Source of the DNA: Blattabacterium cuenoti
GTDB lineage: Bacteria; Bacteroidota; Bacteroidia; Flavobacteriales; Blattabacteriaceae
DNA: 64,000 bases
NCBI RefSeq assembly: GCF_014251995.1
Contig: NZ_CP059205.1
Span: forward strand, 186,001-250,000
Direction of reading: 5' to 3'
This document shows, in pieces, positions 1-64,000 of the stretch. A program made the position numbers and the translations under genes. The notes under the pieces were generated by a model, which was not told the DNA's origin, did no database searches, and saw only the letters and a list, made by a program, of their open reading frames with translations. The stretch's first letter is position 1. The number at the start of each line of letters is the position of its first letter.

Positions 1-70
1 GATTATTTTCCTTACAAAGAAAGAAAAAAAATAGAAAAAAAATTAATCGATTTATTATAAATAAAATTGT

Positions 71-418
71 TCATGAAAAAATATGATTTATTATTTTTTT
101 GAATGTTTCAGGTTCGTTCATTGATAAATCTGAAAGTATTTTTCTATTTATACTAATTTTTTTATTGGATAGCTCTTTCATGAATCTAGAATAAGACTTT
201 CCAAACTTACGTGCTCCAGCATTTATACGTTGAATCCAAAGAGATCTAAAATCTCTCTTCTTTTTTTTTCTCCCTGAATAAGCATAAACAAAGGACTTTT
301 CTACTGCATTTTTAGCAACTGTGTAAACTTTACTTCTTGCCCCGTAAAAACCTTTTGCCGATTTTAGAATTTTTTTTCGTCTTCTTCTGGAAGAAACTGA
401 ATTTGTGGATCTTGGCAT
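71..418 (-). CDS. rplT: 50S ribosomal protein L20
   Basis: L20 binds 23S rRNA early in assembly of the large subunit. The 115-residue product has the usual family length, a very basic N-terminus (SSRRRRKK), the conserved [18 protein letters not shown] block and the [17 protein letters not shown] segment. It is the last gene of thrS-infC-rpmI-rplT, 13 bp after rpmI. In E. coli L20 represses this operon by binding its mRNA; no such site could be recognised here. Only a weak AT hairpin followed by a T-run lies downstream at 1-70. Confidence 0.97.
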
Positions 419-431
419 AATAATTGATTCA

Positions 432-620
432 CTATATTTGTTTATTTATATTTTTTTGGTCTGATTTATTTAACATAATAAATTTAGAAAGATTTCTTTT
501 TCTTTTTTTAGATTTTTTAGTTAATAAATGACTTTTAAATGCATGTTTTTTTTTTATATATCCATTTGCTGTTTTTTTAAATCTTTTTTTTGACCCTGAT
601 TTGGTTTTCAATTTTGGCAT
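432..620 (-). CDS. rpmI: 50S ribosomal protein L35
   Basis: A small basic protein of the large ribosomal subunit. The 62 residues begin with the family signature [20 protein letters not shown] and are rich in Lys and Arg throughout; length is normal (about 64). It sits 2 bp after the infC stop and 13 bp before rplT, so the three genes are almost certainly cotranscribed. Confidence 0.96.
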
Positions 621-622
621 AA

Positions 623-1198
623 TTATATTTTTTTTGGAGCTAAAATCATATACATCCTTTTTCCTTCCATAACCGGCATTTGTTCTACTTTTCCATATTC
701 TCCAATTTGTTCTGCAAATTTCAATAATTTTATTTTACCTTGGTTTTTATATACTATAGAACGACCTTTAAAAAAAACGAAAACCTTTACTTTGTCGCCT
801 CGCATTAAAAATTTCTCAGCACTTTTTATTTTAACTTTTCCATCATGATCTCCTATTTGAGGACCAAATCTTATTTCTTTGGTATTAACTTTAATTTGTT
901 TTGATTTAAATTGTTTTTTTCTTTTTTTCTGTTCATATAAAAACTTTTTATAGTCCAATATTTTACAAACTGGTGGATGTAATTTTGGGTTAATCTCAAC
1001 CAAATCTAACCCTTTTTCTTTAGAAAACTGAATAGCTTCTTGGATAGAGTAAATACCATTTTCTATAGAAGAATAATTACCTACTAAACGTACTTTTTTT
1101 GAATCGATATTTTCATTAATTCGATGTTCCGATTTTCTTTGTGGTAATGTTCTAAAAGTTCTCTTTTTTTTATTTCCTCTTGAAAATTTTTTTTTTAT
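623..1198 (-). CDS. infC: Translation initiation factor IF-3 with a non-canonical start codon
   Basis: IF-3 binds the 30S subunit and proofreads start codons. The C-terminal part is unmistakable ([19 protein letters not shown], then [15 protein letters not shown]). The first ordinary start codon is a TTG at 1001-1003, which would remove most of the N-terminal domain. The frame stays open upstream and encodes the expected family N-terminus ([17 protein letters not shown]), but has no ATG, GTG or TTG before the stop at 1208-1210. The start is therefore probably ATA at 1196-1198, overlapping the thrS stop, or ATC at 1199-1201, giving 191-192 residues. Rare AUU/AUC/AUA starts are known for infC, where they allow IF-3 to repress its own translation. 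Product is certain; exact start is inferred. Confidence 0.9.
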
Positions 1199-2451
1199 GA
1201 TAGTTTTTTAGTTTTTAAATTTATTTCATCAAAAATAACTTTTATTCCTTTAGAAACATAAAAAGTTCCTATATGTCCTAATCCATGACGTCTTAATGAT
1301 ATCATCTTATTTTTCTCTTCTTTTTCTCCCAATATAACCATATAAGGAATTTTATTTTCTTCAGAATCCTTAATTTTTTTATTAACTTTTTCATCTCTTT
1401 CGTCAAGAATAACACGAATATTTTTATCTAACATCAAATTTAAAATTTTTTTTGAATAAATTATATATTTATTGCTTATAGGAAGTATGATTGCTTGATC
1501 AGGAGCTAACCAAGAAGGAATGTTTCCTTTTGTATGTTCTATCATAATAGCAATAATTCGTTCCAATGATCCAAAAGGAGCTCTATGAATTATAACTGGA
1601 CGTAATTTTTCATTTTTTTTTCCTTTGTAATACAAATCGAATCTATCAGGTAGATTGTAATCTACCTGAATGGTTCCTAATTGCCAATTTCTTCCCAAAG
1701 AATCCTTAATAAGAAAATCTAATTTCGGGCCATAAAAAGCCGCTTCTCCATAATTTATAAAAGCTTTTATTTTTTCTTCTTTAACTACTTTTAGTATGGC
1801 TTCTTCTGCCTTATTCCAATTATTTTTTGATCCGATATAACTATCTATTTTTTTTGTATCTCTTAAAGATATTCTAACCGAGTATTCAAAAAATCCTAAA
1901 CAACGAAAAACATAAAAAATTAAATTAATAACTTTTTTAAATTCTTCTAATAATTGATCATAAGTACAAAAAATATGTGCATCATCTTGAGTAAAACATC
2001 TAACTCTATTTAATCCATGAAGTTCTCCACTTTGTTCATAACGATAAACCGTTCCAAATTCAGAAAAACGTTTTGGAAGATCTCGGTAAGACCATTCTTG
2101 AGATCGATATATTTCACAATGATGAGGACAATTCATTGGTTTTAATAAAAATTCTTCCTCTTTACGAGGCGTTTGAATAGGCTTAAAATTATCTTTTCCA
2201 TATTTTTTCCAATGTCCGCTTTTAATATATAGTTTTTTGTGTCCAATATGAGGAGTTATTACCATTTCATAACCAGACTCTTTTTGAATTTTGGTTAAAA
2301 ATTCTTCTAAGTTTTTTCTAAAAATAGCTCCTCTAGGTAACCATAAAGGTAATCCACTCCCTACCCTATCCGAAAAAACAAAAAATTTTAATTTTTTTCC
2401 TATTTTTCTATGGTCTGAAATATTAGGATCTTCTTTTTCTGATTTCTCCAT
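1195..2451 (-). CDS. thrS: Threonyl-tRNA synthetase lacking TGS and editing domains
   Basis: Charges tRNA-Thr. The 418-residue product begins at the equivalent of E. coli residue about 240, with EDPNISDHRKIGKKL. It contains the class II catalytic core: MNCPHH, motif 2 around SYRDLPKRFSEFGTVYRYE, QDDAHIF, and the motif 3 region PVIIHRAPFGSLER. The anticodon-binding domain follows from LAPDQAIILPI. The three zinc ligands (Cys of MNCP, His of DDAHIF, His of IIHRAP) are visible. The N-terminal TGS and N2 editing domains (about 220 residues) are absent, and glpF ends only 25 bp upstream, so there is no room for them. An in-frame ATG at 2520 lies inside glpF and adds only unrelated sequence, so 2451 is preferred. 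First gene of the thrS-infC-rpmI-rplT cluster. Confidence 0.93.
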   Translation of the reverse strand: MEKSEKEDPNISDHRKIGKKLKFFVFSDRVGSGLPLWLPRGAIFRKNLEEFLTKIQKESGYEMVITPHIGHKKLYIKSGHWKKYGKDNFKPIQTPRKEEEFLLKPMNCPHHCEIYRSQEWSYRDLPKRFSEFGTVYRYEQSGELHGLNRVRCFTQDDAHIFCTYDQLLEEFKKVINLIFYVFRCLGFFEYSVRISLRDTKKIDSYIGSKNNWNKAEEAILKVVKEEKIKAFINYGEAAFYGPKLDFLIKDSLGRNWQLGTIQVDYNLPDRFDLYYKGKKNEKLRPVIIHRAPFGSLERIIAIMIEHTKGNIPSWLAPDQAIILPISNKYIIYSKKILNLMLDKNIRVILDERDEKVNKKIKDSEENKIPYMVILGEKEEKNKMISLRRHGLGHIGTFYVSKGIKVIFDEINLKTKKLS

Positions 2452-2476
2452 GAAAAAAAAGTTACAAGTTTTTTTA

Positions 2477-3220
2477 TCATGATAAAAATAAATATAATAC
2501 TGAAGCCATAACGCTTCCAAAAATAGGACCTAATACAGGAATAAATGCATAATCCCAATTACTTTTTCCTTTTCCAGGAATTGGAAGAATAGAATGTATA
2601 ATTCTTGGACCTATATCACGTGCAGGATTAATTGCTGAACCAGTATTTCCTCCTAATGATAAAATAATCCCTAATACGACTAAGGAAGGTATTAATGCTC
2701 CTAATGATCCTAATCCTATAGGATGGCTTTTTCCATTCAAAAAAAAATTTCCTTCCATAGTAAGATATAAAGAAACGAATATAAAAATAAAAGTAGATAA
2801 TACTTCACTTAAAAAATTAGAAAAAAAATTTTTTATGGAAGGAGTTGTAACGAAAACAGATAATATTTTATGTTCTTCTTTAGTTTCAAATAAATAATCT
2901 CTATACAAAATCCAAACCAATATAGAACCTAGCATTGCTCCAATAAGTTGAGAAAAAATATAAAACGGAACCATATTCCAATCAAATCTTCCAACTATAG
3001 CGAAGCTTATTGTAACACATGGATTTAAATGAGAGCCACTGTAAGGAGAAGAGACAATTATTCCCATGAAAACAGCTAACGCCCATCCCATAGCAATAGT
3101 TATCCATTCTCCATTTTTATTATGACCTTTTGTTTTCGATAAAATTACATTTGCTACTACTCCATTTCCTAAAAATATCAGGATCATTGTCCCTATAATT
3201 TCTGCACATATTTTTGTCAT
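2477..3220 (-). CDS. glpF: Glycerol uptake facilitator (aquaglyceroporin)
   Basis: A MIP-family channel for passive glycerol entry across the inner membrane. The 247 residues hold the two half-helix motifs: HLNPCVT at about 65-70, where the usual NPA is NPC, and SAINPARD at 196-202. The Asp after the second NPA-Arg is typical of glycerol facilitators rather than water channels. About six hydrophobic segments are visible. It follows glpK by 20 bp and precedes thrS by 25 bp, completing a glpD-glpK-glpF cassette. Confidence 0.93.
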   Translation of the reverse strand: MTKICAEIIGTMILIFLGNGVVANVILSKTKGHNKNGEWITIAMGWALAVFMGIIVSSPYSGSHLNPCVTISFAIVGRFDWNMVPFYIFSQLIGAMLGSILVWILYRDYLFETKEEHKILSVFVTTPSIKNFFSNFLSEVLSTFIFIFVSLYLTMEGNFFLNGKSHPIGLGSLGALIPSLVVLGIILSLGGNTGSAINPARDIGPRIIHSILPIPGKGKSNWDYAFIPVLGPIFGSVMASVLYLFLS

Positions 3221-3240
3221 TTTTATTTTTACTTTAAATT

Positions 3241-4737
3241 TTATTGATTAGACCATGAACGAGTTGTCCTAATGGCTTTTTTCCACTCTTCAATTCTTTC
3301 TAAACGACTAGACATTCCTTGAGGTTCAAAAATTTGTTCTAATTGCCACTTTTTTTGAATATCTTCAAGACCAGTCCAATAATTTACAGCTAAACCAGCT
3401 AAATAAGCTGCTCCAGCAGCTGTTAATTCAGATATTTTAGATTTAACTACTTTAACATTTAAAATATCAGATTGAAATTGCATTAATAACTTATTTACTG
3501 TTGCCCCTCCATCTACACGTAATTCTTTTATAGAAATTCCTGAATCCGCTTCCATCGCTTTTAAAACATCCATATTTTGAAATGCTATACTTTCTAAGGC
3601 TGCACGAACAAAATGAGCCGAAGATGTTCCTCTTGTTATTCCAACAATAGTTCCTCTTGCTTTTTGATCCCAGTGAGGAGCTCCTAAACCGGAAAAAGCT
3701 GGAACAAGATATACTCCTTCTGTATTTTCTACTGAAGATGCTAAAGTTTCTGCTTCACTTGAAGATAAAAGTAATCCTAATCCATCTCTCAACCATTGAA
3801 TAACGGCTCCTGCAATGAAAACACTTCCTTCTAATGCATATCGAACTTCATGTTTAATCTTCCAAGCAATGGTAGTTATCAAGTTATTTTGAGAAACAAC
3901 AGGTTTTTCTCCTACATTCATTAACATAAAACAACCTGTTCCATATGTATTTTTAACCATTCCTATTTTAGTGCACATTTGACCAAAAAGTGATGCTTGT
4001 TGATCTCCGGCAATACCTGATATAGGTATTTTATGAGAAAGGATATGTCCTGTAGTATAACCAAAAATTTCACTTGAAGATTTAACTTCCGGAAGCATTG
4101 TTATCGGAATATTAAATAAATTAATTAATTCCTTGTCCCAAGTTAAAGTATGAATATTAAAAAGCATAGTTCTAGATGCATTGGTAACATCTGTAACATG
4201 AATTTTTTTACCCGTTAAATTCCATATTAACCACGAATCTATAGTTCCAAAAGCTAAATGTCCAGAATTTGCCTTTTTTCTAGCTCCAGGAACATTGTCC
4301 AATATCCATTTTATTTTTGTTGCTGAAAAATAAGGATCTATGATTAATCCTGTTTTTTTTCTGATTATTTCAGTTAATCCTTCTTTTTTAAGAAAATCAC
4401 AATATCCAGATGTACGTCTATCTTGCCAAACAATAGCATTAAAAATAGGTTCTCCTGTTTTTCTTTCCCAAATTACAGTAGTTTCTCGTTGATTTGTTAT
4501 TCCTATTGAAATAATATTTTCACCTTCTAAATTTGCTTTTAATATTGCTTCTAAAGCAACAGAAGCTTGTGTAGTCCATATTTCTTCTGCATTATGTTCT
4601 ACCCATCCGGGGTAAGGATAAATTTGTGTAAATTCTCTTTGGGCTACAGAAATAATATTTCCAATCTTATCAAAAACAATAGCTCTAGAACTAGTAGTTC
4701 CCTGATCTAATGACAGAACATATTTTTTCATAAACAT
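3241..4737 (-). CDS. glpK: Glycerol kinase
   Basis: Phosphorylates glycerol to sn-glycerol 3-phosphate with ATP, trapping it in the cell. The 498-residue length is standard for the FGGY family. The N-terminal phosphate-binding segment [13 protein letters not shown], the [13 protein letters not shown] block, the [12 protein letters not shown] block and the C-terminal [20 protein letters not shown] signature are all present. A start at the third codon (MKKYVLS) is equally plausible. It lies between glpD (27 bp upstream) and glpF (20 bp downstream), so entry, phosphorylation and oxidation of glycerol form one unit. Confidence 0.97.
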
Positions 4738-4764
4738 ATGGTGGATAAGGTGTTACACAAAATA

Positions 4765-6369
4765 TTAAAAAATCGAATAATAGTACCTCATAGCTAATTC
4801 TTTAAATGAAGCTATTTGTGTTTTTTTCCATTTTTCATCTCTAGAAAGTTCTTTAGCCATTAATTCTGCTACTCTTGGGGCTATATCTATAGCTTTCCTT
4901 GCGTTCAAGAATAATAAACGAAACCTTCTCGCTAAAACATCTTCAATTGTTCTAGCCATTTCATAACGAACCATCCATACAACTTCCGCTTCCGTACAAT
5001 AGTAATTATTATTAGAATTAGAATTCGATATTAGAGGAGCACTTAGTAATGGATTTTCCTCAATTAATTTTTTTATATGAAATTCATCTTCTCCATATTT
5101 TTCCCAAAAAGTATTTTTTCTTTCATATGGATAATTGGATCCATAAATTTTAATATTCTTTGTAAAAGAAGGAATTTTAATTAAATTACCTACTTTAATA
5201 GCTTGATTAACAGCATCTTCAGCCATTTTTCTATATGTGGTCCATTTTCCTCCTATAATGCTTATTAATCCGGAAGAACTAATTATAAGTTTATGAGATC
5301 TAGAAATATCTTTTGTTTTAATAGATGATGAATGCTCTACGAATAAAGGCCGTAATCCGGAGAAAGCACTGAGTATATCAGTTTTTTTTGGATTAGAAAT
5401 AAAATATTTTCTAAAAGTTTGTAAAATAAAATCTATTTCTTCTTCTAAAGGTTTTGGTTCAAGAACACTTCTTTTTATAAAAGTGTCTGTAGTTCCTATC
5501 AAAACATGATTATACCATGGAACACAAAATAAAATTCTACCATCCGTAGTTTTTGGAATTACAATAGCATTTGTACTACTAAAAAATGATTTATTTAATA
5601 CAATATGTGTCCCCTGACTAGGCTTTATAAAAATTGGACATTTCGATTCATCCATTTTTAAAATAGAATCAGAAAAAACTCCAGTAGCATTTATAACAGT
5701 TTTTGAATAAATCGAATATTCTTTTTTTGTTTCAATATCATAAGCTACAACTCCAGATATTTTATTTCCAATTTTTTTAATAAGATTTTTTACTTGAAAA
5801 TAATTTAATAATATTCCTCCTTTTTTAACACAAGTTTGTGCTAAATTAATTGCTAAACGTGAATCATCAAATTGTCCATCATAATATAAAATTCCTCCTT
5901 TTAGTTTTTTATTTTCAATTTCAGGAAAATTATTAATTACTTCTTTTTTGGACAAGAACTTAGATTTTCCAAAACTTAGAGATCCAGACATCCATTCGTA
6001 TATCTTTAATCCCATCCAATATAAAATTCCCAATCTCCAATTAAAAATTGGGATAATAAATTTTTGTTTTTTAACTAGATGAGGAGCATTTTTGAATAAA
6101 AATCCTCTTTCTTGCAAAGCTTCATAAACTAACTTAATATTTCCTTGGGCTAAATATCGTATTCCTCCATGAACTAATTTAGTACTTCTACTTGAAGTTC
6201 CTTTAGAAAAATCGGATTGTTCTAAAAGAAGAGTTTTATATCCTCTTGAAGAGGAATCTAAAGCAATTCCTAATCCTGTAGATCCTCCTCCAATAATAAT
6301 AATATCCCAAATGTTTACATTTTTTAATGTATTTAAAAAATTTTTTCTATTTAAAAAACCTTCCATCAT
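4765..6369 (-). CDS. glpD: FAD-dependent glycerol-3-phosphate dehydrogenase
   Basis: Oxidises sn-glycerol 3-phosphate to dihydroxyacetone phosphate at the inner face of the membrane and passes electrons to quinone. The 534 residues show the FAD dinucleotide-binding motif WDIIIIGGGSTGLGIALDSSSRGY (about 21-44), the family block GTSSRSTKLVHGGIRYLAQGN, and a C-terminal DAO-C domain (EVVWMVRYEMARTIEDVLARR). First gene of the glp cassette; its upstream gap contains a possible TATTTTTG -7 element at 6447-6454 (minus). Its quinol could feed the respiratory chain; a cbb3 oxidase is encoded at 48292-51592. Confidence 0.95.
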   Translation of the reverse strand: MMEGFLNRKNFLNTLKNVNIWDIIIIGGGSTGLGIALDSSSRGYKTLLLEQSDFSKGTSSRSTKLVHGGIRYLAQGNIKLVYEALQERGFLFKNAPHLVKKQKFIIPIFNWRLGILYWMGLKIYEWMSGSLSFGKSKFLSKKEVINNFPEIENKKLKGGILYYDGQFDDSRLAINLAQTCVKKGGILLNYFQVKNLIKKIGNKISGVVAYDIETKKEYSIYSKTVINATGVFSDSILKMDESKCPIFIKPSQGTHIVLNKSFFSSTNAIVIPKTTDGRILFCVPWYNHVLIGTTDTFIKRSVLEPKPLEEEIDFILQTFRKYFISNPKKTDILSAFSGLRPLFVEHSSSIKTKDISRSHKLIISSSGLISIIGGKWTTYRKMAEDAVNQAIKVGNLIKIPSFTKNIKIYGSNYPYERKNTFWEKYGEDEFHIKKLIEENPLLSAPLISNSNSNNNYYCTEAEVVWMVRYEMARTIEDVLARRFRLLFLNARKAIDIAPRVAELMAKELSRDEKWKKTQIASFKELAMRYYYSIF

Positions 6370-6489
6370 TTTTTAATCATAAATCAAATATCCCAACTGA
6401 TAAAATATTATTTCTTAATGTATAATTTTGAATATATTTTAACGAACAAAAATAAAAATATTTTCAAAAAAAGAAAATTTTAATTGAAA

Positions 6490-7845
6490 TTAAGTATTAT
6501 TTTTTTTGTTCATCATATTATATATAAAATTCTTCACCATATCCTGTTCTGAATTTGTGTTAATTTTTTTTATCATTTTACTTATTTCATAAAATTGTTT
6601 AAAAAAAATATTTACATAATTTAACGTTATTCCAGATCCTTCAGATATCCTCTTTTTTCTTCTAATGTTAGAAAGAACCTTTGGATTTTCTCTTTCATAA
6701 GGTGTCATAGATTGAATAATTGCTTCCATTTTTTGAAATGAATATTTTTGATCAATGTTATTATTAACATTAATATATTTGTTGATTCCAGGAATCATTG
6801 AAATAATATTTTTTAAATTTCCTATTTTTTTAATATGTTGAATTTGCTCTAGAAAATCGTTAAAATTAAAACGATTCTTTGAAATTTTATGATAAATTTT
6901 TTTAGTTGTTTTTTCATCAAACTGTTCCTGTACTTTTTCAACTAAGGATACTATATCACCCATCCCTAAAATTCGATTAGCTATTCTATCCGGATAAAAA
7001 ACTTCCAAATCTTCTATTTTTTCACCATTACTAATAAATTTAATAGGTTTTCCAACTACGCTAGACATTGTAATAGCAACTCCACCTCTACTATCTCCAT
7101 CTAATTTAGTTATTACAATTCCGTCTAAATTTAGTTTACTAGAAAAAGATTTTGCGGTGTTTATAGCATCTTGACCTGTCATAGAATCAACAACAAACAA
7201 GACCTCACTTGGATTAGAATGTTGATTAATTTTCACTATTTCCTCCATCATAATATTATCAATAGATAACCTACCAGCTGTATCAATAATAATTACATCT
7301 TTTTTATTTTCTAAAGCATAAATAAAAGATTGATCTATTATAAACAAAACATCTTTACTTTTTTTTATAGAAAAAACAGGAATATTTGATTTCTTCCCAA
7401 TCAATTCTAATTGATCCACAGCTGCAGGCCTATGAATATCAGCAGCCACTAATAAAGGTTTTTTATTTTTTTTACTTAAAAAAAAAGCAAGCTTAGAAGA
7501 AAAGGAAGTTTTTCCACTTCCTTGTAATCCACAAACTAAAATAACAGAAGGATTTTTAGATAAATTGATTTCTGTACTCCCTTTTTCCATAAGTTCGACT
7601 AATTCATCATATACTATTTTTATAATAACTTGCTTTGGATTTAATGAGCCAATTACTTTTTTTCCGATAGATTTTTCTTTGACCCTTTTAATAAAGTCTT
7701 TAGCAATTTTATAATTTACATCAGCATCAATTAATGCTTTTCCAATTTCTTTCATGGAGTATGCAATGTTAGTTTCTGTAATTGCATTGTGTCCTTTCAA
7801 TATTTGAATAGCTTTTTGAAATTTATTCTGTAAATTTTCGAACAT
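6490..7845 (-). CDS. ffh: Signal recognition particle protein Ffh (SRP54)
   Basis: GTPase that binds signal sequences with 4.5S RNA and delivers ribosomes to the membrane. From the ATG at 7845 (MFENLQNKF) the protein is 451 residues. It has an N-domain, the G1 loop CGLQGSGKTS (105-114), DTAGR (189-193), TKLDGDSRGG (246-255), and an M-domain ending in RRKKRISEGSG, the RNA-binding segment. An upstream in-frame ATG at 7869 lies inside argS and adds eight atypical residues, so it was not used. The 4.5S RNA gene was not seen in this window. Confidence 0.97.
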   Translation of the reverse strand: MFENLQNKFQKAIQILKGHNAITETNIAYSMKEIGKALIDADVNYKIAKDFIKRVKEKSIGKKVIGSLNPKQVIIKIVYDELVELMEKGSTEINLSKNPSVILVCGLQGSGKTSFSSKLAFFLSKKNKKPLLVAADIHRPAAVDQLELIGKKSNIPVFSIKKSKDVLFIIDQSFIYALENKKDVIIIDTAGRLSIDNIMMEEIVKINQHSNPSEVLFVVDSMTGQDAINTAKSFSSKLNLDGIVITKLDGDSRGGVAITMSSVVGKPIKFISNGEKIEDLEVFYPDRIANRILGMGDIVSLVEKVQEQFDEKTTKKIYHKISKNRFNFNDFLEQIQHIKKIGNLKNIISMIPGINKYINVNNNIDQKYSFQKMEAIIQSMTPYERENPKVLSNIRRKKRISEGSGITLNYVNIFFKQFYEISKMIKKINTNSEQDMVKNFIYNMMNKKNNT

Positions 7846-7855
7846 AAAATATATT

Positions 7856-9631
7856 TTACATACGATCAATCATCTCTATTCCTAGTAAATTCATTCCTGA
7901 TTTTAGAATATTTCCTGTAATATGAATAATATTCATGCAAATATTACTATGAATAAGATTAAAAGGATCTATTAATTTTTTATTTTGATAAAGAAGATTA
8001 AAAGTTTTAGATACTTCATAAACATAATTTGCTATTAATGAAGGATTCAATTCCATTGCTGATTTTTTTAAAATCAATGGATATCTTTGAAGAATTTTAA
8101 TCATATTTTTTTCATATATATTAAATTTAATATTATCCCAGTGATAATTTAATAATAAACAAAAATTCAAAAAATTTCGTTCTAAAGAACGAATTCTAGA
8201 ATAAGTATATTGAATGTATGTTCCTGTTTTCCCCTTAAAATCTATAGATTTTTCAGGATAAAAAATAATTTTTTTTTTAGGATCTATTTTTAAAAAATAA
8301 TATTTCATAGCTCCTAATCCTATGATTTCAGCAGATTTTTTTTCAAATTTTGGAGATTTTTTTAAAAAATTTTTTTTTGCAATAGAATACATTTCTAGAA
8401 TAAGACTATCTGCATCTACTACATTTCCTTCTCTAGATTTCATTTTACCACTTGGTAAGCATACCATTTCATAAGATAAATGAGAAAGTTTATTTACCCA
8501 TTTATACCCTAAACGTTTTAATATTCTAAAAAGAATTTGAAAATGATAATCCTGCTCTTTTCCAACAATATAAATTAATTGGTCTATATTATATTTTCTA
8601 AAACGTTCCACAGCAGTTCCAATATCTTGAGTTATATATACTGAAGTTTGATCAGATCGTAACAAAAGTTTTTGATCAAAACCTTCTTTAACTAAATCAA
8701 TCCAAATTGATCCATCTTTTTCCTGAAAAAAAATTCCTTTTTCGAGTCCCTCCTTTATAATTTTTTTTCCAATTTGATATATATTACTTTCATATTCTAT
8801 TTCATCAAAATTTATTCCTAACTTTTTATAAGTTTCTTTAAATCCATTATAAACCCATTGATTCATTTTCTTCCAAATATTTACAGTAGTTAAATCTCCA
8901 GATTCCCATTTTTTCAATAAATTTCTAGCATCTCTTAAAATTGAAATTTGATCCTTTTTAGAAGAATTTTTATAAATATCTTCACGATATATTTTGTAAA
9001 ATAAATTGTAATATTTTCCTACAAAGTGATCTCCCTTCATTTTTGTATTATCTGGGGTTTCCCCTTTTCCATATTTTTTCCATGCAACCATTGATTTACA
9101 TATATGAATCCCTCTATCGTTAATCATTTGAATTCTTATTATTTCATGTCCTACCATCTTCAATATTTTAGATATAGAAGATCCAATCAAACAATTTCTA
9201 ACATGTCCTAAATGAAGAGGTTTATTAGTATTGGGAGAAGAATATTCAACCATAATTTTTTTGGATGGAAGTTTAAAATTATAAAAATTTGTATTCAACA
9301 TCCTTTTTAGAAGATATATATAATAACGATCTTTAAAAGTAAAATTTAAAAATCCTTTAATAATAGAAAATTCAACAAATTCTCCTAACTGATTTTTAAC
9401 ATATTTTCCTATATCATTTCCTATTTTTTCTGTAGGTTTTTTTAATTTTTTAGATAAAGAAAATAAAATAAGGGTAAGATCTCCTGGATGTTCTTTTTTA
9501 GTGTATTGAAAACATAATTCAGGACAAGACTTCGTTTTATACAAAAAATGTATAGATTTTTTTGTTATCTCCTCTATAGATTGAAAATTGTCATTGTTAT
9601 TCATACAATTTTTCATGAAATCATTTTTCAT
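7856..9631 (-). CDS. argS: Arginyl-tRNA synthetase
   Basis: Class I synthetase that charges tRNA-Arg. The 591 residues carry the HIGH-type motif as HLGH in NTNKPLHLGHVRN (about 135-146), a KMSKS-type motif as GKMKSREGNVVDAD, and a C-terminal DALR anticodon-binding domain ending SGMNLLGIEMIDRM. The start ATG overlaps the ilvE stop as ATGA (9628-9631), which suggests translational coupling. The next in-frame ATG, at codon 6 or codon 10, is also possible. Confidence 0.96.
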   Translation of the reverse strand: MKNDFMKNCMNNNDNFQSIEEITKKSIHFLYKTKSCPELCFQYTKKEHPGDLTLILFSLSKKLKKPTEKIGNDIGKYVKNQLGEFVEFSIIKGFLNFTFKDRYYIYLLKRMLNTNFYNFKLPSKKIMVEYSSPNTNKPLHLGHVRNCLIGSSISKILKMVGHEIIRIQMINDRGIHICKSMVAWKKYGKGETPDNTKMKGDHFVGKYYNLFYKIYREDIYKNSSKKDQISILRDARNLLKKWESGDLTTVNIWKKMNQWVYNGFKETYKKLGINFDEIEYESNIYQIGKKIIKEGLEKGIFFQEKDGSIWIDLVKEGFDQKLLLRSDQTSVYITQDIGTAVERFRKYNIDQLIYIVGKEQDYHFQILFRILKRLGYKWVNKLSHLSYEMVCLPSGKMKSREGNVVDADSLILEMYSIAKKNFLKKSPKFEKKSAEIIGLGAMKYYFLKIDPKKKIIFYPEKSIDFKGKTGTYIQYTYSRIRSLERNFLNFCLLLNYHWDNIKFNIYEKNMIKILQRYPLILKKSAMELNPSLIANYVYEVSKTFNLLYQNKKLIDPFNLIHSNICMNIIHITGNILKSGMNLLGIEMIDRM

Positions 9632-10689
9632 GAAAAATTTTTTAGTTTAACTCTCCACCCAAAAGGATCTTCCGACAAATTATGTTGTATATTTAACAAT
9701 TCTTTTTTTAAAAAAACGGATATCCTTTTCTTTTCTGGAATATCTGGTAGAAAAAAATTGTCCCCTTTATAGCTAATCATTTTAAAATAGTTTATAACAG
9801 CTGCTGTCCCACAACCAAAAGCTTCTTTTAATTCTCCTGTTTTTAATCCTTTTACAATTTCTGAAACACTTAAACCCCTTTTTTCCACATGAAATCCTAG
9901 TTTTTTAGCTAAAGAAATAATGCTATCACAAGTAATTCCACTTAATATATTGTCATTAGCTTTTGGAGTTAAAAGTTTATTTTTTAACCAAAAAAAAACA
10001 TTCATTGTTCCGGATTCTTCTATCATAGTATGAGTAGAAGAATCAGTCCATAATATTTGATCAAACCCTTCTTCATTAGCCAATCTAGTAGGATAAAAAG
10101 AAGAAGCGTAGTTTCCAGCTGCTTTAGTAAATCCAACTCCTCCTATTGCAGAACGACTATATTTTTCTTCTATTTTAATTTTTAATGGACGTTTATAATA
10201 AGCATCTGCGGGGGTCGATATTATTATAAACATATAATCTTGAGAAGGTCTAGCTGATAAAACACCATCTTTTGCAATTAAAAAAGGACGAATATATAAT
10301 GATTGTCCATAATTTTTTGGAATCCAATTTTTATCTATTTCTATTAACTCTCTAAGTCCATTGATAAAAATGTCCTTTGGAATGGGAGGCATTTCTAATC
10401 GAATAGCAGATTTATTTATTCTTTTAAAATTTTCTTTTGGACGGAAAAAAAAAACTTCTTCATTTTTATCTTTATAAGCTTTCATTCCTTCAAAAACAGC
10501 TTGTCCATAATGAAATACCGGACAAATTGGGGAAAAAACTATATTTCCAAAAGGTTTAATAACAGAATTTTTCCATTCTCCATTTTTATATTCAGAACAA
10601 AACATATGATCTGAATATTGGTTTCCAAAAGAAATATTATCAAAATCCATATCTCCAATTCTTGATTGTAAGGTTTTTTCTATTCTCAT
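9628..10689 (-). CDS. ilvE: Branched-chain-amino-acid aminotransferase
   Basis: PLP fold-type IV transaminase that converts 2-oxo acids to Val, Leu and Ile, using glutamate as amino donor. The 353 residues include the PLP lysine in GGVGFTKAAGNYASS (Lys189), the GQAVFEGMKAYK block near residue 62, and the class IV signature EESGTMNVFFW. It precedes argS with a 4-bp overlap. A TATATTTG -7 element lies 38 bp upstream of the start on the minus strand. The fused branched-chain-type E1 gene is immediately upstream on the same strand. Confidence 0.95.
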   Translation of the reverse strand: MRIEKTLQSRIGDMDFDNISFGNQYSDHMFCSEYKNGEWKNSVIKPFGNIVFSPICPVFHYGQAVFEGMKAYKDKNEEVFFFRPKENFKRINKSAIRLEMPPIPKDIFINGLRELIEIDKNWIPKNYGQSLYIRPFLIAKDGVLSARPSQDYMFIIISTPADAYYKRPLKIKIEEKYSRSAIGGVGFTKAAGNYASSFYPTRLANEEGFDQILWTDSSTHTMIEESGTMNVFFWLKNKLLTPKANDNILSGITCDSIISLAKKLGFHVEKRGLSVSEIVKGLKTGELKEAFGCGTAAVINYFKMISYKGDNFFLPDIPEKKRISVFLKKELLNIQHNLSEDPFGWRVKLKNFS

Positions 10690-10726
10690 AAAACAAAGTA
10701 AGAATTAGTTTAGTTTTAGCATAAAA

Positions 10727-10734
10727 CAAATATA
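10727..10734 (-). promoter_or_regulatory. Putative -7 box upstream of ilvE
   Basis: The minus strand reads TATATTTG, a perfect match to the Bacteroidetes -7 consensus TAnnTTTG, 38 bp before the ilvE ATG. No convincing TTG was found at the expected -33 position, so the call rests on the -7 box and its placement. Confidence 0.5.
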
Positions 10735-10787
10735 ATAAATAAATGATTGTTTTATTTTAATAAAATTTTCAATGAAAATAAGAGTTT

Positions 10788-13217
10788 CTAAACATTATCC
10801 ATTATTTTCAATACTTTCTCTACAATATTTTCAACAGAAGGTTTAGAAAAATAATCTCCATCAGATCCGTAAGGAGGTCTATGTTCTTTAGCTGTAATCG
10901 TAACAGGAGGAGTTTCTAAATAATAGTATCCATTCTGTTCTTCTAATATTTTTTGTAAAATGTAAGCGGAGGCACCACCTGGAACATCTTCATCTATGAT
11001 TAATAATCTGTTAGTTTTTTGTAAACTTTTAACAATATCTTTTTGTAAATCAAAAGGTAATAAAGATTGAATATCAATTATTTCTGAATCTATATTAATT
11101 TTAGATAGTTCTTCTGCTGCTTCATTTACAATCCTCCATGTAGAACCATAAGTAACTATAGTAATATCATTTCCATTCCTTGTTTTATCCACTATTCCAA
11201 TAGGAGTTCTAAAAAAACCTAAATTATCAGGTAATCTTTCTTTTATTCTATATCCATTTAAACACTCAATGACCAAAGCAGGATCATCTCCATATAACAA
11301 AGTATTATAAAAGCCAGCAGCTTTTACCATATTTCTCGGAACTAAAACTAAGATTCCTCTCAAATAATTAATAATTCCTCCCATTGGGGATCCTGAATGC
11401 CACATTCCCTCTAATCGATGTCCTCTACTCCTAATAATTACAGGAGACTTTTGTCCTCCTTTTGTTCTATATTGTAAACAAGCAAGATCATCACTCATAA
11501 TTTGTAAAGCATATAAGATGTAATCTATATATTGAATTTCAACTATGGGTCGAAGACCTCTCATCGCTAAACCAATACCTTGACCAATAATAGTAGATTC
11601 ACGTATTCCAGTATCAAAAATACGAATATTTCCATATTTTTTTTGTAATCCTTCTAATCCTTGGTTAACATCTCCTATTTTTCCTACATCTTCTCCAAAG
11701 ATTAAAAGATCAGGATATAGTTCTAATAACTTATCAAAGTTTTCTCTTAAAACAATTCTTCCATCTACTACTTCAGAATTATTATTTTTGTATACTGGAA
11801 AAACTTCTGTTATCCTTACAGAGGATTTGTCGGAAATACTATATAAGTGGGAAGAATAATTTTCTTGTTCTTGATTATATTTACTTTTAAACCATTTTCT
11901 CAAAGAGTTAGATTCTTCTTTAGGAAGTAAATACAAAATTTTTCGTATTGTACTAAAAACAAATTTTTTTGTTGGATAGTTTTGGGTTTTTTCATGTAAT
12001 TCTTGAATATATTTTCCAATATATTCATTCATCCATTTTTTAGAATTAGAACTATAAAAAATATTTTCTTGAATTTTTTTTAAAATATTTATAGCATCAT
12101 TTTTAATGTTGAAAATCGGTTTTATAAATAAATTCCAAGCTTTTTCTTGTTCATTTTTTACATATTCTTTGGCCTCTATATCTATTTTAGATAAAACATC
12201 GGTTAAATTTTTGATTTTATTTTGAAATTTAAAATTCAAAATCCAATTCCTAAATTTTTTTATTCCATCATTATCGATTTCCCATTCTAAACGTTTTTTT
12301 GATTTATATCTCTCATGTGAAGAAGATGTTGAATGGCCTTGTGGTTGTGTTAAATTCACCACATGTATAATTACTGGTATATGTTCATAACGAGCAATTT
12401 TATCAGCATAAACATATGCTTTTGTAAGATTTATATAATTGGATCCATCTACACGAATAATTTCTATTCCTTTCTCTTTTTTATTTCTTTGAAAACCACA
12501 TAAAAGGTCACTAATATTTTTTTTTGAAAATTGATATTTATTAGGAACGGAAATTCCATATTCATCATCCCAAATAGATAATATAATAGGTATCTGCAAA
12601 ACAGATGCTGCATTTAAAGTTTCCCAAAATAATCCTTCGGAAACACTTGCATTTCCAATAGTTCCAAATGCAACCTCATTTCCATTATTGGAAAATATTT
12701 TATGTGTTTTTTTTAGATTCTTTAAATTTTTATAAATTTTTGACGCCTGAGCTAATCCCAATAATCTAGGCATTTGTGCAGCAGTAGAAGAAATGTCTGC
12801 AATAGAATTTTTTTCTTTAATAAGATTTTTCCAAGTTCCATCGTAATTAAGTAATCTTGTCCCAAAATGAGATGTCATCATTCTTCCAGAAGAAACAGGT
12901 TCATATTTTAAATTTGGATTAGCATATAATTGAGAAAAAAAACTTCTTACAGTCAATACTCCAATGGCCATCATAAAAGTTTGATCTCTATAATATCCAG
13001 ACCTAAAATCTCCAGCTTTAAAAACTTTTGCCATAGCCAATTGAGGAATCTCTTTACCATCACCAAATATACCAAACTTAGCTTTCCCGCTTAAAACTTC
13101 TTTTCTTCCTAAAAGACTGGTTTCTCGACTAATTATAGCTAATTTATAATCATTTAAAACCATTCTTTCAAATGAATTAAAAGAATTTTCTTCATCATCA
13201 TTATTATTGTATTTCAT
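10788..13217 (-). CDS. Fused E1 alpha/beta 2-oxo-acid dehydrogenase (branched-chain type)
   Basis: Thiamine-diphosphate E1 component of a 2-oxo-acid dehydrogenase complex, with alpha and beta chains joined in one 809-residue protein. The alpha part (about 1-390) has RSGYYRDQT, the TPP-site region FGTIGNASVSEGLFWETLNAA (184-204) and the phosphorylation-loop-like QGHSTSSSHERY (293-304). A Lys-rich linker leads to the beta part (about 484-809) with LIFGEDVGKIGDVNQGL, IRESTIIGQGIGLAMRG and a C-terminal transketolase-like domain. This fusion is widespread in Flavobacteriia. It differs from the separate pdhB at 19954. Adjacent ilvE suggests branched-chain substrates, but 2-oxoisovalerate specificity is not proven. 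Confidence 0.85.
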   Translation of the reverse strand: MKYNNNDDEENSFNSFERMVLNDYKLAIISRETSLLGRKEVLSGKAKFGIFGDGKEIPQLAMAKVFKAGDFRSGYYRDQTFMMAIGVLTVRSFFSQLYANPNLKYEPVSSGRMMTSHFGTRLLNYDGTWKNLIKEKNSIADISSTAAQMPRLLGLAQASKIYKNLKNLKKTHKIFSNNGNEVAFGTIGNASVSEGLFWETLNAASVLQIPIILSIWDDEYGISVPNKYQFSKKNISDLLCGFQRNKKEKGIEIIRVDGSNYINLTKAYVYADKIARYEHIPVIIHVVNLTQPQGHSTSSSHERYKSKKRLEWEIDNDGIKKFRNWILNFKFQNKIKNLTDVLSKIDIEAKEYVKNEQEKAWNLFIKPIFNIKNDAINILKKIQENIFYSSNSKKWMNEYIGKYIQELHEKTQNYPTKKFVFSTIRKILYLLPKEESNSLRKWFKSKYNQEQENYSSHLYSISDKSSVRITEVFPVYKNNNSEVVDGRIVLRENFDKLLELYPDLLIFGEDVGKIGDVNQGLEGLQKKYGNIRIFDTGIRESTIIGQGIGLAMRGLRPIVEIQYIDYILYALQIMSDDLACLQYRTKGGQKSPVIIRSRGHRLEGMWHSGSPMGGIINYLRGILVLVPRNMVKAAGFYNTLLYGDDPALVIECLNGYRIKERLPDNLGFFRTPIGIVDKTRNGNDITIVTYGSTWRIVNEAAEELSKINIDSEIIDIQSLLPFDLQKDIVKSLQKTNRLLIIDEDVPGGASAYILQKILEEQNGYYYLETPPVTITAKEHRPPYGSDGDYFSKPSVENIVEKVLKIMDNV

Positions 13218-13270
13218 AAATTAATTATAATTTTGATATTTGTTTGATTTCTTTGTTTAATTTTAAATTT

Positions 13271-13278
13271 TATATTTG
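13271..13278 (+). promoter_or_regulatory. Putative -7 box upstream of ndk
   Basis: TATATTTG matches the Bacteroidetes -7 consensus exactly and lies 53 bp before the ndk ATG in the divergent gap with the E1 gene. TTG triplets at 13244-13246 and 13253-13255 are candidate -33 elements, with spacers of 24 and 15 bp, neither of which is ideal. Confidence 0.5.
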
Positions 13279-13331
13279 TTTTTGGCAAAAAAAATCTATA
13301 ATTTTTCATATATTTTCTGTATATATGTATT

Positions 13332-13772
13332 ATGTGTATAATTGGAACAATTACCCTTTCTATCATAAAACCAGATGCAGTTAAAAAGGGATATAGTATG
13401 TCTATTTTATCAAAAATAGTAGAAGCAGGGTTTTATATTATAGCATTTAAAATGACAGAACTTTCTAAGGAATCTACTTATCTCTTCTATGAAGAGCATA
13501 AAGGAAAATATTTTTTTGATTCTTTAGTAAAATTCATGTCTTCTGGACCAATTATATCTATGATTTTAAAAAAAGAAAATGCAGTAAAAGATTTCAGAAT
13601 TTTAATAGGAGATACAAATCCAATTAATGCTAAAAAAGGAACTATACGAAATTTATATGCTTCTTCTTTGGAAGAGAATGCTATACATGGATCTGATAGT
13701 AATCAAAACGCTTTTAGAGAAAGTCAATTTTTTTTTCCGCTAAAAAAATTTTCTTTTCATAAAAAATTATAG
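13332..13772 (+). CDS. ndk: Nucleoside diphosphate kinase
   Basis: Transfers the gamma phosphate from ATP to other nucleoside diphosphates through a phosphohistidine. The 146 residues include LSIIKPDAVKKGY near the start, GDTNPINAKKGTIRNLYA, and the active-site block NAIHGSDS with His119. Length is close to the usual 140-150. It begins a plus-strand run with lemA and the TPM gene and is divergent from the E1 gene. Confidence 0.95.
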   Translation: MCIIGTITLSIIKPDAVKKGYSMSILSKIVEAGFYIIAFKMTELSKESTYLFYEEHKGKYFFDSLVKFMSSGPIISMILKKENAVKDFRILIGDTNPINAKKGTIRNLYASSLEENAIHGSDSNQNAFRESQFFFPLKKFSFHKKL

Positions 13773-13778
13773 AAATTT

Positions 13779-14375
13779 ATGAAAAAAAGTTATTTAATAA
13801 CCTCTTTTATTGTTGTAATATTTACAATTGGATTTTGGATAACCAATATTTACAATAATTTAGTAAAATTAAATGAAAATATTAAATCTCAATGGGGACA
13901 AATAGAAAGCGTTTATCAACGAAGAGCAGATTTAATTCCAAATTTAGTAAACACAGTAAAAGGTTCTGCCAATTTCGAAAGAAATACACTAATGCAAGTA
14001 ATAGAAGCTAGATCAAAAGCAACTTCTGTTCATATTGATCCAAATGACTTAAATCAAAATCAAATTGATAAATTTCAAAAGTCACAAGAAAATTTAAATA
14101 GTTCTGTCAGAAGGTTACTTCTAATTGTAGAAAATTATCCAGACTTAAAATCTACCAAAAACTTTTATGAATTACAAAATCAATTAGAGGGAACAGAAAA
14201 TCGTATTAATGTAGAAAGAAATAGGTTTAATGATCAAGTAAATTCTTTTAATTCTTATAGAAATCAGTTTCCAAAAGTTATTATAGCAAACTTTTTTTCT
14301 AAATTTAAAGAAAAAGGATATTTTCAATCTCAAATAGAATCAGAGAAATCTCCTTTGATAGATTTTTCTAAATAA
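13779..14375 (+). CDS. lemA: LemA family membrane protein
   Basis: LemA proteins are small membrane-anchored helical proteins of uncertain biochemical role. The 198-residue product has one N-terminal transmembrane segment (about 6-24) followed by the diagnostic block NLVKLNENIKSQWGQIESVYQRRADLIPNLVNTVKG and long helices. It lies 6 bp after ndk and 23 bp before a TPM-domain gene, a pairing seen in many bacteria and here retained in a reduced genome. Confidence 0.93.
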   Translation: MKKSYLITSFIVVIFTIGFWITNIYNNLVKLNENIKSQWGQIESVYQRRADLIPNLVNTVKGSANFERNTLMQVIEARSKATSVHIDPNDLNQNQIDKFQKSQENLNSSVRRLLLIVENYPDLKSTKNFYELQNQLEGTENRINVERNRFNDQVNSFNSYRNQFPKVIIANFFSKFKEKGYFQSQIESEKSPLIDFSK

Positions 14376-14398
14376 GAATTTCAGAAAATTCAAAAATA

Positions 14399-15151
14399 AT
14401 GAGAAAGATTATTCAATTAATTATCCTGATTACTTTTTATAATATAAGTCTTGTAAAAGGCCAATTTTATATACCTGATGCACCAAAAAAAATATATCCC
14501 GTTCAAGATTATGCAGGAGTGTTATCCAAAACACAAATAGAAAAATTGAATGAAAAACTTATTTATCACTATAAAAAAACATCAATAGAAATTATAATTC
14601 CTATAGTTCAAGATCTTAAAGGCGAATCACCCAATTTTTTAGCTTCTAAGTGGGGGGAAAAATGGAAGATTGGAAATTCTGGAAAACATAATGGGATAGT
14701 TATATTATTATCTATCAATGACAAAAAAATATCTATTCAAAATGGATATGGAATAGAACCTTACATAACTGATTTTACTTCCTCTAAAATTATTCAAGAA
14801 ATAACTCCTATGTTAAAAGATAATCTTTATTATCAAGCTATAGATTCTTGTATTCAAAAAATATTTCAAACTGTCAAGAATCATAATTTTCAACAAAAAA
14901 AGAAAAGAAAAAATATTTCTATTTGGAGAATTTTTTTCACTTTTTTAGTTATAAGTATCTTATTTATTTTTTCATTTTTAGAAATGAAAAGAAATAAAAT
15001 GGATATTTCACTATTAAATACATTATTTTTAACAAATTTATTATTCCGAAATAAAAATTATCATGATTTTGATGATAATGATGATGATAGTTTTGATGGA
15101 TTTGGAGGAGGTGGAAATTTTGGAGGGGGGGGGAGTAGTGGAAATTGGTAA
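14399..15151 (+). CDS. TPM-domain (YgcG-like) membrane protein
   Basis: The 250-residue product has an N-terminal signal peptide (about 1-21), a TPM domain (VQDYAGVLSKTQIEKLNEKL through GYGIEPYITDFTS), a transmembrane segment at about 177-195, then an acidic Asp-rich stretch and a Gly-rich tail (GGGGNFGGGGSSGNW). This architecture is typical of YgcG/TPM proteins found next to lemA; proposed roles concern membrane-protein maintenance, but the function is not settled. The tail is encoded partly by a run of nine G at 15125-15133, unusual in DNA this AT-rich. The stop abuts the convergent valS stop with no spacer. Confidence 0.9.
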   Translation: MRKIIQLIILITFYNISLVKGQFYIPDAPKKIYPVQDYAGVLSKTQIEKLNEKLIYHYKKTSIEIIIPIVQDLKGESPNFLASKWGEKWKIGNSGKHNGIVILLSINDKKISIQNGYGIEPYITDFTSSKIIQEITPMLKDNLYYQAIDSCIQKIFQTVKNHNFQQKKKRKNISIWRIFFTFLVISILFIFSFLEMKRNKMDISLLNTLFLTNLLFRNKNYHDFDDNDDDSFDGFGGGGNFGGGGSSGNW

Positions 15152-17815
15152 TCAATTTTTTAAATCTTTCAAATATTTTTCAAGTTGTTCTATTTTTTTT
15201 AAGGTATCATTTTCTTTTTTTCTTTCCTTTAAAAGAATAGTATTAGAAACAGATGTTATATATTTTTCATTAGATAGATTTTTTCTTATTATAGATAATG
15301 AATTATAAAAATGTTTAATTTTTTTTTCAATATTAGCAATAATTATCCTATTGTTTGAAAAATTCAAATTAGAATAAAAACTTTCATTTCCCTCAGATAA
15401 GAAAAATTTACTTTCTTCTAAAAAAAAAGAAAATGAAAAAATTTCTTTTGGTTTTTTTAAAACAGAAATTATTTTTTCTAGATTAGCTAATTTCAATAAA
15501 ATAGAATTGTAATTATATTTTTTTTCTTTTTCATCTGAAAATAATATGAGACTTTTTTTATAAGGAATATTATTTTGATTTCTAATACTACGTATTTTAG
15601 ATACTATTTTAGTAACTCTTTCAAAAGAATTCAAAATTGTAGAGTCATAAGATTTTTTCTTAGGCCAAGAAGAAATAATTAAAGCTTCCTCTTTTTTCCT
15701 CTTTTCAATAGAATTCCAAATTTTTTCTGATAAAAAAGGCATATAAGGATGTAATAGTTTTAATATATTTTCAAAATATTTAATAGTACTTGAATATTCT
15801 ATTTTCGAAATAAATTTATTATTAATGGGTTTGATAATTTCAAGAAAAAAAGAACAAAAATCATACCAAATAAACTTATATAAAATCATTAATGATTCAT
15901 CAAATTTATATTCTTGAAAGTTTTTTTCGAAAACCATAAAAACATAATTAAAACGATTTTTCAACCATTTGATTGCAAGTAAAGAAGAATTAGGTGTTTT
16001 TCGATTCTTATATATTTTCCAACTTTTTATTAAACGAAAAGCGTTCCAAACTTTATTAGAAAAATTTCTCCCTTGTAAACATGTTTTTTCTTCAAAATTA
16101 AAATCTTTTCCCGCACTAGCTTTTAATAAAAGCCCCATACGAACAGAATCCGCTCCATATTTATTAATTAAATCTATTGCATTTGGAGAATTATTCAATG
16201 ATTTTGATATTTTTTGATTATTAGAATCCCTAATAATTCCTGTAAAAAAAACTCTTTTGAATGGTTTCTTTTTTTGGAATAAAAAACCAGCTATAATCAT
16301 ACGTGCCACCCAAAAAAATAATATGTCCGATCCTGTAACAATATTTTCAGTTGGATAATAATAACAAATTTCTTTGTTATTGGGATGACAAATTCCATCA
16401 AAAACAGATATCGGAAAAATCCAAGAAGAAAACCAAGTATCTAAAACATCTACATCTTGCCAAAGATCATTATAAGTTAAACATGAATTAGAACTCTTTT
16501 TTTTTGCTTTTTTTAAAGCTTTTTCTAAATTCTCTGCAACAACAAAATCATTAAGATTTTTCCCATAATAATAAGCAGGTATACGATGCCCCCACCATAA
16601 TTGTCTAGATATATTCCAATCATGAATTTCATTCATCCATTTAAAATAAATTTTATTAATTTTTTTTGGATAAAATTTAATTTCTCCATTTTTAACTGCT
16701 TCTATAGCAGGAATAGATATTTCTTTCATTTTTAAAAACCATTGAAGAGATAATCTTTGTTCCACTATTGAAGATGTTCTCTCTGAAAATCCTATTTTAT
16801 GATTATATTTTTCTATCTTAACCAAAGATTTTAATTGTTTTAGTTCTTTAATTATTTTTTTTCTTACTTCAAAACGGTCAATACCTTTATAATGAACTCC
16901 ATTTTTATTTAAAGTACCATCTTCGTTAAGAATATTAATTATGTTTAATTTATGTTTATCCGCTATGTTTTTATCATTTTCATCATGAGCTGGAGTGATT
17001 TTTAAACATCCTGTTCCAAAATTTGGATCTACATATGAATCCTGTATAATGGGAATATATTTATTGATTATCGGAATTTTTGCAAATTTTCCTTTTAAAT
17101 GAAAAAAACGTGAATCATGTGGATGAAAACAAATAGCTACATCACCAAATATAGTTTCAGGACGAGTAGTAGCTACAGTTACGTAATTTTTTTCTCCTTT
17201 TACCTTATATTTCAAATAATAAAGTTTACCATCACATTCTTTATAGATAACTTCCTCATCTGATAGAGTAGTTTTAGCTTCTGGATCCCAATTTACAACA
17301 TGATAATCTCTATATATATATCCATTTTCGTATAACTCTATAAAAATTTTTGATACAGATTTAGATAAATTTTGGTTCATTGTAAATTGAGTTCGATTCC
17401 AATCGCATGAACATCCTAGTTTTTTAAGTTGATCAAAAATGATATTATTATGTTTTTTTGCCCATTTCAAAACATAAAATAGAAACTTCTTTCTTCCCAA
17501 AGAAGATTTTGATAGTCCTTGTTTTTTTAATTGTTGTACAACTTTAGCTTCTGTTGCAATAGATGCATGATCAGTTCCTGGAATCCAACAGGCATTATAT
17601 CCTTTCATTCTAGCATATCTAATCAAAACATCTTGTATAGTATTATTCAACATGTGTCCTATATGCAGAATACCAGTGATGTTTGGAGGTGGCATAATTA
17701 TAGTGTAAGGAATTCTATTATCTGGACAAAATGATGAAAAGTAATCTCCTTTCATCCAATAATGATATATTTTCTTTTCTACAGATTGGGGATCATATTT
17801 TATCGGAATATCCAT
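15152..17815 (-). CDS. valS: Valyl-tRNA synthetase
   Basis: Class I synthetase that charges tRNA-Val. From the ATG at 17815 (MDIPIKYDPQSVEKKIY) it is 887 residues, the usual length. It has the HIGH motif in ITGILHIGHMLNN and a KMSKS-type motif in NNQKISKSLNNSPNA. The CP1 editing domain is intact (TTRPETIFGDVAI and FGTGCLKITPAHDENDK), in contrast to the trimmed ThrRS in this window. A C-terminal coiled-coil arm ends KKIEQLEKYLKDLKN. An ATG at 17851 would add 12 unrelated residues and overlap folA. Confidence 0.96.
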   Translation of the reverse strand: MDIPIKYDPQSVEKKIYHYWMKGDYFSSFCPDNRIPYTIIMPPPNITGILHIGHMLNNTIQDVLIRYARMKGYNACWIPGTDHASIATEAKVVQQLKKQGLSKSSLGRKKFLFYVLKWAKKHNNIIFDQLKKLGCSCDWNRTQFTMNQNLSKSVSKIFIELYENGYIYRDYHVVNWDPEAKTTLSDEEVIYKECDGKLYYLKYKVKGEKNYVTVATTRPETIFGDVAICFHPHDSRFFHLKGKFAKIPIINKYIPIIQDSYVDPNFGTGCLKITPAHDENDKNIADKHKLNIINILNEDGTLNKNGVHYKGIDRFEVRKKIIKELKQLKSLVKIEKYNHKIGFSERTSSIVEQRLSLQWFLKMKEISIPAIEAVKNGEIKFYPKKINKIYFKWMNEIHDWNISRQLWWGHRIPAYYYGKNLNDFVVAENLEKALKKAKKKSSNSCLTYNDLWQDVDVLDTWFSSWIFPISVFDGICHPNNKEICYYYPTENIVTGSDILFFWVARMIIAGFLFQKKKPFKRVFFTGIIRDSNNQKISKSLNNSPNAIDLINKYGADSVRMGLLLKASAGKDFNFEEKTCLQGRNFSNKVWNAFRLIKSWKIYKNRKTPNSSLLAIKWLKNRFNYVFMVFEKNFQEYKFDESLMILYKFIWYDFCSFFLEIIKPINNKFISKIEYSSTIKYFENILKLLHPYMPFLSEKIWNSIEKRKKEEALIISSWPKKKSYDSTILNSFERVTKIVSKIRSIRNQNNIPYKKSLILFSDEKEKKYNYNSILLKLANLEKIISVLKKPKEIFSFSFFLEESKFFLSEGNESFYSNLNFSNNRIIIANIEKKIKHFYNSLSIIRKNLSNEKYITSVSNTILLKERKKENDTLKKIEQLEKYLKDLKN

Positions 17816-17844
17816 AAATTTAAAATTATAAAAAAATTGAAATA

Positions 17845-18354
17845 ATGACAAAAATTATTTTGATTGCTTCTGTTTCAAAAAATGGATTTATAGGAAACAA
17901 AAACCAACTTATGTGGAAGTTACCTAATGATTTAAAACGTTTTAAAAATTTAACTATGGGAGAGATAATATTGATGGGAAGAAAAACTTTTGAATCTATT
18001 GGAAAAATACTTCCTGGAAGGACAAACATCATATTAACTAAAAATAAAAAAAAATTGATGAAATCATTACACAATGTAAAAAACAAAAACAATATAAAAA
18101 TTTTTTCGTCTATTCAACAAATAGAGAAATTACAATTTAAAAGAATTTTCGTCATAGGAGGGGAAAAAATATATACTTCCATAATTGATAAAGCACATAT
18201 AATAGAGTTAACATTAGTTCATAAAAAATTCTTTGGAGATGCAAAATTTCCAAAAATAGATTCTAAAAAATGGAAAAAAATACATGAATTTATTTACGAA
18301 AATAACAAACAACATTTGTATGGTTATAGTTTTATTAGATTTGTGAGAAAATAA
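17845..18354 (+). CDS. folA: Dihydrofolate reductase
   Basis: Reduces dihydrofolate to tetrahydrofolate with NADPH. The 169 residues contain IASVSKNGFIGNKNQLMWKLPNDLKRFKNLTMG with the catalytic acidic residue in NDLKRF, the NADPH block MGRKTFESIGKILPGRTNIILT, and FVIGGEKIY. It is divergent from valS with starts about 30 bp apart. Its tetrahydrofolate product is used by folD, metF and the glycine cleavage system. Confidence 0.96.
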   Translation: MTKIILIASVSKNGFIGNKNQLMWKLPNDLKRFKNLTMGEIILMGRKTFESIGKILPGRTNIILTKNKKKLMKSLHNVKNKNNIKIFSSIQQIEKLQFKRIFVIGGEKIYTSIIDKAHIIELTLVHKKFFGDAKFPKIDSKKWKKIHEFIYENNKQHLYGYSFIRFVRK

Positions 18355-18359
18355 TATTT

Positions 18360-19016
18360 TTATTCTCTTCTATCCAATTCTTTTTTAATTTTTGCAGCTA
18401 GTTCGTAACATTCATTAATAACTGCATGATTTAGTAAAGCATTTAAATCTTTTTCCGTCATTTCCTCTAAATCCTTTTCGCTCTTTTCTTTAAATAAAAA
18501 AAATCCTCCATTTTCTGTTTCTAATTCATAGGTATCATTATCTTTCTCAAGAGGAAAACCATTTTCAAAGTAAATACCTGCTTTATCAAAAACTTCTTTT
18601 GTTGTGTAAATAGGAGCATTAAACCTTACGGCTAAAGCAACAGCATCTGATGTTTTAGAATTTATTTTATGCTCTATTCTTTCTTTTTTACTTATTTCTT
18701 TTTCTTCAGAATCGAAACAATTTTCTTTTTCAAACATAAGATAAGAAAAAAAAATTCCATTAACTAACTTGTATATTACAACTGCTTTTAATTTAATATG
18801 GAATCCTTTCGCAAGAGAAAGAAATAAATCATGAGTAAAAGATCTAGAGGATTCCCTTTTACCTAAAACAGAAGCAATAGATTGAGCTTGTAAACTTTCT
18901 ATGATAATTGGAAGTTTTATTTTTCCAGATTCTTCTTCAAGTAATAAAACATATATTCCAGATTGTATTTGGCTCAAGGATATCCCCCGTATAGATAATC
19001 TAATAAATTGATCCAT
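18360..19016 (-). CDS. Bifunctional-nuclease (BFN/DUF151) domain protein with UVR motif
   Basis: The 218-residue product (ATG at 19016, MDQFIRLSIRGISLSQ) carries a BFN/DUF151 domain with GIYVLLLEEESGKIKLPIIIE and SKTSDAVALAVRFNAPIYT. A UvrB/UvrC-type motif follows at the C-terminus (LNALLNHAVINECYELAAKIKKELD). This BFN-UVR arrangement is common in Bacteroidetes. Some family members have reported RNase/DNase activity, but the cellular role here is not established. It ends 5 bp from the convergent folA stop. A longer ATG start at 19058 adds hydrophobic residues foreign to the family. Confidence 0.88.
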   Translation of the reverse strand: MDQFIRLSIRGISLSQIQSGIYVLLLEEESGKIKLPIIIESLQAQSIASVLGKRESSRSFTHDLFLSLAKGFHIKLKAVVIYKLVNGIFFSYLMFEKENCFDSEEKEISKKERIEHKINSKTSDAVALAVRFNAPIYTTKEVFDKAGIYFENGFPLEKDNDTYELETENGGFFLFKEKSEKDLEEMTEKDLNALLNHAVINECYELAAKIKKELDRRE

Positions 19017-19154
19017 AGGAAATTTTATTATAAAATAAATGTTACTATCATAAAACAAATATGATAAATTTTTGGTTAATAATATATATAAAATTCTTGT
19101 TCTACGTAATAATTTTTTTTATATATTTATTAGAAAATTTAAATTTTTTTATTT

Positions 19155-19862
19155 ATGAATATTTCTGCAAAAGCCCTAATTCCAACTATTTTTATTATCT
19201 CAGGATTTATTTTATCCTGTAATGATGATATCTTTTCTGCTGAAAACAAGGAATATAGCCTTCCCGCTAGTGTTTCTATGAGAGCTATTAGAGGTATTTC
19301 CAATACACCCTCTGCTACAAGAGCTACTTTTGTATCTTCTGTAGATAATACCTCTAATAATTCTGATAATACTAATAATTCCGAAAAAACTTTCCATACT
19401 GCTTCTAATTTTTCTCCATATTATTCTCTAGAATTCTATGCGGAAAATAATTTATCAGATCAAGATTTAGACAAAATAAATCCTGAAGAATTATCTAATG
19501 AAATCAAAATAACTGAAAATCAAATAAAAAATATTCAAGATAGTTATAAAGAATTTTTTGATGAATATCATGAAATTGTGAGCGATCAAAATAAAATCTT
19601 GGATAAGATAGCGGAAAACAAAAAACTCATGAGAGTACAAATGCCTGGCACGGAAGGAGAATTAGAAGCTAGGAAAAATCTAGATATCCAAAGAGAATTA
19701 GCATTGGAAAGAGCAGAAAAGATAAGAAATAAAGGAACTTCTTTAGGAGTAGTAATAAGCACAATATCAAAAATTAGAAATAAAAATAATTTATTGAAAT
19801 TGAAACAAGAGATTTACTTGAAAAGACAAGAAGAAAAATCTAAATCTAAAATAAATAATTAA
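19155..19862 (+). CDS. Unrecognised lipoprotein
   Basis: I do not recognise this 235-residue protein. It starts with a lipoprotein signal peptide: hydrophobic core IPTIFIISGF and a lipobox ending FILSC with Cys22 as the likely lipidated residue. Residues about 25-90 are low-complexity, rich in Ser, Asn and Thr, and look disordered. From about 100 to the end it is highly charged and predicted by eye to be helical or coiled-coil (EEL, KIT, KNIQ, KIAENKK repeats). No enzymatic motif is visible. It is a single gene, followed by the strongest terminator in the window, which argues for real expression. It could be a surface or periplasmic structural protein. Confidence 0.75.
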   Translation: MNISAKALIPTIFIISGFILSCNDDIFSAENKEYSLPASVSMRAIRGISNTPSATRATFVSSVDNTSNNSDNTNNSEKTFHTASNFSPYYSLEFYAENNLSDQDLDKINPEELSNEIKITENQIKNIQDSYKEFFDEYHEIVSDQNKILDKIAENKKLMRVQMPGTEGELEARKNLDIQRELALERAEKIRNKGTSLGVVISTISKIRNKNNLLKLKQEIYLKRQEEKSKSKINN

Positions 19863-19874
19863 TTTCTTATAGTT

Positions 19875-19920
19875 TTCTCGGAAAAGAGAGGATCCTCTCT
19901 TTTCCGAGAATTTTATTTTT
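19875..19920 (+). terminator. Intrinsic terminator after the lipoprotein gene
   Basis: A perfect 36-bp palindrome spans 19875-19910, with 18-base arms starting TTCTCGGAAAAG and meeting at GGATCC, followed at once by TTTTATTTTT. It lies 12 bp after the lipoprotein stop and before pdhB. The T-tract is on the plus-strand side only, so it should stop plus-strand transcripts. Confidence 0.88.
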
Positions 19921-19953
19921 CTAAATAAATACATACACATAATAACATATGAA

Positions 19954-20937
19954 ATGAAAGAAAAAACTTTTCGTGAGGTTATAGCAGAAGCTATGAGTGA
20001 AGAAATGAGAAAAGATCATACTGTTTACCTAATGGGAGAAGAAGTTGCTCAATATAATGGAGCCTATAAAGCTTCTAAAGGAATGTTAGATGAATTTGGT
20101 CCGGAAAGAATTATTGATACTCCTATATCGGAACTAGGATTTTCTGGAATAGGAATAGGTTCTGCAATGAATGGATGTAGACCCATTGTTGAATTTATGA
20201 CTTTCAACTTTTCTTTAGTTGCTATGGATCAAATTGTTAATAATGCATCAAAAATACGTTATATGAGTGGAGGACAATGGAATATTCCTATTGTTTTCAG
20301 AGGTCCTACTGGATCAGCTGGACAATTAGGAGCTACACATTCCCAATCTTTTGAAAGTTGGTATGCAAGTTGTCCTGGATTAAAAGTAATAATACCATGC
20401 AATCCTTATGACGCTAAAGGACTTTTAAAGTCTGCAATAAGAGACAATAATCCAGTAATTTTTATGGAATCTGAACAAATGTATGGAGATAAAATGATGA
20501 TTCCAGAAAAAGAATATATTATTCCTATTGGGAAGGCTGATATAAAAAAAAGAGGGAACGATATTAGTTTAGTTTCTTTTGGAAAGATTATGAAAATAGC
20601 TTTGAAAATAGCAAAAAAACTAGAGGATGAAGAAAATATTAGTGTGGAAGTTATAGACATACGGACTTTACGTCCATTAGATTATGAATCTATACTTATT
20701 TCTGTAAAAAAAACAAATCGATTAGTTATTTTAGAAGAATCATGGCCTTTTTCTTCTATTGCTTCCGAAATTTCATATGTTATACAAAAAAAAGCGTTTG
20801 ATTATCTTGATGCACCTATTAATAGGATAACATTATTAGATACTCCTGCTCCTTATGCTCAAAATTTAATAAAACATTGGTATCCAAATGAAGAAAAAGT
20901 AATTTCCGCTATAAAAGAAACACTTTATTTAATTTAA
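19954..20937 (+). CDS. pdhB: Pyruvate dehydrogenase E1 component, beta subunit
   Basis: Beta chain of the thiamine-diphosphate E1 that decarboxylates pyruvate. The 327 residues match standard PdhB: REVIAEAMSEEMRKDHTVYLMGEEVAQYNGAYK, DTPISELGFSGIGIGSAMNG, VEFMTFNFSLVAMDQIVN and a C-terminal domain with DIRTLRPLDYESI and DTPAPYAQNLIK. The alpha subunit and E2 genes are not in this window. Convergent with metF, with 3 bp between the stops. Confidence 0.95.
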   Translation: MKEKTFREVIAEAMSEEMRKDHTVYLMGEEVAQYNGAYKASKGMLDEFGPERIIDTPISELGFSGIGIGSAMNGCRPIVEFMTFNFSLVAMDQIVNNASKIRYMSGGQWNIPIVFRGPTGSAGQLGATHSQSFESWYASCPGLKVIIPCNPYDAKGLLKSAIRDNNPVIFMESEQMYGDKMMIPEKEYIIPIGKADIKKRGNDISLVSFGKIMKIALKIAKKLEDEENISVEVIDIRTLRPLDYESILISVKKTNRLVILEESWPFSSIASEISYVIQKKAFDYLDAPINRITLLDTPAPYAQNLIKHWYPNEEKVISAIKETLYLI

Positions 20938-20940
20938 TAA

Positions 20941-21903
20941 TTAGTAAACAGCCTGAACAATCTTCGTTATAGCCTTTGGTTTGTCCATAGTATAATAATG
21001 AATAATTTCTATTCCAGAATCCTTCAATTCTTTAGATTGATGGATTGCCCAATCAATTCCAATATCGGATACAATTTTTTTATCTTTTGCTTTTTCAATC
21101 TCTTTCACTAATTCATTAGGGATATTTAAATAAAAACGAGAAGGTAAACTGTTTAATTGTTTTTTTGAAGAAATAGGTTTTATTCCAGGTATAATCGGAA
21201 TGGAAATTCCTTCTGATCTACATTTTTTAACAAAAGAAAAATATTTTTTATTGTCAAAAAACATTTGAGTCACAATATAATCAGCACCATTTTCCACTTT
21301 TTTTTTTAAAAAAAATAAATCACTTTCAATGTTTGGAGCTTCTAAATGTTTTTCAGGATATCCTGCTACCCCAATACAAAAATCAAATAATGGAAATTCT
21401 TGTTGTTCAATAAAAGTTTTATCAAGATATTTTCCTCTATTCAAATCTTTAATCTGCTTAACAAGGTCTACTGCATACTGATGTCCATCTTTTTTTGGAA
21501 AAAAATTACTTTCAGATTTTAAAGGATCTCCCCTAAGAACTAATACATTATCTATTCCTAGAAAATTTAGGTCTATTAAAGCATTTTCTGTCATTTGTTT
21601 ATTAAAACCTCCACAAATAAGATGTGGAACTGCATCCACTCCATACTTATTCATAATAGCAGCACAAATTCCTACAGTACCTGGACGTCTTGAAATTTTT
21701 TTTCTTTGCAGTAATCCATTATCTTTTTCTACATAAATAAATTCTTCTCTGTGATAGGTTACATCAATGAATGGTGGATTAAATTCCATTAAAGGATCCA
21801 ATGTAGAAAAAATATCTTTGATATCATGTCCTCTTAAAGGAGGCAAAATTTCAAAGGAAAATAAAGTTTTTTTTGCCTGAAGTATATGATCAATCACTTT
21901 CAT
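20941..21903 (-). CDS. metF: Methylenetetrahydrofolate reductase
   Basis: FAD enzyme that reduces 5,10-methylene-THF to 5-methyl-THF, the methyl donor for methionine synthesis. From the ATG at 21903 (MKVIDHILQAKKTLFSFEILPPLRG) it is 320 residues, a normal length. Conserved blocks include VDVTYHRE-type FIDVTYHREEF, GTVGICAAI, VLRGDPLKSES and FCIGVAGYPEKH. A longer start at 21936 would overlap serS by 4 bp and adds a Tyr/Phe-rich stretch. It follows serS closely on the minus strand. Confidence 0.94.
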   Translation of the reverse strand: MKVIDHILQAKKTLFSFEILPPLRGHDIKDIFSTLDPLMEFNPPFIDVTYHREEFIYVEKDNGLLQRKKISRRPGTVGICAAIMNKYGVDAVPHLICGGFNKQMTENALIDLNFLGIDNVLVLRGDPLKSESNFFPKKDGHQYAVDLVKQIKDLNRGKYLDKTFIEQQEFPLFDFCIGVAGYPEKHLEAPNIESDLFFLKKKVENGADYIVTQMFFDNKKYFSFVKKCRSEGISIPIIPGIKPISSKKQLNSLPSRFYLNIPNELVKEIEKAKDKKIVSDIGIDWAIHQSKELKDSGIEIIHYYTMDKPKAITKIVQAVY

Positions 21904-21932
21904 ATAAAAAAAATATAAAAAATAAAGATTAT

Positions 21933-23222
21933 TCAATTAATATGATCAAATTCAGTATAAGGAACTAAAACTCTAGGAATATTAATCTTATCTTCAGTTT
22001 GATTATTTTCTAATAAAGCAGCCATTATTCTTGGCAAAGATAAAGAACTTCCATTAAGAGTATGACAAAACTTCACATCACCTGTAATTTCTCTATACCT
22101 CAAATTTAATCTATTTGATTGAAAATCAGAGCAATTAGAAACAGAACTAACTTCTAACCATTTTTTTTGTGCCATAGAATAAACTTCAAAATCATAAGTT
22201 ATAGAAGAAGAAAATCCAAGATCAGATCCATTTAAACGAATAATACGAAAAGGTAAATTTAAAGATTTTAAAATATTTTTGACATGTAAAATCATTTCAT
22301 CCAAAAATGGAGATGAATTCCGTGAAGAAATTTGAATAATTTCTACTTTTTCAAACTGATGTAATCTATTTAATCCTCTCACTTTTGATCCATAAGAACC
22401 AGCTTCTCTTCGAAAACAAGAAGTATAAGTCGTCGCCCTAATAGGCAAATCTTTATATGTAAAAATTTTATCTCTGTAACAATTCATAATAGGAATTTCC
22501 CCTGTAGGAATTAAATAAAGATTATCTTTTTCTATAAAATACATTTGATCTTCTTTATCCGGAATTTGTCCTGTATAATATCCAGATTTTTCATTTATTA
22601 AATAAGGTAAACTATATTCCTTGTAGGAAGCTTGTATATTTTTATCTAAAAAATATTGAATTAAACTTCTTTGTAATTTTGCACCTTTTCCTATAAAAAC
22701 TGAAAAACCTGTTCCGCAGATTTTTGTTCCCAAATTTGAATCAAATAAAGAAAATTTTTTGGATAGTTCCCAATGTGGAAGAGGATTTTTAATATTACAA
22801 TCAATATTTCCATCTTGAAAAAGAATATCATTTTTTTCAGATTTATTTTTTACTTTCTCATCAGGAATATTAGGAACTTTTTTTAACTTTTCTTCTAAAA
22901 GAAGAGTAACTTTTTTTAATTTATCATTAACATTTTTTTTTTCTCCTTTTAAAAGGATAGATCTTTCTTTTAAGAATTCTATTTCTGCAGAAACTTTTCT
23001 ATCATTTCTATTATCATTTCTATCATAACTTATAAGTTCACCAATCTTTTTAGAAAGATTATTTTCTTTTTCTAAAATTTTGTTCAATACTTTTTGAACT
23101 ATTTTTTTTTTTTTATCTAAAATTAATATCTCATCTATAAGATTTATTTCCTCAAAATTTCTTTTTTTTAACCCCAACAAAACTTTTTCTTTATTTTTTC
23201 TTATGAAAGAAGTTCTAAGCAT
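21933..23222 (-). CDS. serS: Seryl-tRNA synthetase
   Basis: Class II synthetase that charges tRNA-Ser. The 429 residues consist of an N-terminal antiparallel coiled-coil arm (about 25-115, Lys/Glu rich) that binds the tRNA long arm, followed by the catalytic core with motif 2 (TTYTSCFRREAGSYGSKVRGLNRLHQFEKVEI) and motif 3 (SLSLPRIMAALLEN). Length is normal. It is divergent from rsmA, with 80 bp between starts. Confidence 0.96.
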   Translation of the reverse strand: MLRTSFIRKNKEKVLLGLKKRNFEEINLIDEILILDKKKKIVQKVLNKILEKENNLSKKIGELISYDRNDNRNDRKVSAEIEFLKERSILLKGEKKNVNDKLKKVTLLLEEKLKKVPNIPDEKVKNKSEKNDILFQDGNIDCNIKNPLPHWELSKKFSLFDSNLGTKICGTGFSVFIGKGAKLQRSLIQYFLDKNIQASYKEYSLPYLINEKSGYYTGQIPDKEDQMYFIEKDNLYLIPTGEIPIMNCYRDKIFTYKDLPIRATTYTSCFRREAGSYGSKVRGLNRLHQFEKVEIIQISSRNSSPFLDEMILHVKNILKSLNLPFRIIRLNGSDLGFSSSITYDFEVYSMAQKKWLEVSSVSNCSDFQSNRLNLRYREITGDVKFCHTLNGSSLSLPRIMAALLENNQTEDKINIPRVLVPYTEFDHIN

Positions 23223-23286
23223 AAAAAAATGTAAAATATTTATTATTGCAATAATTTTTATAATACAAGATACAAATAAAATTTTC

Positions 23287-23294
23287 TATATTTG
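23287..23294 (+). promoter_or_regulatory. Putative -7 box immediately before rsmA
   Basis: TATATTTG matches TAnnTTTG exactly and ends only 8 bp before the rsmA ATG at 23303. If used, transcription would begin within a few bases of the start codon, giving a nearly leaderless mRNA. Confidence 0.45.
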
Positions 23295-23302
23295 CATACA
23301 AA

Positions 23303-24079
23303 ATGTGTAAGTTTTTTTTTAAAGATTGTAAAAAATTTGATCAATATTTCTTAAAAGATAAAAATGTAGCTAAGAAAATTGTAAAAAATCTTTCTTTTCA
23401 AGACTATACCACAGTAGTAGAAATAGGTCCTGGATTAGGAATGTTAACTCAATATCTATTAAATCGCCACAATCAAACTTTTTTAATAGAAATTGACAAA
23501 GAATTAATTTTTTATTTGAAAAATAAATTCTCCATTTCTAATAAAAAAATTATTCACAAAAATTTTTTAGAATGGAATCCAAAAGAACTTAACTTGCATA
23601 AGTTCGCAATTATTGGCAATTTTCCTTATAGCATTTCTTCTAAAATATTGTTTCATATATTAAAATATAATCAACACATAATAGAATGTGTTGGAATGTT
23701 TCAAAAAGAAGTTGTAAAACGAATTATTTCTAATAAAAAAGAAAAAAATTACGGAATTTTATCAGTTTTAATGCAAGCATTTTATGATATAAAATATCTT
23801 TTTACTGTTACTAATAAAGTTTTTACTCCTGTACCAAATGTACAGTCAGCAGTTCTTATTTTAAGAAAAAAAAAAGATATTATTTCCTGTAACAAAAATT
23901 TATTATTTAAATGTGTAAAAACAGCTTTTAATCAAAGAAGAAAGAAATTAAAAAATTCTTTACAGTTATTTAATCATAATCCCAATTTTTATAAAATACC
24001 ATTTTTGAATAAAAGAGCTGAAGAACTTTCTGCAAAAGAATTCCTTCAATTAACAAAAGAAATAGAAATTAAAATATGA
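23303..24079 (+). CDS. rsmA: 16S rRNA dimethyladenosine methyltransferase
   Basis: Adds four methyl groups to the two adjacent adenines near the 3' end of 16S rRNA (KsgA). The 258 residues have the N-terminal FDQYFLKDKNVAKKIV (family GQxFL), the SAM motif VVEIGPGLGMLTQYLL (about 38-53), the catalytic NFPYSISSKIL and VTNKVFTPVPNVQSAVLIL. The C-terminal part is basic (NQRRKKLKNSL). Its stop overlaps the folD start by 4 bp. Confidence 0.95.
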   Translation: MCKFFFKDCKKFDQYFLKDKNVAKKIVKNLSFQDYTTVVEIGPGLGMLTQYLLNRHNQTFLIEIDKELIFYLKNKFSISNKKIIHKNFLEWNPKELNLHKFAIIGNFPYSISSKILFHILKYNQHIIECVGMFQKEVVKRIISNKKEKNYGILSVLMQAFYDIKYLFTVTNKVFTPVPNVQSAVLILRKKKDIISCNKNLLFKCVKTAFNQRRKKLKNSLQLFNHNPNFYKIPFLNKRAEELSAKEFLQLTKEIEIKI

Positions 24080-24951
24080 CTAAGTTATTAAATGGAAATC
24101 AATTAGCAACAGAAATTAGAAAAGAAATTTCTAACGAGATAGAGAAAAATTTTATAAAAAAAAATAGAAAAGTTCCACATCTTGGAATTATATTAACAGG
24201 AACTAATAAATCTAGCATAAGATATGTAAATAATAAACTTAAAGAATGCAAAAATATTGGGATAAAATCTTCTTTAGTTCATTTACCGGAAAAATGTTTA
24301 GAAGATAGATTATTAAAAGAAATTCATAATATGAATAATAATCCATTAATAGATGGTTTTATTGTCCAGTTGCCTCTTGAAAAACATATCAATCAAGATA
24401 AAATAATTTTATCTATAAATCCAAAAAAAGATGTAGACGGATTTCATCCTGAAAATTTTGGTAAAATGTCTTTAAATATGAAATCATTTTTTCCTGCAAC
24501 TGCATTAGGAATATTAACTCTTCTAGAAAGAAATAGAATTGAAATTTCTGGAAAACACACCGTAGTAATTGGAAGAAGTAGAATAGTAGGATTTCCTATT
24601 AGTATTCTAATGGGCAGAAAAATGAATTTTGGAAATAGTACAGTTACATTGACTCATAGTTATACTCCTAATATAGAGAATTATACAAAAAACGCTGACA
24701 TAATCATAGTTTCAGTTGGAATTCCAAAATTTATTAAAGGAAAAATGATAAAAAAAGGATCAGTTATTATAGATGTAGGAATAAATACTAGTAAAATTGA
24801 TGAAAATAAAATATTAGGAGATGTTGATTTTCATAGTGTTTATGGAAAAGCATCTTACTTAACACCTGTTCCAGGTGGAGTCGGACCTATGACTAGAGTT
24901 ATGTTATTAAAAAATACTTTAATAGCTGCATTAAATAATAATGAAAACTAA
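24076..24951 (+). CDS. folD: Methylenetetrahydrofolate dehydrogenase/cyclohydrolase
   Basis: Bifunctional enzyme that interconverts 5,10-methylene-THF and 10-formyl-THF. The 291 residues contain VQLPLEKHINQDKIILSINPKKDVDGFHPEN, the nucleotide-binding VVIGRSRIVGFPIS and the C-terminal signature TPVPGGVGPMTRVMLL. It overlaps rsmA by 4 bp and queE by 11 bp, suggesting one transcript. It belongs with folA, metF and gcvH in one-carbon metabolism. Confidence 0.96.
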   Translation: MTKLLNGNQLATEIRKEISNEIEKNFIKKNRKVPHLGIILTGTNKSSIRYVNNKLKECKNIGIKSSLVHLPEKCLEDRLLKEIHNMNNNPLIDGFIVQLPLEKHINQDKIILSINPKKDVDGFHPENFGKMSLNMKSFFPATALGILTLLERNRIEISGKHTVVIGRSRIVGFPISILMGRKMNFGNSTVTLTHSYTPNIENYTKNADIIIVSVGIPKFIKGKMIKKGSVIIDVGINTSKIDENKILGDVDFHSVYGKASYLTPVPGGVGPMTRVMLLKNTLIAALNNNEN

Positions 24952-25558
24952 AGAAATTAATTTTCCTATAAAGGAATCTTTTTATTCTATTCAAGGAGAA
25001 GGTTTTTATCATGGAATGTCTGCATATTTTATTCGTTTTGAAGGCTGTAATGTAAAATGTAATTGGTGTGACACAAAAGAAAGTTGGAAAATAAAAAAAA
25101 ATGATTTTATTTCAATTAATAAAATCGTTAACGATATTAATGATTCTTCAGTAAAAAATATTGTCATTACTGGAGGAGAACCTATGATGTGGAATTTAAA
25201 TCCTTTAATAAAAACTCTTAAAGAAAGAGGTTATCATACTCATATAGAAACATCAGGAGTTTATCCAATAGATAAAAAATATATAGATTGGATTACCGTT
25301 TCTCCAAAAAAAATAAAACCTCCTTTAAAAGAAAACTATAAAAAAATAAATGAATTAAAAATTGTAATTTCCGATGAAAAAGACTTTCTTTTTGCAGAAG
25401 AACAATCTATTTATGTTAAAAAAACTAGATGTTTTCTATTTTTACAACCTGAATGGAATAATTTCTCCAAAATTTTCCCAAAAATAATTTCATATATAAA
25501 AAAAAATCCAAAATGGAGAATATCGCTCCAAGTTCATAAAATGCTAAATATTCCTTAA
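24941..25558 (+). CDS. queE: 7-carboxy-7-deazaguanine synthase (radical SAM)
   Basis: Radical-SAM enzyme of the queuosine precursor pathway. The 205-residue product has the substrate-binding segment FYSIQGEGFYHGMSAYFIRFEGC, the iron-sulfur motif GCNVKCNWCD (Cys-x3-Cys-x2-Cys), the SAM-binding ITGGEPMMWN and the late block WRISLQVHKMLNIP. It starts inside the folD end, overlapping by 11 bp. Other queuosine genes are not in this window. Confidence 0.93.
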   Translation: MKTKEINFPIKESFYSIQGEGFYHGMSAYFIRFEGCNVKCNWCDTKESWKIKKNDFISINKIVNDINDSSVKNIVITGGEPMMWNLNPLIKTLKERGYHTHIETSGVYPIDKKYIDWITVSPKKIKPPLKENYKKINELKIVISDEKDFLFAEEQSIYVKKTRCFLFLQPEWNNFSKIFPKIISYIKKNPKWRISLQVHKMLNIP

Positions 25559-25574
25559 TTTAAAAATCAACTTA

Positions 25575-26198
25575 TTAAATTGTTATATGTCTATTTTTTA
25601 GGATTTTAATAACATCTCGTATAAAAAAACCTTTTTCTTGTAAAAGAATAAGATAATGAAAAAGTAAGTCTGCAGATTCGTTTAAAAATAAATTTTTATT
25701 ATTATCTTTGGATTCTATAATTAATTCTACAGCTTCTTCTCCTAATTTTTGAGATATTTTATTAATTCCTTTTTTTGATAATTGATATATATAAGAATTT
25801 TCTTTTTTTTGGATTTTTCTATCAAAAATTATTTCTTCTAAAAAGAATAAAAAATTTTTTCTATTAATTTCTTTCCAACAAGTATCTGATCCAGTATGAC
25901 AAACAGAACCCACTGGATCTACTTTAATTAATAAAGTATCTTTATCACAATCTATTAAAACTTTTTTAATAAAAAGATAATTATTACTAATTTCACCTTT
26001 AGTCCACAATCTTTTTTTGGATCTACTATAAAAGGTCACTTTTTTTTCAGAAATACTTTTCTGATAAGCTTCTTTATTCATATAGCCTAACATTAAAACT
26101 TTACCTGTTTTTTCATCTTGAATAATTGCAGGAATCAATTTTTTCCTTAAAAAATTGATTCCTGATTTTTCTAGAGAACATTCTTTTTTCATTAACAA
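25575..26198 (-). CDS. hisIE: Bifunctional phosphoribosyl-AMP cyclohydrolase / phosphoribosyl-ATP pyrophosphatase
   Basis: Catalyses steps 2 and 3 of histidine synthesis. The N-terminal HisI domain (about 1-110) has [21 protein letters not shown], the zinc ligands in [28 protein letters not shown], and the C-terminal HisE domain has [18 protein letters not shown]. Length (207) is normal for the fusion. Last gene of the his operon, separated from hisF by 65 bp, the largest gap in the operon. An ATG two codons later is equally possible. Confidence 0.95.
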
Positions 26199-26263
26199 TT
26201 CAATATTATAATTATATTATGTTTTCCAAACATTCGTTACATTCATTCGTTAATACTTAATAT

Positions 26264-27019
26264 TTATTTTCTCATTGGAATATGAAAATTGTTTAAATAA
26301 TTTTTCAATTTTGGAATTTCTATTTCCCTATAATGAAATATACTTGCAGCTAACGCTGCGTCTGCCTTTCCAATTTGGAAAATTTTATAGAAATCTTCTA
26401 ATTTTCCAGCACCTCCAGAAGCAATAACTGGAATAGAAACATTTTCTGATATATTTCTAGTAATATCTAAAGCAAATCCACTTTTTGTTCCATCATGATT
26501 CATTGAAGTTAATAGTATTTCTCCCACTCCTCTACTGGAAGCTTCTCTAGCCCAATCTAAAGTTTTAATGTTTGTAGAGATTCTTCCTCCATTCAAATAT
26601 ACCCACCATTCATTATTTTCGTATTTAGTGTCAATAGCTAATACAATACATTGACTTCCAAATCTTTTTGATAACCTTTCTAAAAGATTAGGTTTTTTAA
26701 CAGCTGCAGTGTTAATAGATATTTTATCTGCACCTGCATTTAATAATAGCTCAACATCTTTTTCTTTTTGAATACCACCTCCAACTGTAAAAGGGATATT
26801 AATATGACTAGAAATACTTTTTACCAAACTAATTAATGTTTTACGTTTTTCATTGGTAGCTGTAATATCTAAAAATATTAATTCATCCGCTCCTTGCTTC
26901 GTATACCAACAAACTAATTTAATTGGATCTCCAGCATCTTTTAGATTTTTAAAATTAATACCTTTTACTGTTCTTCCATTTTTTATATCTAAACAAGGAA
27001 TAATACGTTTGGTTAACAT
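26264..27019 (-). CDS. hisF: Imidazole glycerol phosphate synthase, cyclase subunit
   Basis: Cyclase half of IGP synthase, closing the imidazole ring with ammonia from HisH. A 251-residue TIM barrel with catalytic Asp residues in [16 protein letters not shown] (Asp11) and [17 protein letters not shown], and phosphate loops [11 protein letters not shown] and [13 protein letters not shown]. It starts 2 bp after hisA. Confidence 0.97.
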
Positions 27020-27021
27020 AT

Positions 27022-27771
27022 TTAATTATTGTTATTATTCTTTTTTTTTAATATCCAATTACTAAGTTCTGATAATGATATTTTATTTTCATATATTGCT
27101 TTTCCAATGATAACCCCCCTGCAACCTAATTTAAACAACTTATCTACATCTTCTATATTTCTAATTCCTCCACTTGCTATAAATTCAATACTTGGAAAAT
27201 ATTGAATAGTTTCTTTATATAAAGAAAAAGAAGGTCCATTTAAAACTCCATCTTTAGATATATCTGTACAAAAAATTTTTTTTATCCCATGATTTTTTTT
27301 TTCTTCTAAAAAATCAAAAAATGGAATATCAAAAAATTGGGTCCATCCGTTAGTCGCAATTTTATTATCTTTAACATCCACTCCTAATAAAATTTTTTCT
27401 TTTCCATAAATATGAACCAATTCTTTTAAAAAAATTGGTTTTTTAACAGCAATACTTCCTACAGTTGCTATATGTCCTCCACTTTCAAATACAGAACGAA
27501 CATCATCTTTAGTATGAATACCTCCCCCAAAATCTATAACTAGATTAGTTCGTTTAGCTATTTTCTCTAAAATTTTCCAATGTACTACTTTCCCTTTTCT
27601 TGCTCCATCTAAATCTACTAAATGAAGCCTAGATATTCCATTATTCTCTAATAAAAAGGCGACTTCTAATGGATCATTATTATAAATTTTTTTTTCTTTA
27701 AAATCACCTCTCGTTAAACGAACGCATTTTCCATCAATTAAATCTATGGCTATTATAATATCATTACTCAT
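27022..27771 (-). CDS. hisA: ProFAR isomerase
   Basis: Amadori isomerase of step 4 of histidine synthesis, and a TIM-barrel paralogue of HisF. The 249 residues show [18 protein letters not shown] with catalytic Asp, [41 protein letters not shown] and [13 protein letters not shown]. It ends 2 bp before hisF and starts 2 bp after hisH. Confidence 0.97.
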
Positions 27772-27773
27772 TA

Positions 27774-28370
27774 CTAATCATTTAATTTTATAAAGTTTTC
27801 TAATATTTTATGTCCTACATAAGAAGATTTTTCTGGATGAAACTGAACAGCATAAAAATTTTTCTTTTGTAAAGCCGCACTATAAGAAAGTATATATTCT
27901 GTTTTTGCAGTTGTGTATTGCCCCAAAGGGGCGTAATAACTATGAACAAAATATTGATAACTTCCATCTGGAATATTTTTAAATAATGGTCCCTTCAAAT
28001 TATGGATATTATTCCAACCTATTTGAGGAATCTTATTTTTTTTATCTTTCGATTGAAATTTTTTTACCAATAAATCAAAAATTCCTATACATGTAGTATC
28101 ACTTTCTTCTGAGTGTTTACATAATAATTGCATTCCCAAACATATTCCTAACACTGGTTGCTCTAATTCGGACAAAAGTATATCTAATTTTCTTTCTTTT
28201 AAATACTTCATAGCAAAATGAGCTTCTCCTACTCCTGGTAAAATAATTTTTTCCGCATTTTTAATAGATTCTTTAGAATCCGTTACTTTCGCTTTTATTC
28301 CTATTCTTTCCAAAGAAAAAAGAACTGATTGAACATTTCCAGCAGGATATTTTATAATAATTGTCTTCAT
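27774..28370 (-). CDS. hisH: Imidazole glycerol phosphate synthase, glutaminase subunit
   Basis: Class I glutamine amidotransferase that supplies ammonia to HisF. The 198 residues carry the nucleophile in LGICLGMQLLC and the His-Glu pair in FYAVQFHPEKSS, with the N-terminal IIKYPAGNVQSV block. Catalytic triad is complete. It lies 24 bp after hisB and 2 bp before hisA. Confidence 0.96.
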   Translation of the reverse strand: MKTIIIKYPAGNVQSVLFSLERIGIKAKVTDSKESIKNAEKIILPGVGEAHFAMKYLKERKLDILLSELEQPVLGICLGMQLLCKHSEESDTTCIGIFDLLVKKFQSKDKKNKIPQIGWNNIHNLKGPLFKNIPDGSYQYFVHSYYAPLGQYTTAKTEYILSYSAALQKKNFYAVQFHPEKSSYVGHKILENFIKLND

Positions 28371-28394
28371 AATTTTTCACTCAAAATTTTATCT

Positions 28395-29561
28395 CTACAA
28401 TAAACCTTTAGAACTAGGTATTCTATTATTAGAATAATTTTTTTTCATCGCCATTTTAATAGATTTTGCAAAACACTTAAAAATAGATTCTATTTTATGA
28501 TGTTCATTTTTTCCTTTAGAATGAATATATAAATTGCATTTTGCAGATAGGGAAAAAGATTTGAAAAAATGATAAAACATCTCCGTAGGAACTTTTCCTA
28601 TTTTTTCTCTAAAAAATTTTACTTTCCAAATTAATTGACTTCTTCCTCCAAGATCTAATGCAACTGTAGATAAACTATCATCCATAGGAATTAAATAAAA
28701 TCCATATCTTTCTATTCCTTTTTTATTTTCTAATAATTGGGAAAAAATTTCACCTAAAGCAATTCCAGTATCTTCTATAGTATGATGTTCATCTATATAA
28801 AGGTCTCCCTTTGTTTGAATATTTAAATCTATAGAACTGTGAAATGCTATTTGTTGTAAAAGATGATCAAAAAATCCTAATCCTGTTTTTATATTGGACC
28901 GTCCTTTTCCATTTAAAAAAATGGATATTTTAACTTTTGTTTCTAAAGTAGTACGACTATGTACTAATTTTTTATTAGGTAAAGATGATAAATAATCATA
29001 AATTCTTTCCCATTTATTTGTTTTTAAAGATATGACTTCTTTCAAATCTTTACTTTTTAAAGTAATAAAATAATCATTTTCTTCTTTTGTCAACTTTTTA
29101 AAATTGTTGTTCTCTTTAATCCATATGGATTTACATCCCATATTCTTAGCAAGAAGAACATCAGTTAAACGATCCCCTATAACAAAAGATTCAGAAATAT
29201 TGTATAAATCCGATTTTAAATAAGGAATTAACATTCCTATTCCAGGTTTTCTAGTAGAAGTTTTTTCTTCTGGAAAAGTTTTATCTATATGAACAGAAGA
29301 AAAGTTAATTCCCTCTGTTTTTAAAATATTTAAAATATGATTATGAATAGGCCAAAATTTTTTTTCAGGAAATGCATCTGTACCTAAACCATCTTGGTTG
29401 GTAACCATCACTAAATTGTAATTCAACTCTTGTACTATTTTTGATAAATAGAATATTACTTTTGGATAAAAAAAAATTTTTTCAATAGTATCAATTTGAT
29501 ATGTAGGAGGAATTTCTCGTATTATAGTTCCGTCTCTATCAATGAATAATACTTTTTTCAT
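28395..29561 (-). CDS. hisB: Bifunctional histidinol-phosphatase / IGP dehydratase
   Basis: Two histidine-pathway enzymes in one 388-residue chain. The N-terminal HAD phosphatase (about 1-165) has the nucleophile motif FIDRDGTIIRE and FVIGDRLTDVLLAKNMGC. The C-terminal IGP dehydratase has the metal-binding GLGFFDHLLQQIAFHS, DEHHTIEDTGIALG and the late KGKNEHHKIESIFK. The two-domain form is usual in Bacteroidetes and enterics. It follows hisC by 9 bp. Confidence 0.96.
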   Translation of the reverse strand: MKKVLFIDRDGTIIREIPPTYQIDTIEKIFFYPKVIFYLSKIVQELNYNLVMVTNQDGLGTDAFPEKKFWPIHNHILNILKTEGINFSSVHIDKTFPEEKTSTRKPGIGMLIPYLKSDLYNISESFVIGDRLTDVLLAKNMGCKSIWIKENNNFKKLTKEENDYFITLKSKDLKEVISLKTNKWERIYDYLSSLPNKKLVHSRTTLETKVKISIFLNGKGRSNIKTGLGFFDHLLQQIAFHSSIDLNIQTKGDLYIDEHHTIEDTGIALGEIFSQLLENKKGIERYGFYLIPMDDSLSTVALDLGGRSQLIWKVKFFREKIGKVPTEMFYHFFKSFSLSAKCNLYIHSKGKNEHHKIESIFKCFAKSIKMAMKKNYSNNRIPSSKGLL

Positions 29562-29570
29562 TATTGTATT

Positions 29571-30716
29571 TTATTTTTGATTGAATTGAGGATACTTGTT
29601 AATTTTATTTATTAAATATTTATTTTCTTTATGGGTTCCTATTGTGATTCTTAAACAATTATTGCATAAAACAATTTTTGAACGATCTCTAACAAGAATT
29701 TTTTGTTTCATTAAATATTGGTATAGGTTGTATGATGAAATATTAGTTTTTGTTTTTATTAACAAAAAATTAGCGGAACTAGGATATACTTTTTTTACAA
29801 TAGGAATTTTTTTTAATGATTCTTCCATATATTTTCTCTCTAAAAGAATATTTTTTAAATGATAAAAAAATAAATCTTTATTTTCAAGAGCTTTAATAGC
29901 TATTTTTTGAGAATTAAGGCTGATATTATATGGATGTTTTATTTTATTCATCCATTTAATAATTTCTTCAGAAGCAATAGCTATTCCAATTCTTAATCCC
30001 GCTAATCCCCAAGATTTAGACAGTGTTTGTAAAATAATTAGATTTGGAAAATCTTCAATTTCATCTGAAAAGGATTTCTGACTTGAAAAATCAATATAAG
30101 CTTCATCTAGAACAACAATTCCTGAAAATTTTTTTATAATAAATTTAATATCTTTTCTTTTTATATCATTTCCTGTAGGATTATTTGGAGAACAAATAAA
30201 TATAATCTTACTATATTTATCATTCATTGAATTTTCTATTTTTCTTAAATTCAATTGATACTTTTCTGTAAGAAGAATTTTAATTATATCTATTCCATGA
30301 GTTTTTCCACTTACTTCATACATTCCATAGGTAGGAGGAAAAATAATAGCATGATCCACTTCTGGACGAGAAAAAATTCTGTAAATTAAATCAATAATTT
30401 CGTCGCTACCATTTCCTAAGAAAATTTTTGATATCGAAATATTTTTTAAATCAGATATTTTTTTTTTCAATTCCTTTTGAAAAGGATCTGGATATCTATT
30501 ATAAGAATTTAAAAAAGATAAAGGAGATCCAAAAGAATTTTCATTAGCATCTAAAAAAATAGAATCTTTATCTTTATTATGTTCTCCTCTTGCGGAAAGA
30601 TAAGGATCTATATTTAAAATATTTTTTCTTATTAAAGAGTTTAAATCAAAGTTAGAACGTTTTTTTTTTTCATTATTATAACGATTATTATGAGCATTCA
30701 TAGATTTATAGTTCAT
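29571..30716 (-). CDS. hisC: Histidinol-phosphate aminotransferase
   Basis: PLP fold-type I aminotransferase that makes histidinol phosphate from imidazole acetol phosphate. The 381 residues include LDANENSFGSP, LGNGSDEIIDLIYR, FICSPNNPTGN, VVLDEAYIDFS and the PLP lysine in LQTLSKSWGLAGLRIG. The start overlaps the hisD stop by 4 bp. The first 20-30 residues are Asn/Lys rich and not conserved in the family, so a later start is possible. Confidence 0.95.
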   Translation of the reverse strand: MNYKSMNAHNNRYNNEKKKRSNFDLNSLIRKNILNIDPYLSARGEHNKDKDSIFLDANENSFGSPLSFLNSYNRYPDPFQKELKKKISDLKNISISKIFLGNGSDEIIDLIYRIFSRPEVDHAIIFPPTYGMYEVSGKTHGIDIIKILLTEKYQLNLRKIENSMNDKYSKIIFICSPNNPTGNDIKRKDIKFIIKKFSGIVVLDEAYIDFSSQKSFSDEIEDFPNLIILQTLSKSWGLAGLRIGIAIASEEIIKWMNKIKHPYNISLNSQKIAIKALENKDLFFYHLKNILLERKYMEESLKKIPIVKKVYPSSANFLLIKTKTNISSYNLYQYLMKQKILVRDRSKIVLCNNCLRITIGTHKENKYLINKINKYPQFNQK

Positions 30717-32020
30717 TTATTTAATCGAATATTAACAGATTTTTTATGTGCTATTAAACCTTCCTCAGAGGATAATATATTTACACATTCTGATAAATTT
30801 TGTAATCCTTTTCTAGATATTTTTTGAAAAGTTACTTTTTTAATAAAACTATCTATAGATAGTCCACTATAGGATTTAGCATAACCATATGTAGGTAATA
30901 CATGATTTGTTCCAGAAGCATAGTCTCCAACACTAACTGGAGAATAATTTCCCAGAAACACAGATCCAGCATTAATTACTTTTTTACTCCAATAGGATAA
31001 ATTATGACAATTGATAATTAAATGTTCTGGAGCTATTTGGTTTATTAAATTCATACATTCTTTTAAAGATGATAAAACAATTATTTTACTTTTTTTTAAA
31101 GATTTTTTAACAATATTTTTCTTTTCATTTATATGGAAAAACTGTTTTTTCAATTCTTTTTTTACAGATCTTATCCAAGATTTATTATCTATTGTAACTA
31201 ATAGAATATAACTTTCTGGATCATGCTCAGATTGAGATAATAAATCGGAAGCAACATATTCTGGATTAGCTTGATCATCAGCCATAATAACAATTTCTGA
31301 TGGTCCAGCAGGCATGTCTATAGATACAATTCCTTTTTGGGATACAATTTGTTTAGCTATTGTTACATAAGAGTTTCCAGGTCCAAATATTTTATACACT
31401 GAAGGAATACTGTCTGTTCCATAAGCCATAGCAGCGATAGCTTGAACTCCTCCTATTTTATAAATACGTGATATCCCAATATATTTAGCAGTATATAAAA
31501 TAGATGGATGAATATCACCATTTTTATTAGGAGGACTACATAAAATAATATTTTTGCATCCTGCTAATTTTCCAGGTATTCCCAACATCAATACAGTAGA
31601 TAATAAAGGAGAAGATCCTCCAGGAATGTAAAATCCGATTTTTTCTATCGGAATAGATTTTCTCCAACAAGAAACACCTTTTATTACTTCTATTTTTGAT
31701 TCTTTATGAATTTGATTCCGATGAAAACATTCTATATTCTTATATGCAATTTCTATGGATTTTTTTAATTCGTTTGAAATTTTGGTGTTTGCTTTTTGGA
31801 AATCTTTTTCTGTTACTTGAATATTTTTAATATCTATATCAACATGGTCATATATTCTAGTGTATTTTCTTACAGCTTCATTTCCAAAGTTTTTTACATC
31901 ATTAATAATAGAGAAAATTGAATCTGTTAATTTAGAATCCTCTTTATAGGACGTTCTTTTTAAAAAAGATTGACATGTTTTATATGTTGGGTGAATATAC
32001 ACTTGAATCATATTATCCAT
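30713..32020 (-). CDS. hisD: Histidinol dehydrogenase
   Basis: Zinc enzyme that oxidises histidinol to histidine in two NAD-dependent steps. The 435 residues have the signature region IDMPAGPSEIVIMADDQANPEYVASDLLSQSEHDPES and the C-terminal SVGDYASGTNHVLPTYGYA with metal and catalytic His residues. Length is standard. It lies 17 bp after hisG and overlaps hisC. Confidence 0.97.
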   Translation of the reverse strand: MDNMIQVYIHPTYKTCQSFLKRTSYKEDSKLTDSIFSIINDVKNFGNEAVRKYTRIYDHVDIDIKNIQVTEKDFQKANTKISNELKKSIEIAYKNIECFHRNQIHKESKIEVIKGVSCWRKSIPIEKIGFYIPGGSSPLLSTVLMLGIPGKLAGCKNIILCSPPNKNGDIHPSILYTAKYIGISRIYKIGGVQAIAAMAYGTDSIPSVYKIFGPGNSYVTIAKQIVSQKGIVSIDMPAGPSEIVIMADDQANPEYVASDLLSQSEHDPESYILLVTIDNKSWIRSVKKELKKQFFHINEKKNIVKKSLKKSKIIVLSSLKECMNLINQIAPEHLIINCHNLSYWSKKVINAGSVFLGNYSPVSVGDYASGTNHVLPTYGYAKSYSGLSIDSFIKKVTFQKISRKGLQNLSECVNILSSEEGLIAHKKSVNIRLNK

Positions 32021-32037
32021 ATTTAATTATTTAATTT

Positions 32038-32895
32038 TTATAGTATAATTTTTTCTATTGGCAATACCAATATATCTTGAACTCCAAGCGCTTTTAAATT
32101 TTCTATAATTCCCCAAAAATTATTTTCGTTAACAACTGAATGAACAGAACTCCATTCTGAATTAGCTAAAGGAAGAATAACTGTACTTTTAACTCCTGGA
32201 AGATAAGATATTATTTTTTTTAATCGATTATTAGGAACATTTAATAGAATATATTTATTATTTTTTGCTTTTTTAACAGCTCTAATTCTAAATAATAATT
32301 TATCCATAATTAAATTTTGGGGCATTCCTAAATATAAATGGGAGGCTAAAATTGCTTCAGATTGAAGAACTGTTTCTACCTCTTTTAATCCATTCATAAA
32401 TAGCGTAGATCCACTACTAACTAAATCGCAAATACAATCAGCTAATCCTATTCCAGGTGCGATTTCTACTGCTCCAGAAATTTCATGAATTTCTGCATTG
32501 ATATATCTTTTTTCGAAAAATTCCTTAACTAGGAAAGGATAACTTGTTGCAATTCTTTTTCCATTTAAATCTTTTATATCATTATAAACTAGAGATTTAG
32601 GAACTGCTATAGAAAGTCTACATTTTCCAAATCCTAAAGTTTCTTTAATTTTTATTTTTTTTCTCTTTTCCAAAAGAACATTTTTTCCTATAATTCCGAT
32701 ATCAGCAACTCCATCTTCTAAATATTGAGGGATATCATCATCTCTTAAAAAGAGAATTTCTAATGGAAAATTAAGAGCCGTTGTTTTCAATTTATCTATA
32801 CCAATATTAACTTCAATACTGCAATCTTTCAGTAATTTTATAGAGTCTTCATAAAGACGACCTGACTTTTGAATAGCTATTTTCAGTTTATCCAT
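32038..32895 (-). CDS. hisG: ATP phosphoribosyltransferase, long form
   Basis: First and committed enzyme of histidine synthesis. From the ATG at 32895 (MDKLKIAIQKSGRLYEDS) it is 285 residues, the long homohexameric form with a C-terminal regulatory domain (about 205-285) that normally binds histidine. ISGAVEIAPGIGLADCICDLVSSGSTL is the PRPP-site region. The upstream in-frame ATG at 32949 lies on the far side of a hairpin and is probably not used. First gene of hisGDCBHAF-IE, divergent from xth. Confidence 0.95.
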   Translation of the reverse strand: MDKLKIAIQKSGRLYEDSIKLLKDCSIEVNIGIDKLKTTALNFPLEILFLRDDDIPQYLEDGVADIGIIGKNVLLEKRKKIKIKETLGFGKCRLSIAVPKSLVYNDIKDLNGKRIATSYPFLVKEFFEKRYINAEIHEISGAVEIAPGIGLADCICDLVSSGSTLFMNGLKEVETVLQSEAILASHLYLGMPQNLIMDKLLFRIRAVKKAKNNKYILLNVPNNRLKKIISYLPGVKSTVILPLANSEWSSVHSVVNENNFWGIIENLKALGVQDILVLPIEKIIL

Positions 32896-32914
32896 AAGAA
32901 CATTATAGGGAAAA

Positions 32915-32950
32915 AATGATAAAAGCTTACTTTTGTAAGCTTTTATCATT
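32915..32950 (-). promoter_or_regulatory. Terminator-like hairpin in the his operon leader
   Basis: Perfect 16-bp arms (AATGATAAAAGCTTAC and its complement) around a 4-base loop, followed on the minus strand by TTTTCCC so that the T-run is six long. It ends 19 bp before the hisG ATG. Because xth is divergent, the only transcript it could stop is the his transcript itself, which makes it a candidate attenuator. Function is inferred. Confidence 0.6.
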
Positions 32951-32980
32951 GTAGATTAAGATTAAATTAATGCATTACGA

Positions 32981-32988
32981 CAAATATA
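32981..32988 (-). promoter_or_regulatory. Putative -7 box of the his operon
   Basis: The minus strand reads TATATTTG, a perfect TAnnTTTG match, about 85 bp upstream of the hisG ATG at 32895 and upstream of the leader hairpin. A transcript starting about 5-7 bases downstream would begin near 32975. No good -33 TTG is present at ideal spacing. Confidence 0.5.
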
Positions 32989-33066
32989 AAAACTATTTTG
33001 AATATTTTATATTTTACAATGTTAAATAATACAATACCAACATAATTAAAACATAATTAAAAAAAT

Positions 33067-33828
33067 ATGAAAATTATTAGTTATAATATAAATGGAATTA
33101 GATCTGGAATCAATAAAGGATTATTTGATTGGATTGAAAAAAAAAATCCTGACATTTTATGTTTGCAAGAAATAAAAGCTTTTCCAGAACAAATAAATAC
33201 TAGTCATCTAGATAAACTAGGATATAATCATTATTGGTTTTCTTCAAAAAGAAAAGGATATAGTGGTGTAGGAATTCTATGTAAGAGGAAACCTCTTTTT
33301 GTAGAATATGGAATAGGATTTAATTCTATTGATCAAGAAGGAAGAGTTTTACGTATTGATTTAAAAAATTTATCAATAATTAATCTTTATTTACCATCAG
33401 GTAATAATATGGAAAAAAGATTAAATTTTAAATTTTTATTTATGAATAAATTTTTTTTATACGTAAAAAAAATTTTTAAAAAATTAAACCATCTTATTAT
33501 TTGTGGAGATTATAATATTTGTCATCATGAAATAGATATTTATGACCCTGTTAAACATCAAAAAATTTCTGGATTCTTACCAGAAGAGAGAAAATGGATG
33601 ACTTGTTTTATAAATTTAGGATTTATAGATAGTTTTAGAAACTACGTTAGAGAAGCACATAATTATAGTTGGTGGAGTTATCGATATAATTCTAAAATAA
33701 ATAATAAAGGTTGGAGAATCGATTATATTATGGTTAGTTCTTCTTTAAAAAAAAAAATGAAAAATGCTTATTTACTTCCAAACGTTACATTTTCCGATCA
33801 TTGTCCTGCTGTATTAGAGATTGATTAA
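33067..33828 (+). CDS. xth: Exodeoxyribonuclease III (AP endonuclease)
   Basis: Base-excision repair nuclease of the EEP family that cuts at abasic sites. The 253 residues show SYNINGIRSGINKGLFDWI, the metal-binding Glu in DILCLQEIKAF, YSGVGILCKR, CGDYNICHHEID, and the catalytic Asp-His of NVTFSDHCPAVLEI. Length matches ExoA-type enzymes. It is divergent from the his operon and followed by an antisense tRNA-Lys. Confidence 0.95.
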   Translation: MKIISYNINGIRSGINKGLFDWIEKKNPDILCLQEIKAFPEQINTSHLDKLGYNHYWFSSKRKGYSGVGILCKRKPLFVEYGIGFNSIDQEGRVLRIDLKNLSIINLYLPSGNNMEKRLNFKFLFMNKFFLYVKKIFKKLNHLIICGDYNICHHEIDIYDPVKHQKISGFLPEERKWMTCFINLGFIDSFRNYVREAHNYSWWSYRYNSKINNKGWRIDYIMVSSSLKKKMKNAYLLPNVTFSDHCPAVLEID

Positions 33829-33879
33829 TAATATTGGTTAATTTAATAAAAAATAACATTTCAAAATATATATTTATAA

Positions 33880-33952
33880 TGACCTGACTGGGATTCGAAC
33901 CCAGGACCCTTACATTAAAAGTGTAATGCTCTACCAGCTGAGCTACCAGGTC
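33880..33952 (-). tRNA. tRNA-Lys (anticodon TTT)
   Basis: On the minus strand the 73-base sequence folds into a full cloverleaf. The acceptor starts GACCTGG and ends with discriminator A, the D-arm contains AGCTCAGCTGGTAGAGC, the anticodon stem TTACA/TGTAA encloses loop CTTTTAA with anticodon TTT, and the T-arm contains GGTTCGAATCC. CCA is not encoded. It is a single gene between two plus-strand genes. Confidence 0.97.
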
Positions 33953-33991
33953 TTTTTATAAAAAATCTTTATATCATAATAATCATAATAT

Positions 33992-33999
33992 CAAATATA
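33992..33999 (-). promoter_or_regulatory. Putative -7 box of tRNA-Lys
   Basis: The minus strand reads TATATTTG, 40 bp upstream of the tRNA 5' end, in a position that would drive only the tRNA. It is the clearest case here of a -7 box that must serve a single short transcript. Confidence 0.5.
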
Positions 34000-34028
34000 C
34001 TATATATATACGTAAAAAATTTTTTTTT

Positions 34029-34553
34029 ATGAAAATCACTTTGATAGGATATATGGGTTGTGGAAAAACTACTATAGGAAAAATAGTTTCTGAAAAAATG
34101 AATTTGAATTTTTATGATTTAGATTTTATTATTGTTAAAAAAGAAAAAAATTCCATTTTTAACATTTTTAAGGAAAAAGGAGAACTCTACTTCAGGAATA
34201 TAGAACGTCTTATTTTAGAAAATCTATTGAAAAATAAAGATCAGTATATTTTATCTATTGGAGGAGGGACTCCCTGTTTTTATAATAATATTTATTTATT
34301 GAATAAGTATTCAATGACATTTTATTTAAAAGCAAATAGTCATACTTTATTCAAAAGATTGTTCTTAGAAAAAAATAAGAGACCTTTAATTGCCCATTTA
34401 TCTAAAAATGAATTGTTTCAGTTTATCATGAAACATTTATCACAAAGAATTTTTTTTTATGAAAAATCTTATAAAAATATTAATATAAATGGAAAATCTA
34501 AAAATGATATAGCTAAAGAAATTATAAATTTTGTAAAAAATGATAACATGTAA
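34029..34553 (+). CDS. aroK: Shikimate kinase
   Basis: Phosphorylates shikimate with ATP in the chorismate pathway. The 174 residues have the P-loop LIGYMGCGKTTIG (5-17), FYDLDFIIVK for shikimate binding, YFRNIE, ILSIGGGTPC, and the lid EKNKRPLIAHL. Length is normal. Its end overlaps the tilS start by 14 bp. Together with aroA at 56432 it leads to the chorismate used by the trp operon. Confidence 0.95.
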   Translation: MKITLIGYMGCGKTTIGKIVSEKMNLNFYDLDFIIVKKEKNSIFNIFKEKGELYFRNIERLILENLLKNKDQYILSIGGGTPCFYNNIYLLNKYSMTFYLKANSHTLFKRLFLEKNKRPLIAHLSKNELFQFIMKHLSQRIFFYEKSYKNININGKSKNDIAKEIINFVKNDNM

Positions 34554-35883
34554 TCATTTTTTTCTTACACTTAAAAAACATTTTCTACTGCATGAAAAAG
34601 CAAAGATATGTGTTGCTCTAAGTGGAGGGTTAGATAGTATGGTCTTAATTAATTTATTACTTAGTTTTTCTAAAGTTTTTTCTTCTATTGAGTTAGAAGC
34701 AGCTCATTGTAATTTTTTATTAAGAAATGAAGAATCTTATAAAGATGAATTTTTTGTGAAAAATTTTTGTGTAGAAAAAAATATCATATGTCATATTAAA
34801 CAATTTGACACTTTAAAATTTTCTAAAAAAAAGAAATTATCTATTCAAATGGCTGCTAGAAAACTTAGATATGATTGGTTTTTTGAATTATCAAAAAAAA
34901 ATTTTTATAAATATATTATTTTAGGACATCATCTTAATGATTCTATAGAAACTTTTTTCATAAATATTTGCAGAGGAACCGGAATTAAAGGATTATTGGG
35001 GATTCCTGAAAAAAATGGAATATTTTTACGTCCTCTTTCTAATTTTACAAAAAAAGAGATTATGCATTACGCTAAAACAAAAAATATAAAATGGAGACCC
35101 GACAAAAGTAATAAAGAAACTAAATATTTAAGAAATGAAATACGTTTTTTTTTATCTAAATTTTCTTCTTTTTCATCTTTATTCTATAAAGGATTTAAAA
35201 AAACTATAAATCACCTTTGTGATGAAAATTATTTATTGGAAGAAAAAATAAAAAAAATATGTCATGAAATTACAATAATAAAAAAAGAAAATCCATTTTT
35301 ATGGAAAATGAAATGTGATAAAATAAAAAAGTTACATCCTTTATCTTTTTATTTATTTAAATTATTTTCTCCATATGGATTTAATAATGTTGATAATTTA
35401 AAATATATAATTAATGCACAATCAGGAAAACACCTTTTATCAAAAAAGTATCAGATTATTAAAAATAGAAATGATTGTATTTTAATTTATAACAAATTTT
35501 TATTAGAAAATAAAAATAAATCATTTTTTATTTATGACATCAAAAATATTGATCAAACTTCCTTACCATTTGGTATAAGTTTTTTTTTGAATCCTAACAA
35601 AAAAGATGCAAAAAAAATGTTTCTTGTTGATTTTAATAAAATAATATTTCCATTATTATTAAGAACTTGGAGAAATGGAGATTTTTTTTTCCCATTAAAC
35701 ATGAATGGGAAAAAAAAATTAAGCAAACATTATAAAGATAAAAAATTTTCTATTTTAGAAAAGGAACAAACATGGTTATTAGTCAATGGAGATGGAAATA
35801 TCATTTTAGTCATAAAAGATCGTTTAGATAATAGATTTAAAATATCAGAAAAAACAAAAAAAATACTAGGAATAAAAATATAA
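34540..35883 (+). CDS. tilS: tRNA(Ile)-lysidine synthase
   Basis: Converts C34 of tRNA-Ile(CAU) to lysidine so that it reads AUA, a codon frequent in AT-rich genomes. The 447 residues contain the PP-loop CVALSGGLDSMVLINLL (about 24-40), EAAHCNFLLRNEES, LGHHLNDSIETFFINICRGTGIKGL and a C-terminal TilS domain ending FKISEKTKKILGIKI. Length is typical of Bacteroidetes TilS. Confidence 0.94.
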   Translation: MITCNHFFLTLKKHFLLHEKAKICVALSGGLDSMVLINLLLSFSKVFSSIELEAAHCNFLLRNEESYKDEFFVKNFCVEKNIICHIKQFDTLKFSKKKKLSIQMAARKLRYDWFFELSKKNFYKYIILGHHLNDSIETFFINICRGTGIKGLLGIPEKNGIFLRPLSNFTKKEIMHYAKTKNIKWRPDKSNKETKYLRNEIRFFLSKFSSFSSLFYKGFKKTINHLCDENYLLEEKIKKICHEITIIKKENPFLWKMKCDKIKKLHPLSFYLFKLFSPYGFNNVDNLKYIINAQSGKHLLSKKYQIIKNRNDCILIYNKFLLENKNKSFFIYDIKNIDQTSLPFGISFFLNPNKKDAKKMFLVDFNKIIFPLLLRTWRNGDFFFPLNMNGKKKLSKHYKDKKFSILEKEQTWLLVNGDGNIILVIKDRLDNRFKISEKTKKILGIKI

Positions 35884-35953
35884 TTACATAACCAGTCTTA
35901 ATAATTCCAATTAGTATTTTTTTTAATTTTGGAAAGAATTAGTTATTCTATTT

Positions 35954-37021
35954 ATGAAAGTACATAATTTCAATGCAGGTCCTTCTGTGTTACCAAAAGA
36001 AGTTATTAGAAAATCAGTTCAATCTATAATTGATTTCAATAATTCCGGATTATCTTTACTTGAAATTTCTCATAGAAGTATAGATTTTTTAGAAATAATT
36101 GAAAAAACTACTTATTTAGTGAAACGTGTGATGAATTTAAATGACGATTATTCTATTTTGTTTCTCCAAGGAGGAGCGACATTACAATTTTCAATGGTAC
36201 CATATAATTTAATGAAAAAAGTAGCAGCTTATTTGGATACAGGATTTTGGGCTAATAATGCTATTAAAGAAGCAAAAAAATTTGGAAAGGTTAAAATATT
36301 ATTTTCTGGAAAAGAGAAAAAATACACATACATATCAAAAAATTATGAAGTTCCATATAATGTAGACTATTTTCATTGTACATCCAACAATACAATTATT
36401 GGAACACAAATGAAAATATTTCCTAAAACATCTGTTCCAATAGTTTGTGATATGTCTTCTGATATTTTTAGTAGAAATTTAGATTTTAAACAGTTTGGTC
36501 TAATTTATGCTTCTGCTCAAAAAAATATCAGTACTGCTGGAATGACTATTGTTATAGTTAAAAAAAATATCTTAGGAAAGATGAAAAGAAAAATTCCTTC
36601 TTACATGAATTATAAAATTCATATTAAAAATGGAAGTATTTTAAATACTCCAAATGTTTTTTCTATTTATACTTCTATGTTAACTTTAGAATGGATAGAA
36701 AAAAAAGGAGGTATTTCTGTTTTAGAAAAAAAAAATGAGTATAAAGCTAAGTTATTGTATAATGAAATTGATAAAAATAATTGTTTTGAAAATAAAATAC
36801 ATCAAGATGATCGTTCTAATATGAATGTATCCTTTTTTTTAAAAGATATGAATTTAAAAAACGAATTTAATAAAATGTGGAAAAAAGAAAATATTATAGG
36901 ATTAGATGGTCATAGATTCTTGGGTGGTTATAGAGCTAGTATATACAACGCTCTTCCATTGAAGAGTGTTAAATTTTTGATTGAAGTTATGAAAGAATTT
37001 GAAAGAAAATTTTCATCATGA
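35954..37021 (+). CDS. serC: Phosphoserine aminotransferase
   Basis: PLP enzyme that makes phosphoserine from 3-phosphohydroxypyruvate. The 355 residues begin HNFNAGPSVLPKEVIRKS and include ISHRS, LFLQGGATLQFSMVPYNL, CDMSSDIFSR and the PLP lysine in YASAQKNISTAGMTIVIV. Serine is needed for tryptophan (TrpB) and glycine. The start lies 70 bp after tilS, and the stop overlaps the next gene by 4 bp. Confidence 0.96.
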   Translation: MKVHNFNAGPSVLPKEVIRKSVQSIIDFNNSGLSLLEISHRSIDFLEIIEKTTYLVKRVMNLNDDYSILFLQGGATLQFSMVPYNLMKKVAAYLDTGFWANNAIKEAKKFGKVKILFSGKEKKYTYISKNYEVPYNVDYFHCTSNNTIIGTQMKIFPKTSVPIVCDMSSDIFSRNLDFKQFGLIYASAQKNISTAGMTIVIVKKNILGKMKRKIPSYMNYKIHIKNGSILNTPNVFSIYTSMLTLEWIEKKGGISVLEKKNEYKAKLLYNEIDKNNCFENKIHQDDRSNMNVSFFLKDMNLKNEFNKMWKKENIIGLDGHRFLGGYRASIYNALPLKSVKFLIEVMKEFERKFSS

Positions 37022-37674
37022 TAAAAAAAAGATTTTTTTATATAAAAAAATTGATTCCGAAAAATGTAAAAATTGTAGCAGTTTCTAAAAATCAAGATAA
37101 TTCTTCTATAGAAGAATTATATAAATTAGGACATAGAGATTTCGGAGAAAATTATGTTCAAGAAATGGTTAAAAAATATGAAACGTTACCGAAAGATATT
37201 CGTTGGCATATGATAGGAAATATTCAAAATAATAAATTAAAATATATAATTCCTTTTATTCATTTAATTCATAGTATTAAAAAAATAGAACAAATTAAAA
37301 GAATAAATCATATTGCCTCTAAATATAATAAAATTGTTAATTGTCTTTTGCAAATAAAAATTTGTAATGAACAAAGTAAGACTGGAATGAATTATCAAGA
37401 GTCTCAAAAAATATTAGAAAGTGAAACTTATAATTCAATGCATAATGTTAAAATAGTAGGATTAATGGGAATGGCTTCTTTTCAAAAAGAATTATTAAAA
37501 ATACATAATGAATTTTCGTATTTACATACTTTATATAAAAAGTACAAGAAAAAATATGGCCATTATATACTTTCTATGGGAATGAGTCAAGATTATAAAA
37601 TTGCAATAAAATATGGAAGTAATCTTGTAAGGTTAGGTACTATTTTATTTGGAAAAAGATTTAATCTACAATAG
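37018..37674 (+). CDS. YggS-family PLP-binding protein
   Basis: Member of the PLPBP family, which binds pyridoxal phosphate and helps B6 homeostasis but has no known catalysis. The 218 residues form a single TIM-barrel-like domain with the PLP lysine in IVAVSKNQ, HRDFGENYVQEMVKKYE, IRWHMIGNIQNNKLKYI, LMGMASF, LSMGMSQDYKIAIKYGSNLVRLGTILFG. Overlaps serC by 4 bp. Its end overlaps the convergent trpA stop by 14 bp. Confidence 0.93.
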   Translation: MIKKRFFYIKKLIPKNVKIVAVSKNQDNSSIEELYKLGHRDFGENYVQEMVKKYETLPKDIRWHMIGNIQNNKLKYIIPFIHLIHSIKKIEQIKRINHIASKYNKIVNCLLQIKICNEQSKTGMNYQESQKILESETYNSMHNVKIVGLMGMASFQKELLKIHNEFSYLHTLYKKYKKKYGHYILSMGMSQDYKIAIKYGSNLVRLGTILFGKRFNLQ

Positions 37675-38434
37675 ATTTTATGTATTTTTTAATACTTTCT
37701 TCTAAATTATTTTTATTTAATGATTGAATAAAAGAACTTCCAATAATTCCTCCATTCGCATATTGACATGAAAAATTAAAAGTTTCCTTATCTTTTATTC
37801 CAAAACCAATTAATTTCGGAGTACTTATAGGTAATTTTTTAATTTTTTCAAAAAAAGAAATTTGTTCTTTTCCAAAGAAATCGACAATTTTTCCTGTTGT
37901 TGAATTAGAAGAGACTAAATATAAAAATCCATTAGTTATTTGACTTAAAAAAAGGATTCTAGAAGAATCCGTTTGTGGAGTAACTAGGAATATCATTGAT
38001 AATGAATATTTTTTAAACAAATTTTGATATTTATTTATGAATAAGTTAACAGGAAGATCTGGAATAATTAATCCTGATACTCCTGATTTTTTACAATTTT
38101 CCAAGAAATTTTTTTCTCCAAACTTGTAAAGTTGGTTATAATATCCCATTACAATAATAGGAACCGTCATTTTATTTTTTAATTCTTTTATTTGAGAAAA
38201 TAAAAGTGAAAGATTCATTCCATTTTTTAATGATATTTTATTACTATTTTGAATGACTGTGCCATCTGCTAAAGGATCAGAATAAGGAATTCCTACTTCT
38301 ATTAAATCCACAGGAAGATTTTGTAAGGTATTAATTATTTTTGTTGTACTATTTATTTTTGGAAATCCAGCTGTAAAATAAATGCATAATATTCTACTAT
38401 TCTTTCTTTTAAATAAATCATTTATTTTATTCAT
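37661..38434 (-). CDS. trpA: Tryptophan synthase alpha chain
   Basis: Cleaves indole-3-glycerol phosphate to indole, which is channelled to TrpB. The 257-residue TIM barrel has LIEVGIPYSDPLADGTVIQNSNKISLKNG with the catalytic Glu and Asp, GLIIPDLPVN, and IGFGIKDKETF. Last gene of the trp operon, overlapping trpB by 8 bp and tail-to-tail with the YggS-family gene by 14 bp. Confidence 0.96.
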   Translation of the reverse strand: MNKINDLFKRKNSRILCIYFTAGFPKINSTTKIINTLQNLPVDLIEVGIPYSDPLADGTVIQNSNKISLKNGMNLSLLFSQIKELKNKMTVPIIVMGYYNQLYKFGEKNFLENCKKSGVSGLIIPDLPVNLFINKYQNLFKKYSLSMIFLVTPQTDSSRILFLSQITNGFLYLVSSNSTTGKIVDFFGKEQISFFEKIKKLPISTPKLIGFGIKDKETFNFSCQYANGGIIGSSFIQSLNKNNLEESIKKYIKSIVD

Positions 38435-39629
38435 CGTAAGATAGATTTTTTGTTAAAAATTTTTCATAAACATTAATATCCTTGTCTCCTCTCCCTGATA
38501 AAATCACAACAACAGTATCTTCTTTTTTAAAAGAAATTTTTTTTAATGAAGCTAATGCATGAGCACTTTCTAAAGCTGGAATAATTCCTTCAGATCTTAT
38601 CAATTCATATCCTTCTCTTAAAGCTTCTTTATCTGTAGAGTATAAAAATTTAACACGTTTTTTAATAAAAAGATTAGCAAACATAGGTCCTATTCCAGGA
38701 TAGTCTAATCCAGGAGATATAGAATAAGCAGGAATAACTTGCCCATCTTCGTTTTGCAATAAAAAAGTCATACTTCCATGTAATATTCCTTTTGATCCAC
38801 AATGGATAGATGCGGCAGTTTTTTTTGTTTTTATTCCATGTCCTGCAGCTTCTACTGCTATAAGATTAACAGAATCATTATCTAAGAAATGATAAAAAGA
38901 TCCTGCAGCATTACTACCTCCTCCTATGCAAGCGATTACATAATTAGGATAACAAGATCCATACATTTCTTTTAATTGTATTTTAATTTCTTCACTGATA
39001 ACAGATTGAATATCAGCAACCATTTGAGGATAAGGATGTGGACCAACTGTAGATCCTATTAAATAATAACTTTCTGGATGATTAATCCAGTAACGAATAG
39101 CTTCATTTACTGCGTCTTTTAATGTCTTATCTCCACTACAGACTGGAATAACTTTAGCTCCAAGAGATTTCATTCTCAGAACATTAGTATATTGACGATT
39201 TATATCTGTTTCTCCCATGAAAATAACACATTTTAAATCCATTAATGCACAAACAGTAGCTGTAGCAACTCCATGTTGTCCCGCACCTGTTTCTGCAATA
39301 ATTGTTTTTTTATTTAATTGTTTTGCTAATAATGATTGACCTATAGCATTATTAATTTTATGGGATCCTGTATAATTTAAGTCTTCTCTTTTAAAAAAAA
39401 TTTTGGTTTTATATTTTTTAGAATATTTTTTACAAAAAAATAGAGGGGTCGGTCTACCTACATAATTTTTTAATATTTTTTTGTATAATGTTTGAAATTG
39501 AACACTTCTAATAAAATTTTTATAATTTTTCTGTAATTCTTTTATATTGTTATATAACATTTCAGGAATAAAAGAACCTCCGAATTCTCCATAATATCCA
39601 TTATCATCGACAAAAAATTTATTTTTCAT
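38427..39629 (-). CDS. trpB: Tryptophan synthase beta chain
   Basis: PLP enzyme that condenses indole with serine to give tryptophan. The 400 residues include GEFGGSFIPEMLY, the PLP lysine in NYTGSHKINNAIGQSLL (Lys91), AETGAGQHGVATATVCALM, and IACIGGGSNAAGSFY for phosphate binding. Length is standard. It overlaps trpF by 4 bp and trpA by 8 bp. Confidence 0.97.
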   Translation of the reverse strand: MKNKFFVDDNGYYGEFGGSFIPEMLYNNIKELQKNYKNFIRSVQFQTLYKKILKNYVGRPTPLFFCKKYSKKYKTKIFFKREDLNYTGSHKINNAIGQSLLAKQLNKKTIIAETGAGQHGVATATVCALMDLKCVIFMGETDINRQYTNVLRMKSLGAKVIPVCSGDKTLKDAVNEAIRYWINHPESYYLIGSTVGPHPYPQMVADIQSVISEEIKIQLKEMYGSCYPNYVIACIGGGSNAAGSFYHFLDNDSVNLIAVEAAGHGIKTKKTAASIHCGSKGILHGSMTFLLQNEDGQVIPAYSISPGLDYPGIGPMFANLFIKKRVKFLYSTDKEALREGYELIRSEGIIPALESAHALASLKKISFKKEDTVVVILSGRGDKDINVYEKFLTKNLSYDE

Positions 39630-40258
39630 GATTCTCTTATTTTTTTAATAAATTTATTAAGTAAAAAATTATCTTTTCTTCCTGGAAAAATTTCAAATTT
39701 ACTGTTTAGATCAATCCCAAATATTTTTGGATGTAAGAATTTTTTAATTTTTTCAAAATCATTAATTCCAATTCCTCCACTTAAAAAAAATGGAGTTTTA
39801 AAATTATACTCTTCAAGTTTTTTCCAACAAAACTTTTTTCCACTTCCCCCATAATTAATTGTATTACTATCAAATAAAAAATAAGTACAAAAAGGAATAT
39901 AATCTATGGTATTTTTAAAAGAGAAAAAATTATCTATTCTAAAAGATTTAATTATCCTTAATTTTTTTTTGAATAATTGTTTACAATAAACAGAATTTTC
40001 TGTTCCATGTAATTGAATAAAATCTAATTCATTATTTTTACTTATTCTCAGCACATTTTCTTCTGATTCATTCACAAAAACTCCAACCCTTAATATTTTT
40101 TTATCTATTATGTTTTTGGGTATAGAAAAATTATATCCAACAAATCTAAGAGATTTAGGATAAAATATAAATCCCATAAAATCGGGATACAAGTCAGAAA
40201 TTTTTTGTATGTGGAATTTCATTCCACATATTTTTATTTTTAATAATTTTTTTTCCAT
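39626..40258 (-). CDS. trpF: Phosphoribosylanthranilate isomerase
   Basis: Amadori rearrangement of phosphoribosyl anthranilate. The 210-residue barrel starts KIKICGMKF with the catalytic Cys, then FMGFIFYPKSLRFVG, RVGVFVNESEENVL, FIQLHGTE, LFDSNT with the catalytic Asp, and FLSGGIGINDFEKI. A separate TrpF (not fused to TrpC) is normal for Bacteroidetes. It follows trpC with no spacer. Confidence 0.95.
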   Translation of the reverse strand: MEKKLLKIKICGMKFHIQKISDLYPDFMGFIFYPKSLRFVGYNFSIPKNIIDKKILRVGVFVNESEENVLRISKNNELDFIQLHGTENSVYCKQLFKKKLRIIKSFRIDNFFSFKNTIDYIPFCTYFLFDSNTINYGGSGKKFCWKKLEEYNFKTPFFLSGGIGINDFEKIKKFLHPKIFGIDLNSKFEIFPGRKDNFLLNKFIKKIRES

Positions 40259-41074
40259 TTAAGAAAATGATAATAAAGATTTCACAAATATTTCGCAAGC
40301 TTTTCCAGGATTTTCCTTTTTCATAAAATATTCTCCTATTAAAAAACCTTTAAATCCTTGTTTTTTTAATTCAATAATATAATTAATATTATCAATTCCA
40401 CTTTCTGCAATTTTTGTATATCCTTCAGGAATTTTTTTGGATAATTTTAAACAATTTTTGAAATCTAAATTAAAAGTTTTTAGGTTTCGATTATTGATTC
40501 CTATGATATCTAAATTTTCAGTTATTTTATCTGTTTCAACTTCATCATGTATTTCTAAAATGATTTCTAAACCAATACTCTTTGCAAGTCTAGAAAAATT
40601 TTTTATTTGATTTTTAGTAAGAATATTAGCAATTAATAAAATAACATCTGCTCCTATAGCTTTAGATTCTAAAATTTGATATTCATCTATGATAAATTCT
40701 TTTCTTATTATTGGAATAGATATTGAAGAACGTACTTTTTTTATAAATTCATTTTTTCCAGAAAAAAATTTTTGATCTGTAAGTATAGATATTCCACTTA
40801 CTCCTGATAATTCATAATCTTTTATTATTGTTTCCATTACAATTGGATTATCTATTATTTTTGATGATAATGACTTATTTATAATTCCTTTAGATGGAGA
40901 TCGTAATTTAAACTCTGAAATAATTCCACTTTTTTTTTCCTTTAGTTTTTTAACTAATGAAAAAGGATTTCTTTCAAAGAAAAATGTTTTTTCAAGTTTA
41001 TTTACAGGATTTAAAAATTTTCTTTCATATACTTCTTTTTTTTTGAAAAAAACTATTCTTTCAAGAAGATTCAT
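40259..41074 (-). CDS. trpC: Indole-3-glycerol phosphate synthase
   Basis: Ring closure to indole-3-glycerol phosphate. The 271 residues contain ISEFKLRSPSKGII with the catalytic Lys, SGVSGISILTDQKFFSG, IIRKEFIIDEYQILESKAIGADVILLIA, IIGINNRNLKTFNLD and IAESGI. Complete catalytic set. It overlaps trpD by 4 bp. Confidence 0.96.
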   Translation of the reverse strand: MNLLERIVFFKKKEVYERKFLNPVNKLEKTFFFERNPFSLVKKLKEKKSGIISEFKLRSPSKGIINKSLSSKIIDNPIVMETIIKDYELSGVSGISILTDQKFFSGKNEFIKKVRSSISIPIIRKEFIIDEYQILESKAIGADVILLIANILTKNQIKNFSRLAKSIGLEIILEIHDEVETDKITENLDIIGINNRNLKTFNLDFKNCLKLSKKIPEGYTKIAESGIDNINYIIELKKQGFKGFLIGEYFMKKENPGKACEIFVKSLLSFS

Positions 41075-42075
41075 AAACTCAATAATTTTTTAAGAATATT
41101 TTTTGCTTTTCCACTTTTTAAAGATTGTTTTGCTTTATCATAATTGTTTTCAAGACTATCTTTATTCATTAAGCTTAATGCAAATGTAGCATTAATCAAT
41201 GAAACTTCGTTTTGAACTGAGCTTCCTTCTCCTGATAAAATCTTAATAAAGATACGGATATTTTCTTCTGTATTTTTTCCTCCTTTTAATTCATTAGGAT
41301 TTATTTTTTTTTTAAATTTACCTGAAATTCTTAATAATTTTTCAACAGAAAAATATTGCTCACCTCTTGAAGAATAAAATTTTGTATCATTAGTAAGTGT
41401 TACTTCATCATAACCATCTAAACTATGAACTATAGAATAGTTATTATCTGTATTTTGATACATATAATAATATATTCTGGAAGTTTCCAAGTTATTTACT
41501 CCTAAAAATTGATTTTTTGGATTAGCTGGATTTATAATTGGACCTAAAATATTAAAAATAGTTTTAATTCCTAACCTTTTTCTTTCTTCAGTAAAACTGT
41601 TTAAAACTGGATGAAACATAGGAGCGTGTAAGTAACAGATTCCAACTTTTTCTAATTGATTTCTTAATTTTTCTTCATTATTTGTAAAATGATATCCTAA
41701 TCCTTTTAATAAATTAGAAGATCCAGTTATTGATGATGAACCAAAACTTCCATGCTTAATTACTTTTTCTCCAGTTCCTGCTACTATAAAACATGCTAAA
41801 GTTGAAATATTAAATGTATTTTTTTTATCACCACCTGTTCCTACTATGTCAATAGCATTAAATTCTGAAAAATTTATTTTTATACATAATTCCATAAAAG
41901 CTTGTCTAAATCCAATCAATTCTTCTAGAGTAGGATTTCTCATGTTATATACAGTTATTATAGCTATAGCTTGAGTTTTGTTAATTTTTCCTTTTGATAA
42001 TTCTATAATAATATTTTTAGCTTCTTTTCTTGTTAATGTTTTTTCTAAAAAAAGATTTTCTAATATTCTTTTCAT
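41071..42075 (-). CDS. trpD: Anthranilate phosphoribosyltransferase
   Basis: Transfers the phosphoribosyl group from PRPP to anthranilate. From the ATG at 42075 (MKRILENLFLEKTLTRKEA) it is 334 residues. Signature blocks are FNAIDIVGTGGDKKNTFNISTLACFIVAG, KHGSFGSSSITGSSNLLKGLG and FNILGPIINPA. An upstream ATG at 42096 would add MVENRIK and overlap trpG by 19 bp; the shorter start gives a 2-bp gap and fits the family better. Confidence 0.95.
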   Translation of the reverse strand: MKRILENLFLEKTLTRKEAKNIIIELSKGKINKTQAIAIITVYNMRNPTLEELIGFRQAFMELCIKINFSEFNAIDIVGTGGDKKNTFNISTLACFIVAGTGEKVIKHGSFGSSSITGSSNLLKGLGYHFTNNEEKLRNQLEKVGICYLHAPMFHPVLNSFTEERKRLGIKTIFNILGPIINPANPKNQFLGVNNLETSRIYYYMYQNTDNNYSIVHSLDGYDEVTLTNDTKFYSSRGEQYFSVEKLLRISGKFKKKINPNELKGGKNTEENIRIFIKILSGEGSSVQNEVSLINATFALSLMNKDSLENNYDKAKQSLKSGKAKNILKKLLSL

Positions 42076-42077
42076 CT

Positions 42078-42659
42078 TTATTCTATTTTCAACCAATTAC
42101 TTATAATTTTTTCTCCATATGGAGTTAAAATAGATTCTGGGTGAAATTGTACGCCTCGAACATTATAAAATTTATGACGTAGAGCCATGATTTCTCCATT
42201 GTCTCCAATAGCTGTAATTTTGAGTTCTTTAGGAAAGTTATCCGGAGATATAATCCATGAATGATAACGACCAACTTGAATTTTTTTAGGTAACTTATGA
42301 AAAAGAATTTCTTTTGGATCTATGATTTTAATAAAGCTAGATATTCCATGATAAACTTTTTTTGTATTTAGAAGAGTAGCTCCAAACACTTCTCCTATAG
42401 CCTGTTGACCTAAACAAACTCCAAAAATGTTTTTAGTAGAAGCAAAAGTTTTTACCAAAGGTTTCAAAATGTTCGCTTCATCGGGAATTCCTGGACCTGG
42501 AGAAAGAATAATTTTATTATATTGTTCTATTTCAGAAAGTTTTATTTCATTGTTTCTGGATACTCGTACGGAAGTTTTTGTTAATTTTTTTACGACATAA
42601 ACAAGATTATAAGTAAAAGAATCATAATTATCTAAAATTAGTATTTGTTCTTTATTCAT
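42078..42659 (-). CDS. trpG: Anthranilate synthase, glutamine amidotransferase component
   Basis: Provides ammonia to TrpE. The 193 residues have LILDNYDSFTYNLVY at the N-terminus, the loop SPGPGIPDEA, the nucleophile in FGVCLGQQAIGEVFG and the His-Glu pair in GVQFHPESILTPYG. Catalytic triad is intact. It begins 9 bp after trpE. Confidence 0.96.
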   Translation of the reverse strand: MNKEQILILDNYDSFTYNLVYVVKKLTKTSVRVSRNNEIKLSEIEQYNKIILSPGPGIPDEANILKPLVKTFASTKNIFGVCLGQQAIGEVFGATLLNTKKVYHGISSFIKIIDPKEILFHKLPKKIQVGRYHSWIISPDNFPKELKITAIGDNGEIMALRHKFYNVRGVQFHPESILTPYGEKIISNWLKIE

Positions 42660-42668
42660 AAAATTACA

Positions 42669-44090
42669 TCATATACTTTTAGCTAAATTTATAGCTTTAA
42701 ATAAAGCCATAAGTTTATTGTTTACTTCTTCTAATTCTTTTTTTTCTTTAGAATCAGAAACAACTCCTGCTCCGGCTTGAAAAAAAAGATTATTATTTTT
42801 ACTTATAAAAGAACGGATAATTATGGCTGTATTAATACATGAATTATTTAATCCAAAAAATCCAATAGATCCACCATATATTCCTCTATGTTGATTTTCT
42901 ATTTTATCTATCAATTCCATTGCTTTATATTTCGGAGCTCCTGATAAAGTTCCTGCAGGAAAAGTATCTCCAAATACTTTTATAACGGATGTATTATTTT
43001 CCAGTTTTCCTGATACTTTAGAAACCATATGAAGTACATGAGAAAAAACCTGAATTTCTTTGAATTTTTCTACTTTTACGTCATAAGAATTTTTACTTAA
43101 ATCATTTCTTGCTAAATCTACTAACATAATATGTTCCGCATTTTCTTTAGGATTATTTGAAAGATTTTCAGATAATTTTTTATCTTTCTTCTCATTTTTT
43201 GATCTTCGTATAGTTCCTGCTATTGGATTAATATAAGCTACTTGATTATTGATAATTAATTGTGATTCCGGAGAAGCGCCAAATAATTTATAATTTCCAT
43301 AGTCAAAATAAAAAAGATATGGAGAAGGATTTATAAAACGTAAAGCACGATATACATTAAATTCATCTCCTAAAAATTTTTGTTGATATTGACGAGATAA
43401 TACTATTTGAAATACATCACCTCGTAAACAAGCTTTTATCCCTTTAGAAACCATTTTTTTATATTCTAAATCTGTTACATTTGAAAAATGATCTCCTATA
43501 GGATTGAATGGAAAAAAGGAAAAGTTCTTTTTTCTTACAAGTTTTAATAACTTATTAATATTAGTTTTTCTTTTAATATTAACAAATCGATGTTCAATTA
43601 ATTGAATATTGTTTTTATTATGATGGAACACAATCAAATTTCTATAAAAACTAAACCGTATTTTGGGAAGATTATATATCTTTTTAATTGGAGCATAAAA
43701 TTGAATATTTTCAAAGTATTGAATGCTATCATAAGAAATGTATCCATATAATCCGGAATAGGAAGAATAAGGACTAAAATCATTATCATTCTCAAATTTT
43801 TTGAAAAAATCTTCAATAAGAATTTTTACATCTAATTGGTTGGATATAGAAATATGTTTATAAACACAGTTTGGATATAATATTTGCAATCTATTTTCGT
43901 TCAGAATAAATTCAGAAACTGGATTAATGCAAAGAATAGAATAGTAATTCTTATTGTTATTCTGATAGTCAGAATATTCTAATAACATTGTATTTGGAAA
44001 AGTATCTCTCAGTTTTAAATATAATTCTATAGGTGTAGTACTATCAGATAAAATTTCTTTGTGGATAGTTCTAAAATTAAATTTAAACAT
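42669..44090 (-). CDS. trpE: Anthranilate synthase component I, with altered feedback motif
   Basis: Converts chorismate and ammonia to anthranilate, the committed step of tryptophan synthesis. The 473 residues carry the chorismate-enzyme blocks GDVFQIVLSRQYQQKF, INPIAGTIRR, EHIMLVDLARNDLSK, SHVLHMVSKVSGKL, DTFPAGTLSGAPKYKAME and FFQAGAGVVSDS. The N-terminal motif that in other TrpE proteins reads LLES, the tryptophan-binding site, is LLEY here (residues 36-39). Ser-to-aromatic change at this position in Salmonella abolishes feedback inhibition. First gene of trpEGDCFBA, preceded by a leader with a terminator-like hairpin. Confidence 0.96.
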   Translation of the reverse strand: MFKFNFRTIHKEILSDSTTPIELYLKLRDTFPNTMLLEYSDYQNNNKNYYSILCINPVSEFILNENRLQILYPNCVYKHISISNQLDVKILIEDFFKKFENDNDFSPYSSYSGLYGYISYDSIQYFENIQFYAPIKKIYNLPKIRFSFYRNLIVFHHNKNNIQLIEHRFVNIKRKTNINKLLKLVRKKNFSFFPFNPIGDHFSNVTDLEYKKMVSKGIKACLRGDVFQIVLSRQYQQKFLGDEFNVYRALRFINPSPYLFYFDYGNYKLFGASPESQLIINNQVAYINPIAGTIRRSKNEKKDKKLSENLSNNPKENAEHIMLVDLARNDLSKNSYDVKVEKFKEIQVFSHVLHMVSKVSGKLENNTSVIKVFGDTFPAGTLSGAPKYKAMELIDKIENQHRGIYGGSIGFFGLNNSCINTAIIIRSFISKNNNLFFQAGAGVVSDSKEKKELEEVNNKLMALFKAINLAKSI

Positions 44091-44114
44091 GGTTTATGGT
44101 ATTTTAATATGATG

Positions 44115-44142
44115 AAAAAAGGCCGTCCTAAAGACAAGCCTT
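44115..44142 (-). promoter_or_regulatory. Terminator-like hairpin in the trp operon leader
   Basis: On the minus strand AAGGCTTGTC pairs with GGACGGCCTT (nine pairs, one bulged T) around a TTTAG loop, and the run of six T includes the stem end. It lies 24 bp before the trpE ATG. It is the only GC-rich element in this very AT-rich intergenic region. It may attenuate transcription of the operon. No leader peptide with Trp codons is visible. Confidence 0.65.
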
Positions 44143-44583
44143 AGCAAATATTTTGAGATAAAATTTATAATAATTATTACTCAATTAATTAATACCATTT
44201 ACTTTATTTCAGAAATGACATTTACCTTAAATTGCAAAGATATATAAAATTTTTAATTATCCAGTATATATGGAATAAATGTAAAATTTAGATTATTATG
44301 TGTTACACGTTACAATAAAAAATACAAAAAATATTTTTTCTTGTATTCTTTAAATTGAAAAATTTTGAATTACAATATTTCAGTTTTTTTAAACTTAAAA
44401 ATCTATTGATAATAAAATTAGATTTGAATTTTAAAAAATTACGTATTGAAAGATTTTTTTGAAAAAAATACATTTTTCATAATATATTTTTACTTAAAAT
44501 TGCAATAAAATTTTAATTTTTGAATTTTTAGAATAAAAATGTAATTTTATCCACATAAACAAACAAAAAACAAAAAATAAATA
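44143..44583. other. Long AT-rich intergenic region between trpE and the glucosaminidase gene
   Basis: With the hairpin just described this is the longest non-coding stretch of the window (44091-44583). The minus-strand side holds a possible trp promoter at 44235-44242 and two very short leader frames, neither with Trp codons. From about 44250 to 44583 there is only AT-rich sequence with A- and T-runs and no RNA gene that I can fold or recognise. It should also contain the promoter of the plus-strand gene at 44584, but no TAnnTTTG is apparent there. Confidence 0.5.
44235..44242 (-). promoter_or_regulatory. Putative -7 box of the trp operon
   Basis: The minus strand reads TATCTTTG, matching TAnnTTTG, about 145 bp upstream of the trpE ATG. 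A start about six bases later gives a leader of about 85 bases before the hairpin. No ideal -33 TTG was found. Confidence 0.4.
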
Positions 44584-45294
44584 ATGAAAAATTATTTCTA
44601 TTTCATGTTATTGTTTTTGATAAATCCATATTTTTTACTATCAAAAAATTTAGATTTAAAAGAAATGAAAAAAGAAAAAGAAATGGAAAATGTTATTGAA
44701 TATGTAAAAAAATATGCTCCTTTCGCTATTGAAGAAATGAAAAAATTTGGAATACCAGCTAGTATTAAATTAGGACAAGGAATTGTAGAATCTTCTAGTG
44801 GAACTAGTCAATTGTCTAAAGCTACTAATAATCACTTTGGAATAAAGTGTGGAAAAAGTTGGATTGGTGATGTTTACTATCATGATGATGACCTTCCAAA
44901 AGAATGTTTTAGAAAATATAGTTCTGTTAAAGAATCTTTTCAAGATCATTCAAAATTATTGCAAAAACCACGTTATTCCAAATTATTTAATTTCCATAAA
45001 AATGATTACCAATCTTGGGCTGTAGGACTTAAACAAGCAGGTTATGCTACATCATTAAATTATGCAGATTTATTAATAAATCAAATAGAAAAATATTTGT
45101 TATGGAAATTTGATGAGGAAAATCCTAATGGAACAGAAGAAAAAATAAATTTATACTTAGAATCTATGATGCAAAAAAAAGATAAAAAAAATGAATCATT
45201 TTTTATGAAAAAAATGCGTTTTTTTTACAAAATTTTTTTAATGATTAAGAAAAAAATAGAACTATACAGAAAAAAAATTAATATTATATATTAA
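44584..45294 (+). CDS. Secreted glucosaminidase (GH73-like peptidoglycan hydrolase)
   Basis: Likely hydrolyses peptidoglycan glycan strands. The 236 residues start with a signal peptide (about 1-20) and contain a FlgJ/LytG-type glucosaminidase domain: APFAIEEMKKFGIPASIKLGQGIVESSSGTSQLSKATNNHFGIKC with a catalytic-type Glu, FRKYSSVKESFQDHSKLL, and WAVGLKQAGYATSLNYADLLINQIEKY. Free-living Flavobacteriia often have a C-terminal LysM domain on such proteins; here only a short basic tail follows. Preceded by the longest gap in the window. Confidence 0.88.
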   Translation: MKNYFYFMLLFLINPYFLLSKNLDLKEMKKEKEMENVIEYVKKYAPFAIEEMKKFGIPASIKLGQGIVESSSGTSQLSKATNNHFGIKCGKSWIGDVYYHDDDLPKECFRKYSSVKESFQDHSKLLQKPRYSKLFNFHKNDYQSWAVGLKQAGYATSLNYADLLINQIEKYLLWKFDEENPNGTEEKINLYLESMMQKKDKKNESFFMKKMRFFYKIFLMIKKKIELYRKKINIIY

Positions 45295-45359
45295 ACTAAT
45301 TAATTAAGTTTAAGTAATATAATAAATTAATAAATTAAGTAATTAATATCAGTTTTATT

Positions 45360-45764
45360 ATGAGCCTAGATAATTTGAAGTATAGTAAAAATCATGAATG
45401 GGTTGGGTTTGAAGTCCAAAATAAAAAAAGTAAAATGGCTTATGTTGGAATCACTTCTTTTGCACAGAAAGAATTAGGAGATATTGTTTACTTAGATATA
45501 GATAGTAATATAATAGGAAAGAAAATTCAGAAAGAAGCTGTTTTTGGAACAATAGAAGCAGTGAAAACCGTTTCCGATTTATTTATGCCTGTTTCAGGGA
45601 TTATTATTAAAATAAATGAAAAACTAATCTCTAAACCAGAAATTATTAATAATTATTCTTATGAAAAAAATTGGATGATAAAAATAGAAATTTTATTCAT
45701 TGAAGAGTATGATAAATTAATGTCTTTAGAAGAATATAATCAGTACACACAAAATTCTATATAG
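45360..45764 (+). CDS. gcvH: Glycine cleavage system H protein
   Basis: Lipoyl carrier that shuttles the aminomethyl group between GcvP and GcvT. The 134 residues include YSKNHEWVGFEVQ, VGITSFAQKELGDIVYLDI and the lipoylation site FGTIEAVKTVSDLFMPVSG with Lys69. Full length. The other gcv genes are elsewhere. It supplies one-carbon units to the folate enzymes. Confidence 0.96.
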   Translation: MSLDNLKYSKNHEWVGFEVQNKKSKMAYVGITSFAQKELGDIVYLDIDSNIIGKKIQKEAVFGTIEAVKTVSDLFMPVSGIIIKINEKLISKPEIINNYSYEKNWMIKIEILFIEEYDKLMSLEEYNQYTQNSI

Positions 45765-45874
45765 TTTAACTTATTAAAATATCCAATTAAATAGAAATTA
45801 CATTTCTCTCTCTGTAATTCAAAGATTAATTCTAACTGAAATTTTATTTATTATAATAATGATTCATCATAATT

Positions 45875-48094
45875 ATGAAAAATGATTTTCATTTTCTTGA
45901 TAAAAAAGAAATTGCAGAAAAAATAATTGATTTTAATCATAATAATATCACAACTGTTCGTTTTACAATTCCTTCTATTTATTGTAGTTCTTGCATTTTG
46001 ACATTAGAAAACATCTCCAAATATCACAAAAGTATTTTAGAATCTACTGTTGATTTTTCTAGAAAACAAATTTGTATAACATTTAACAATTCTAATATAA
46101 AACTAAGTGAATTAGCTGAATTACTCAATAAAATGGGGTATTGTCCTTCCATTAACTTTGAATCAATAGAAAAACAAGGAAAAAAAAATATTTTTGACAA
46201 AAAGTTAATAGGAAAACTTGCTATTTCCTTTTTCTGTTTCGGAAATATAATGCTTTTAGCTATTCCTGGCTATGTCGGAGCTTATAAAGAACCATGGTTT
46301 TTAGAAAATAGAAATTTTTTTCGTTATCTAATGTTAATCTTATCTTTTCCAGTTGTAATATTTTCTCTTCTGGATCATGTTAAATATGCTTTTCTTGGAC
46401 TGAAAAAACATATCATAAATATAGATGTTCCTATTTCTATTGGAATGTTAGTTCTTTTTTTATGGAGTTTTTATGAAATTTTTTTTGATTTGGGTTATGG
46501 TTATTTTGATAGCATTTCCAGTTTTTCTTTATTCATAATCATAAGTAGAATACTTCAAATTCATACTCATAACAAAATTCTTTCTTTCAATAAGAATTAT
46601 AAATCTTTTTATCCAATTATGGTAACAAAAGTTCATAATAAAAAAGAAAAAAAAGTTTTTCTTTCTTCTTTGAAAAAAGGAGATATCATCTTAATTAGAA
46701 ATGAAGATATTATCCCTTCTGACTCTATTCTTATAAAGGGAGAGGCAGTACTAGATAATAGTTTTATTACGGGAGAGTCTTATTTAATAAATAAAAAAAT
46801 AGGGGATAAAATTTATGCTGGATCTAAACAAAAAGGAGAAGCTATTCTTTTGAAAATAATTAAAAATGTAGATCACAGTTACCTAAGCTTACTATGGAAA
46901 AAAAGCAATTATTCTTCTCACTATCGTAAAAAATTATTTTATCTAAATTCAATATCTACTAAATTTAGTCAATTTTTTACTCCTATTATTTTAACTATTT
47001 CAATAATAACTGGAATATACTGGTATTTAAATGATGATATTCAGAAAATGTTTCAAACTACTTTTTCAGTATTAATTATTACTTGTCCTTGTGCTTTAGT
47101 TCTTTCTACTCCGTTGATATTTGGAAATATCATACGATTTTTTTCCAAAAAAAAATTTTATATAAAAGATATATTTACAATGGAAAGAATTTCTACAATA
47201 GAAACTTTAATTTTTGATAAAACAGGTACCATAACTGATCCTAATAAAGAAAAGATATTCTTTGTAGGGAATATTAAATATGAAGAAAAAAAAATAATAG
47301 CATCCTTATTAAGGAATTCTAATCATCCTCTAAGTCAAAAAATATTATCAGAATTATTTGTAAATGATTTTTATACTGTGAAAAATTTTAAAGAAATTAA
47401 AGGTAAAGGATTAGAAGGAAATATAAAAAATAAATCGGTTAAAATTGGATCTAAAAAATACTTGGGAGTTACAATAAATGATAATCAAAAAACAGCAGTA
47501 TTTATTTCTATCAATAAAAAATTGATAGGCTATTTTTTATTTAGAAATTATTACAGAAAAAATATAAAAAAAATATTTAAAATGCTGAATGAATACAAAA
47601 TTGTTATCCTTTCAGGGGATCAAAACGAATTAGAAAAAAATTATTTAAAATCTATTTTACCTAAAACTGGAAAGATCTTTTTTAATCAAAGCCCAGAGGA
47701 TAAATTAAATTATGTTAAAAAATTGCAAAATAAAGGAGAAAAAATAATGATGTTTGGAGATGGAATCAATGATTGTGCTGCCCTTAATCAAAGCGAAGTA
47801 GGAGTTTCTGTTTCTGAAAATACAATTGGATTTTTTCCTAATTGTGACGCTTTTTTGCAATCTGATTGTTTAGATAAAATTTTTATCTTTCTGAAGATAT
47901 CTAAATTTTCTAGAAAATTAGTGGTTATTAATTTTATAATTAGTTTATTTTATAATGTTATAGGAATTTATTTTGCTGTTACCGGTAATTTAGAACCTTT
48001 AATTGCTTCTATTTTAATGCCCTTGAGCTCTTTTTCTGTTATTTTTTTTTCTATTATATCTACTTTTTTAGTTTCGAGAAAATTTATATTTTAG
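45875..48094 (+). CDS. ccoI: Copper-exporting P-type ATPase for cbb3 oxidase assembly (CcoI/FixI)
   Basis: P1B-type ATPase that delivers copper for maturation of cbb3 oxidase. The 739 residues have a heavy-metal domain with CSSC (about residues 38-41), eight hydrophobic segments, the GES-type loop ITGESYLINKKIGD, the membrane metal site CPCAL, the phosphorylation motif FDKTGTITD and the hinge GDGINDCAALN. The N-terminal Cys-rich zinc-ribbon-like domain recalled from flavobacterial homologues is absent, and the short upstream gap has no remnant. First gene of the ccoI-ccoS-ccoNO-ccoQ-ccoP-fixH run. Confidence 0.92.
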   Translation: MKNDFHFLDKKEIAEKIIDFNHNNITTVRFTIPSIYCSSCILTLENISKYHKSILESTVDFSRKQICITFNNSNIKLSELAELLNKMGYCPSINFESIEKQGKKNIFDKKLIGKLAISFFCFGNIMLLAIPGYVGAYKEPWFLENRNFFRYLMLILSFPVVIFSLLDHVKYAFLGLKKHIINIDVPISIGMLVLFLWSFYEIFFDLGYGYFDSISSFSLFIIISRILQIHTHNKILSFNKNYKSFYPIMVTKVHNKKEKKVFLSSLKKGDIILIRNEDIIPSDSILIKGEAVLDNSFITGESYLINKKIGDKIYAGSKQKGEAILLKIIKNVDHSYLSLLWKKSNYSSHYRKKLFYLNSISTKFSQFFTPIILTISIITGIYWYLNDDIQKMFQTTFSVLIITCPCALVLSTPLIFGNIIRFFSKKKFYIKDIFTMERISTIETLIFDKTGTITDPNKEKIFFVGNIKYEEKKIIASLLRNSNHPLSQKILSELFVNDFYTVKNFKEIKGKGLEGNIKNKSVKIGSKKYLGVTINDNQKTAVFISINKKLIGYFLFRNYYRKNIKKIFKMLNEYKIVILSGDQNELEKNYLKSILPKTGKIFFNQSPEDKLNYVKKLQNKGEKIMMFGDGINDCAALNQSEVGVSVSENTIGFFPNCDAFLQSDCLDKIFIFLKISKFSRKLVVINFIISLFYNVIGIYFAVTGNLEPLIASILMPLSSFSVIFFSIISTFLVSRKFIF

Positions 48095-48133
48095 TTTTCT
48101 TGATAAACTAATTATCAAAAATTTTATGTTTTT

Positions 48134-48292
48134 ATGGGTATATTAATTATTATGATATTATCTAGTGTTTTTTTAGGAGCACTTTTCCTTATTATCTTTT
48201 TAATTAGCCTTTATAATGGACAATTTGATGATTTAGAATCCCCAAAAATAAGGATTTTAATTGATAATGATATTGAAAATATAACTGATTAA
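48134..48292 (+). CDS. ccoS: Cytochrome cbb3 oxidase assembly protein CcoS
   Basis: A 52-residue protein: one N-terminal transmembrane helix (about 3-26) followed by the family signature YNGQFDDLESP (27-37) and an acidic tail ending NITD. CcoS is needed for cofactor insertion into cbb3 oxidase. Position between ccoI and ccoNO is diagnostic; its TAA overlaps the ccoNO ATG by one base (TAATG), suggesting translational coupling. Confidence 0.93.
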   Translation: MGILIIMILSSVFLGALFLIIFLISLYNGQFDDLESPKIRILIDNDIENITD

Positions 48293-50496
48293 TGATGAAA
48301 ATAAAATTAGAAAATACATTATATTATTATAACAATAAAATTGTAAAAGCTTTTTTATATGCTACAATTTTTTGGGCTTTTTTTGGATTTATAGCTGGAT
48401 TGTTTATAGCTTTATTATTATTTCATCCAGAAATTCCTGATTTTATTTTTGGTAATAAACTTAAGGATTCTCAAGGAATCATGGGGTTTGGAAGATGGAG
48501 AATGTTACACACTAATACCACTGTTTTTGCTTTTGTTGGTAATATAATTTTTACTGGTTATTATTATGCTTTACAACGATTACTAAAAACAAGAATTTTT
48601 AGTGATGTTCTTAGTTGGATTCATTTTTGGGGATGGCAAATATTTATTTTTTCTACTTGGATTACTTTTTTATTAGGAATAAATACTAGTAAAGAATATT
48701 CCGAACATGAATGGCCAATAGATATATGGATCCTTCTTATATGGATTATTTATGGAATTAATGTAATAGGGACTATTTTAAACAGAAGAATAAAACATTT
48801 GTATGTTAGTATTTGGTTTTTATTAGGGACATGGGTTGCTGTAGCTATGTTACATTTATTTAATAATCTTGAATTACCTATATCTCTTTTGTCTTTTAAA
48901 AGTTATTCCATATATGCTGGTGTTCAAGATGCTTTGATGCAGTGGTGGTACGGACATAATGCTGTAGCATTTATCTTAACAACTCCAATATTAGGATTAA
49001 TGTATTATTTTGTACCAAAATCTTCTAATCAACCTATATTTTCTTATAAACTTTCTATTATACATTTTTGGTCTTTAATTTTTGTATATATATGGGCAGG
49101 ACCTCATCATCTAATGTACACATCTCTTCCTAATTGGGCTCAAATGTTAGGAACTATTTTTTCTATTATGTTAATTGCTCCTTCTTGGGGTGGAATGTTA
49201 AATGGATTGTTAACATTAAGAGGGGATTGGAACAAAGTCAAAAAAGATCCTATTTTGAAATTCTTTGTAGTTGGAATTACTTGTTATGGAATGGCAACAT
49301 TTGAAGGACCAATGTTAGCTACTAAAACTTTAAATTCTATTGGACATTTCACTGATTGGATTATAGCCCATGTTCACCTAGGAACTTTAGGATGGAATGG
49401 ATTTATGGCTTTTGGAATTATATACTGGTTAACCAAAAAAATATGGAATACGAAATTATATTCTAAATTATTAGCCAATATCCATTTTTGGCTAGGTGTT
49501 TTAGGGATTATATTTTACATTTTTCCAATGTATTTTGGATCTATATTACAATCCACAATGTGGAAAAAATTTTATCCGGATGGAACTTTAGTTTATAAAA
49601 ATTTTTTAGATACAGTAATATCTATTATTCCATTTTATAAAATAAGATTTATAGGAGGATTAATTTATTTTATTGGTTTTATTTTAATGATTTTTAATGT
49701 TTTAAAAACAATTCAAATAGGAAATTCAATTAATAATGAAAAATTTAAATGTGATCCATTTTATGAAAATAAAAAAGATGAAAATGAAACATTTCATAAT
49801 TGGTTGGAAAAAAAACCAATACAATTGACAATTTTTGCTTTTATAGTAGTAGCTATTGGAGGAGTGATAGAAATAATTCCTACTTTAGTTATTAAATCAA
49901 ATGTTCCCACAATCCATAATGTTAAACCCTACAAAGCTCTTGAATTGGAAGGAAGAGATTTATTTGTTAGAGAAGGATGTAATTCTTGTCATAGTGCACA
50001 AGTCCGTCCATTTAGAGATGAAGTGGTTCGTTATGGAGAATATTCTAAAGCTGGAGAATTTGTGTATGATCATCCATTTCTTTGGGGATCTAAAAGAACA
50101 GGTCCTGATTTAGCTAGAGAAGGAGGAAAAAATCCTAATTCTTGGCATTATAATCATATGTATAATCCTAGATCAACTTCACCTGGATCTATTATGCCGA
50201 GATATCCTTGGTTAATATTCAATAAATTAGATAGATCTAATACAGAAAAAAAAATAAAAGCAATGATAAAATTAGGAGTTCCATATACTTTAGAATATGT
50301 CAAAAATATAGAAAAAGATATGGATCGTCAAGCAAATAAAATTGTGTCTGATATTTACAAAGAATATCCAAATTTAAAATTTGGAATTGATCAGCAGAGA
50401 AAAAAAGAAAAAGACAAATTTATTCCTTTAGAAAAAAGAGAAATTATAGCCATAATTGCTTATTTACAACGTTTAGGAACAGATATTAAATCTTAA
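48292..50496 (+). CDS. ccoNO: Cytochrome cbb3 oxidase subunits I and II fused (CcoNO)
   Basis: Terminal oxidase core. The 734 residues start with a 12-helix CcoN domain: GFGRWRMLHTNTTVFAF, the copper/heme region WWYGHNAVAFIL, the His pair in WAGPHHLMYTS, and IIAHVHLGTLGWNGF. After residue about 500 comes a CcoO domain with one membrane helix and one heme motif (EGCNSCHSAQVRPFRDEVVRYGEYSKAGE) and MPRYPWL. N and O are separate genes in Proteobacteria; the fusion is common in Bacteroidetes. Followed by ccoQ after 17 bp. Confidence 0.96.
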   Translation: MMKIKLENTLYYYNNKIVKAFLYATIFWAFFGFIAGLFIALLLFHPEIPDFIFGNKLKDSQGIMGFGRWRMLHTNTTVFAFVGNIIFTGYYYALQRLLKTRIFSDVLSWIHFWGWQIFIFSTWITFLLGINTSKEYSEHEWPIDIWILLIWIIYGINVIGTILNRRIKHLYVSIWFLLGTWVAVAMLHLFNNLELPISLLSFKSYSIYAGVQDALMQWWYGHNAVAFILTTPILGLMYYFVPKSSNQPIFSYKLSIIHFWSLIFVYIWAGPHHLMYTSLPNWAQMLGTIFSIMLIAPSWGGMLNGLLTLRGDWNKVKKDPILKFFVVGITCYGMATFEGPMLATKTLNSIGHFTDWIIAHVHLGTLGWNGFMAFGIIYWLTKKIWNTKLYSKLLANIHFWLGVLGIIFYIFPMYFGSILQSTMWKKFYPDGTLVYKNFLDTVISIIPFYKIRFIGGLIYFIGFILMIFNVLKTIQIGNSINNEKFKCDPFYENKKDENETFHNWLEKKPIQLTIFAFIVVAIGGVIEIIPTLVIKSNVPTIHNVKPYKALELEGRDLFVREGCNSCHSAQVRPFRDEVVRYGEYSKAGEFVYDHPFLWGSKRTGPDLAREGGKNPNSWHYNHMYNPRSTSPGSIMPRYPWLIFNKLDRSNTEKKIKAMIKLGVPYTLEYVKNIEKDMDRQANKIVSDIYKEYPNLKFGIDQQRKKEKDKFIPLEKREIIAIIAYLQRLGTDIKS

Positions 50497-50513
50497 AAAA
50501 AAGATTCAAAAAT

Positions 50514-50702
50514 ATGATTAGTTTTTTAAAACATTATTTTAAAGGAGAAAAAAACATTGGAATTTTCCAGTCTATTATGTTGATTCTATTCTTTTTATTT
50601 TTTTCTTTGATTTTATTTTTTATTTTTTCAAAACCAAAAAAATATTATGAAGAAATAAGTTTTCTCCCATTGAATGACAGAAAAAAACAAAAAGATTTAT
50701 GA
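50514..50702 (+). CDS. ccoQ: CcoQ-like small subunit of cbb3 oxidase
   Basis: A 62-residue protein with one transmembrane helix (about 17-38) followed by a polar tail. No strong sequence signature exists for CcoQ; the call rests on size, topology and its position between ccoNO and ccoP, with a 4-bp overlap with ccoP. In other bacteria CcoQ stabilises the oxidase complex. Confidence 0.75.
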   Translation: MISFLKHYFKGEKNIGIFQSIMLILFFLFFSLILFFIFSKPKKYYEEISFLPLNDRKKQKDL

Positions 50703-51592
50703 GATCTAAAATTTCGTCTTTTATTATAATTCCTTCTTTTTTATCTATTATAATATTCATGTTTTACGTTTTTTTTAAAAGCTATAATTACATGTCTTAT
50801 TTTTTTCATCCTATAATTATTTCTTTTTTTATTATAATTACAGTATTATTATGGATTTTAGAATCTATTAATCACTTAATTTTTAAAAGAAAGATTCAAT
50901 TTCTTACAGAAAAGGAAAGATTAAAAATTCTTGAAGAAAATGAAGGAAATTACTTTTATAGATTTTACAAATTTATATTTCATGATTTTAAAAATTCAAA
51001 AAATGAGGTTAAAAAAATAGATCATGGATTTGATGGAATTATAGAATTAGATAATAAATTACCAATGTGGTGGATTCATCTTTTCTATTTTACAATTGCT
51101 TTTTCAATGATTTATTTCCTTTCTTATTTATTTATAGATTTTTCAAATCCTTATAAAGAATATAATATAGCTTATAAAAAACAAATAAAGGAAATAGAAA
51201 TATTTGAAAAAAATTCCCCCCAAGCAACTATAGAAAATTCTTATTTTAAAAAAAACTTGATTAATAGTGGAAAAATCCTTTTTAATGAAAATTGTTCGAC
51301 TTGCCATAAGTCGGATGGAAGTGGAAATATAGGACCTAATTTAACGGATGAATATTGGATTAATAAATATGAAAAATCTTTATTTAAGAATATTTTTTCT
51401 ATAATATGGAATGGTAGTAATAACAATCCTACTATGCGTGATTTTGGAAAATCAGGAGAAATTAAAGGAAATGATATTGAAAAAATTTCCAGTTACGTTT
51501 ATTTTATTAATCAAAAGGTTAAAAAACCTTTAATAGGAAAAGCTCCTCAAGGAAAAAAGATAATAGAATGGAGTAGAAAAACACAAGAATAA
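50699..51592 (+). CDS. ccoP: Cytochrome cbb3 oxidase subunit III, mono-heme
   Basis: Membrane-anchored cytochrome c that passes electrons to the oxidase. The 297 residues have two N-terminal membrane helices, a charged stretch, a third helix (WWIHLFYFTIAFSMIYFLSYL), then one heme c motif in GKILFNENCSTCHKSDGSGNIGPNLTDEYW with a likely Met ligand in MRDFGKSG. Only one CxxCH is visible, whereas proteobacterial CcoP has two. It follows ccoQ with overlap and precedes fixH by 42 bp. Confidence 0.92.
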   Translation: MRSKISSFIIIPSFLSIIIFMFYVFFKSYNYMSYFFHPIIISFFIIITVLLWILESINHLIFKRKIQFLTEKERLKILEENEGNYFYRFYKFIFHDFKNSKNEVKKIDHGFDGIIELDNKLPMWWIHLFYFTIAFSMIYFLSYLFIDFSNPYKEYNIAYKKQIKEIEIFEKNSPQATIENSYFKKNLINSGKILFNENCSTCHKSDGSGNIGPNLTDEYWINKYEKSLFKNIFSIIWNGSNNNPTMRDFGKSGEIKGNDIEKISSYVYFINQKVKKPLIGKAPQGKKIIEWSRKTQE

Positions 51593-51634
51593 TATTCCAA
51601 ATTTATTACTTATTTATAGAAATAATATGAAATT

Positions 51635-52087
51635 ATGAAATTAAAATTCAACTGGAGCTTTGGAATTATTTTATCGTTGATTTTTTTTATGGGATTTGTC
51701 ATTTATATAACTTTTTTTTTCCCTCATCCAAAAAGTGAACTTATATCAGATAAATATTATGAAGAAGAAATAAAATATCAAGAAATTATAAATGAAAAGA
51801 AAAATGTATTAATGCTTCCTGAAAATAAAAGAACAAAAATTATAATCTTATCCTCTGGAATTGGAATTGTATTTCCGTATTTCAGTAAAGATATTTATGG
51901 ATTTTTTACTTTATTAAGATTTTCTTCTAAAAATTTGGATATTACAAAATATTTCCAAAAATCTAAATATTCAAAAAAAATATTATTCATTCCAAAAAAA
52001 TTTTTAAAAAAAGGACATTACAAGCTTATAATTAGGTGGAAATCAGATAGAAAATACTTTTTGGAAAAAGATTTTTATTGGAAATAA
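51635..52087 (+). CDS. fixH: FixH-family protein
   Basis: Membrane protein associated with cbb3 oxidase biogenesis and copper delivery. The 150 residues hold one N-terminal membrane helix (about 10-29), the family segment FFPHPKSELISDKYYEEEIKYQEIINEKKN and a small beta-rich periplasmic domain. FixH is conserved right after ccoP. Specific activity is unproven. Confidence 0.82.
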   Translation: MKLKFNWSFGIILSLIFFMGFVIYITFFFPHPKSELISDKYYEEEIKYQEIINEKKNVLMLPENKRTKIIILSSGIGIVFPYFSKDIYGFFTLLRFSSKNLDITKYFQKSKYSKKILFIPKKFLKKGHYKLIIRWKSDRKYFLEKDFYWK

Positions 52088-52121
52088 TGTATTTTCAATA
52101 AATTAACTAACTATATTTAAT

Positions 52122-54422
52122 ATGCATGAGAAAATGAAAAAAAAAATAAATTCTTTTCGTGAAGAATCTTTAAATTACCATAGTAAATTTCCTTCTGGAA
52201 AAATACAAATAACTCCAACAAAGAAATATAGAAGTCAAAAAGACTTATCTCTTGCATACTCTCCTGGAGTAGCAGAACCTTGTAAAGAAATAGCCCGTTC
52301 TTCTCAAGAAGTATATAAATACACGTCCAAAGGAAATCTTGTTGCAGTTATTACAAATGGATCAGCTGTATTAGGTCTTGGAAATATTGGAGCATTGGCT
52401 TCTAAACCTGTTATGGAAGGAAAAGCCTTTTTATTTAAAATTTTTTCTGGAATTGACGTTTTTGATATAGAAATAAATGAATCTGATCCTAAAAAATTTG
52501 TAGAAATAGTAAAAGCTATTTCTCCTACTTTCGGAGGAATTAATTTAGAAGATATTAAATCTCCAGAAGCTTTTGAAATAGAAAAAAAACTTAAAAAAGA
52601 ATTAAATATTCCTGTTATGCATGATGATCAACATGGAACTGCTATTATATCAGGAGCAGCATTATTAAATGCTATTACTTATGTTAAAAAAGAAATTTCT
52701 AAAATAAAAATGATAGTAAACGGAGCTGGTGCTGCTGCTATTTCTTGCACAAGAATTTATAAAAAACTTGGGGTTAATCCTGAAAATATTTTCATGTTTG
52801 ATAGCAAAGGATTGTTGCATTTTTCAAGAAATGATTTAAATAAAGAAAAAAAAGAATTTGCTATTAGTATTCGTAATCCAATACAAAAATTGGACCAAGC
52901 AATTAAAAATGCAGATGTTTTTATTGGATTATCTATAGGGGGAATATTAACTTCTGATATGTTGAAAAATATGGCTAGAGATCCTATTGTATTTGCTATG
53001 GCTAATCCTGATCCAGAAATAGATTATAATTTAGCAGTTAAAATACGTCCAGATGTTATTATGGCTACAGGAAGAAGTGATTATCCAAATCAAGTTAATA
53101 ATGTTCTAGGATTTCCTTATATTTTTAGAGGAGCACTAGATGTACATGCTAGTGTTATTAATGATCAAATGAAATTAGCCGCTGTATATGCTATCGCTTC
53201 CTTAGCAAAGGAACCTGTTCCGGAACAAGTAAATATTATTTATAATAAAAAAAATATTTCTTTTGGGAAGGAATACATTATACCGAAACCTTTTGATAAT
53301 CGTTTAATTGTTCGTGTTGCACCAGCCGTAGCCAAAGCTGCCATAGATTCTGGAGTAGCAAGGAATCCAATTTTAGATTGGGATATTTATCAGGAACAAC
53401 TACTTGATAGAATGGAATATGAAGACAAAATGTTAAGAATGATTAAAAATAGAGCCCGTACAAATCCTAAAAGAGTCGTTTTCTGCAATGGAGAAGAATA
53501 TAATGTACTGAAATCTATTCAAATTCTTTATGAAGAAGGTATAATTGAAAATTCTATTGTTTTAGGAAATAAAGATAAAATAAAACATTTAATAAATGAA
53601 AATAAACTTGATATTAAATCAATAATTATAGATCCAAAAAGTAAAGAAAATGAAAATAAGGTAAAAAACTTTGCTAAAATTCTTTGGAAAAAAAGAAATA
53701 GAAAAGGTTTAACTTTATATAATTCTATAATGGATATGCATACTAATGATTATTTTGGATCTATGATTGTTGACCAAAAAGAAGCTGATGTAGTCATTAC
53801 AGGATACTCAAAAAATTTTTCATTAAGTCTACGTCCTATGTTAGAAATTTTTGGAAAAAAAAATTCTATAAAAAATCAAATAATAGCAGGAATGATGCTT
53901 TTATTGACAAAACGTGGCCCCTTATTTTTAGCAGATATAGCAGTTATCCAAAATCCAACAAGTGAAGAATTAACTAAAATAGTATTAATGGTATCTCATT
54001 TAGTTAAAAAATTCAATATTGAACCGCATATAGCAATGTTGTCTCTCCAAAATTTTTCATCTAATTCAAAAATATCTTCTAAAATATTTAAAACTGTAAG
54101 TTTTTTACATAAAAATCATCCAAATCTAATAGTAGATGGGGAATTACAACCAGATTTTGCTTTAAATGAATTTTTATTAGCTAGCAAATTTCCTCTTTCT
54201 AAGCTTGTTAGAAAAAAAGCAAATATTTTTATTTTTCCGAATCTGGAATCAGGTAGTATAACCTATAAATTTATCAAAGGATTAGGAAATATTCAAACTA
54301 TTGGTCCTATAATGGTAGGAATAAAAAAACCCACACAAATTATACCAATACAATCTAGTATAGAAGATATAGTTAATTTAACAACTTTATCGGTAATTGA
54401 TGCGCAAATCAGAAAATATTAA
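52122..54422 (+). CDS. maeB: NADP-dependent malic enzyme with phosphotransacetylase-like domain
   Basis: Oxidative decarboxylation of malate to pyruvate, giving NADPH. The 766 residues have the malic domain (SLAYSPGVAEPCKEIA, NGSAVLGLGNIGALASKPVMEGKA, VMHDDQHGTAIISGAALLNA), an NAD(P)-binding fold (IVNGAGAAAISC), and a C-terminal phosphotransacetylase-like domain (about 435-766) that is usually regulatory. Full MaeB architecture. Convergent with murI, with stops overlapping by 4 bp. Confidence 0.95.
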   Translation: MHEKMKKKINSFREESLNYHSKFPSGKIQITPTKKYRSQKDLSLAYSPGVAEPCKEIARSSQEVYKYTSKGNLVAVITNGSAVLGLGNIGALASKPVMEGKAFLFKIFSGIDVFDIEINESDPKKFVEIVKAISPTFGGINLEDIKSPEAFEIEKKLKKELNIPVMHDDQHGTAIISGAALLNAITYVKKEISKIKMIVNGAGAAAISCTRIYKKLGVNPENIFMFDSKGLLHFSRNDLNKEKKEFAISIRNPIQKLDQAIKNADVFIGLSIGGILTSDMLKNMARDPIVFAMANPDPEIDYNLAVKIRPDVIMATGRSDYPNQVNNVLGFPYIFRGALDVHASVINDQMKLAAVYAIASLAKEPVPEQVNIIYNKKNISFGKEYIIPKPFDNRLIVRVAPAVAKAAIDSGVARNPILDWDIYQEQLLDRMEYEDKMLRMIKNRARTNPKRVVFCNGEEYNVLKSIQILYEEGIIENSIVLGNKDKIKHLINENKLDIKSIIIDPKSKENENKVKNFAKILWKKRNRKGLTLYNSIMDMHTNDYFGSMIVDQKEADVVITGYSKNFSLSLRPMLEIFGKKNSIKNQIIAGMMLLLTKRGPLFLADIAVIQNPTSEELTKIVLMVSHLVKKFNIEPHIAMLSLQNFSSNSKISSKIFKTVSFLHKNHPNLIVDGELQPDFALNEFLLASKFPLSKLVRKKANIFIFPNLESGSITYKFIKGLGNIQTIGPIMVGIKKPTQIIPIQSSIEDIVNLTTLSVIDAQIRKY

Positions 54423-55222
54423 AAAATATGTTTCTTAATAAATGCTTTTTTTCCAAAAAGAGTTCTAGTTTTTTTTTCAAAAAAAGTGGATTTTTTTAAA
54501 TTAGATGTATAAAAAATATGGTTAATTTTCTTACAGTTAGGAAAAATCCGTAATAATTTTTCTTTATATAATTTTTTTTTAATTTCTTTTACTACTATTT
54601 TTTGTACATCAATAAGATGTACTTTTCCATGATAAAAATTTTCTATTTCTTTTTTAAGAAAAAAATAATGAGTACAAGCCAATAATAAAGTATCTATTGA
54701 TTTAAAATTATTCAAGTAATTTTGAATAATATTTTTTTTTATTTTCAATCCTTTTTCAATCATTGGAGCTAATAAAGAAGTCGATATCTGATTTATTTCT
54801 AAATGCTTATAATTCTGTTTTATTTTTTTTATATAAAAATTGGAACGTATAGTAGCAGATGTAGCAATTATTCCTATTCTTTTGGAAGAAAGAAAAATTT
54901 TACTTTTTACTACGGGATCTATGACATTGAATATTAATATTTTTTTATTGAATTTTTTTTCAATAACATCTAATGCATTAGACGTTATTGAATTACACGC
55001 AATAACCAAAGCTTTACATTTCTTTTTGTAAAGAAAAGAAGCTATCCTTAAAGAATTTTTTTCGATAAAATCTTTAGATTTTTCACCATAAGGCATATTA
55101 ATCGTATCTCCAAAATAAATTAAATTTTCATTAGGCATTTGTATTTCAATTTCTTTTGCTATAAGAAGTCCTCCAATTCCGGAATCAAATACTCCTATTG
55201 GAGATAATAAATTCATTTTCAT
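54419..55222 (-). CDS. murI: Glutamate racemase
   Basis: Makes D-glutamate for peptidoglycan. The 267 residues have PIGVFDSGIGGLLIAKEI, YFGDTINMPYG, the first catalytic Cys in LVIACNSITSNALDVI (Cys76) and the second in LLLACTHYFFLKKEI. Both catalytic cysteines are present. With the hydrolases at 44584 and about 55852, it indicates that a cell wall is still made. Confidence 0.95.
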   Translation of the reverse strand: MKMNLLSPIGVFDSGIGGLLIAKEIEIQMPNENLIYFGDTINMPYGEKSKDFIEKNSLRIASFLYKKKCKALVIACNSITSNALDVIEKKFNKKILIFNVIDPVVKSKIFLSSKRIGIIATSATIRSNFYIKKIKQNYKHLEINQISTSLLAPMIEKGLKIKKNIIQNYLNNFKSIDTLLLACTHYFFLKKEIENFYHGKVHLIDVQKIVVKEIKKKLYKEKLLRIFPNCKKINHIFYTSNLKKSTFFEKKTRTLFGKKAFIKKHIF

Positions 55223-55374
55223 TTTATGTAATAACAGTCATAATACATTCATTAAAAATCACAACAGATTACTAATGAAAACTTAAATAATAAAAATCAG
55301 GATAAAAACTAAAATAATTATTGTTTTAACAATTTTTTCACGTAAAAACATTAAAAAATAATATACATAAATTT

Positions 55375-55626
55375 TTACATATCATTAATTATAGAATTAA
55401 ATTTTTTACTTAATTTTTTCTTAAATCTGGATGCTTTATTTACATGTATAATATTTTTTTTAGATAATTTGTCTATCATAGAAATTATCATGGGATATTT
55501 TTCTTTTTTTCTTTCTTTTAGCCATTTTTTAATGGCTGTTTTTGTGCTTTTATATACGTATTTATTACGTAATCGTCTAGTATAATTTTGCCTAATTCTC
55601 TTTAAGGAAGATAAATGATTGGCCAT
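55375..55626 (-). CDS. rpsT: 30S ribosomal protein S20
   Basis: Small-subunit protein that binds the 5' domain of 16S rRNA. The 83 residues begin MANHLSSLKRIRQNYTRRLRNKYV and end with IHVNKASRFKKKLSKKFN, the usual helical basic pattern. It lies 18 bp downstream of tRNA-Glu on the same strand and may share its transcript. Confidence 0.94.
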   Translation of the reverse strand: MANHLSSLKRIRQNYTRRLRNKYVYKSTKTAIKKWLKERKKEKYPMIISMIDKLSKKNIIHVNKASRFKKKLSKKFNSIINDM

Positions 55627-55644
55627 AAAATTAATAAATTTTAG

Positions 55645-55716
55645 TAGCCCATAGGGGAATCGAACCCCTCTTTCCAGGATGAAAACCTGACGTCCTAACC
55701 AATAGACGAATGGGCC
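55645..55716 (-). tRNA. tRNA-Glu (anticodon TTC)
   Basis: The minus-strand sequence forms a cloverleaf: acceptor GGCCCAT pairing with ATGGGCT (first pair is G-T), discriminator A, D-arm TCGTCTATTGGTTAGGA, anticodon stem TCAGG/CCTGG around loop TTTTCAT with anticodon TTC, and T-arm AGGGGTTCGATTCCCCT. CCA is not encoded. It lies directly upstream of rpsT. Confidence 0.96.
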
Positions 55717-55815
55717 TTTATAACGATTTTATTTCTCTGTTATTTCAGAATCAGATGAAATTAATAATTAAAATATACAAATTAAATTTATTTTTTTTAA
55801 TGTAAATATTTTGTT

Positions 55816-55823
55816 TATATTTG
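55816..55823 (+). promoter_or_regulatory. Putative -7 box of the NlpC/P60 peptidase gene
   Basis: TATATTTG matches the Bacteroidetes -7 consensus. A start 5-7 bases later puts the mRNA 5' end near 55830, about 20 bases before the open frame of the peptidase, consistent with a gene that begins close to 55850 rather than at the internal GTG. Confidence 0.45.
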
Positions 55824-55851
55824 ATAAATTGTTGGTTTCTTTTTATAAAAA

Positions 55852-56490
55852 ATTTTTATTATAAATTTTATAATCACTTTTTTTATAGTTTTTTTTTCTG
55901 TTTTTTTTTCATTATATGGAAATTCGGGAAAAAAATATGAAAGAATATTTATCAGAAAAAGAAAACAGAAAATAATATACAATAAAGATTATGCTCCCTC
56001 AAAAGATTATTTTAAAATAGTTAAGAAAAAATTATTTAGGCATAATACAAAAGAACGTATCGTGGAAAAAGCTAAAAACTACATGTTTACTCCATATAGA
56101 TATGGAGGAAGAACAAAAATGGGAATTGATTGTTCTGCTCTAATAAAAAATATTTTTTCCCATTATAAAATCTCTTTACCTAGAATTTCTTATCATCAAT
56201 CTAAAATAGGTTTTTTTATTCCAAAAAATAAAATAGAAAAAGGAGATCTTTTATTTTTTTCTACAAGAACAAGAAGTATTTCAAATAAAATAAACCATGT
56301 AGGATTAGTGATTGGTGTAAATTATAATCAAATATTTTTTATTCATGCTTCCACATCTCATGGAGTAATTATATCTCATTTACATCAAAAATATTGGGAT
56401 AAAAGATTTGTTATGGCAAGAAGAATTTTATTTATTTCTCATAATAATCAACCAAAAATCCCAATGATTTCAAATCGTTCCAGAAATTAG
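55852..56490 (+). CDS. Secreted NlpC/P60 peptidase with no ordinary start codon
   Basis: Probable peptidoglycan endopeptidase. The catalytic domain has TPYRYGGRTKMGIDCSALIKNIF with the Cys nucleophile, INHVGLVIG with the His, and the third-residue region FFIHAS. An ordinary start exists only at GTG 56062, just before the domain. The frame is open back to 55849 and encodes a hydrophobic signal peptide (FIITFFIVFFSVFFSLYG) and a basic linker, yet lacks ATG, GTG and TTG. Translation from ATT at 55852 or 55858, or a TTG start at 55829 or 55832 joined by slippage on the six A at 55847-55852, would restore the full protein. Coordinates assume ATT. It overlaps the convergent aroA by 59 bp. Confidence 0.75.
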   Translation: MFIINFIITFFIVFFSVFFSLYGNSGKKYERIFIRKRKQKIIYNKDYAPSKDYFKIVKKKLFRHNTKERIVEKAKNYMFTPYRYGGRTKMGIDCSALIKNIFSHYKISLPRISYHQSKIGFFIPKNKIEKGDLLFFSTRTRSISNKINHVGLVIGVNYNQIFFIHASTSHGVIISHLHQKYWDKRFVMARRILFISHNNQPKIPMISNRSRN

Positions 56491-57688
56491 GATATGATTT
56501 TTCTACAACATTTGGTTCTTCTATTTGTAAAAAAGGAGAACATAATCCAAATGGAGAAAATGACATTGCCATTCTATGATCTTGATAAGTTTTTATCCTT
56601 ACAAAAGTATTGATTTTTTTTTTGTAAAAATCTATAATTTCTAAGCATGAATCTGTAATCTTGGTGATTATACCAAATTTTAATAATTCTTCTCTTAATG
56701 CAAATAATCTATCTGTTTCTTTAATTTTTAATGTTTCCAATCCTTTTAAACTGCATTTTATTCCAAGAATTGCACAAGTAACAACAATAGTTTGTGCAAT
56801 ATCTGGGGTTTTATCTAATTTTAGATTAATAAATTTTTTATAAAAAAAATTAGAATTTTTTCTTAGAGTAATTACTCCTTTCTTATTAAAAGAAGTGCAT
56901 ACTCCAAAATTGTTTTTATATATAGAGACAATTTCTTTATCTCCTTGTAAACTTTCTTCATTATATGAGGATAAAGTAATATTACTATTTTTTGCGATTG
57001 CAGATATAGAGTAATAATAAGATGCAGAACTCCAATCTGATTCTATATAAAAAGTTTTTTTTCCTTTATTTATAGTTGGATAAATATGGATAAAATTTTT
57101 TTCCCAAGAAACTTTTATTCCAATCATAGTTAGCAAATCAAAAGTCATTTTTATGTATGGAATAGATGTTATATGTCCCTTTAAATAAATTCTAAGTCCT
57201 GTCTTGAATTTATTGGCTACTAACATTAAAGATGTAATATATTGACTACTAATTTTTGCATTTATATCTACATTTCCTCCTAAAATTTTTTTCCCAAAAA
57301 TTTTTATTGGTGGATATCCATTGTTTTCTAAAAAATTGATTTTAGATCCCAACTTTCTTAGAGCTTCTACAAGTCCAAGTATAGGTCTTTCTTTCATTCT
57401 ATTTGACCCTGTTAATATGATTTCTTTTCCTTCTTGTATAGCAAAATAAGAAGTTAAAAAACGCATAGCAGTTCCTGCGTGATGAACGTTTATTATATTA
57501 GATGTACTTTCTAAACTTTTTTTTAATATTTTTGTATCTTCACAATTCGAAAGATTTTTAATCTGAATATTGTCATTATAAATAGCTTTTAAAATTAAAA
57601 GACGATTAGATAAACTTTTTGATCCTGTTATAGATATAAAACCGGATAATGAATTATTTTTTTTATAAAGATTAATATAAGAAGACAT
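56432..57688 (-). CDS. aroA: 3-phosphoshikimate 1-carboxyvinyltransferase (EPSP synthase)
   Basis: Condenses shikimate 3-phosphate with phosphoenolpyruvate in the chorismate pathway. The 418 residues contain SGFISITGSKSLSNRLLILKA, the central HHAGTAMRFLTSYFA (divergent form of the GNAGTA motif), SSQYITSLMLVAN, DWSSASYYY and KETDRLFALREEL with KTYQDHRMAMSFSP. Length is normal. The last 59 bp overlap the opposite-strand peptidase gene. Confidence 0.94.
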   Translation of the reverse strand: MSSYINLYKKNNSLSGFISITGSKSLSNRLLILKAIYNDNIQIKNLSNCEDTKILKKSLESTSNIINVHHAGTAMRFLTSYFAIQEGKEIILTGSNRMKERPILGLVEALRKLGSKINFLENNGYPPIKIFGKKILGGNVDINAKISSQYITSLMLVANKFKTGLRIYLKGHITSIPYIKMTFDLLTMIGIKVSWEKNFIHIYPTINKGKKTFYIESDWSSASYYYSISAIAKNSNITLSSYNEESLQGDKEIVSIYKNNFGVCTSFNKKGVITLRKNSNFFYKKFINLKLDKTPDIAQTIVVTCAILGIKCSLKGLETLKIKETDRLFALREELLKFGIITKITDSCLEIIDFYKKKINTFVRIKTYQDHRMAMSFSPFGLCSPFLQIEEPNVVEKSYPNFWNDLKSLGFLVDYYEK

Positions 57689-57691
57689 ATT

Positions 57692-58030
57692 TTATTTTAA
57701 TTTTTCATTTTTATGGTGTCTTTTATGGTCCCTTATTTCTTTTTTCTTTAATTTCTTATGAAAACATTCTTCTAAATTGATTCCATTTTGATTTGCTAAA
57801 CAAATTACAACAAATAATACATCTGATAATTCTTCTCCAAGATCTTCATTTTTTTCCTGAAAATTATTTTTTCTAGATTGTTCTCCATAACGTCTAGCAA
57901 TAATTCTAGAAACCTCACCAACTTCCTCTGATAAGAGAATGGTATTGGTTAACACATCAAAATAACGAACTCCATGAGTTAAAATCCAATCATGAACCAA
58001 TTTTTGTATATTTTTAATTTCCAATTTCAA
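57692..58030 (-). CDS. MazG-like nucleotide pyrophosphohydrolase
   Basis: All-alpha NTP pyrophosphohydrolase, probably clearing non-canonical nucleotides. The 112 residues show the family metal-binding pattern: LLSEEVGEVSRII (EExxE) and, after a short spacer, DLGEELSDVLFVVICLAN (ExxD). It is close in size to single-domain MazG/YpjD-type proteins, with a basic His/Lys tail. The substrate is unknown. It starts inside the transketolase C-subunit stop (4-bp overlap) and ends 3 bp before aroA. Confidence 0.87.
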   Translation of the reverse strand: MKLEIKNIQKLVHDWILTHGVRYFDVLTNTILLSEEVGEVSRIIARRYGEQSRKNNFQEKNEDLGEELSDVLFVVICLANQNGINLEECFHKKLKKKEIRDHKRHHKNEKLK

Positions 58031-59007
58031 TTTTTCTTTTTTCCTTTTTTTCCTATTAAAAGTTTTATTTTCTTAATAATAGCATTACGATCAATATTAT
58101 ATTTTTTTAAAAGTTCCATAGGTTTCCCACTTTCCCCAAAAATGTCATCTACAGCTATAAAGCTTTGTTGAACAAAACATCTATTAGTAGTTAGTATTCT
58201 TGCTACACTTTCTCCTAACCCTCCCCAATAATTATGCTCTTCCGCAGTTAAAATACATTTTGTTTTATTTACAGATCTAATAATAGATTTTTCATCTAAT
58301 GGTTTTATTGTGTGAATATTAATGATTTCACATTCTATTCCTTCTTTTTGATACAAAACTTTAGAGGCTTCTAAAACTTCCCATACTAAATGTCCTGTGC
58401 AGACAACAGTAATATCTTTTCCTTTTGTTAGTAAAACAGCTTTTCCAATTTCAAAAACTTGATTTTTATCTGTAAAATTAGCTACGGCAGGACGTCCAAA
58501 ACGTAAATATACTGGTCCAAAATAATCAGCTATGGCTAAAGTTGCAGAATAAGTTTGATTATAATCACACGTATTAATAACAGTCATTCCAGGCAACATC
58601 TTCATCATACCAATATCTTCTAAACTTTGATGTGTCGCACCATCTTCACCTAAAGTAAGTCCAGAATGAGAAGCGCATATTTTTACATTTTTATGAGAAT
58701 AAGCAATAGATTGGCGTATTTGATCATATACACGAGAAGTTGCAAAATTAGCAAATGTTCCAGCGAATGGAATATATTCACCAATGGTCAGTCCAGCTGC
58801 TATTCCCATCATATTAGCTTCTGCTATTCCGATTTGGAAAAATCTTTCGGGAAATTTTTTAGAAAATTGATTCATAAATAAAGAACTAGTCAGGTCTGCA
58901 CACAAGGCTACTATTTTGGTATTTTTTTCTCCCAAAAAAGTTAAAGCTTCTCCAAATCCAGCTCTGGTTTCTTTTAATCCTTTGTTTTCATACTGTTTCA
59001 TATTCAT
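58027..59007 (-). CDS. Transketolase, C-terminal subunit
   Basis: Pyrimidine-binding and C-terminal domains of a two-gene transketolase. The 326 residues include TRAGFGEALTFLGEKNTKIVALCADLTSS, the catalytic-region RFFQIGIAEANMMGIAAGLTIG, FAGTFANFATSRVYDQIRQSIAYS, HSGLTLGEDGATHQSLEDIGMM and a C-terminal domain with DIFGESGKPMELLKKY. It works with the N-subunit at 59232, upstream on the same strand, but 224 bp separate them. It supplies erythrose 4-phosphate for chorismate and pentose phosphates. Confidence 0.93.
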   Translation of the reverse strand: MNMKQYENKGLKETRAGFGEALTFLGEKNTKIVALCADLTSSLFMNQFSKKFPERFFQIGIAEANMMGIAAGLTIGEYIPFAGTFANFATSRVYDQIRQSIAYSHKNVKICASHSGLTLGEDGATHQSLEDIGMMKMLPGMTVINTCDYNQTYSATLAIADYFGPVYLRFGRPAVANFTDKNQVFEIGKAVLLTKGKDITVVCTGHLVWEVLEASKVLYQKEGIECEIINIHTIKPLDEKSIIRSVNKTKCILTAEEHNYWGGLGESVARILTTNRCFVQQSFIAVDDIFGESGKPMELLKKYNIDRNAIIKKIKLLIGKKGKKKN

Positions 59008-59231
59008 ATCATATAATTCTTTTTTAATTTTTCAATTTTTATTTATAATTTTTTTATAATCATTCACGTTACGATTTTTGTGTGGTTTATATCATAATTG
59101 TGATCATAATAACAACTTATTTTTGAATGAAACATAAACATAATACACATGCTATTATTATGTATGCAAACAAAAATTTTGCAATAATATTCTTAATCAT
59201 ATTTTATTGAAAAATATATTGTGTTCTAAAT
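59008..59231. other. Spacer between the two transketolase genes
   Basis: This 224-bp gap separates two genes that are usually adjacent. It is AT-rich with no open frame of note, no recognisable RNA gene and no minus-strand TAnnTTTG box. Several short inverted pieces (for example around CATAATTGTGATCATAAT near 59091) could form weak hairpins. I see no remnant of a lost gene. Confidence 0.5.
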
Positions 59232-60098
59232 TTATGATATGGGATAATCTTCTAATGAACTTTCACTTAATTTAAGTTGAAGTAAAGCTTTTTCTAATTC
59301 TTTTTTGTTAGGATATTTACCATGCCAGGTATTATCTCCTACCATAAAATCTACTCCATACCCCATTTGGGTATATAGAATAATTAAAATAGGTTTTCCT
59401 TTACCAATTTCATTTTTCGCGTTTTTTAAAATATTAATAACTTTTTCTATATTGTTTCCTTCTAATTCCTCTAAAACTTTCCAATTAAAAGATTCGAATT
59501 TTTTTCTTAAGTTTCCGAGAGATAAAACCTCGTCTGTTGTTCCATCTATTTGTTGTCTATTGTAATCAACAGTTGCTATGTAGTTATCTATATTTTTTGA
59601 TCCTGCATATAATATTGATTCCCAAATTTGTCCCTCATTTAACTCCCCATCTCCATGTAGACTGTAAATAATCCTATCAAATTCTTTATTTAATTTTTTG
59701 GATAAAGCAGCACCAATAGCTACAGACATTCCTTGTCCTAAAGAACCAGAAGAAATACGGATTCCTGGAAGTCCATCATGAACAGAAGGATGTCCTTGTA
59801 AACGTGAATTTAGTTTTCTGAAAGTAGATAACTCTTTAACTGGAAAAAATCCAGAACGGGACAATATACTATAATAAACAGGAGAAATATGTCCATTAGA
59901 TAAAAAAAATAAATCTTCATTTTTCCCATTCATAGTAAATTTTGTAGCATTATAATGCATTATTTCATGATATAATGCTACAAAATATTCTGTACATCCT
60001 AAAGATCCTCCGGGATGCCCAGATTTTGCATTATGAACCATACGTAAAATATCTCTTCTTACCTGAGAACATAAATTCTTTAAATATTGTATATTCAT
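59232..60098 (-). CDS. Transketolase, N-terminal (thiamine-diphosphate) subunit
   Basis: The 288 residues hold the diphosphate-binding half: RRDILRMVHNAKSGHPGGSLGCTEYF, FFLSNGHISPVYYSIL, GHPSVHDGLPGIRISSGSLGQGMSVAIGAALS, and the GDG motif SLHGDGELNEGQIWES followed by ATVDYNRQQIDG. Split transketolases are common in Bacteroidetes. The upstream gap to smpB (60099-60301) is non-coding. Confidence 0.94.
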   Translation of the reverse strand: MNIQYLKNLCSQVRRDILRMVHNAKSGHPGGSLGCTEYFVALYHEIMHYNATKFTMNGKNEDLFFLSNGHISPVYYSILSRSGFFPVKELSTFRKLNSRLQGHPSVHDGLPGIRISSGSLGQGMSVAIGAALSKKLNKEFDRIIYSLHGDGELNEGQIWESILYAGSKNIDNYIATVDYNRQQIDGTTDEVLSLGNLRKKFESFNWKVLEELEGNNIEKVINILKNAKNEIGKGKPILIILYTQMGYGVDFMVGDNTWHGKYPNKKELEKALLQLKLSESSLEDYPIS

Positions 60099-60301
60099 TA
60101 TTCTTTATCTTTTAATTAAAGACTCATTAAAACATTAATCATTAATTGTGAAGTGTATTTATTAAGTGTAGTGTAATATTTTATATTTATTTTTGTTTTT
60201 TTAATTATTTAAGTTGTTATAAATGCCAATGCACTATTTATTTAATTGTTTTTGATTTATACAATTATAATTACAATTACAAAAGTAATGATTAATTATT
60301 T

Positions 60302-60754
60302 ATGTTTATGAGCATTTTAAATAGGAAGGCTAAGTTTCAGTATCATTTTTTAGAGTATTATATAGCTGGAATCCAACTTCTTGGAACAGAAATGAAATCT
60401 ATTAGGCAACACAAAGTTAGTCTTTCGGAAAGTTTTTGTCAAATGACTAATGGGGAATTATACTCTATTAATATGTATATATCCGAATATAAATTCGGGA
60501 CTAATTGTAATCATTCAAGTAGAAGACAAAGAAAATTATTGTTGAAAAAAAAAGAATTAAAAAAAATTAATAAAAAATTGAAAAATAAAGGATTAACCAT
60601 TATTCCTGTTGAATTATTTATTAATAATAAAGGATATGCAAAACTAAAAATAGTTTTGGCTAAAGGAAAAAAAATATACGATAAACGTGAATCTTTAAGA
60701 AAAAGGGATTCAATAAGAGAAATTGAGAGAAGCAAAACAATACCTCCAACCTAA
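60302..60754 (+). CDS. smpB: SsrA-binding protein SmpB
   Basis: Delivers tmRNA to stalled ribosomes. The 150 residues show NRKAKFQYHFLEYYIAGIQLLGTEMKSIRQHKVSLSESFC, NGELYSINMYISEYKFG, and the basic C-terminal tail KKIYDKRESLRKRDSIREIER that reaches into the mRNA channel. Start at MFMSIL or two codons later (MSIL). The tmRNA gene was not seen in this window. A TATTTTTG element at 60188-60195 is a possible -7 box. Confidence 0.95.
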   Translation: MFMSILNRKAKFQYHFLEYYIAGIQLLGTEMKSIRQHKVSLSESFCQMTNGELYSINMYISEYKFGTNCNHSSRRQRKLLLKKKELKKINKKLKNKGLTIIPVELFINNKGYAKLKIVLAKGKKIYDKRESLRKRDSIREIERSKTIPPT

Positions 60755-60836
60755 GAAAAATTGTATTTTTTTATTTTCAAAATCAAATATTATTTATTAA
60801 ATTAACAATAATGACACAAATGAAATTTATAGTTTT

Positions 60837-62192
60837 ATGAAAAACGCAAACTTTTTTATTATTACTCTATTTTTTACTCTTTTTTCGTTTTTTTCTCTTC
60901 ATGCTTATTATTCCTATTATCCCTCTGCTTATTTCCAGAATTTGAAGGAAGAAGAAGAGAAAGGAAAATGGCTTCTTAAATTAGGATTATATGACATTAA
61001 TTATTATCCCATAAGATCTCCTTTTAAAGGGATTTTTGAAAAAGATCATAATAGTATTAGTCCTGTTGTTTCTAATTTAGAACTAGAATATAGTATTAAA
61101 AGAAATATGGGATTGTACTTTGATGCGTCATTAGGAATGATAAACAATAAAAGATGGAAATCAGAAAATGATCTTTTTGTAAAGATAAGTAATGGAGTAA
61201 CCTACTACATTTTACCTCATCACAAATTTGATCCCTATTTACGAGTAGGAGCAGGTTATCATAAATTTAAGGGATATATAGAGAGAGAACTAAAAATTGA
61301 AGATGGAAAATATTTACAAACATCTAGAGATTATTTTCTATTATTAGATGGAGGTGTAGGAATGAATATATGGATGGCTCCCAATTTTGGAATAAATTTT
61401 AATACTACTTACAATCATATTTTTGAAAGTAGAGCAGAAGATTATCTTAATTTTTGGAAACATAATTTAGGTTTTGTTTTCCGTTTTGGAAACGAACAAA
61501 TTAATAACGAAAATCAGGAGGAAGAAATAGATAGAAGTCAAGAGTATTATGGAATTCAAGACCATTCTTACTTTCCAATAATAGAAAAAAGAGGAAGAGT
61601 AGAAGAAAAAATTTGTTGTCAAACCCAGAAAGAAAAAGAAAAAAAAGATAATAAAAATAATAATAAAAAAGACTCCGATGATAATAATAAGAGTCTTAAT
61701 AAAGATTCCGATAATGATGAAGTATTAGATCAAGAAGATTTATGTCCAAATCAAACAGGATTAAGAAAATTTAAAGGATGTCCTGATACAGATCAAGATA
61801 ATATTCCAGATAATGAAGATGATTGCCCAAAAAAATTCGGGAAAAAAGAAAACAAAGGATGCCCCGATATATTTTTTAGACCTATTTCATTTGGAATAAA
61901 AAAATTTACATTAACACCTCTTCACCTGAGAATTATTGGTGACATTGCTGATGTAATAACCAATTATTTTCCTAAATCTAAATTTTATGTAGATGGATAT
62001 ACAGATTCTAATGGTAAACCTCGTTATAATAAAATGCTGGCTATGAGAAGAGCAAATGCAGTATTAAAAGCTCTAATTGAAAAAGGGATAGATCCTAATA
62101 AATTAGAAGCTAGAGGGTTAACGGATGGAGGAAAAAATAGTAAAAATAAAAAAGGAAAACGTGTTGTTGAAATAGTAATGAAGAAATATTAA
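60837..62192 (+). CDS. OmpA-family outer-membrane protein with calcium-binding repeats
   Basis: Outer-membrane barrel that also anchors to peptidoglycan. The 451 residues start with a signal peptide (about 1-23), continue with an eight-stranded-type barrel region (about 40-220, alternating aromatic strands), a highly charged Lys/Asp/Asn linker, two thrombospondin type-3 repeats (DSDNDEVLDQEDLCPNQ and DTDQDNIPDNEDDCPKK), and a C-terminal OmpA domain with FYVDGYTDSNGKPRYN and MRRANAVLKALIEKGIDPNKLEARG. This is the standard Bacteroidetes OmpA/OprF layout. Confidence 0.93.
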   Translation: MKNANFFIITLFFTLFSFFSLHAYYSYYPSAYFQNLKEEEEKGKWLLKLGLYDINYYPIRSPFKGIFEKDHNSISPVVSNLELEYSIKRNMGLYFDASLGMINNKRWKSENDLFVKISNGVTYYILPHHKFDPYLRVGAGYHKFKGYIERELKIEDGKYLQTSRDYFLLLDGGVGMNIWMAPNFGINFNTTYNHIFESRAEDYLNFWKHNLGFVFRFGNEQINNENQEEEIDRSQEYYGIQDHSYFPIIEKRGRVEEKICCQTQKEKEKKDNKNNNKKDSDDNNKSLNKDSDNDEVLDQEDLCPNQTGLRKFKGCPDTDQDNIPDNEDDCPKKFGKKENKGCPDIFFRPISFGIKKFTLTPLHLRIIGDIADVITNYFPKSKFYVDGYTDSNGKPRYNKMLAMRRANAVLKALIEKGIDPNKLEARGLTDGGKNSKNKKGKRVVEIVMKKY

Positions 62193-62206
62193 ATTAACAA
62201 AAAAAT

Positions 62207-62234
62207 AAAAAAACCTCAATCTTAAGAGGTTTTT
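62207..62234. terminator. Bidirectional terminator between the OmpA gene and tatC
   Basis: AAAAACCTC and GAGGTTTTT form a stem around an AT-rich loop in the gap between two convergent genes, with A-runs before and T-runs after. Each strand therefore sees a hairpin followed by T residues. Ends are approximate by a base or two. Confidence 0.8.
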
Positions 62235-63026
62235 TTATTTTTTTATAGAAATAGAAAAAGAAACACATATGCTAATTTGATAAAGAATTAATAATGGAAT
62301 TAAAACAATTATTGTACTAAGAATATCTCCAGGAGTAATAGCAGAAGCGATCACTAACATTATTAGAAATGCATGTTTTCTATATCTTTTTAAAAAAAGG
62401 TGAGATACTAATTCCAATTTAGTAAGAAAAAATATAAAAAATGGAAATAAAAACATTATTCCCATAGATAAAGAAGAATGAACAATCAAAGAAATATAAT
62501 CCGACAAATCGAATATATTTTTAGGAACATTACTTATTCTGAAATAATATCCAAAATTAATTAAGAATGGAAATAATACGAAATAACCAAAAAGAATACC
62601 TAACATAAATAAAATAGGAACTATTATAAATATTTTTATAGAAAATTTTTTTTCTTTATCTGAAAGAGCTGGTTTGATAAACTTCCAAAACTCATAGAAT
62701 GTATAAGGAAAAGATAAAATAATTCCTCCTATAAAACAGGTCCATATATAAACATTGAATTGTCCAAATATTTGTCTATTTTGTATTTCTAAATTTTTTT
62801 GTAAAAAAGAAATAGAATGAACTTTAAAAAAAGGATTTGTAAATTTATGAAGAATACGATAAGTAATAAAATCTTTTTTAGACGGAGCAAAAATAATATA
62901 ATCATACACGATTTTTTTATTATTCATTAATACAACCGTTGCAATGATTATTGCAATGATACAATGAATTAAACGATTTCTTAATTCTTCAATATGCTCT
63001 AAAAACGAAATTTTATTTTCTTTCAT
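62235..63026 (-). CDS. tatC: Sec-independent protein translocase TatC
   Basis: Core of the twin-arginine translocon in the inner membrane. The 263 residues have the N-terminal ISFLEHIEELRNRLIHCI, six hydrophobic segments, the conserved SFPYTFYEFWKFIKPALSDKEKK loop, YYFRIS and ASAITPGDILSTIIVLIPLLILYQISI. A TatA partner is not in this window. Length is normal. Confidence 0.94.
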   Translation of the reverse strand: MKENKISFLEHIEELRNRLIHCIIAIIIATVVLMNNKKIVYDYIIFAPSKKDFITYRILHKFTNPFFKVHSISFLQKNLEIQNRQIFGQFNVYIWTCFIGGIILSFPYTFYEFWKFIKPALSDKEKKFSIKIFIIVPILFMLGILFGYFVLFPFLINFGYYFRISNVPKNIFDLSDYISLIVHSSLSMGIMFLFPFFIFFLTKLELVSHLFLKRYRKHAFLIMLVIASAITPGDILSTIIVLIPLLILYQISICVSFSISIKK

Positions 63027-63115
63027 TCATAATTGAAATTAATTAAAATAGATAATTAAATTTTTTATAATATTCGTTAAACATTATTTAATAAAAAAAT
63101 AAAAATATAAATTCA

Positions 63116-64000
63116 ATGAAATGTGGAATTATAGGTCTTCCTAACACAGGAAAATCTACATTTTTTAATTTTATTTCTAATTCAAACGTTTTATCAGAAA
63201 ATTTTCCTTTTTGTACTATAGAACCAAATTATGGAATGACAAGGGTTCCAGACCAAAGATTATATGAATTGGAAAAAATCATTAATCCAATAAAAATTAT
63301 TCCATCTGAAATAAAAATAGTAGATATAGCTGGAATTATTAAAGGTTCTCATAAAGGAGATGGGTTAGGAAATAAATTTTTATCTCATATTCGTGAAACA
63401 AATGTCATAATTCATATGATACGTTTATTTCAAGATGTTAGCGTTTCACATGTAGAAGGATCTATAAATCCTATCAGAGATAAAGAAATAATTGATATGG
63501 AATTACAATTAAAAGATCTGGAAACAATAGAAAATAGATTAAAAAATGTTAAAACAAAAAAAAATAAATCTATAACAAATACATTAGAAAGTGTTCTTTC
63601 TTTTCTAAGAAGTGGAAAAAATATTAGGACATATCCATTTGTAAAAGATGAAAAAAAATATATAAAAGATTTACAACTTTTAACTATTAAACCTGTTCTT
63701 TATGTATGTAATACTGATGAGGTTACAAATGAAAAAATCAATACATATATAAAAGAATTGAAAAAAATTGTAAAAACAGAAGGTTCTATTTTGATTATTT
63801 TATCATTGATCAAAAATCGTTCTTCAGATAAAATTGATCAAATTTTGAAAAAAGCCTATCAATTATTGAACTTGCAAAGTTTTTTCACCGTTAGTAAAAA
63901 AGAAATCCGATCCTGGACTATTCCTAGTCTGTGTACTGCTTATGAAGCATCTTCAGTTATTCATACAGATTTTAAAAAAGGATTTATAAGAGCAGAAATA
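63116..64000 (+). CDS. ychF: Ribosome-binding ATPase YchF (3' end beyond window)
   Basis: OBG-like P-loop NTPase that binds ribosomes. The frame is open for 295 codons to the window end. It starts MKCGIIGLPNTGKSTFFN (P-loop GLPNTGKST), then PFCTIEPNYGMTRVPDQRL, VDIAGIIKGSHKGDGLGNKFL, YVCNTDE in the place of the NKxE-type motif, a helical arm, and the start of the TGS domain with VIHTDFKKGFIRAEI. Only the last part of the TGS domain should be missing. Confidence 0.94.
   Translation, partial: MKCGIIGLPNTGKSTFFNFISNSNVLSENFPFCTIEPNYGMTRVPDQRLYELEKIINPIKIIPSEIKIVDIAGIIKGSHKGDGLGNKFLSHIRETNVIIHMIRLFQDVSVSHVEGSINPIRDKEIIDMELQLKDLETIENRLKNVKTKKNKSITNTLESVLSFLRSGKNIRTYPFVKDEKKYIKDLQLLTIKPVLYVCNTDEVTNEKINTYIKELKKIVKTEGSILIILSLIKNRSSDKIDQILKKAYQLLNLQSFFTVSKKEIRSWTIPSLCTAYEASSVIHTDFKKGFIRAEI

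Follow-up and report, generated by a model that had tools for sequence, protein, structure and literature searches.

Recurrent replacement of the LLES serine of anthranilate synthase TrpE and absence of a Trp-codon leader peptide in Blattabacterium

The anthranilate synthase component I (TrpE) of the cockroach symbiont Blattabacterium cuenoti carries a tyrosine at site 39, in place of the serine of the tryptophan-binding motif LLES, and the same site is changed recurrently across the genus. As read from sequence, Blattabacterium probably lacks the normal brakes on tryptophan synthesis, both layers of feedback control having been dismantled. The TrpE encoded in the window, that is, the whole stretch of 64,000 nucleotides analyzed here from a genome of 628,453 bp, is likely to be an active anthranilate synthase subunit in which feedback control by tryptophan is no longer maintained. 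Free-living Bacteroidota sense tryptophan in two layers: a leader peptide, whose run of Trp codons governs a terminator hairpin before trpE, and the allosteric pocket of TrpE, formed by LLES-X10-S together with NPSPYLF. As the sequences show, the leader peptide is absent from Blattabacterium, and the LLES serine and the X10 loop drift around a fixed catalytic machinery. Tyr39 and a loop longer by one residue would fill or distort the Trp-binding space, and the enzyme, by homology to the S40F allele, would keep running at tryptophan levels that stop a normal enzyme. Selection for feedback may have been relaxed because the host drains tryptophan or because the supply is set by the host through its control of symbiont numbers. 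The case for deregulation gains from two features that the preliminary description does not mention, the loop insertion and the absence of the leader peptide.

The comparison comprises 44 full-length TrpE sequences out of 49 Blattabacterium genomes, 132 TrpE sequences of free-living Bacteroidota (54 of the same order), and six other insect symbionts of the family. A search mostly confined to open-access literature returned no paper describing a loss of TrpE feedback in Blattabacterium.

Allosteric and catalytic sites of TrpE in the window

In the window, trpE is the first gene of a contiguous minus-strand trpE-G-D-C-F-B-A operon and is directly adjacent to trpG (Table 1). The fold search alone was ambiguous with regard to PabB, with PabB of B. 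subtilis ranking first; the sequence and the surrounding operon identify the gene as trpE. The TIGR00564 score of 405 bits lies below the cut-off of 517.7, and all genomes sampled from the order score below it as well.

Table 1. Features of the trp operon and its upstream region in the window (positions counted from the first letter of the window).
Feature	Position	Strand	Remarks
trpE, anthranilate synthase component I	42669..44090	-	473 aa; catalytic/chorismate-site residues checked all intact
Codon 39, TAT (Tyr)	43974..43976	-	aligned to E. coli TrpE Ser40 (LLES)
Remodelled allosteric motif LLEY-X11-S, residues 36-51	43938..43985	-	norm LLES-X10-S; motif definition from PMC6437058
One-residue insertion in X10 loop	43953..43961	-	from alignments; exact place within residues 44-46 ambiguous
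NPSPYLF, residues 254-260	43311..43331	-	second half of Trp pocket, intact; from alignment
Terminator-like hairpin AAGGCTTGTCTTTAGGACGGCC + TTTTTT	44115..44142	-	-9.8 kcal/mol; Trp-rich leader ORF absent upstream
TATCTTTG, promoter-like -7 box	44235..44242	-	resembles the Bacteroidota consensus
TAAATGTCATTTCT, element near leader start	44211..44224	-	recurs in most Blattabacterium
trpG-type glutamine amidotransferase subunit	42078..42659	-	named from sequence and operon context
trpD	41071..42096	-	named from sequence and operon context
trpC	40259..41074	-	named from sequence and operon context
trpF	39626..40258	-	named from sequence and operon context
trpB	38427..39629	-	named from sequence and operon context
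trpA	37661..38434	-	named from sequence and operon context

The open reading frame and the alignment confirm the LLEY of the preliminary description and its TAT codon; the residues read L36, L37, E38, Y39, S40, and D41, and the flanking LLE is invariant. The preliminary description also rightly placed this residue at the serine of LLES, within the motif that binds tryptophan. Ser40, Pro291, Met293, Val453, and Tyr455 are the Trp contacts in Serratia according to a review (PMC10464499), and S40F is a feedback-resistant allele of E. coli TrpE (PMC3316586). By this homology, it is likely that Tyr39 lowers inhibition by tryptophan.

Compared with the LLES-X10-S motif of Trp-feedback-regulated TrpE, the window has LLEY-X11-S. 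The spacing from E38 to the second Ser is 12 residues, as opposed to 11 in all 132 free-living sequences and in E. coli. Across Blattabacterium, the same loop length ranges from 8 to 20, and it is 4 in two family members. An altered X10 loop length occurs in the window, in 10 other congeners, and in four of the six other family symbionts (two of these being without the motif Ser) but never in free-living Bacteroidota. The TrpE sequences L133 and L134, from other symbionts of the family (genomes G051 and G052), have neither the serine of LLES nor more than a small part of the X10 loop (LLLE-KICASI and LLFE-KICASI), a loss of the motif even more radical than that of Blattabacterium.

The other half of the pocket, NPSPY(M/L)F, is present in the window as NPSPYLF and is retained in nearly all Blattabacterium; the second motif Ser is found in all 44, and the pocket residues I409 and F411 are nearly invariant. 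Hence, the pocket is not wholly free, and these residues may be kept for folding, catalysis, or residual Trp binding. Their near-invariance counts against dismantled feedback control as the best explanation.

Ten catalytic and chorismate-site residues, G292, T293, E316, E319, H354, S383, G442, E452, E455, and K459 (G328, T329, E358, E361, H398, S427, G485, E495, E498, and K502 in E. coli), are present in the window and invariant in the 44 sequences. The AlphaFold model of the window TrpE has a mean pLDDT of 87, the loop block 41-50 being the weakest part with 61, and its fold matches 1i1q, 1i7s (Trp-bound), and 5cwa. Because the catalytic residues are kept and the model matches TrpE structures, the enzyme should be active and its inhibitor site altered.

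Leader region of the trp operon

A short upstream ORF with at least two Trp codons was found in 127 of 130 free-living genomes versus none of the 44 Blattabacterium. The typical free-living leader peptide reads NNTWWWNN, and a terminator, for example AAGGCTTGTCATCACGACAAGCCTTTTTTT, comes after it. Two adjacent Trp codons precede trpE in 118 of 130 free-living genomes as opposed to 0 of 44 Blattabacterium (1.2% of shuffled sequences), and none were seen upstream of trpE in the six other family members. The trp attenuators of the E. coli trpL type and of free-living Flavobacteriales share with Blattabacterium the hairpin, AAGGCTTGTC...GCC followed by a U run, and its place; they differ in having the Trp-codon leader peptide.

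The window hairpin, AAGGCTTGTCTTTAGGACGGCCTTTTTT, matches the free-living terminator hairpin in sequence type and place. The window thus contains the terminator hairpin with a U run and is devoid of a leader ORF with consecutive Trp codons. Blattabacterium has thus kept the terminator and lost the Trp sensor, the leader peptide being absent from every genome while a hairpin of the same type is in place. Judging by this match, the window hairpin is a presumptive relic of a trp attenuator terminator. A terminator-like hairpin at -5 kcal/mol or better is found in about 31 of the 44 genomes, which is odd if transcriptional control is fully gone and thus speaks against the preferred explanation. 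A terminator scan with stricter stem rules did not list the window hairpin, and an Rfam scan of the 64-kb window for a known leader element returned tRNAs only.

The -7 promoter box of Bacteroidota has the consensus TAnnTTTG, and a similar box lies further upstream (Table 1). In most congeners, the element TAAATGTCATTTCT, which includes the near-palindrome AAATGTCATTT, follows closely after the promoter-like box. It was rejected as a genome-wide operator; the genome holds one exact copy, and therefore there is no sign of a regulon.

Site 39 across Blattabacterium and its relatives

The preliminary description had Ser at this position in most TrpE proteins, which holds for free-living Bacteroidota (S 128, N 2, G 2, with neither Tyr nor Phe) in the same-order and broader samples alike. 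It does not hold for Blattabacterium, where Ser is found in 15 of 44 sequences, the others being F 10, Y 7, T 5, I 4, N 1, M 1, and L 1. Tyr was also looked for as a residue common in feedback-sensitive flavobacteria and was found in none of the 132 free-living Bacteroidota. The six other family symbionts have S in two and C in two, the motif being deleted in the remaining two. The near relatives of the window have S (G024), F (G042), and I (G036). A change from TCT to TAT by a single base, as put forward earlier, agrees with the codons of the Ser-bearing congeners, which are TCT (14) or TCA (1).

Site 39 has changed at least 19 times within the genus, and Tyr was gained at least six times, in both the rpoB-only tree and an rpoB+trpE tree built without the motif codons; the F/Y state changed 12 times. 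Among the 115 TrpE sites with a conservation of 95% or more in free-living relatives, site 39, named beforehand, ranks first by number of changes in the genus. Zero changes occurred at 86 of these sites, and 10 of 11 other conserved Ser sites retain Ser in 44 of 44 Blattabacterium. Two further positions, G298 (codon 43199-43197) and H220 (43433-43431), are nearly or fully invariant in free-living relatives; within Blattabacterium they show 14 and 11 changes, respectively. Since Ser or Thr is kept at site 39 in 20 of the 44 genomes, desensitization need not hold in every Blattabacterium lineage, and this retention is a further point against dismantled feedback as the best explanation.

The whole gene is under strong purifying selection (omega 0.062), and site 39 has an omega of about 1. 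A home-made codon grid model gave maximum-likelihood values of alpha = beta = 0.3 at this site and a posterior of 0.06 for positive selection, which is thus unsupported. With equal site rates and this posterior, the codon pattern indicates relaxed constraint, adaptation not being demonstrated. The preliminary description saw a change that would suit an overproducing symbiont; as a single adaptive change in one strain this is unsupported, the site being hypervariable genus-wide. An adaptive desensitization, in which Tyr39 and other bulky replacements were favored for the additional tryptophan they make available to the host, is unlikely. It would account for the recurrent convergence on Phe and Tyr (17 of 29 non-Ser sequences), for Phe being the classic resistant allele, and for a focused change that leaves most other pocket residues intact. 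However, AT-biased mutation from TCT in a neutral simulation already yields Phe and Tyr most often, with a mean F+Y of 11 and 17 or more, the observed number being 17, in 92 of 500 runs. The narrow replacement spectrum also favors adaptation. In the simulation, Ala, Pro, Cys, Val, Asp, or a similar residue is expected in approximately seven genomes, whereas none was observed, and the absence of Ala, Pro, Cys, Val, and charged residues was matched in 1 of 500 simulations, the grouping being post hoc. Because replacements avoid residues that neutrality predicts, some constraint persists at site 39, and this narrowness weighs against the preferred explanation as well.

Relaxation at site 39 probably predates the genus. 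The site-39 Ser is encoded by AGY in 127 of 128 free-living sequences and by TCN in Ser-bearing Blattabacterium, Karelsulcia, and L135; a switch between the two Ser codon boxes must pass through another residue or take a double change, and Cys (TGY) occurs in two family members. Other conserved Ser sites are free of such a switch, site 430 being AGY in 44 of 44 Blattabacterium. The family member G053, with a genome of about 1.3 Mb, has Cys at site 39 of its TrpE (L131) and no Trp-rich leader, which suggests that deregulation set in early.

Specificity of the change and comparison with known systems

A neutral change under continued regulation, with a pocket that tolerates Tyr39 and an enzyme still inhibited by tryptophan at physiological levels, is improbable. 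It is in line with the retained second motif Ser and NPSPYLF. The site is moreover not strictly Ser, since Thr occurs in Buchnera (S 10 and T 5 in 15 plasmid TrpE), whose allosteric site is described as conserved (PMC5054487). However, aromatic residues occur in none of the 132 free-living and none of the 15 Buchnera sequences, E. coli S40F is resistant, and in the window the loop is altered too.

A general decay of proteins in AT-rich symbionts, not directed at regulation in particular, is very unlikely. The genome is small, AT-rich, and fast evolving, and 5 of 49 congeners have a lost or broken trpE, but the low omega of the gene and the unchanged majority of conserved sites leave site 39 as an extreme outlier, and Karelsulcia and Buchnera, with reduced symbiont genomes too, retain S/T. 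The ACT motif of PheA (GSL...KIQSIP) is kept in 29 of 30 congeners examined, and for this reason the loss looks specific to the tryptophan brake and not general to allosteric sites. PheA of G043 (L269) has the altered ACT motif TKIQYIIENPW, and among the 49 congeners prephenate dehydratase (PF00800) had no match in G015. A sequencing or assembly error at codon 39, for which one base would be enough to make TAT, is practically negligible, with Tyr in six further congeners, Phe in ten, and an intact reading frame.

Over-provision of amino acids by nutritional symbionts is an open question, for which textbook Buchnera keeps the site and amplifies the gene. A broader proposal, plausible but tentative, is that point changes at one residue have, repeatedly and by convergence, put the allosteric brake of a single-copy TrpE out of action in cockroach symbionts that had already lost the leader peptide, as opposed to the amplification of Buchnera, and that the hairpin was possibly recruited to other control. 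The role of the residue at site 39 has been worked out by enzymology, and the genus offers a natural allele series there (S, T, F, Y, I, L, M, N); together with the loss of the transcriptional sensor, this makes feedback loss in symbionts directly testable with purified enzymes.

The closest counterpart is the S40F class of E. coli and Salmonella TrpE, in which the LLES serine is likewise replaced by a bulky residue with an intact catalytic site, the same Phe being found in 10 Blattabacterium. That class was selected with analogues, whereas the Blattabacterium changes are natural, recurrent, and genus-wide; the window has Tyr plus a loop insertion, known from sequence. In M. tuberculosis, Trp inhibition is abolished by missense changes within or near the LLES-X10-S module (PMC6437058), although the sites hit there include His170 and the second Ser, which is invariant in Blattabacterium. 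Buchnera, like Blattabacterium, is a nutritional symbiont of insects and has to make more Trp than it needs itself, but it is described as overcoming inhibition by amplifying trpEG and keeps S/T at a conserved allosteric site (PMC5054487), whereas Blattabacterium alters this site in a single-copy trpE. Natural loss of Trp inhibition is also known from plants. The anthranilate synthases of Ruta and tobacco are naturally feedback-insensitive (PMC11439500), and in Rutaceae this is tied to high demand for products of the Trp pathway; plants have at least two AS alpha genes, as opposed to the single trpE of the window Blattabacterium. As to the congeners with trpE lost or broken, the gene was undetected in G001, G026, G041, and G043, and G014 carries a pseudogene (L128, 4029-4151) with LLGSKN as the only motif read.
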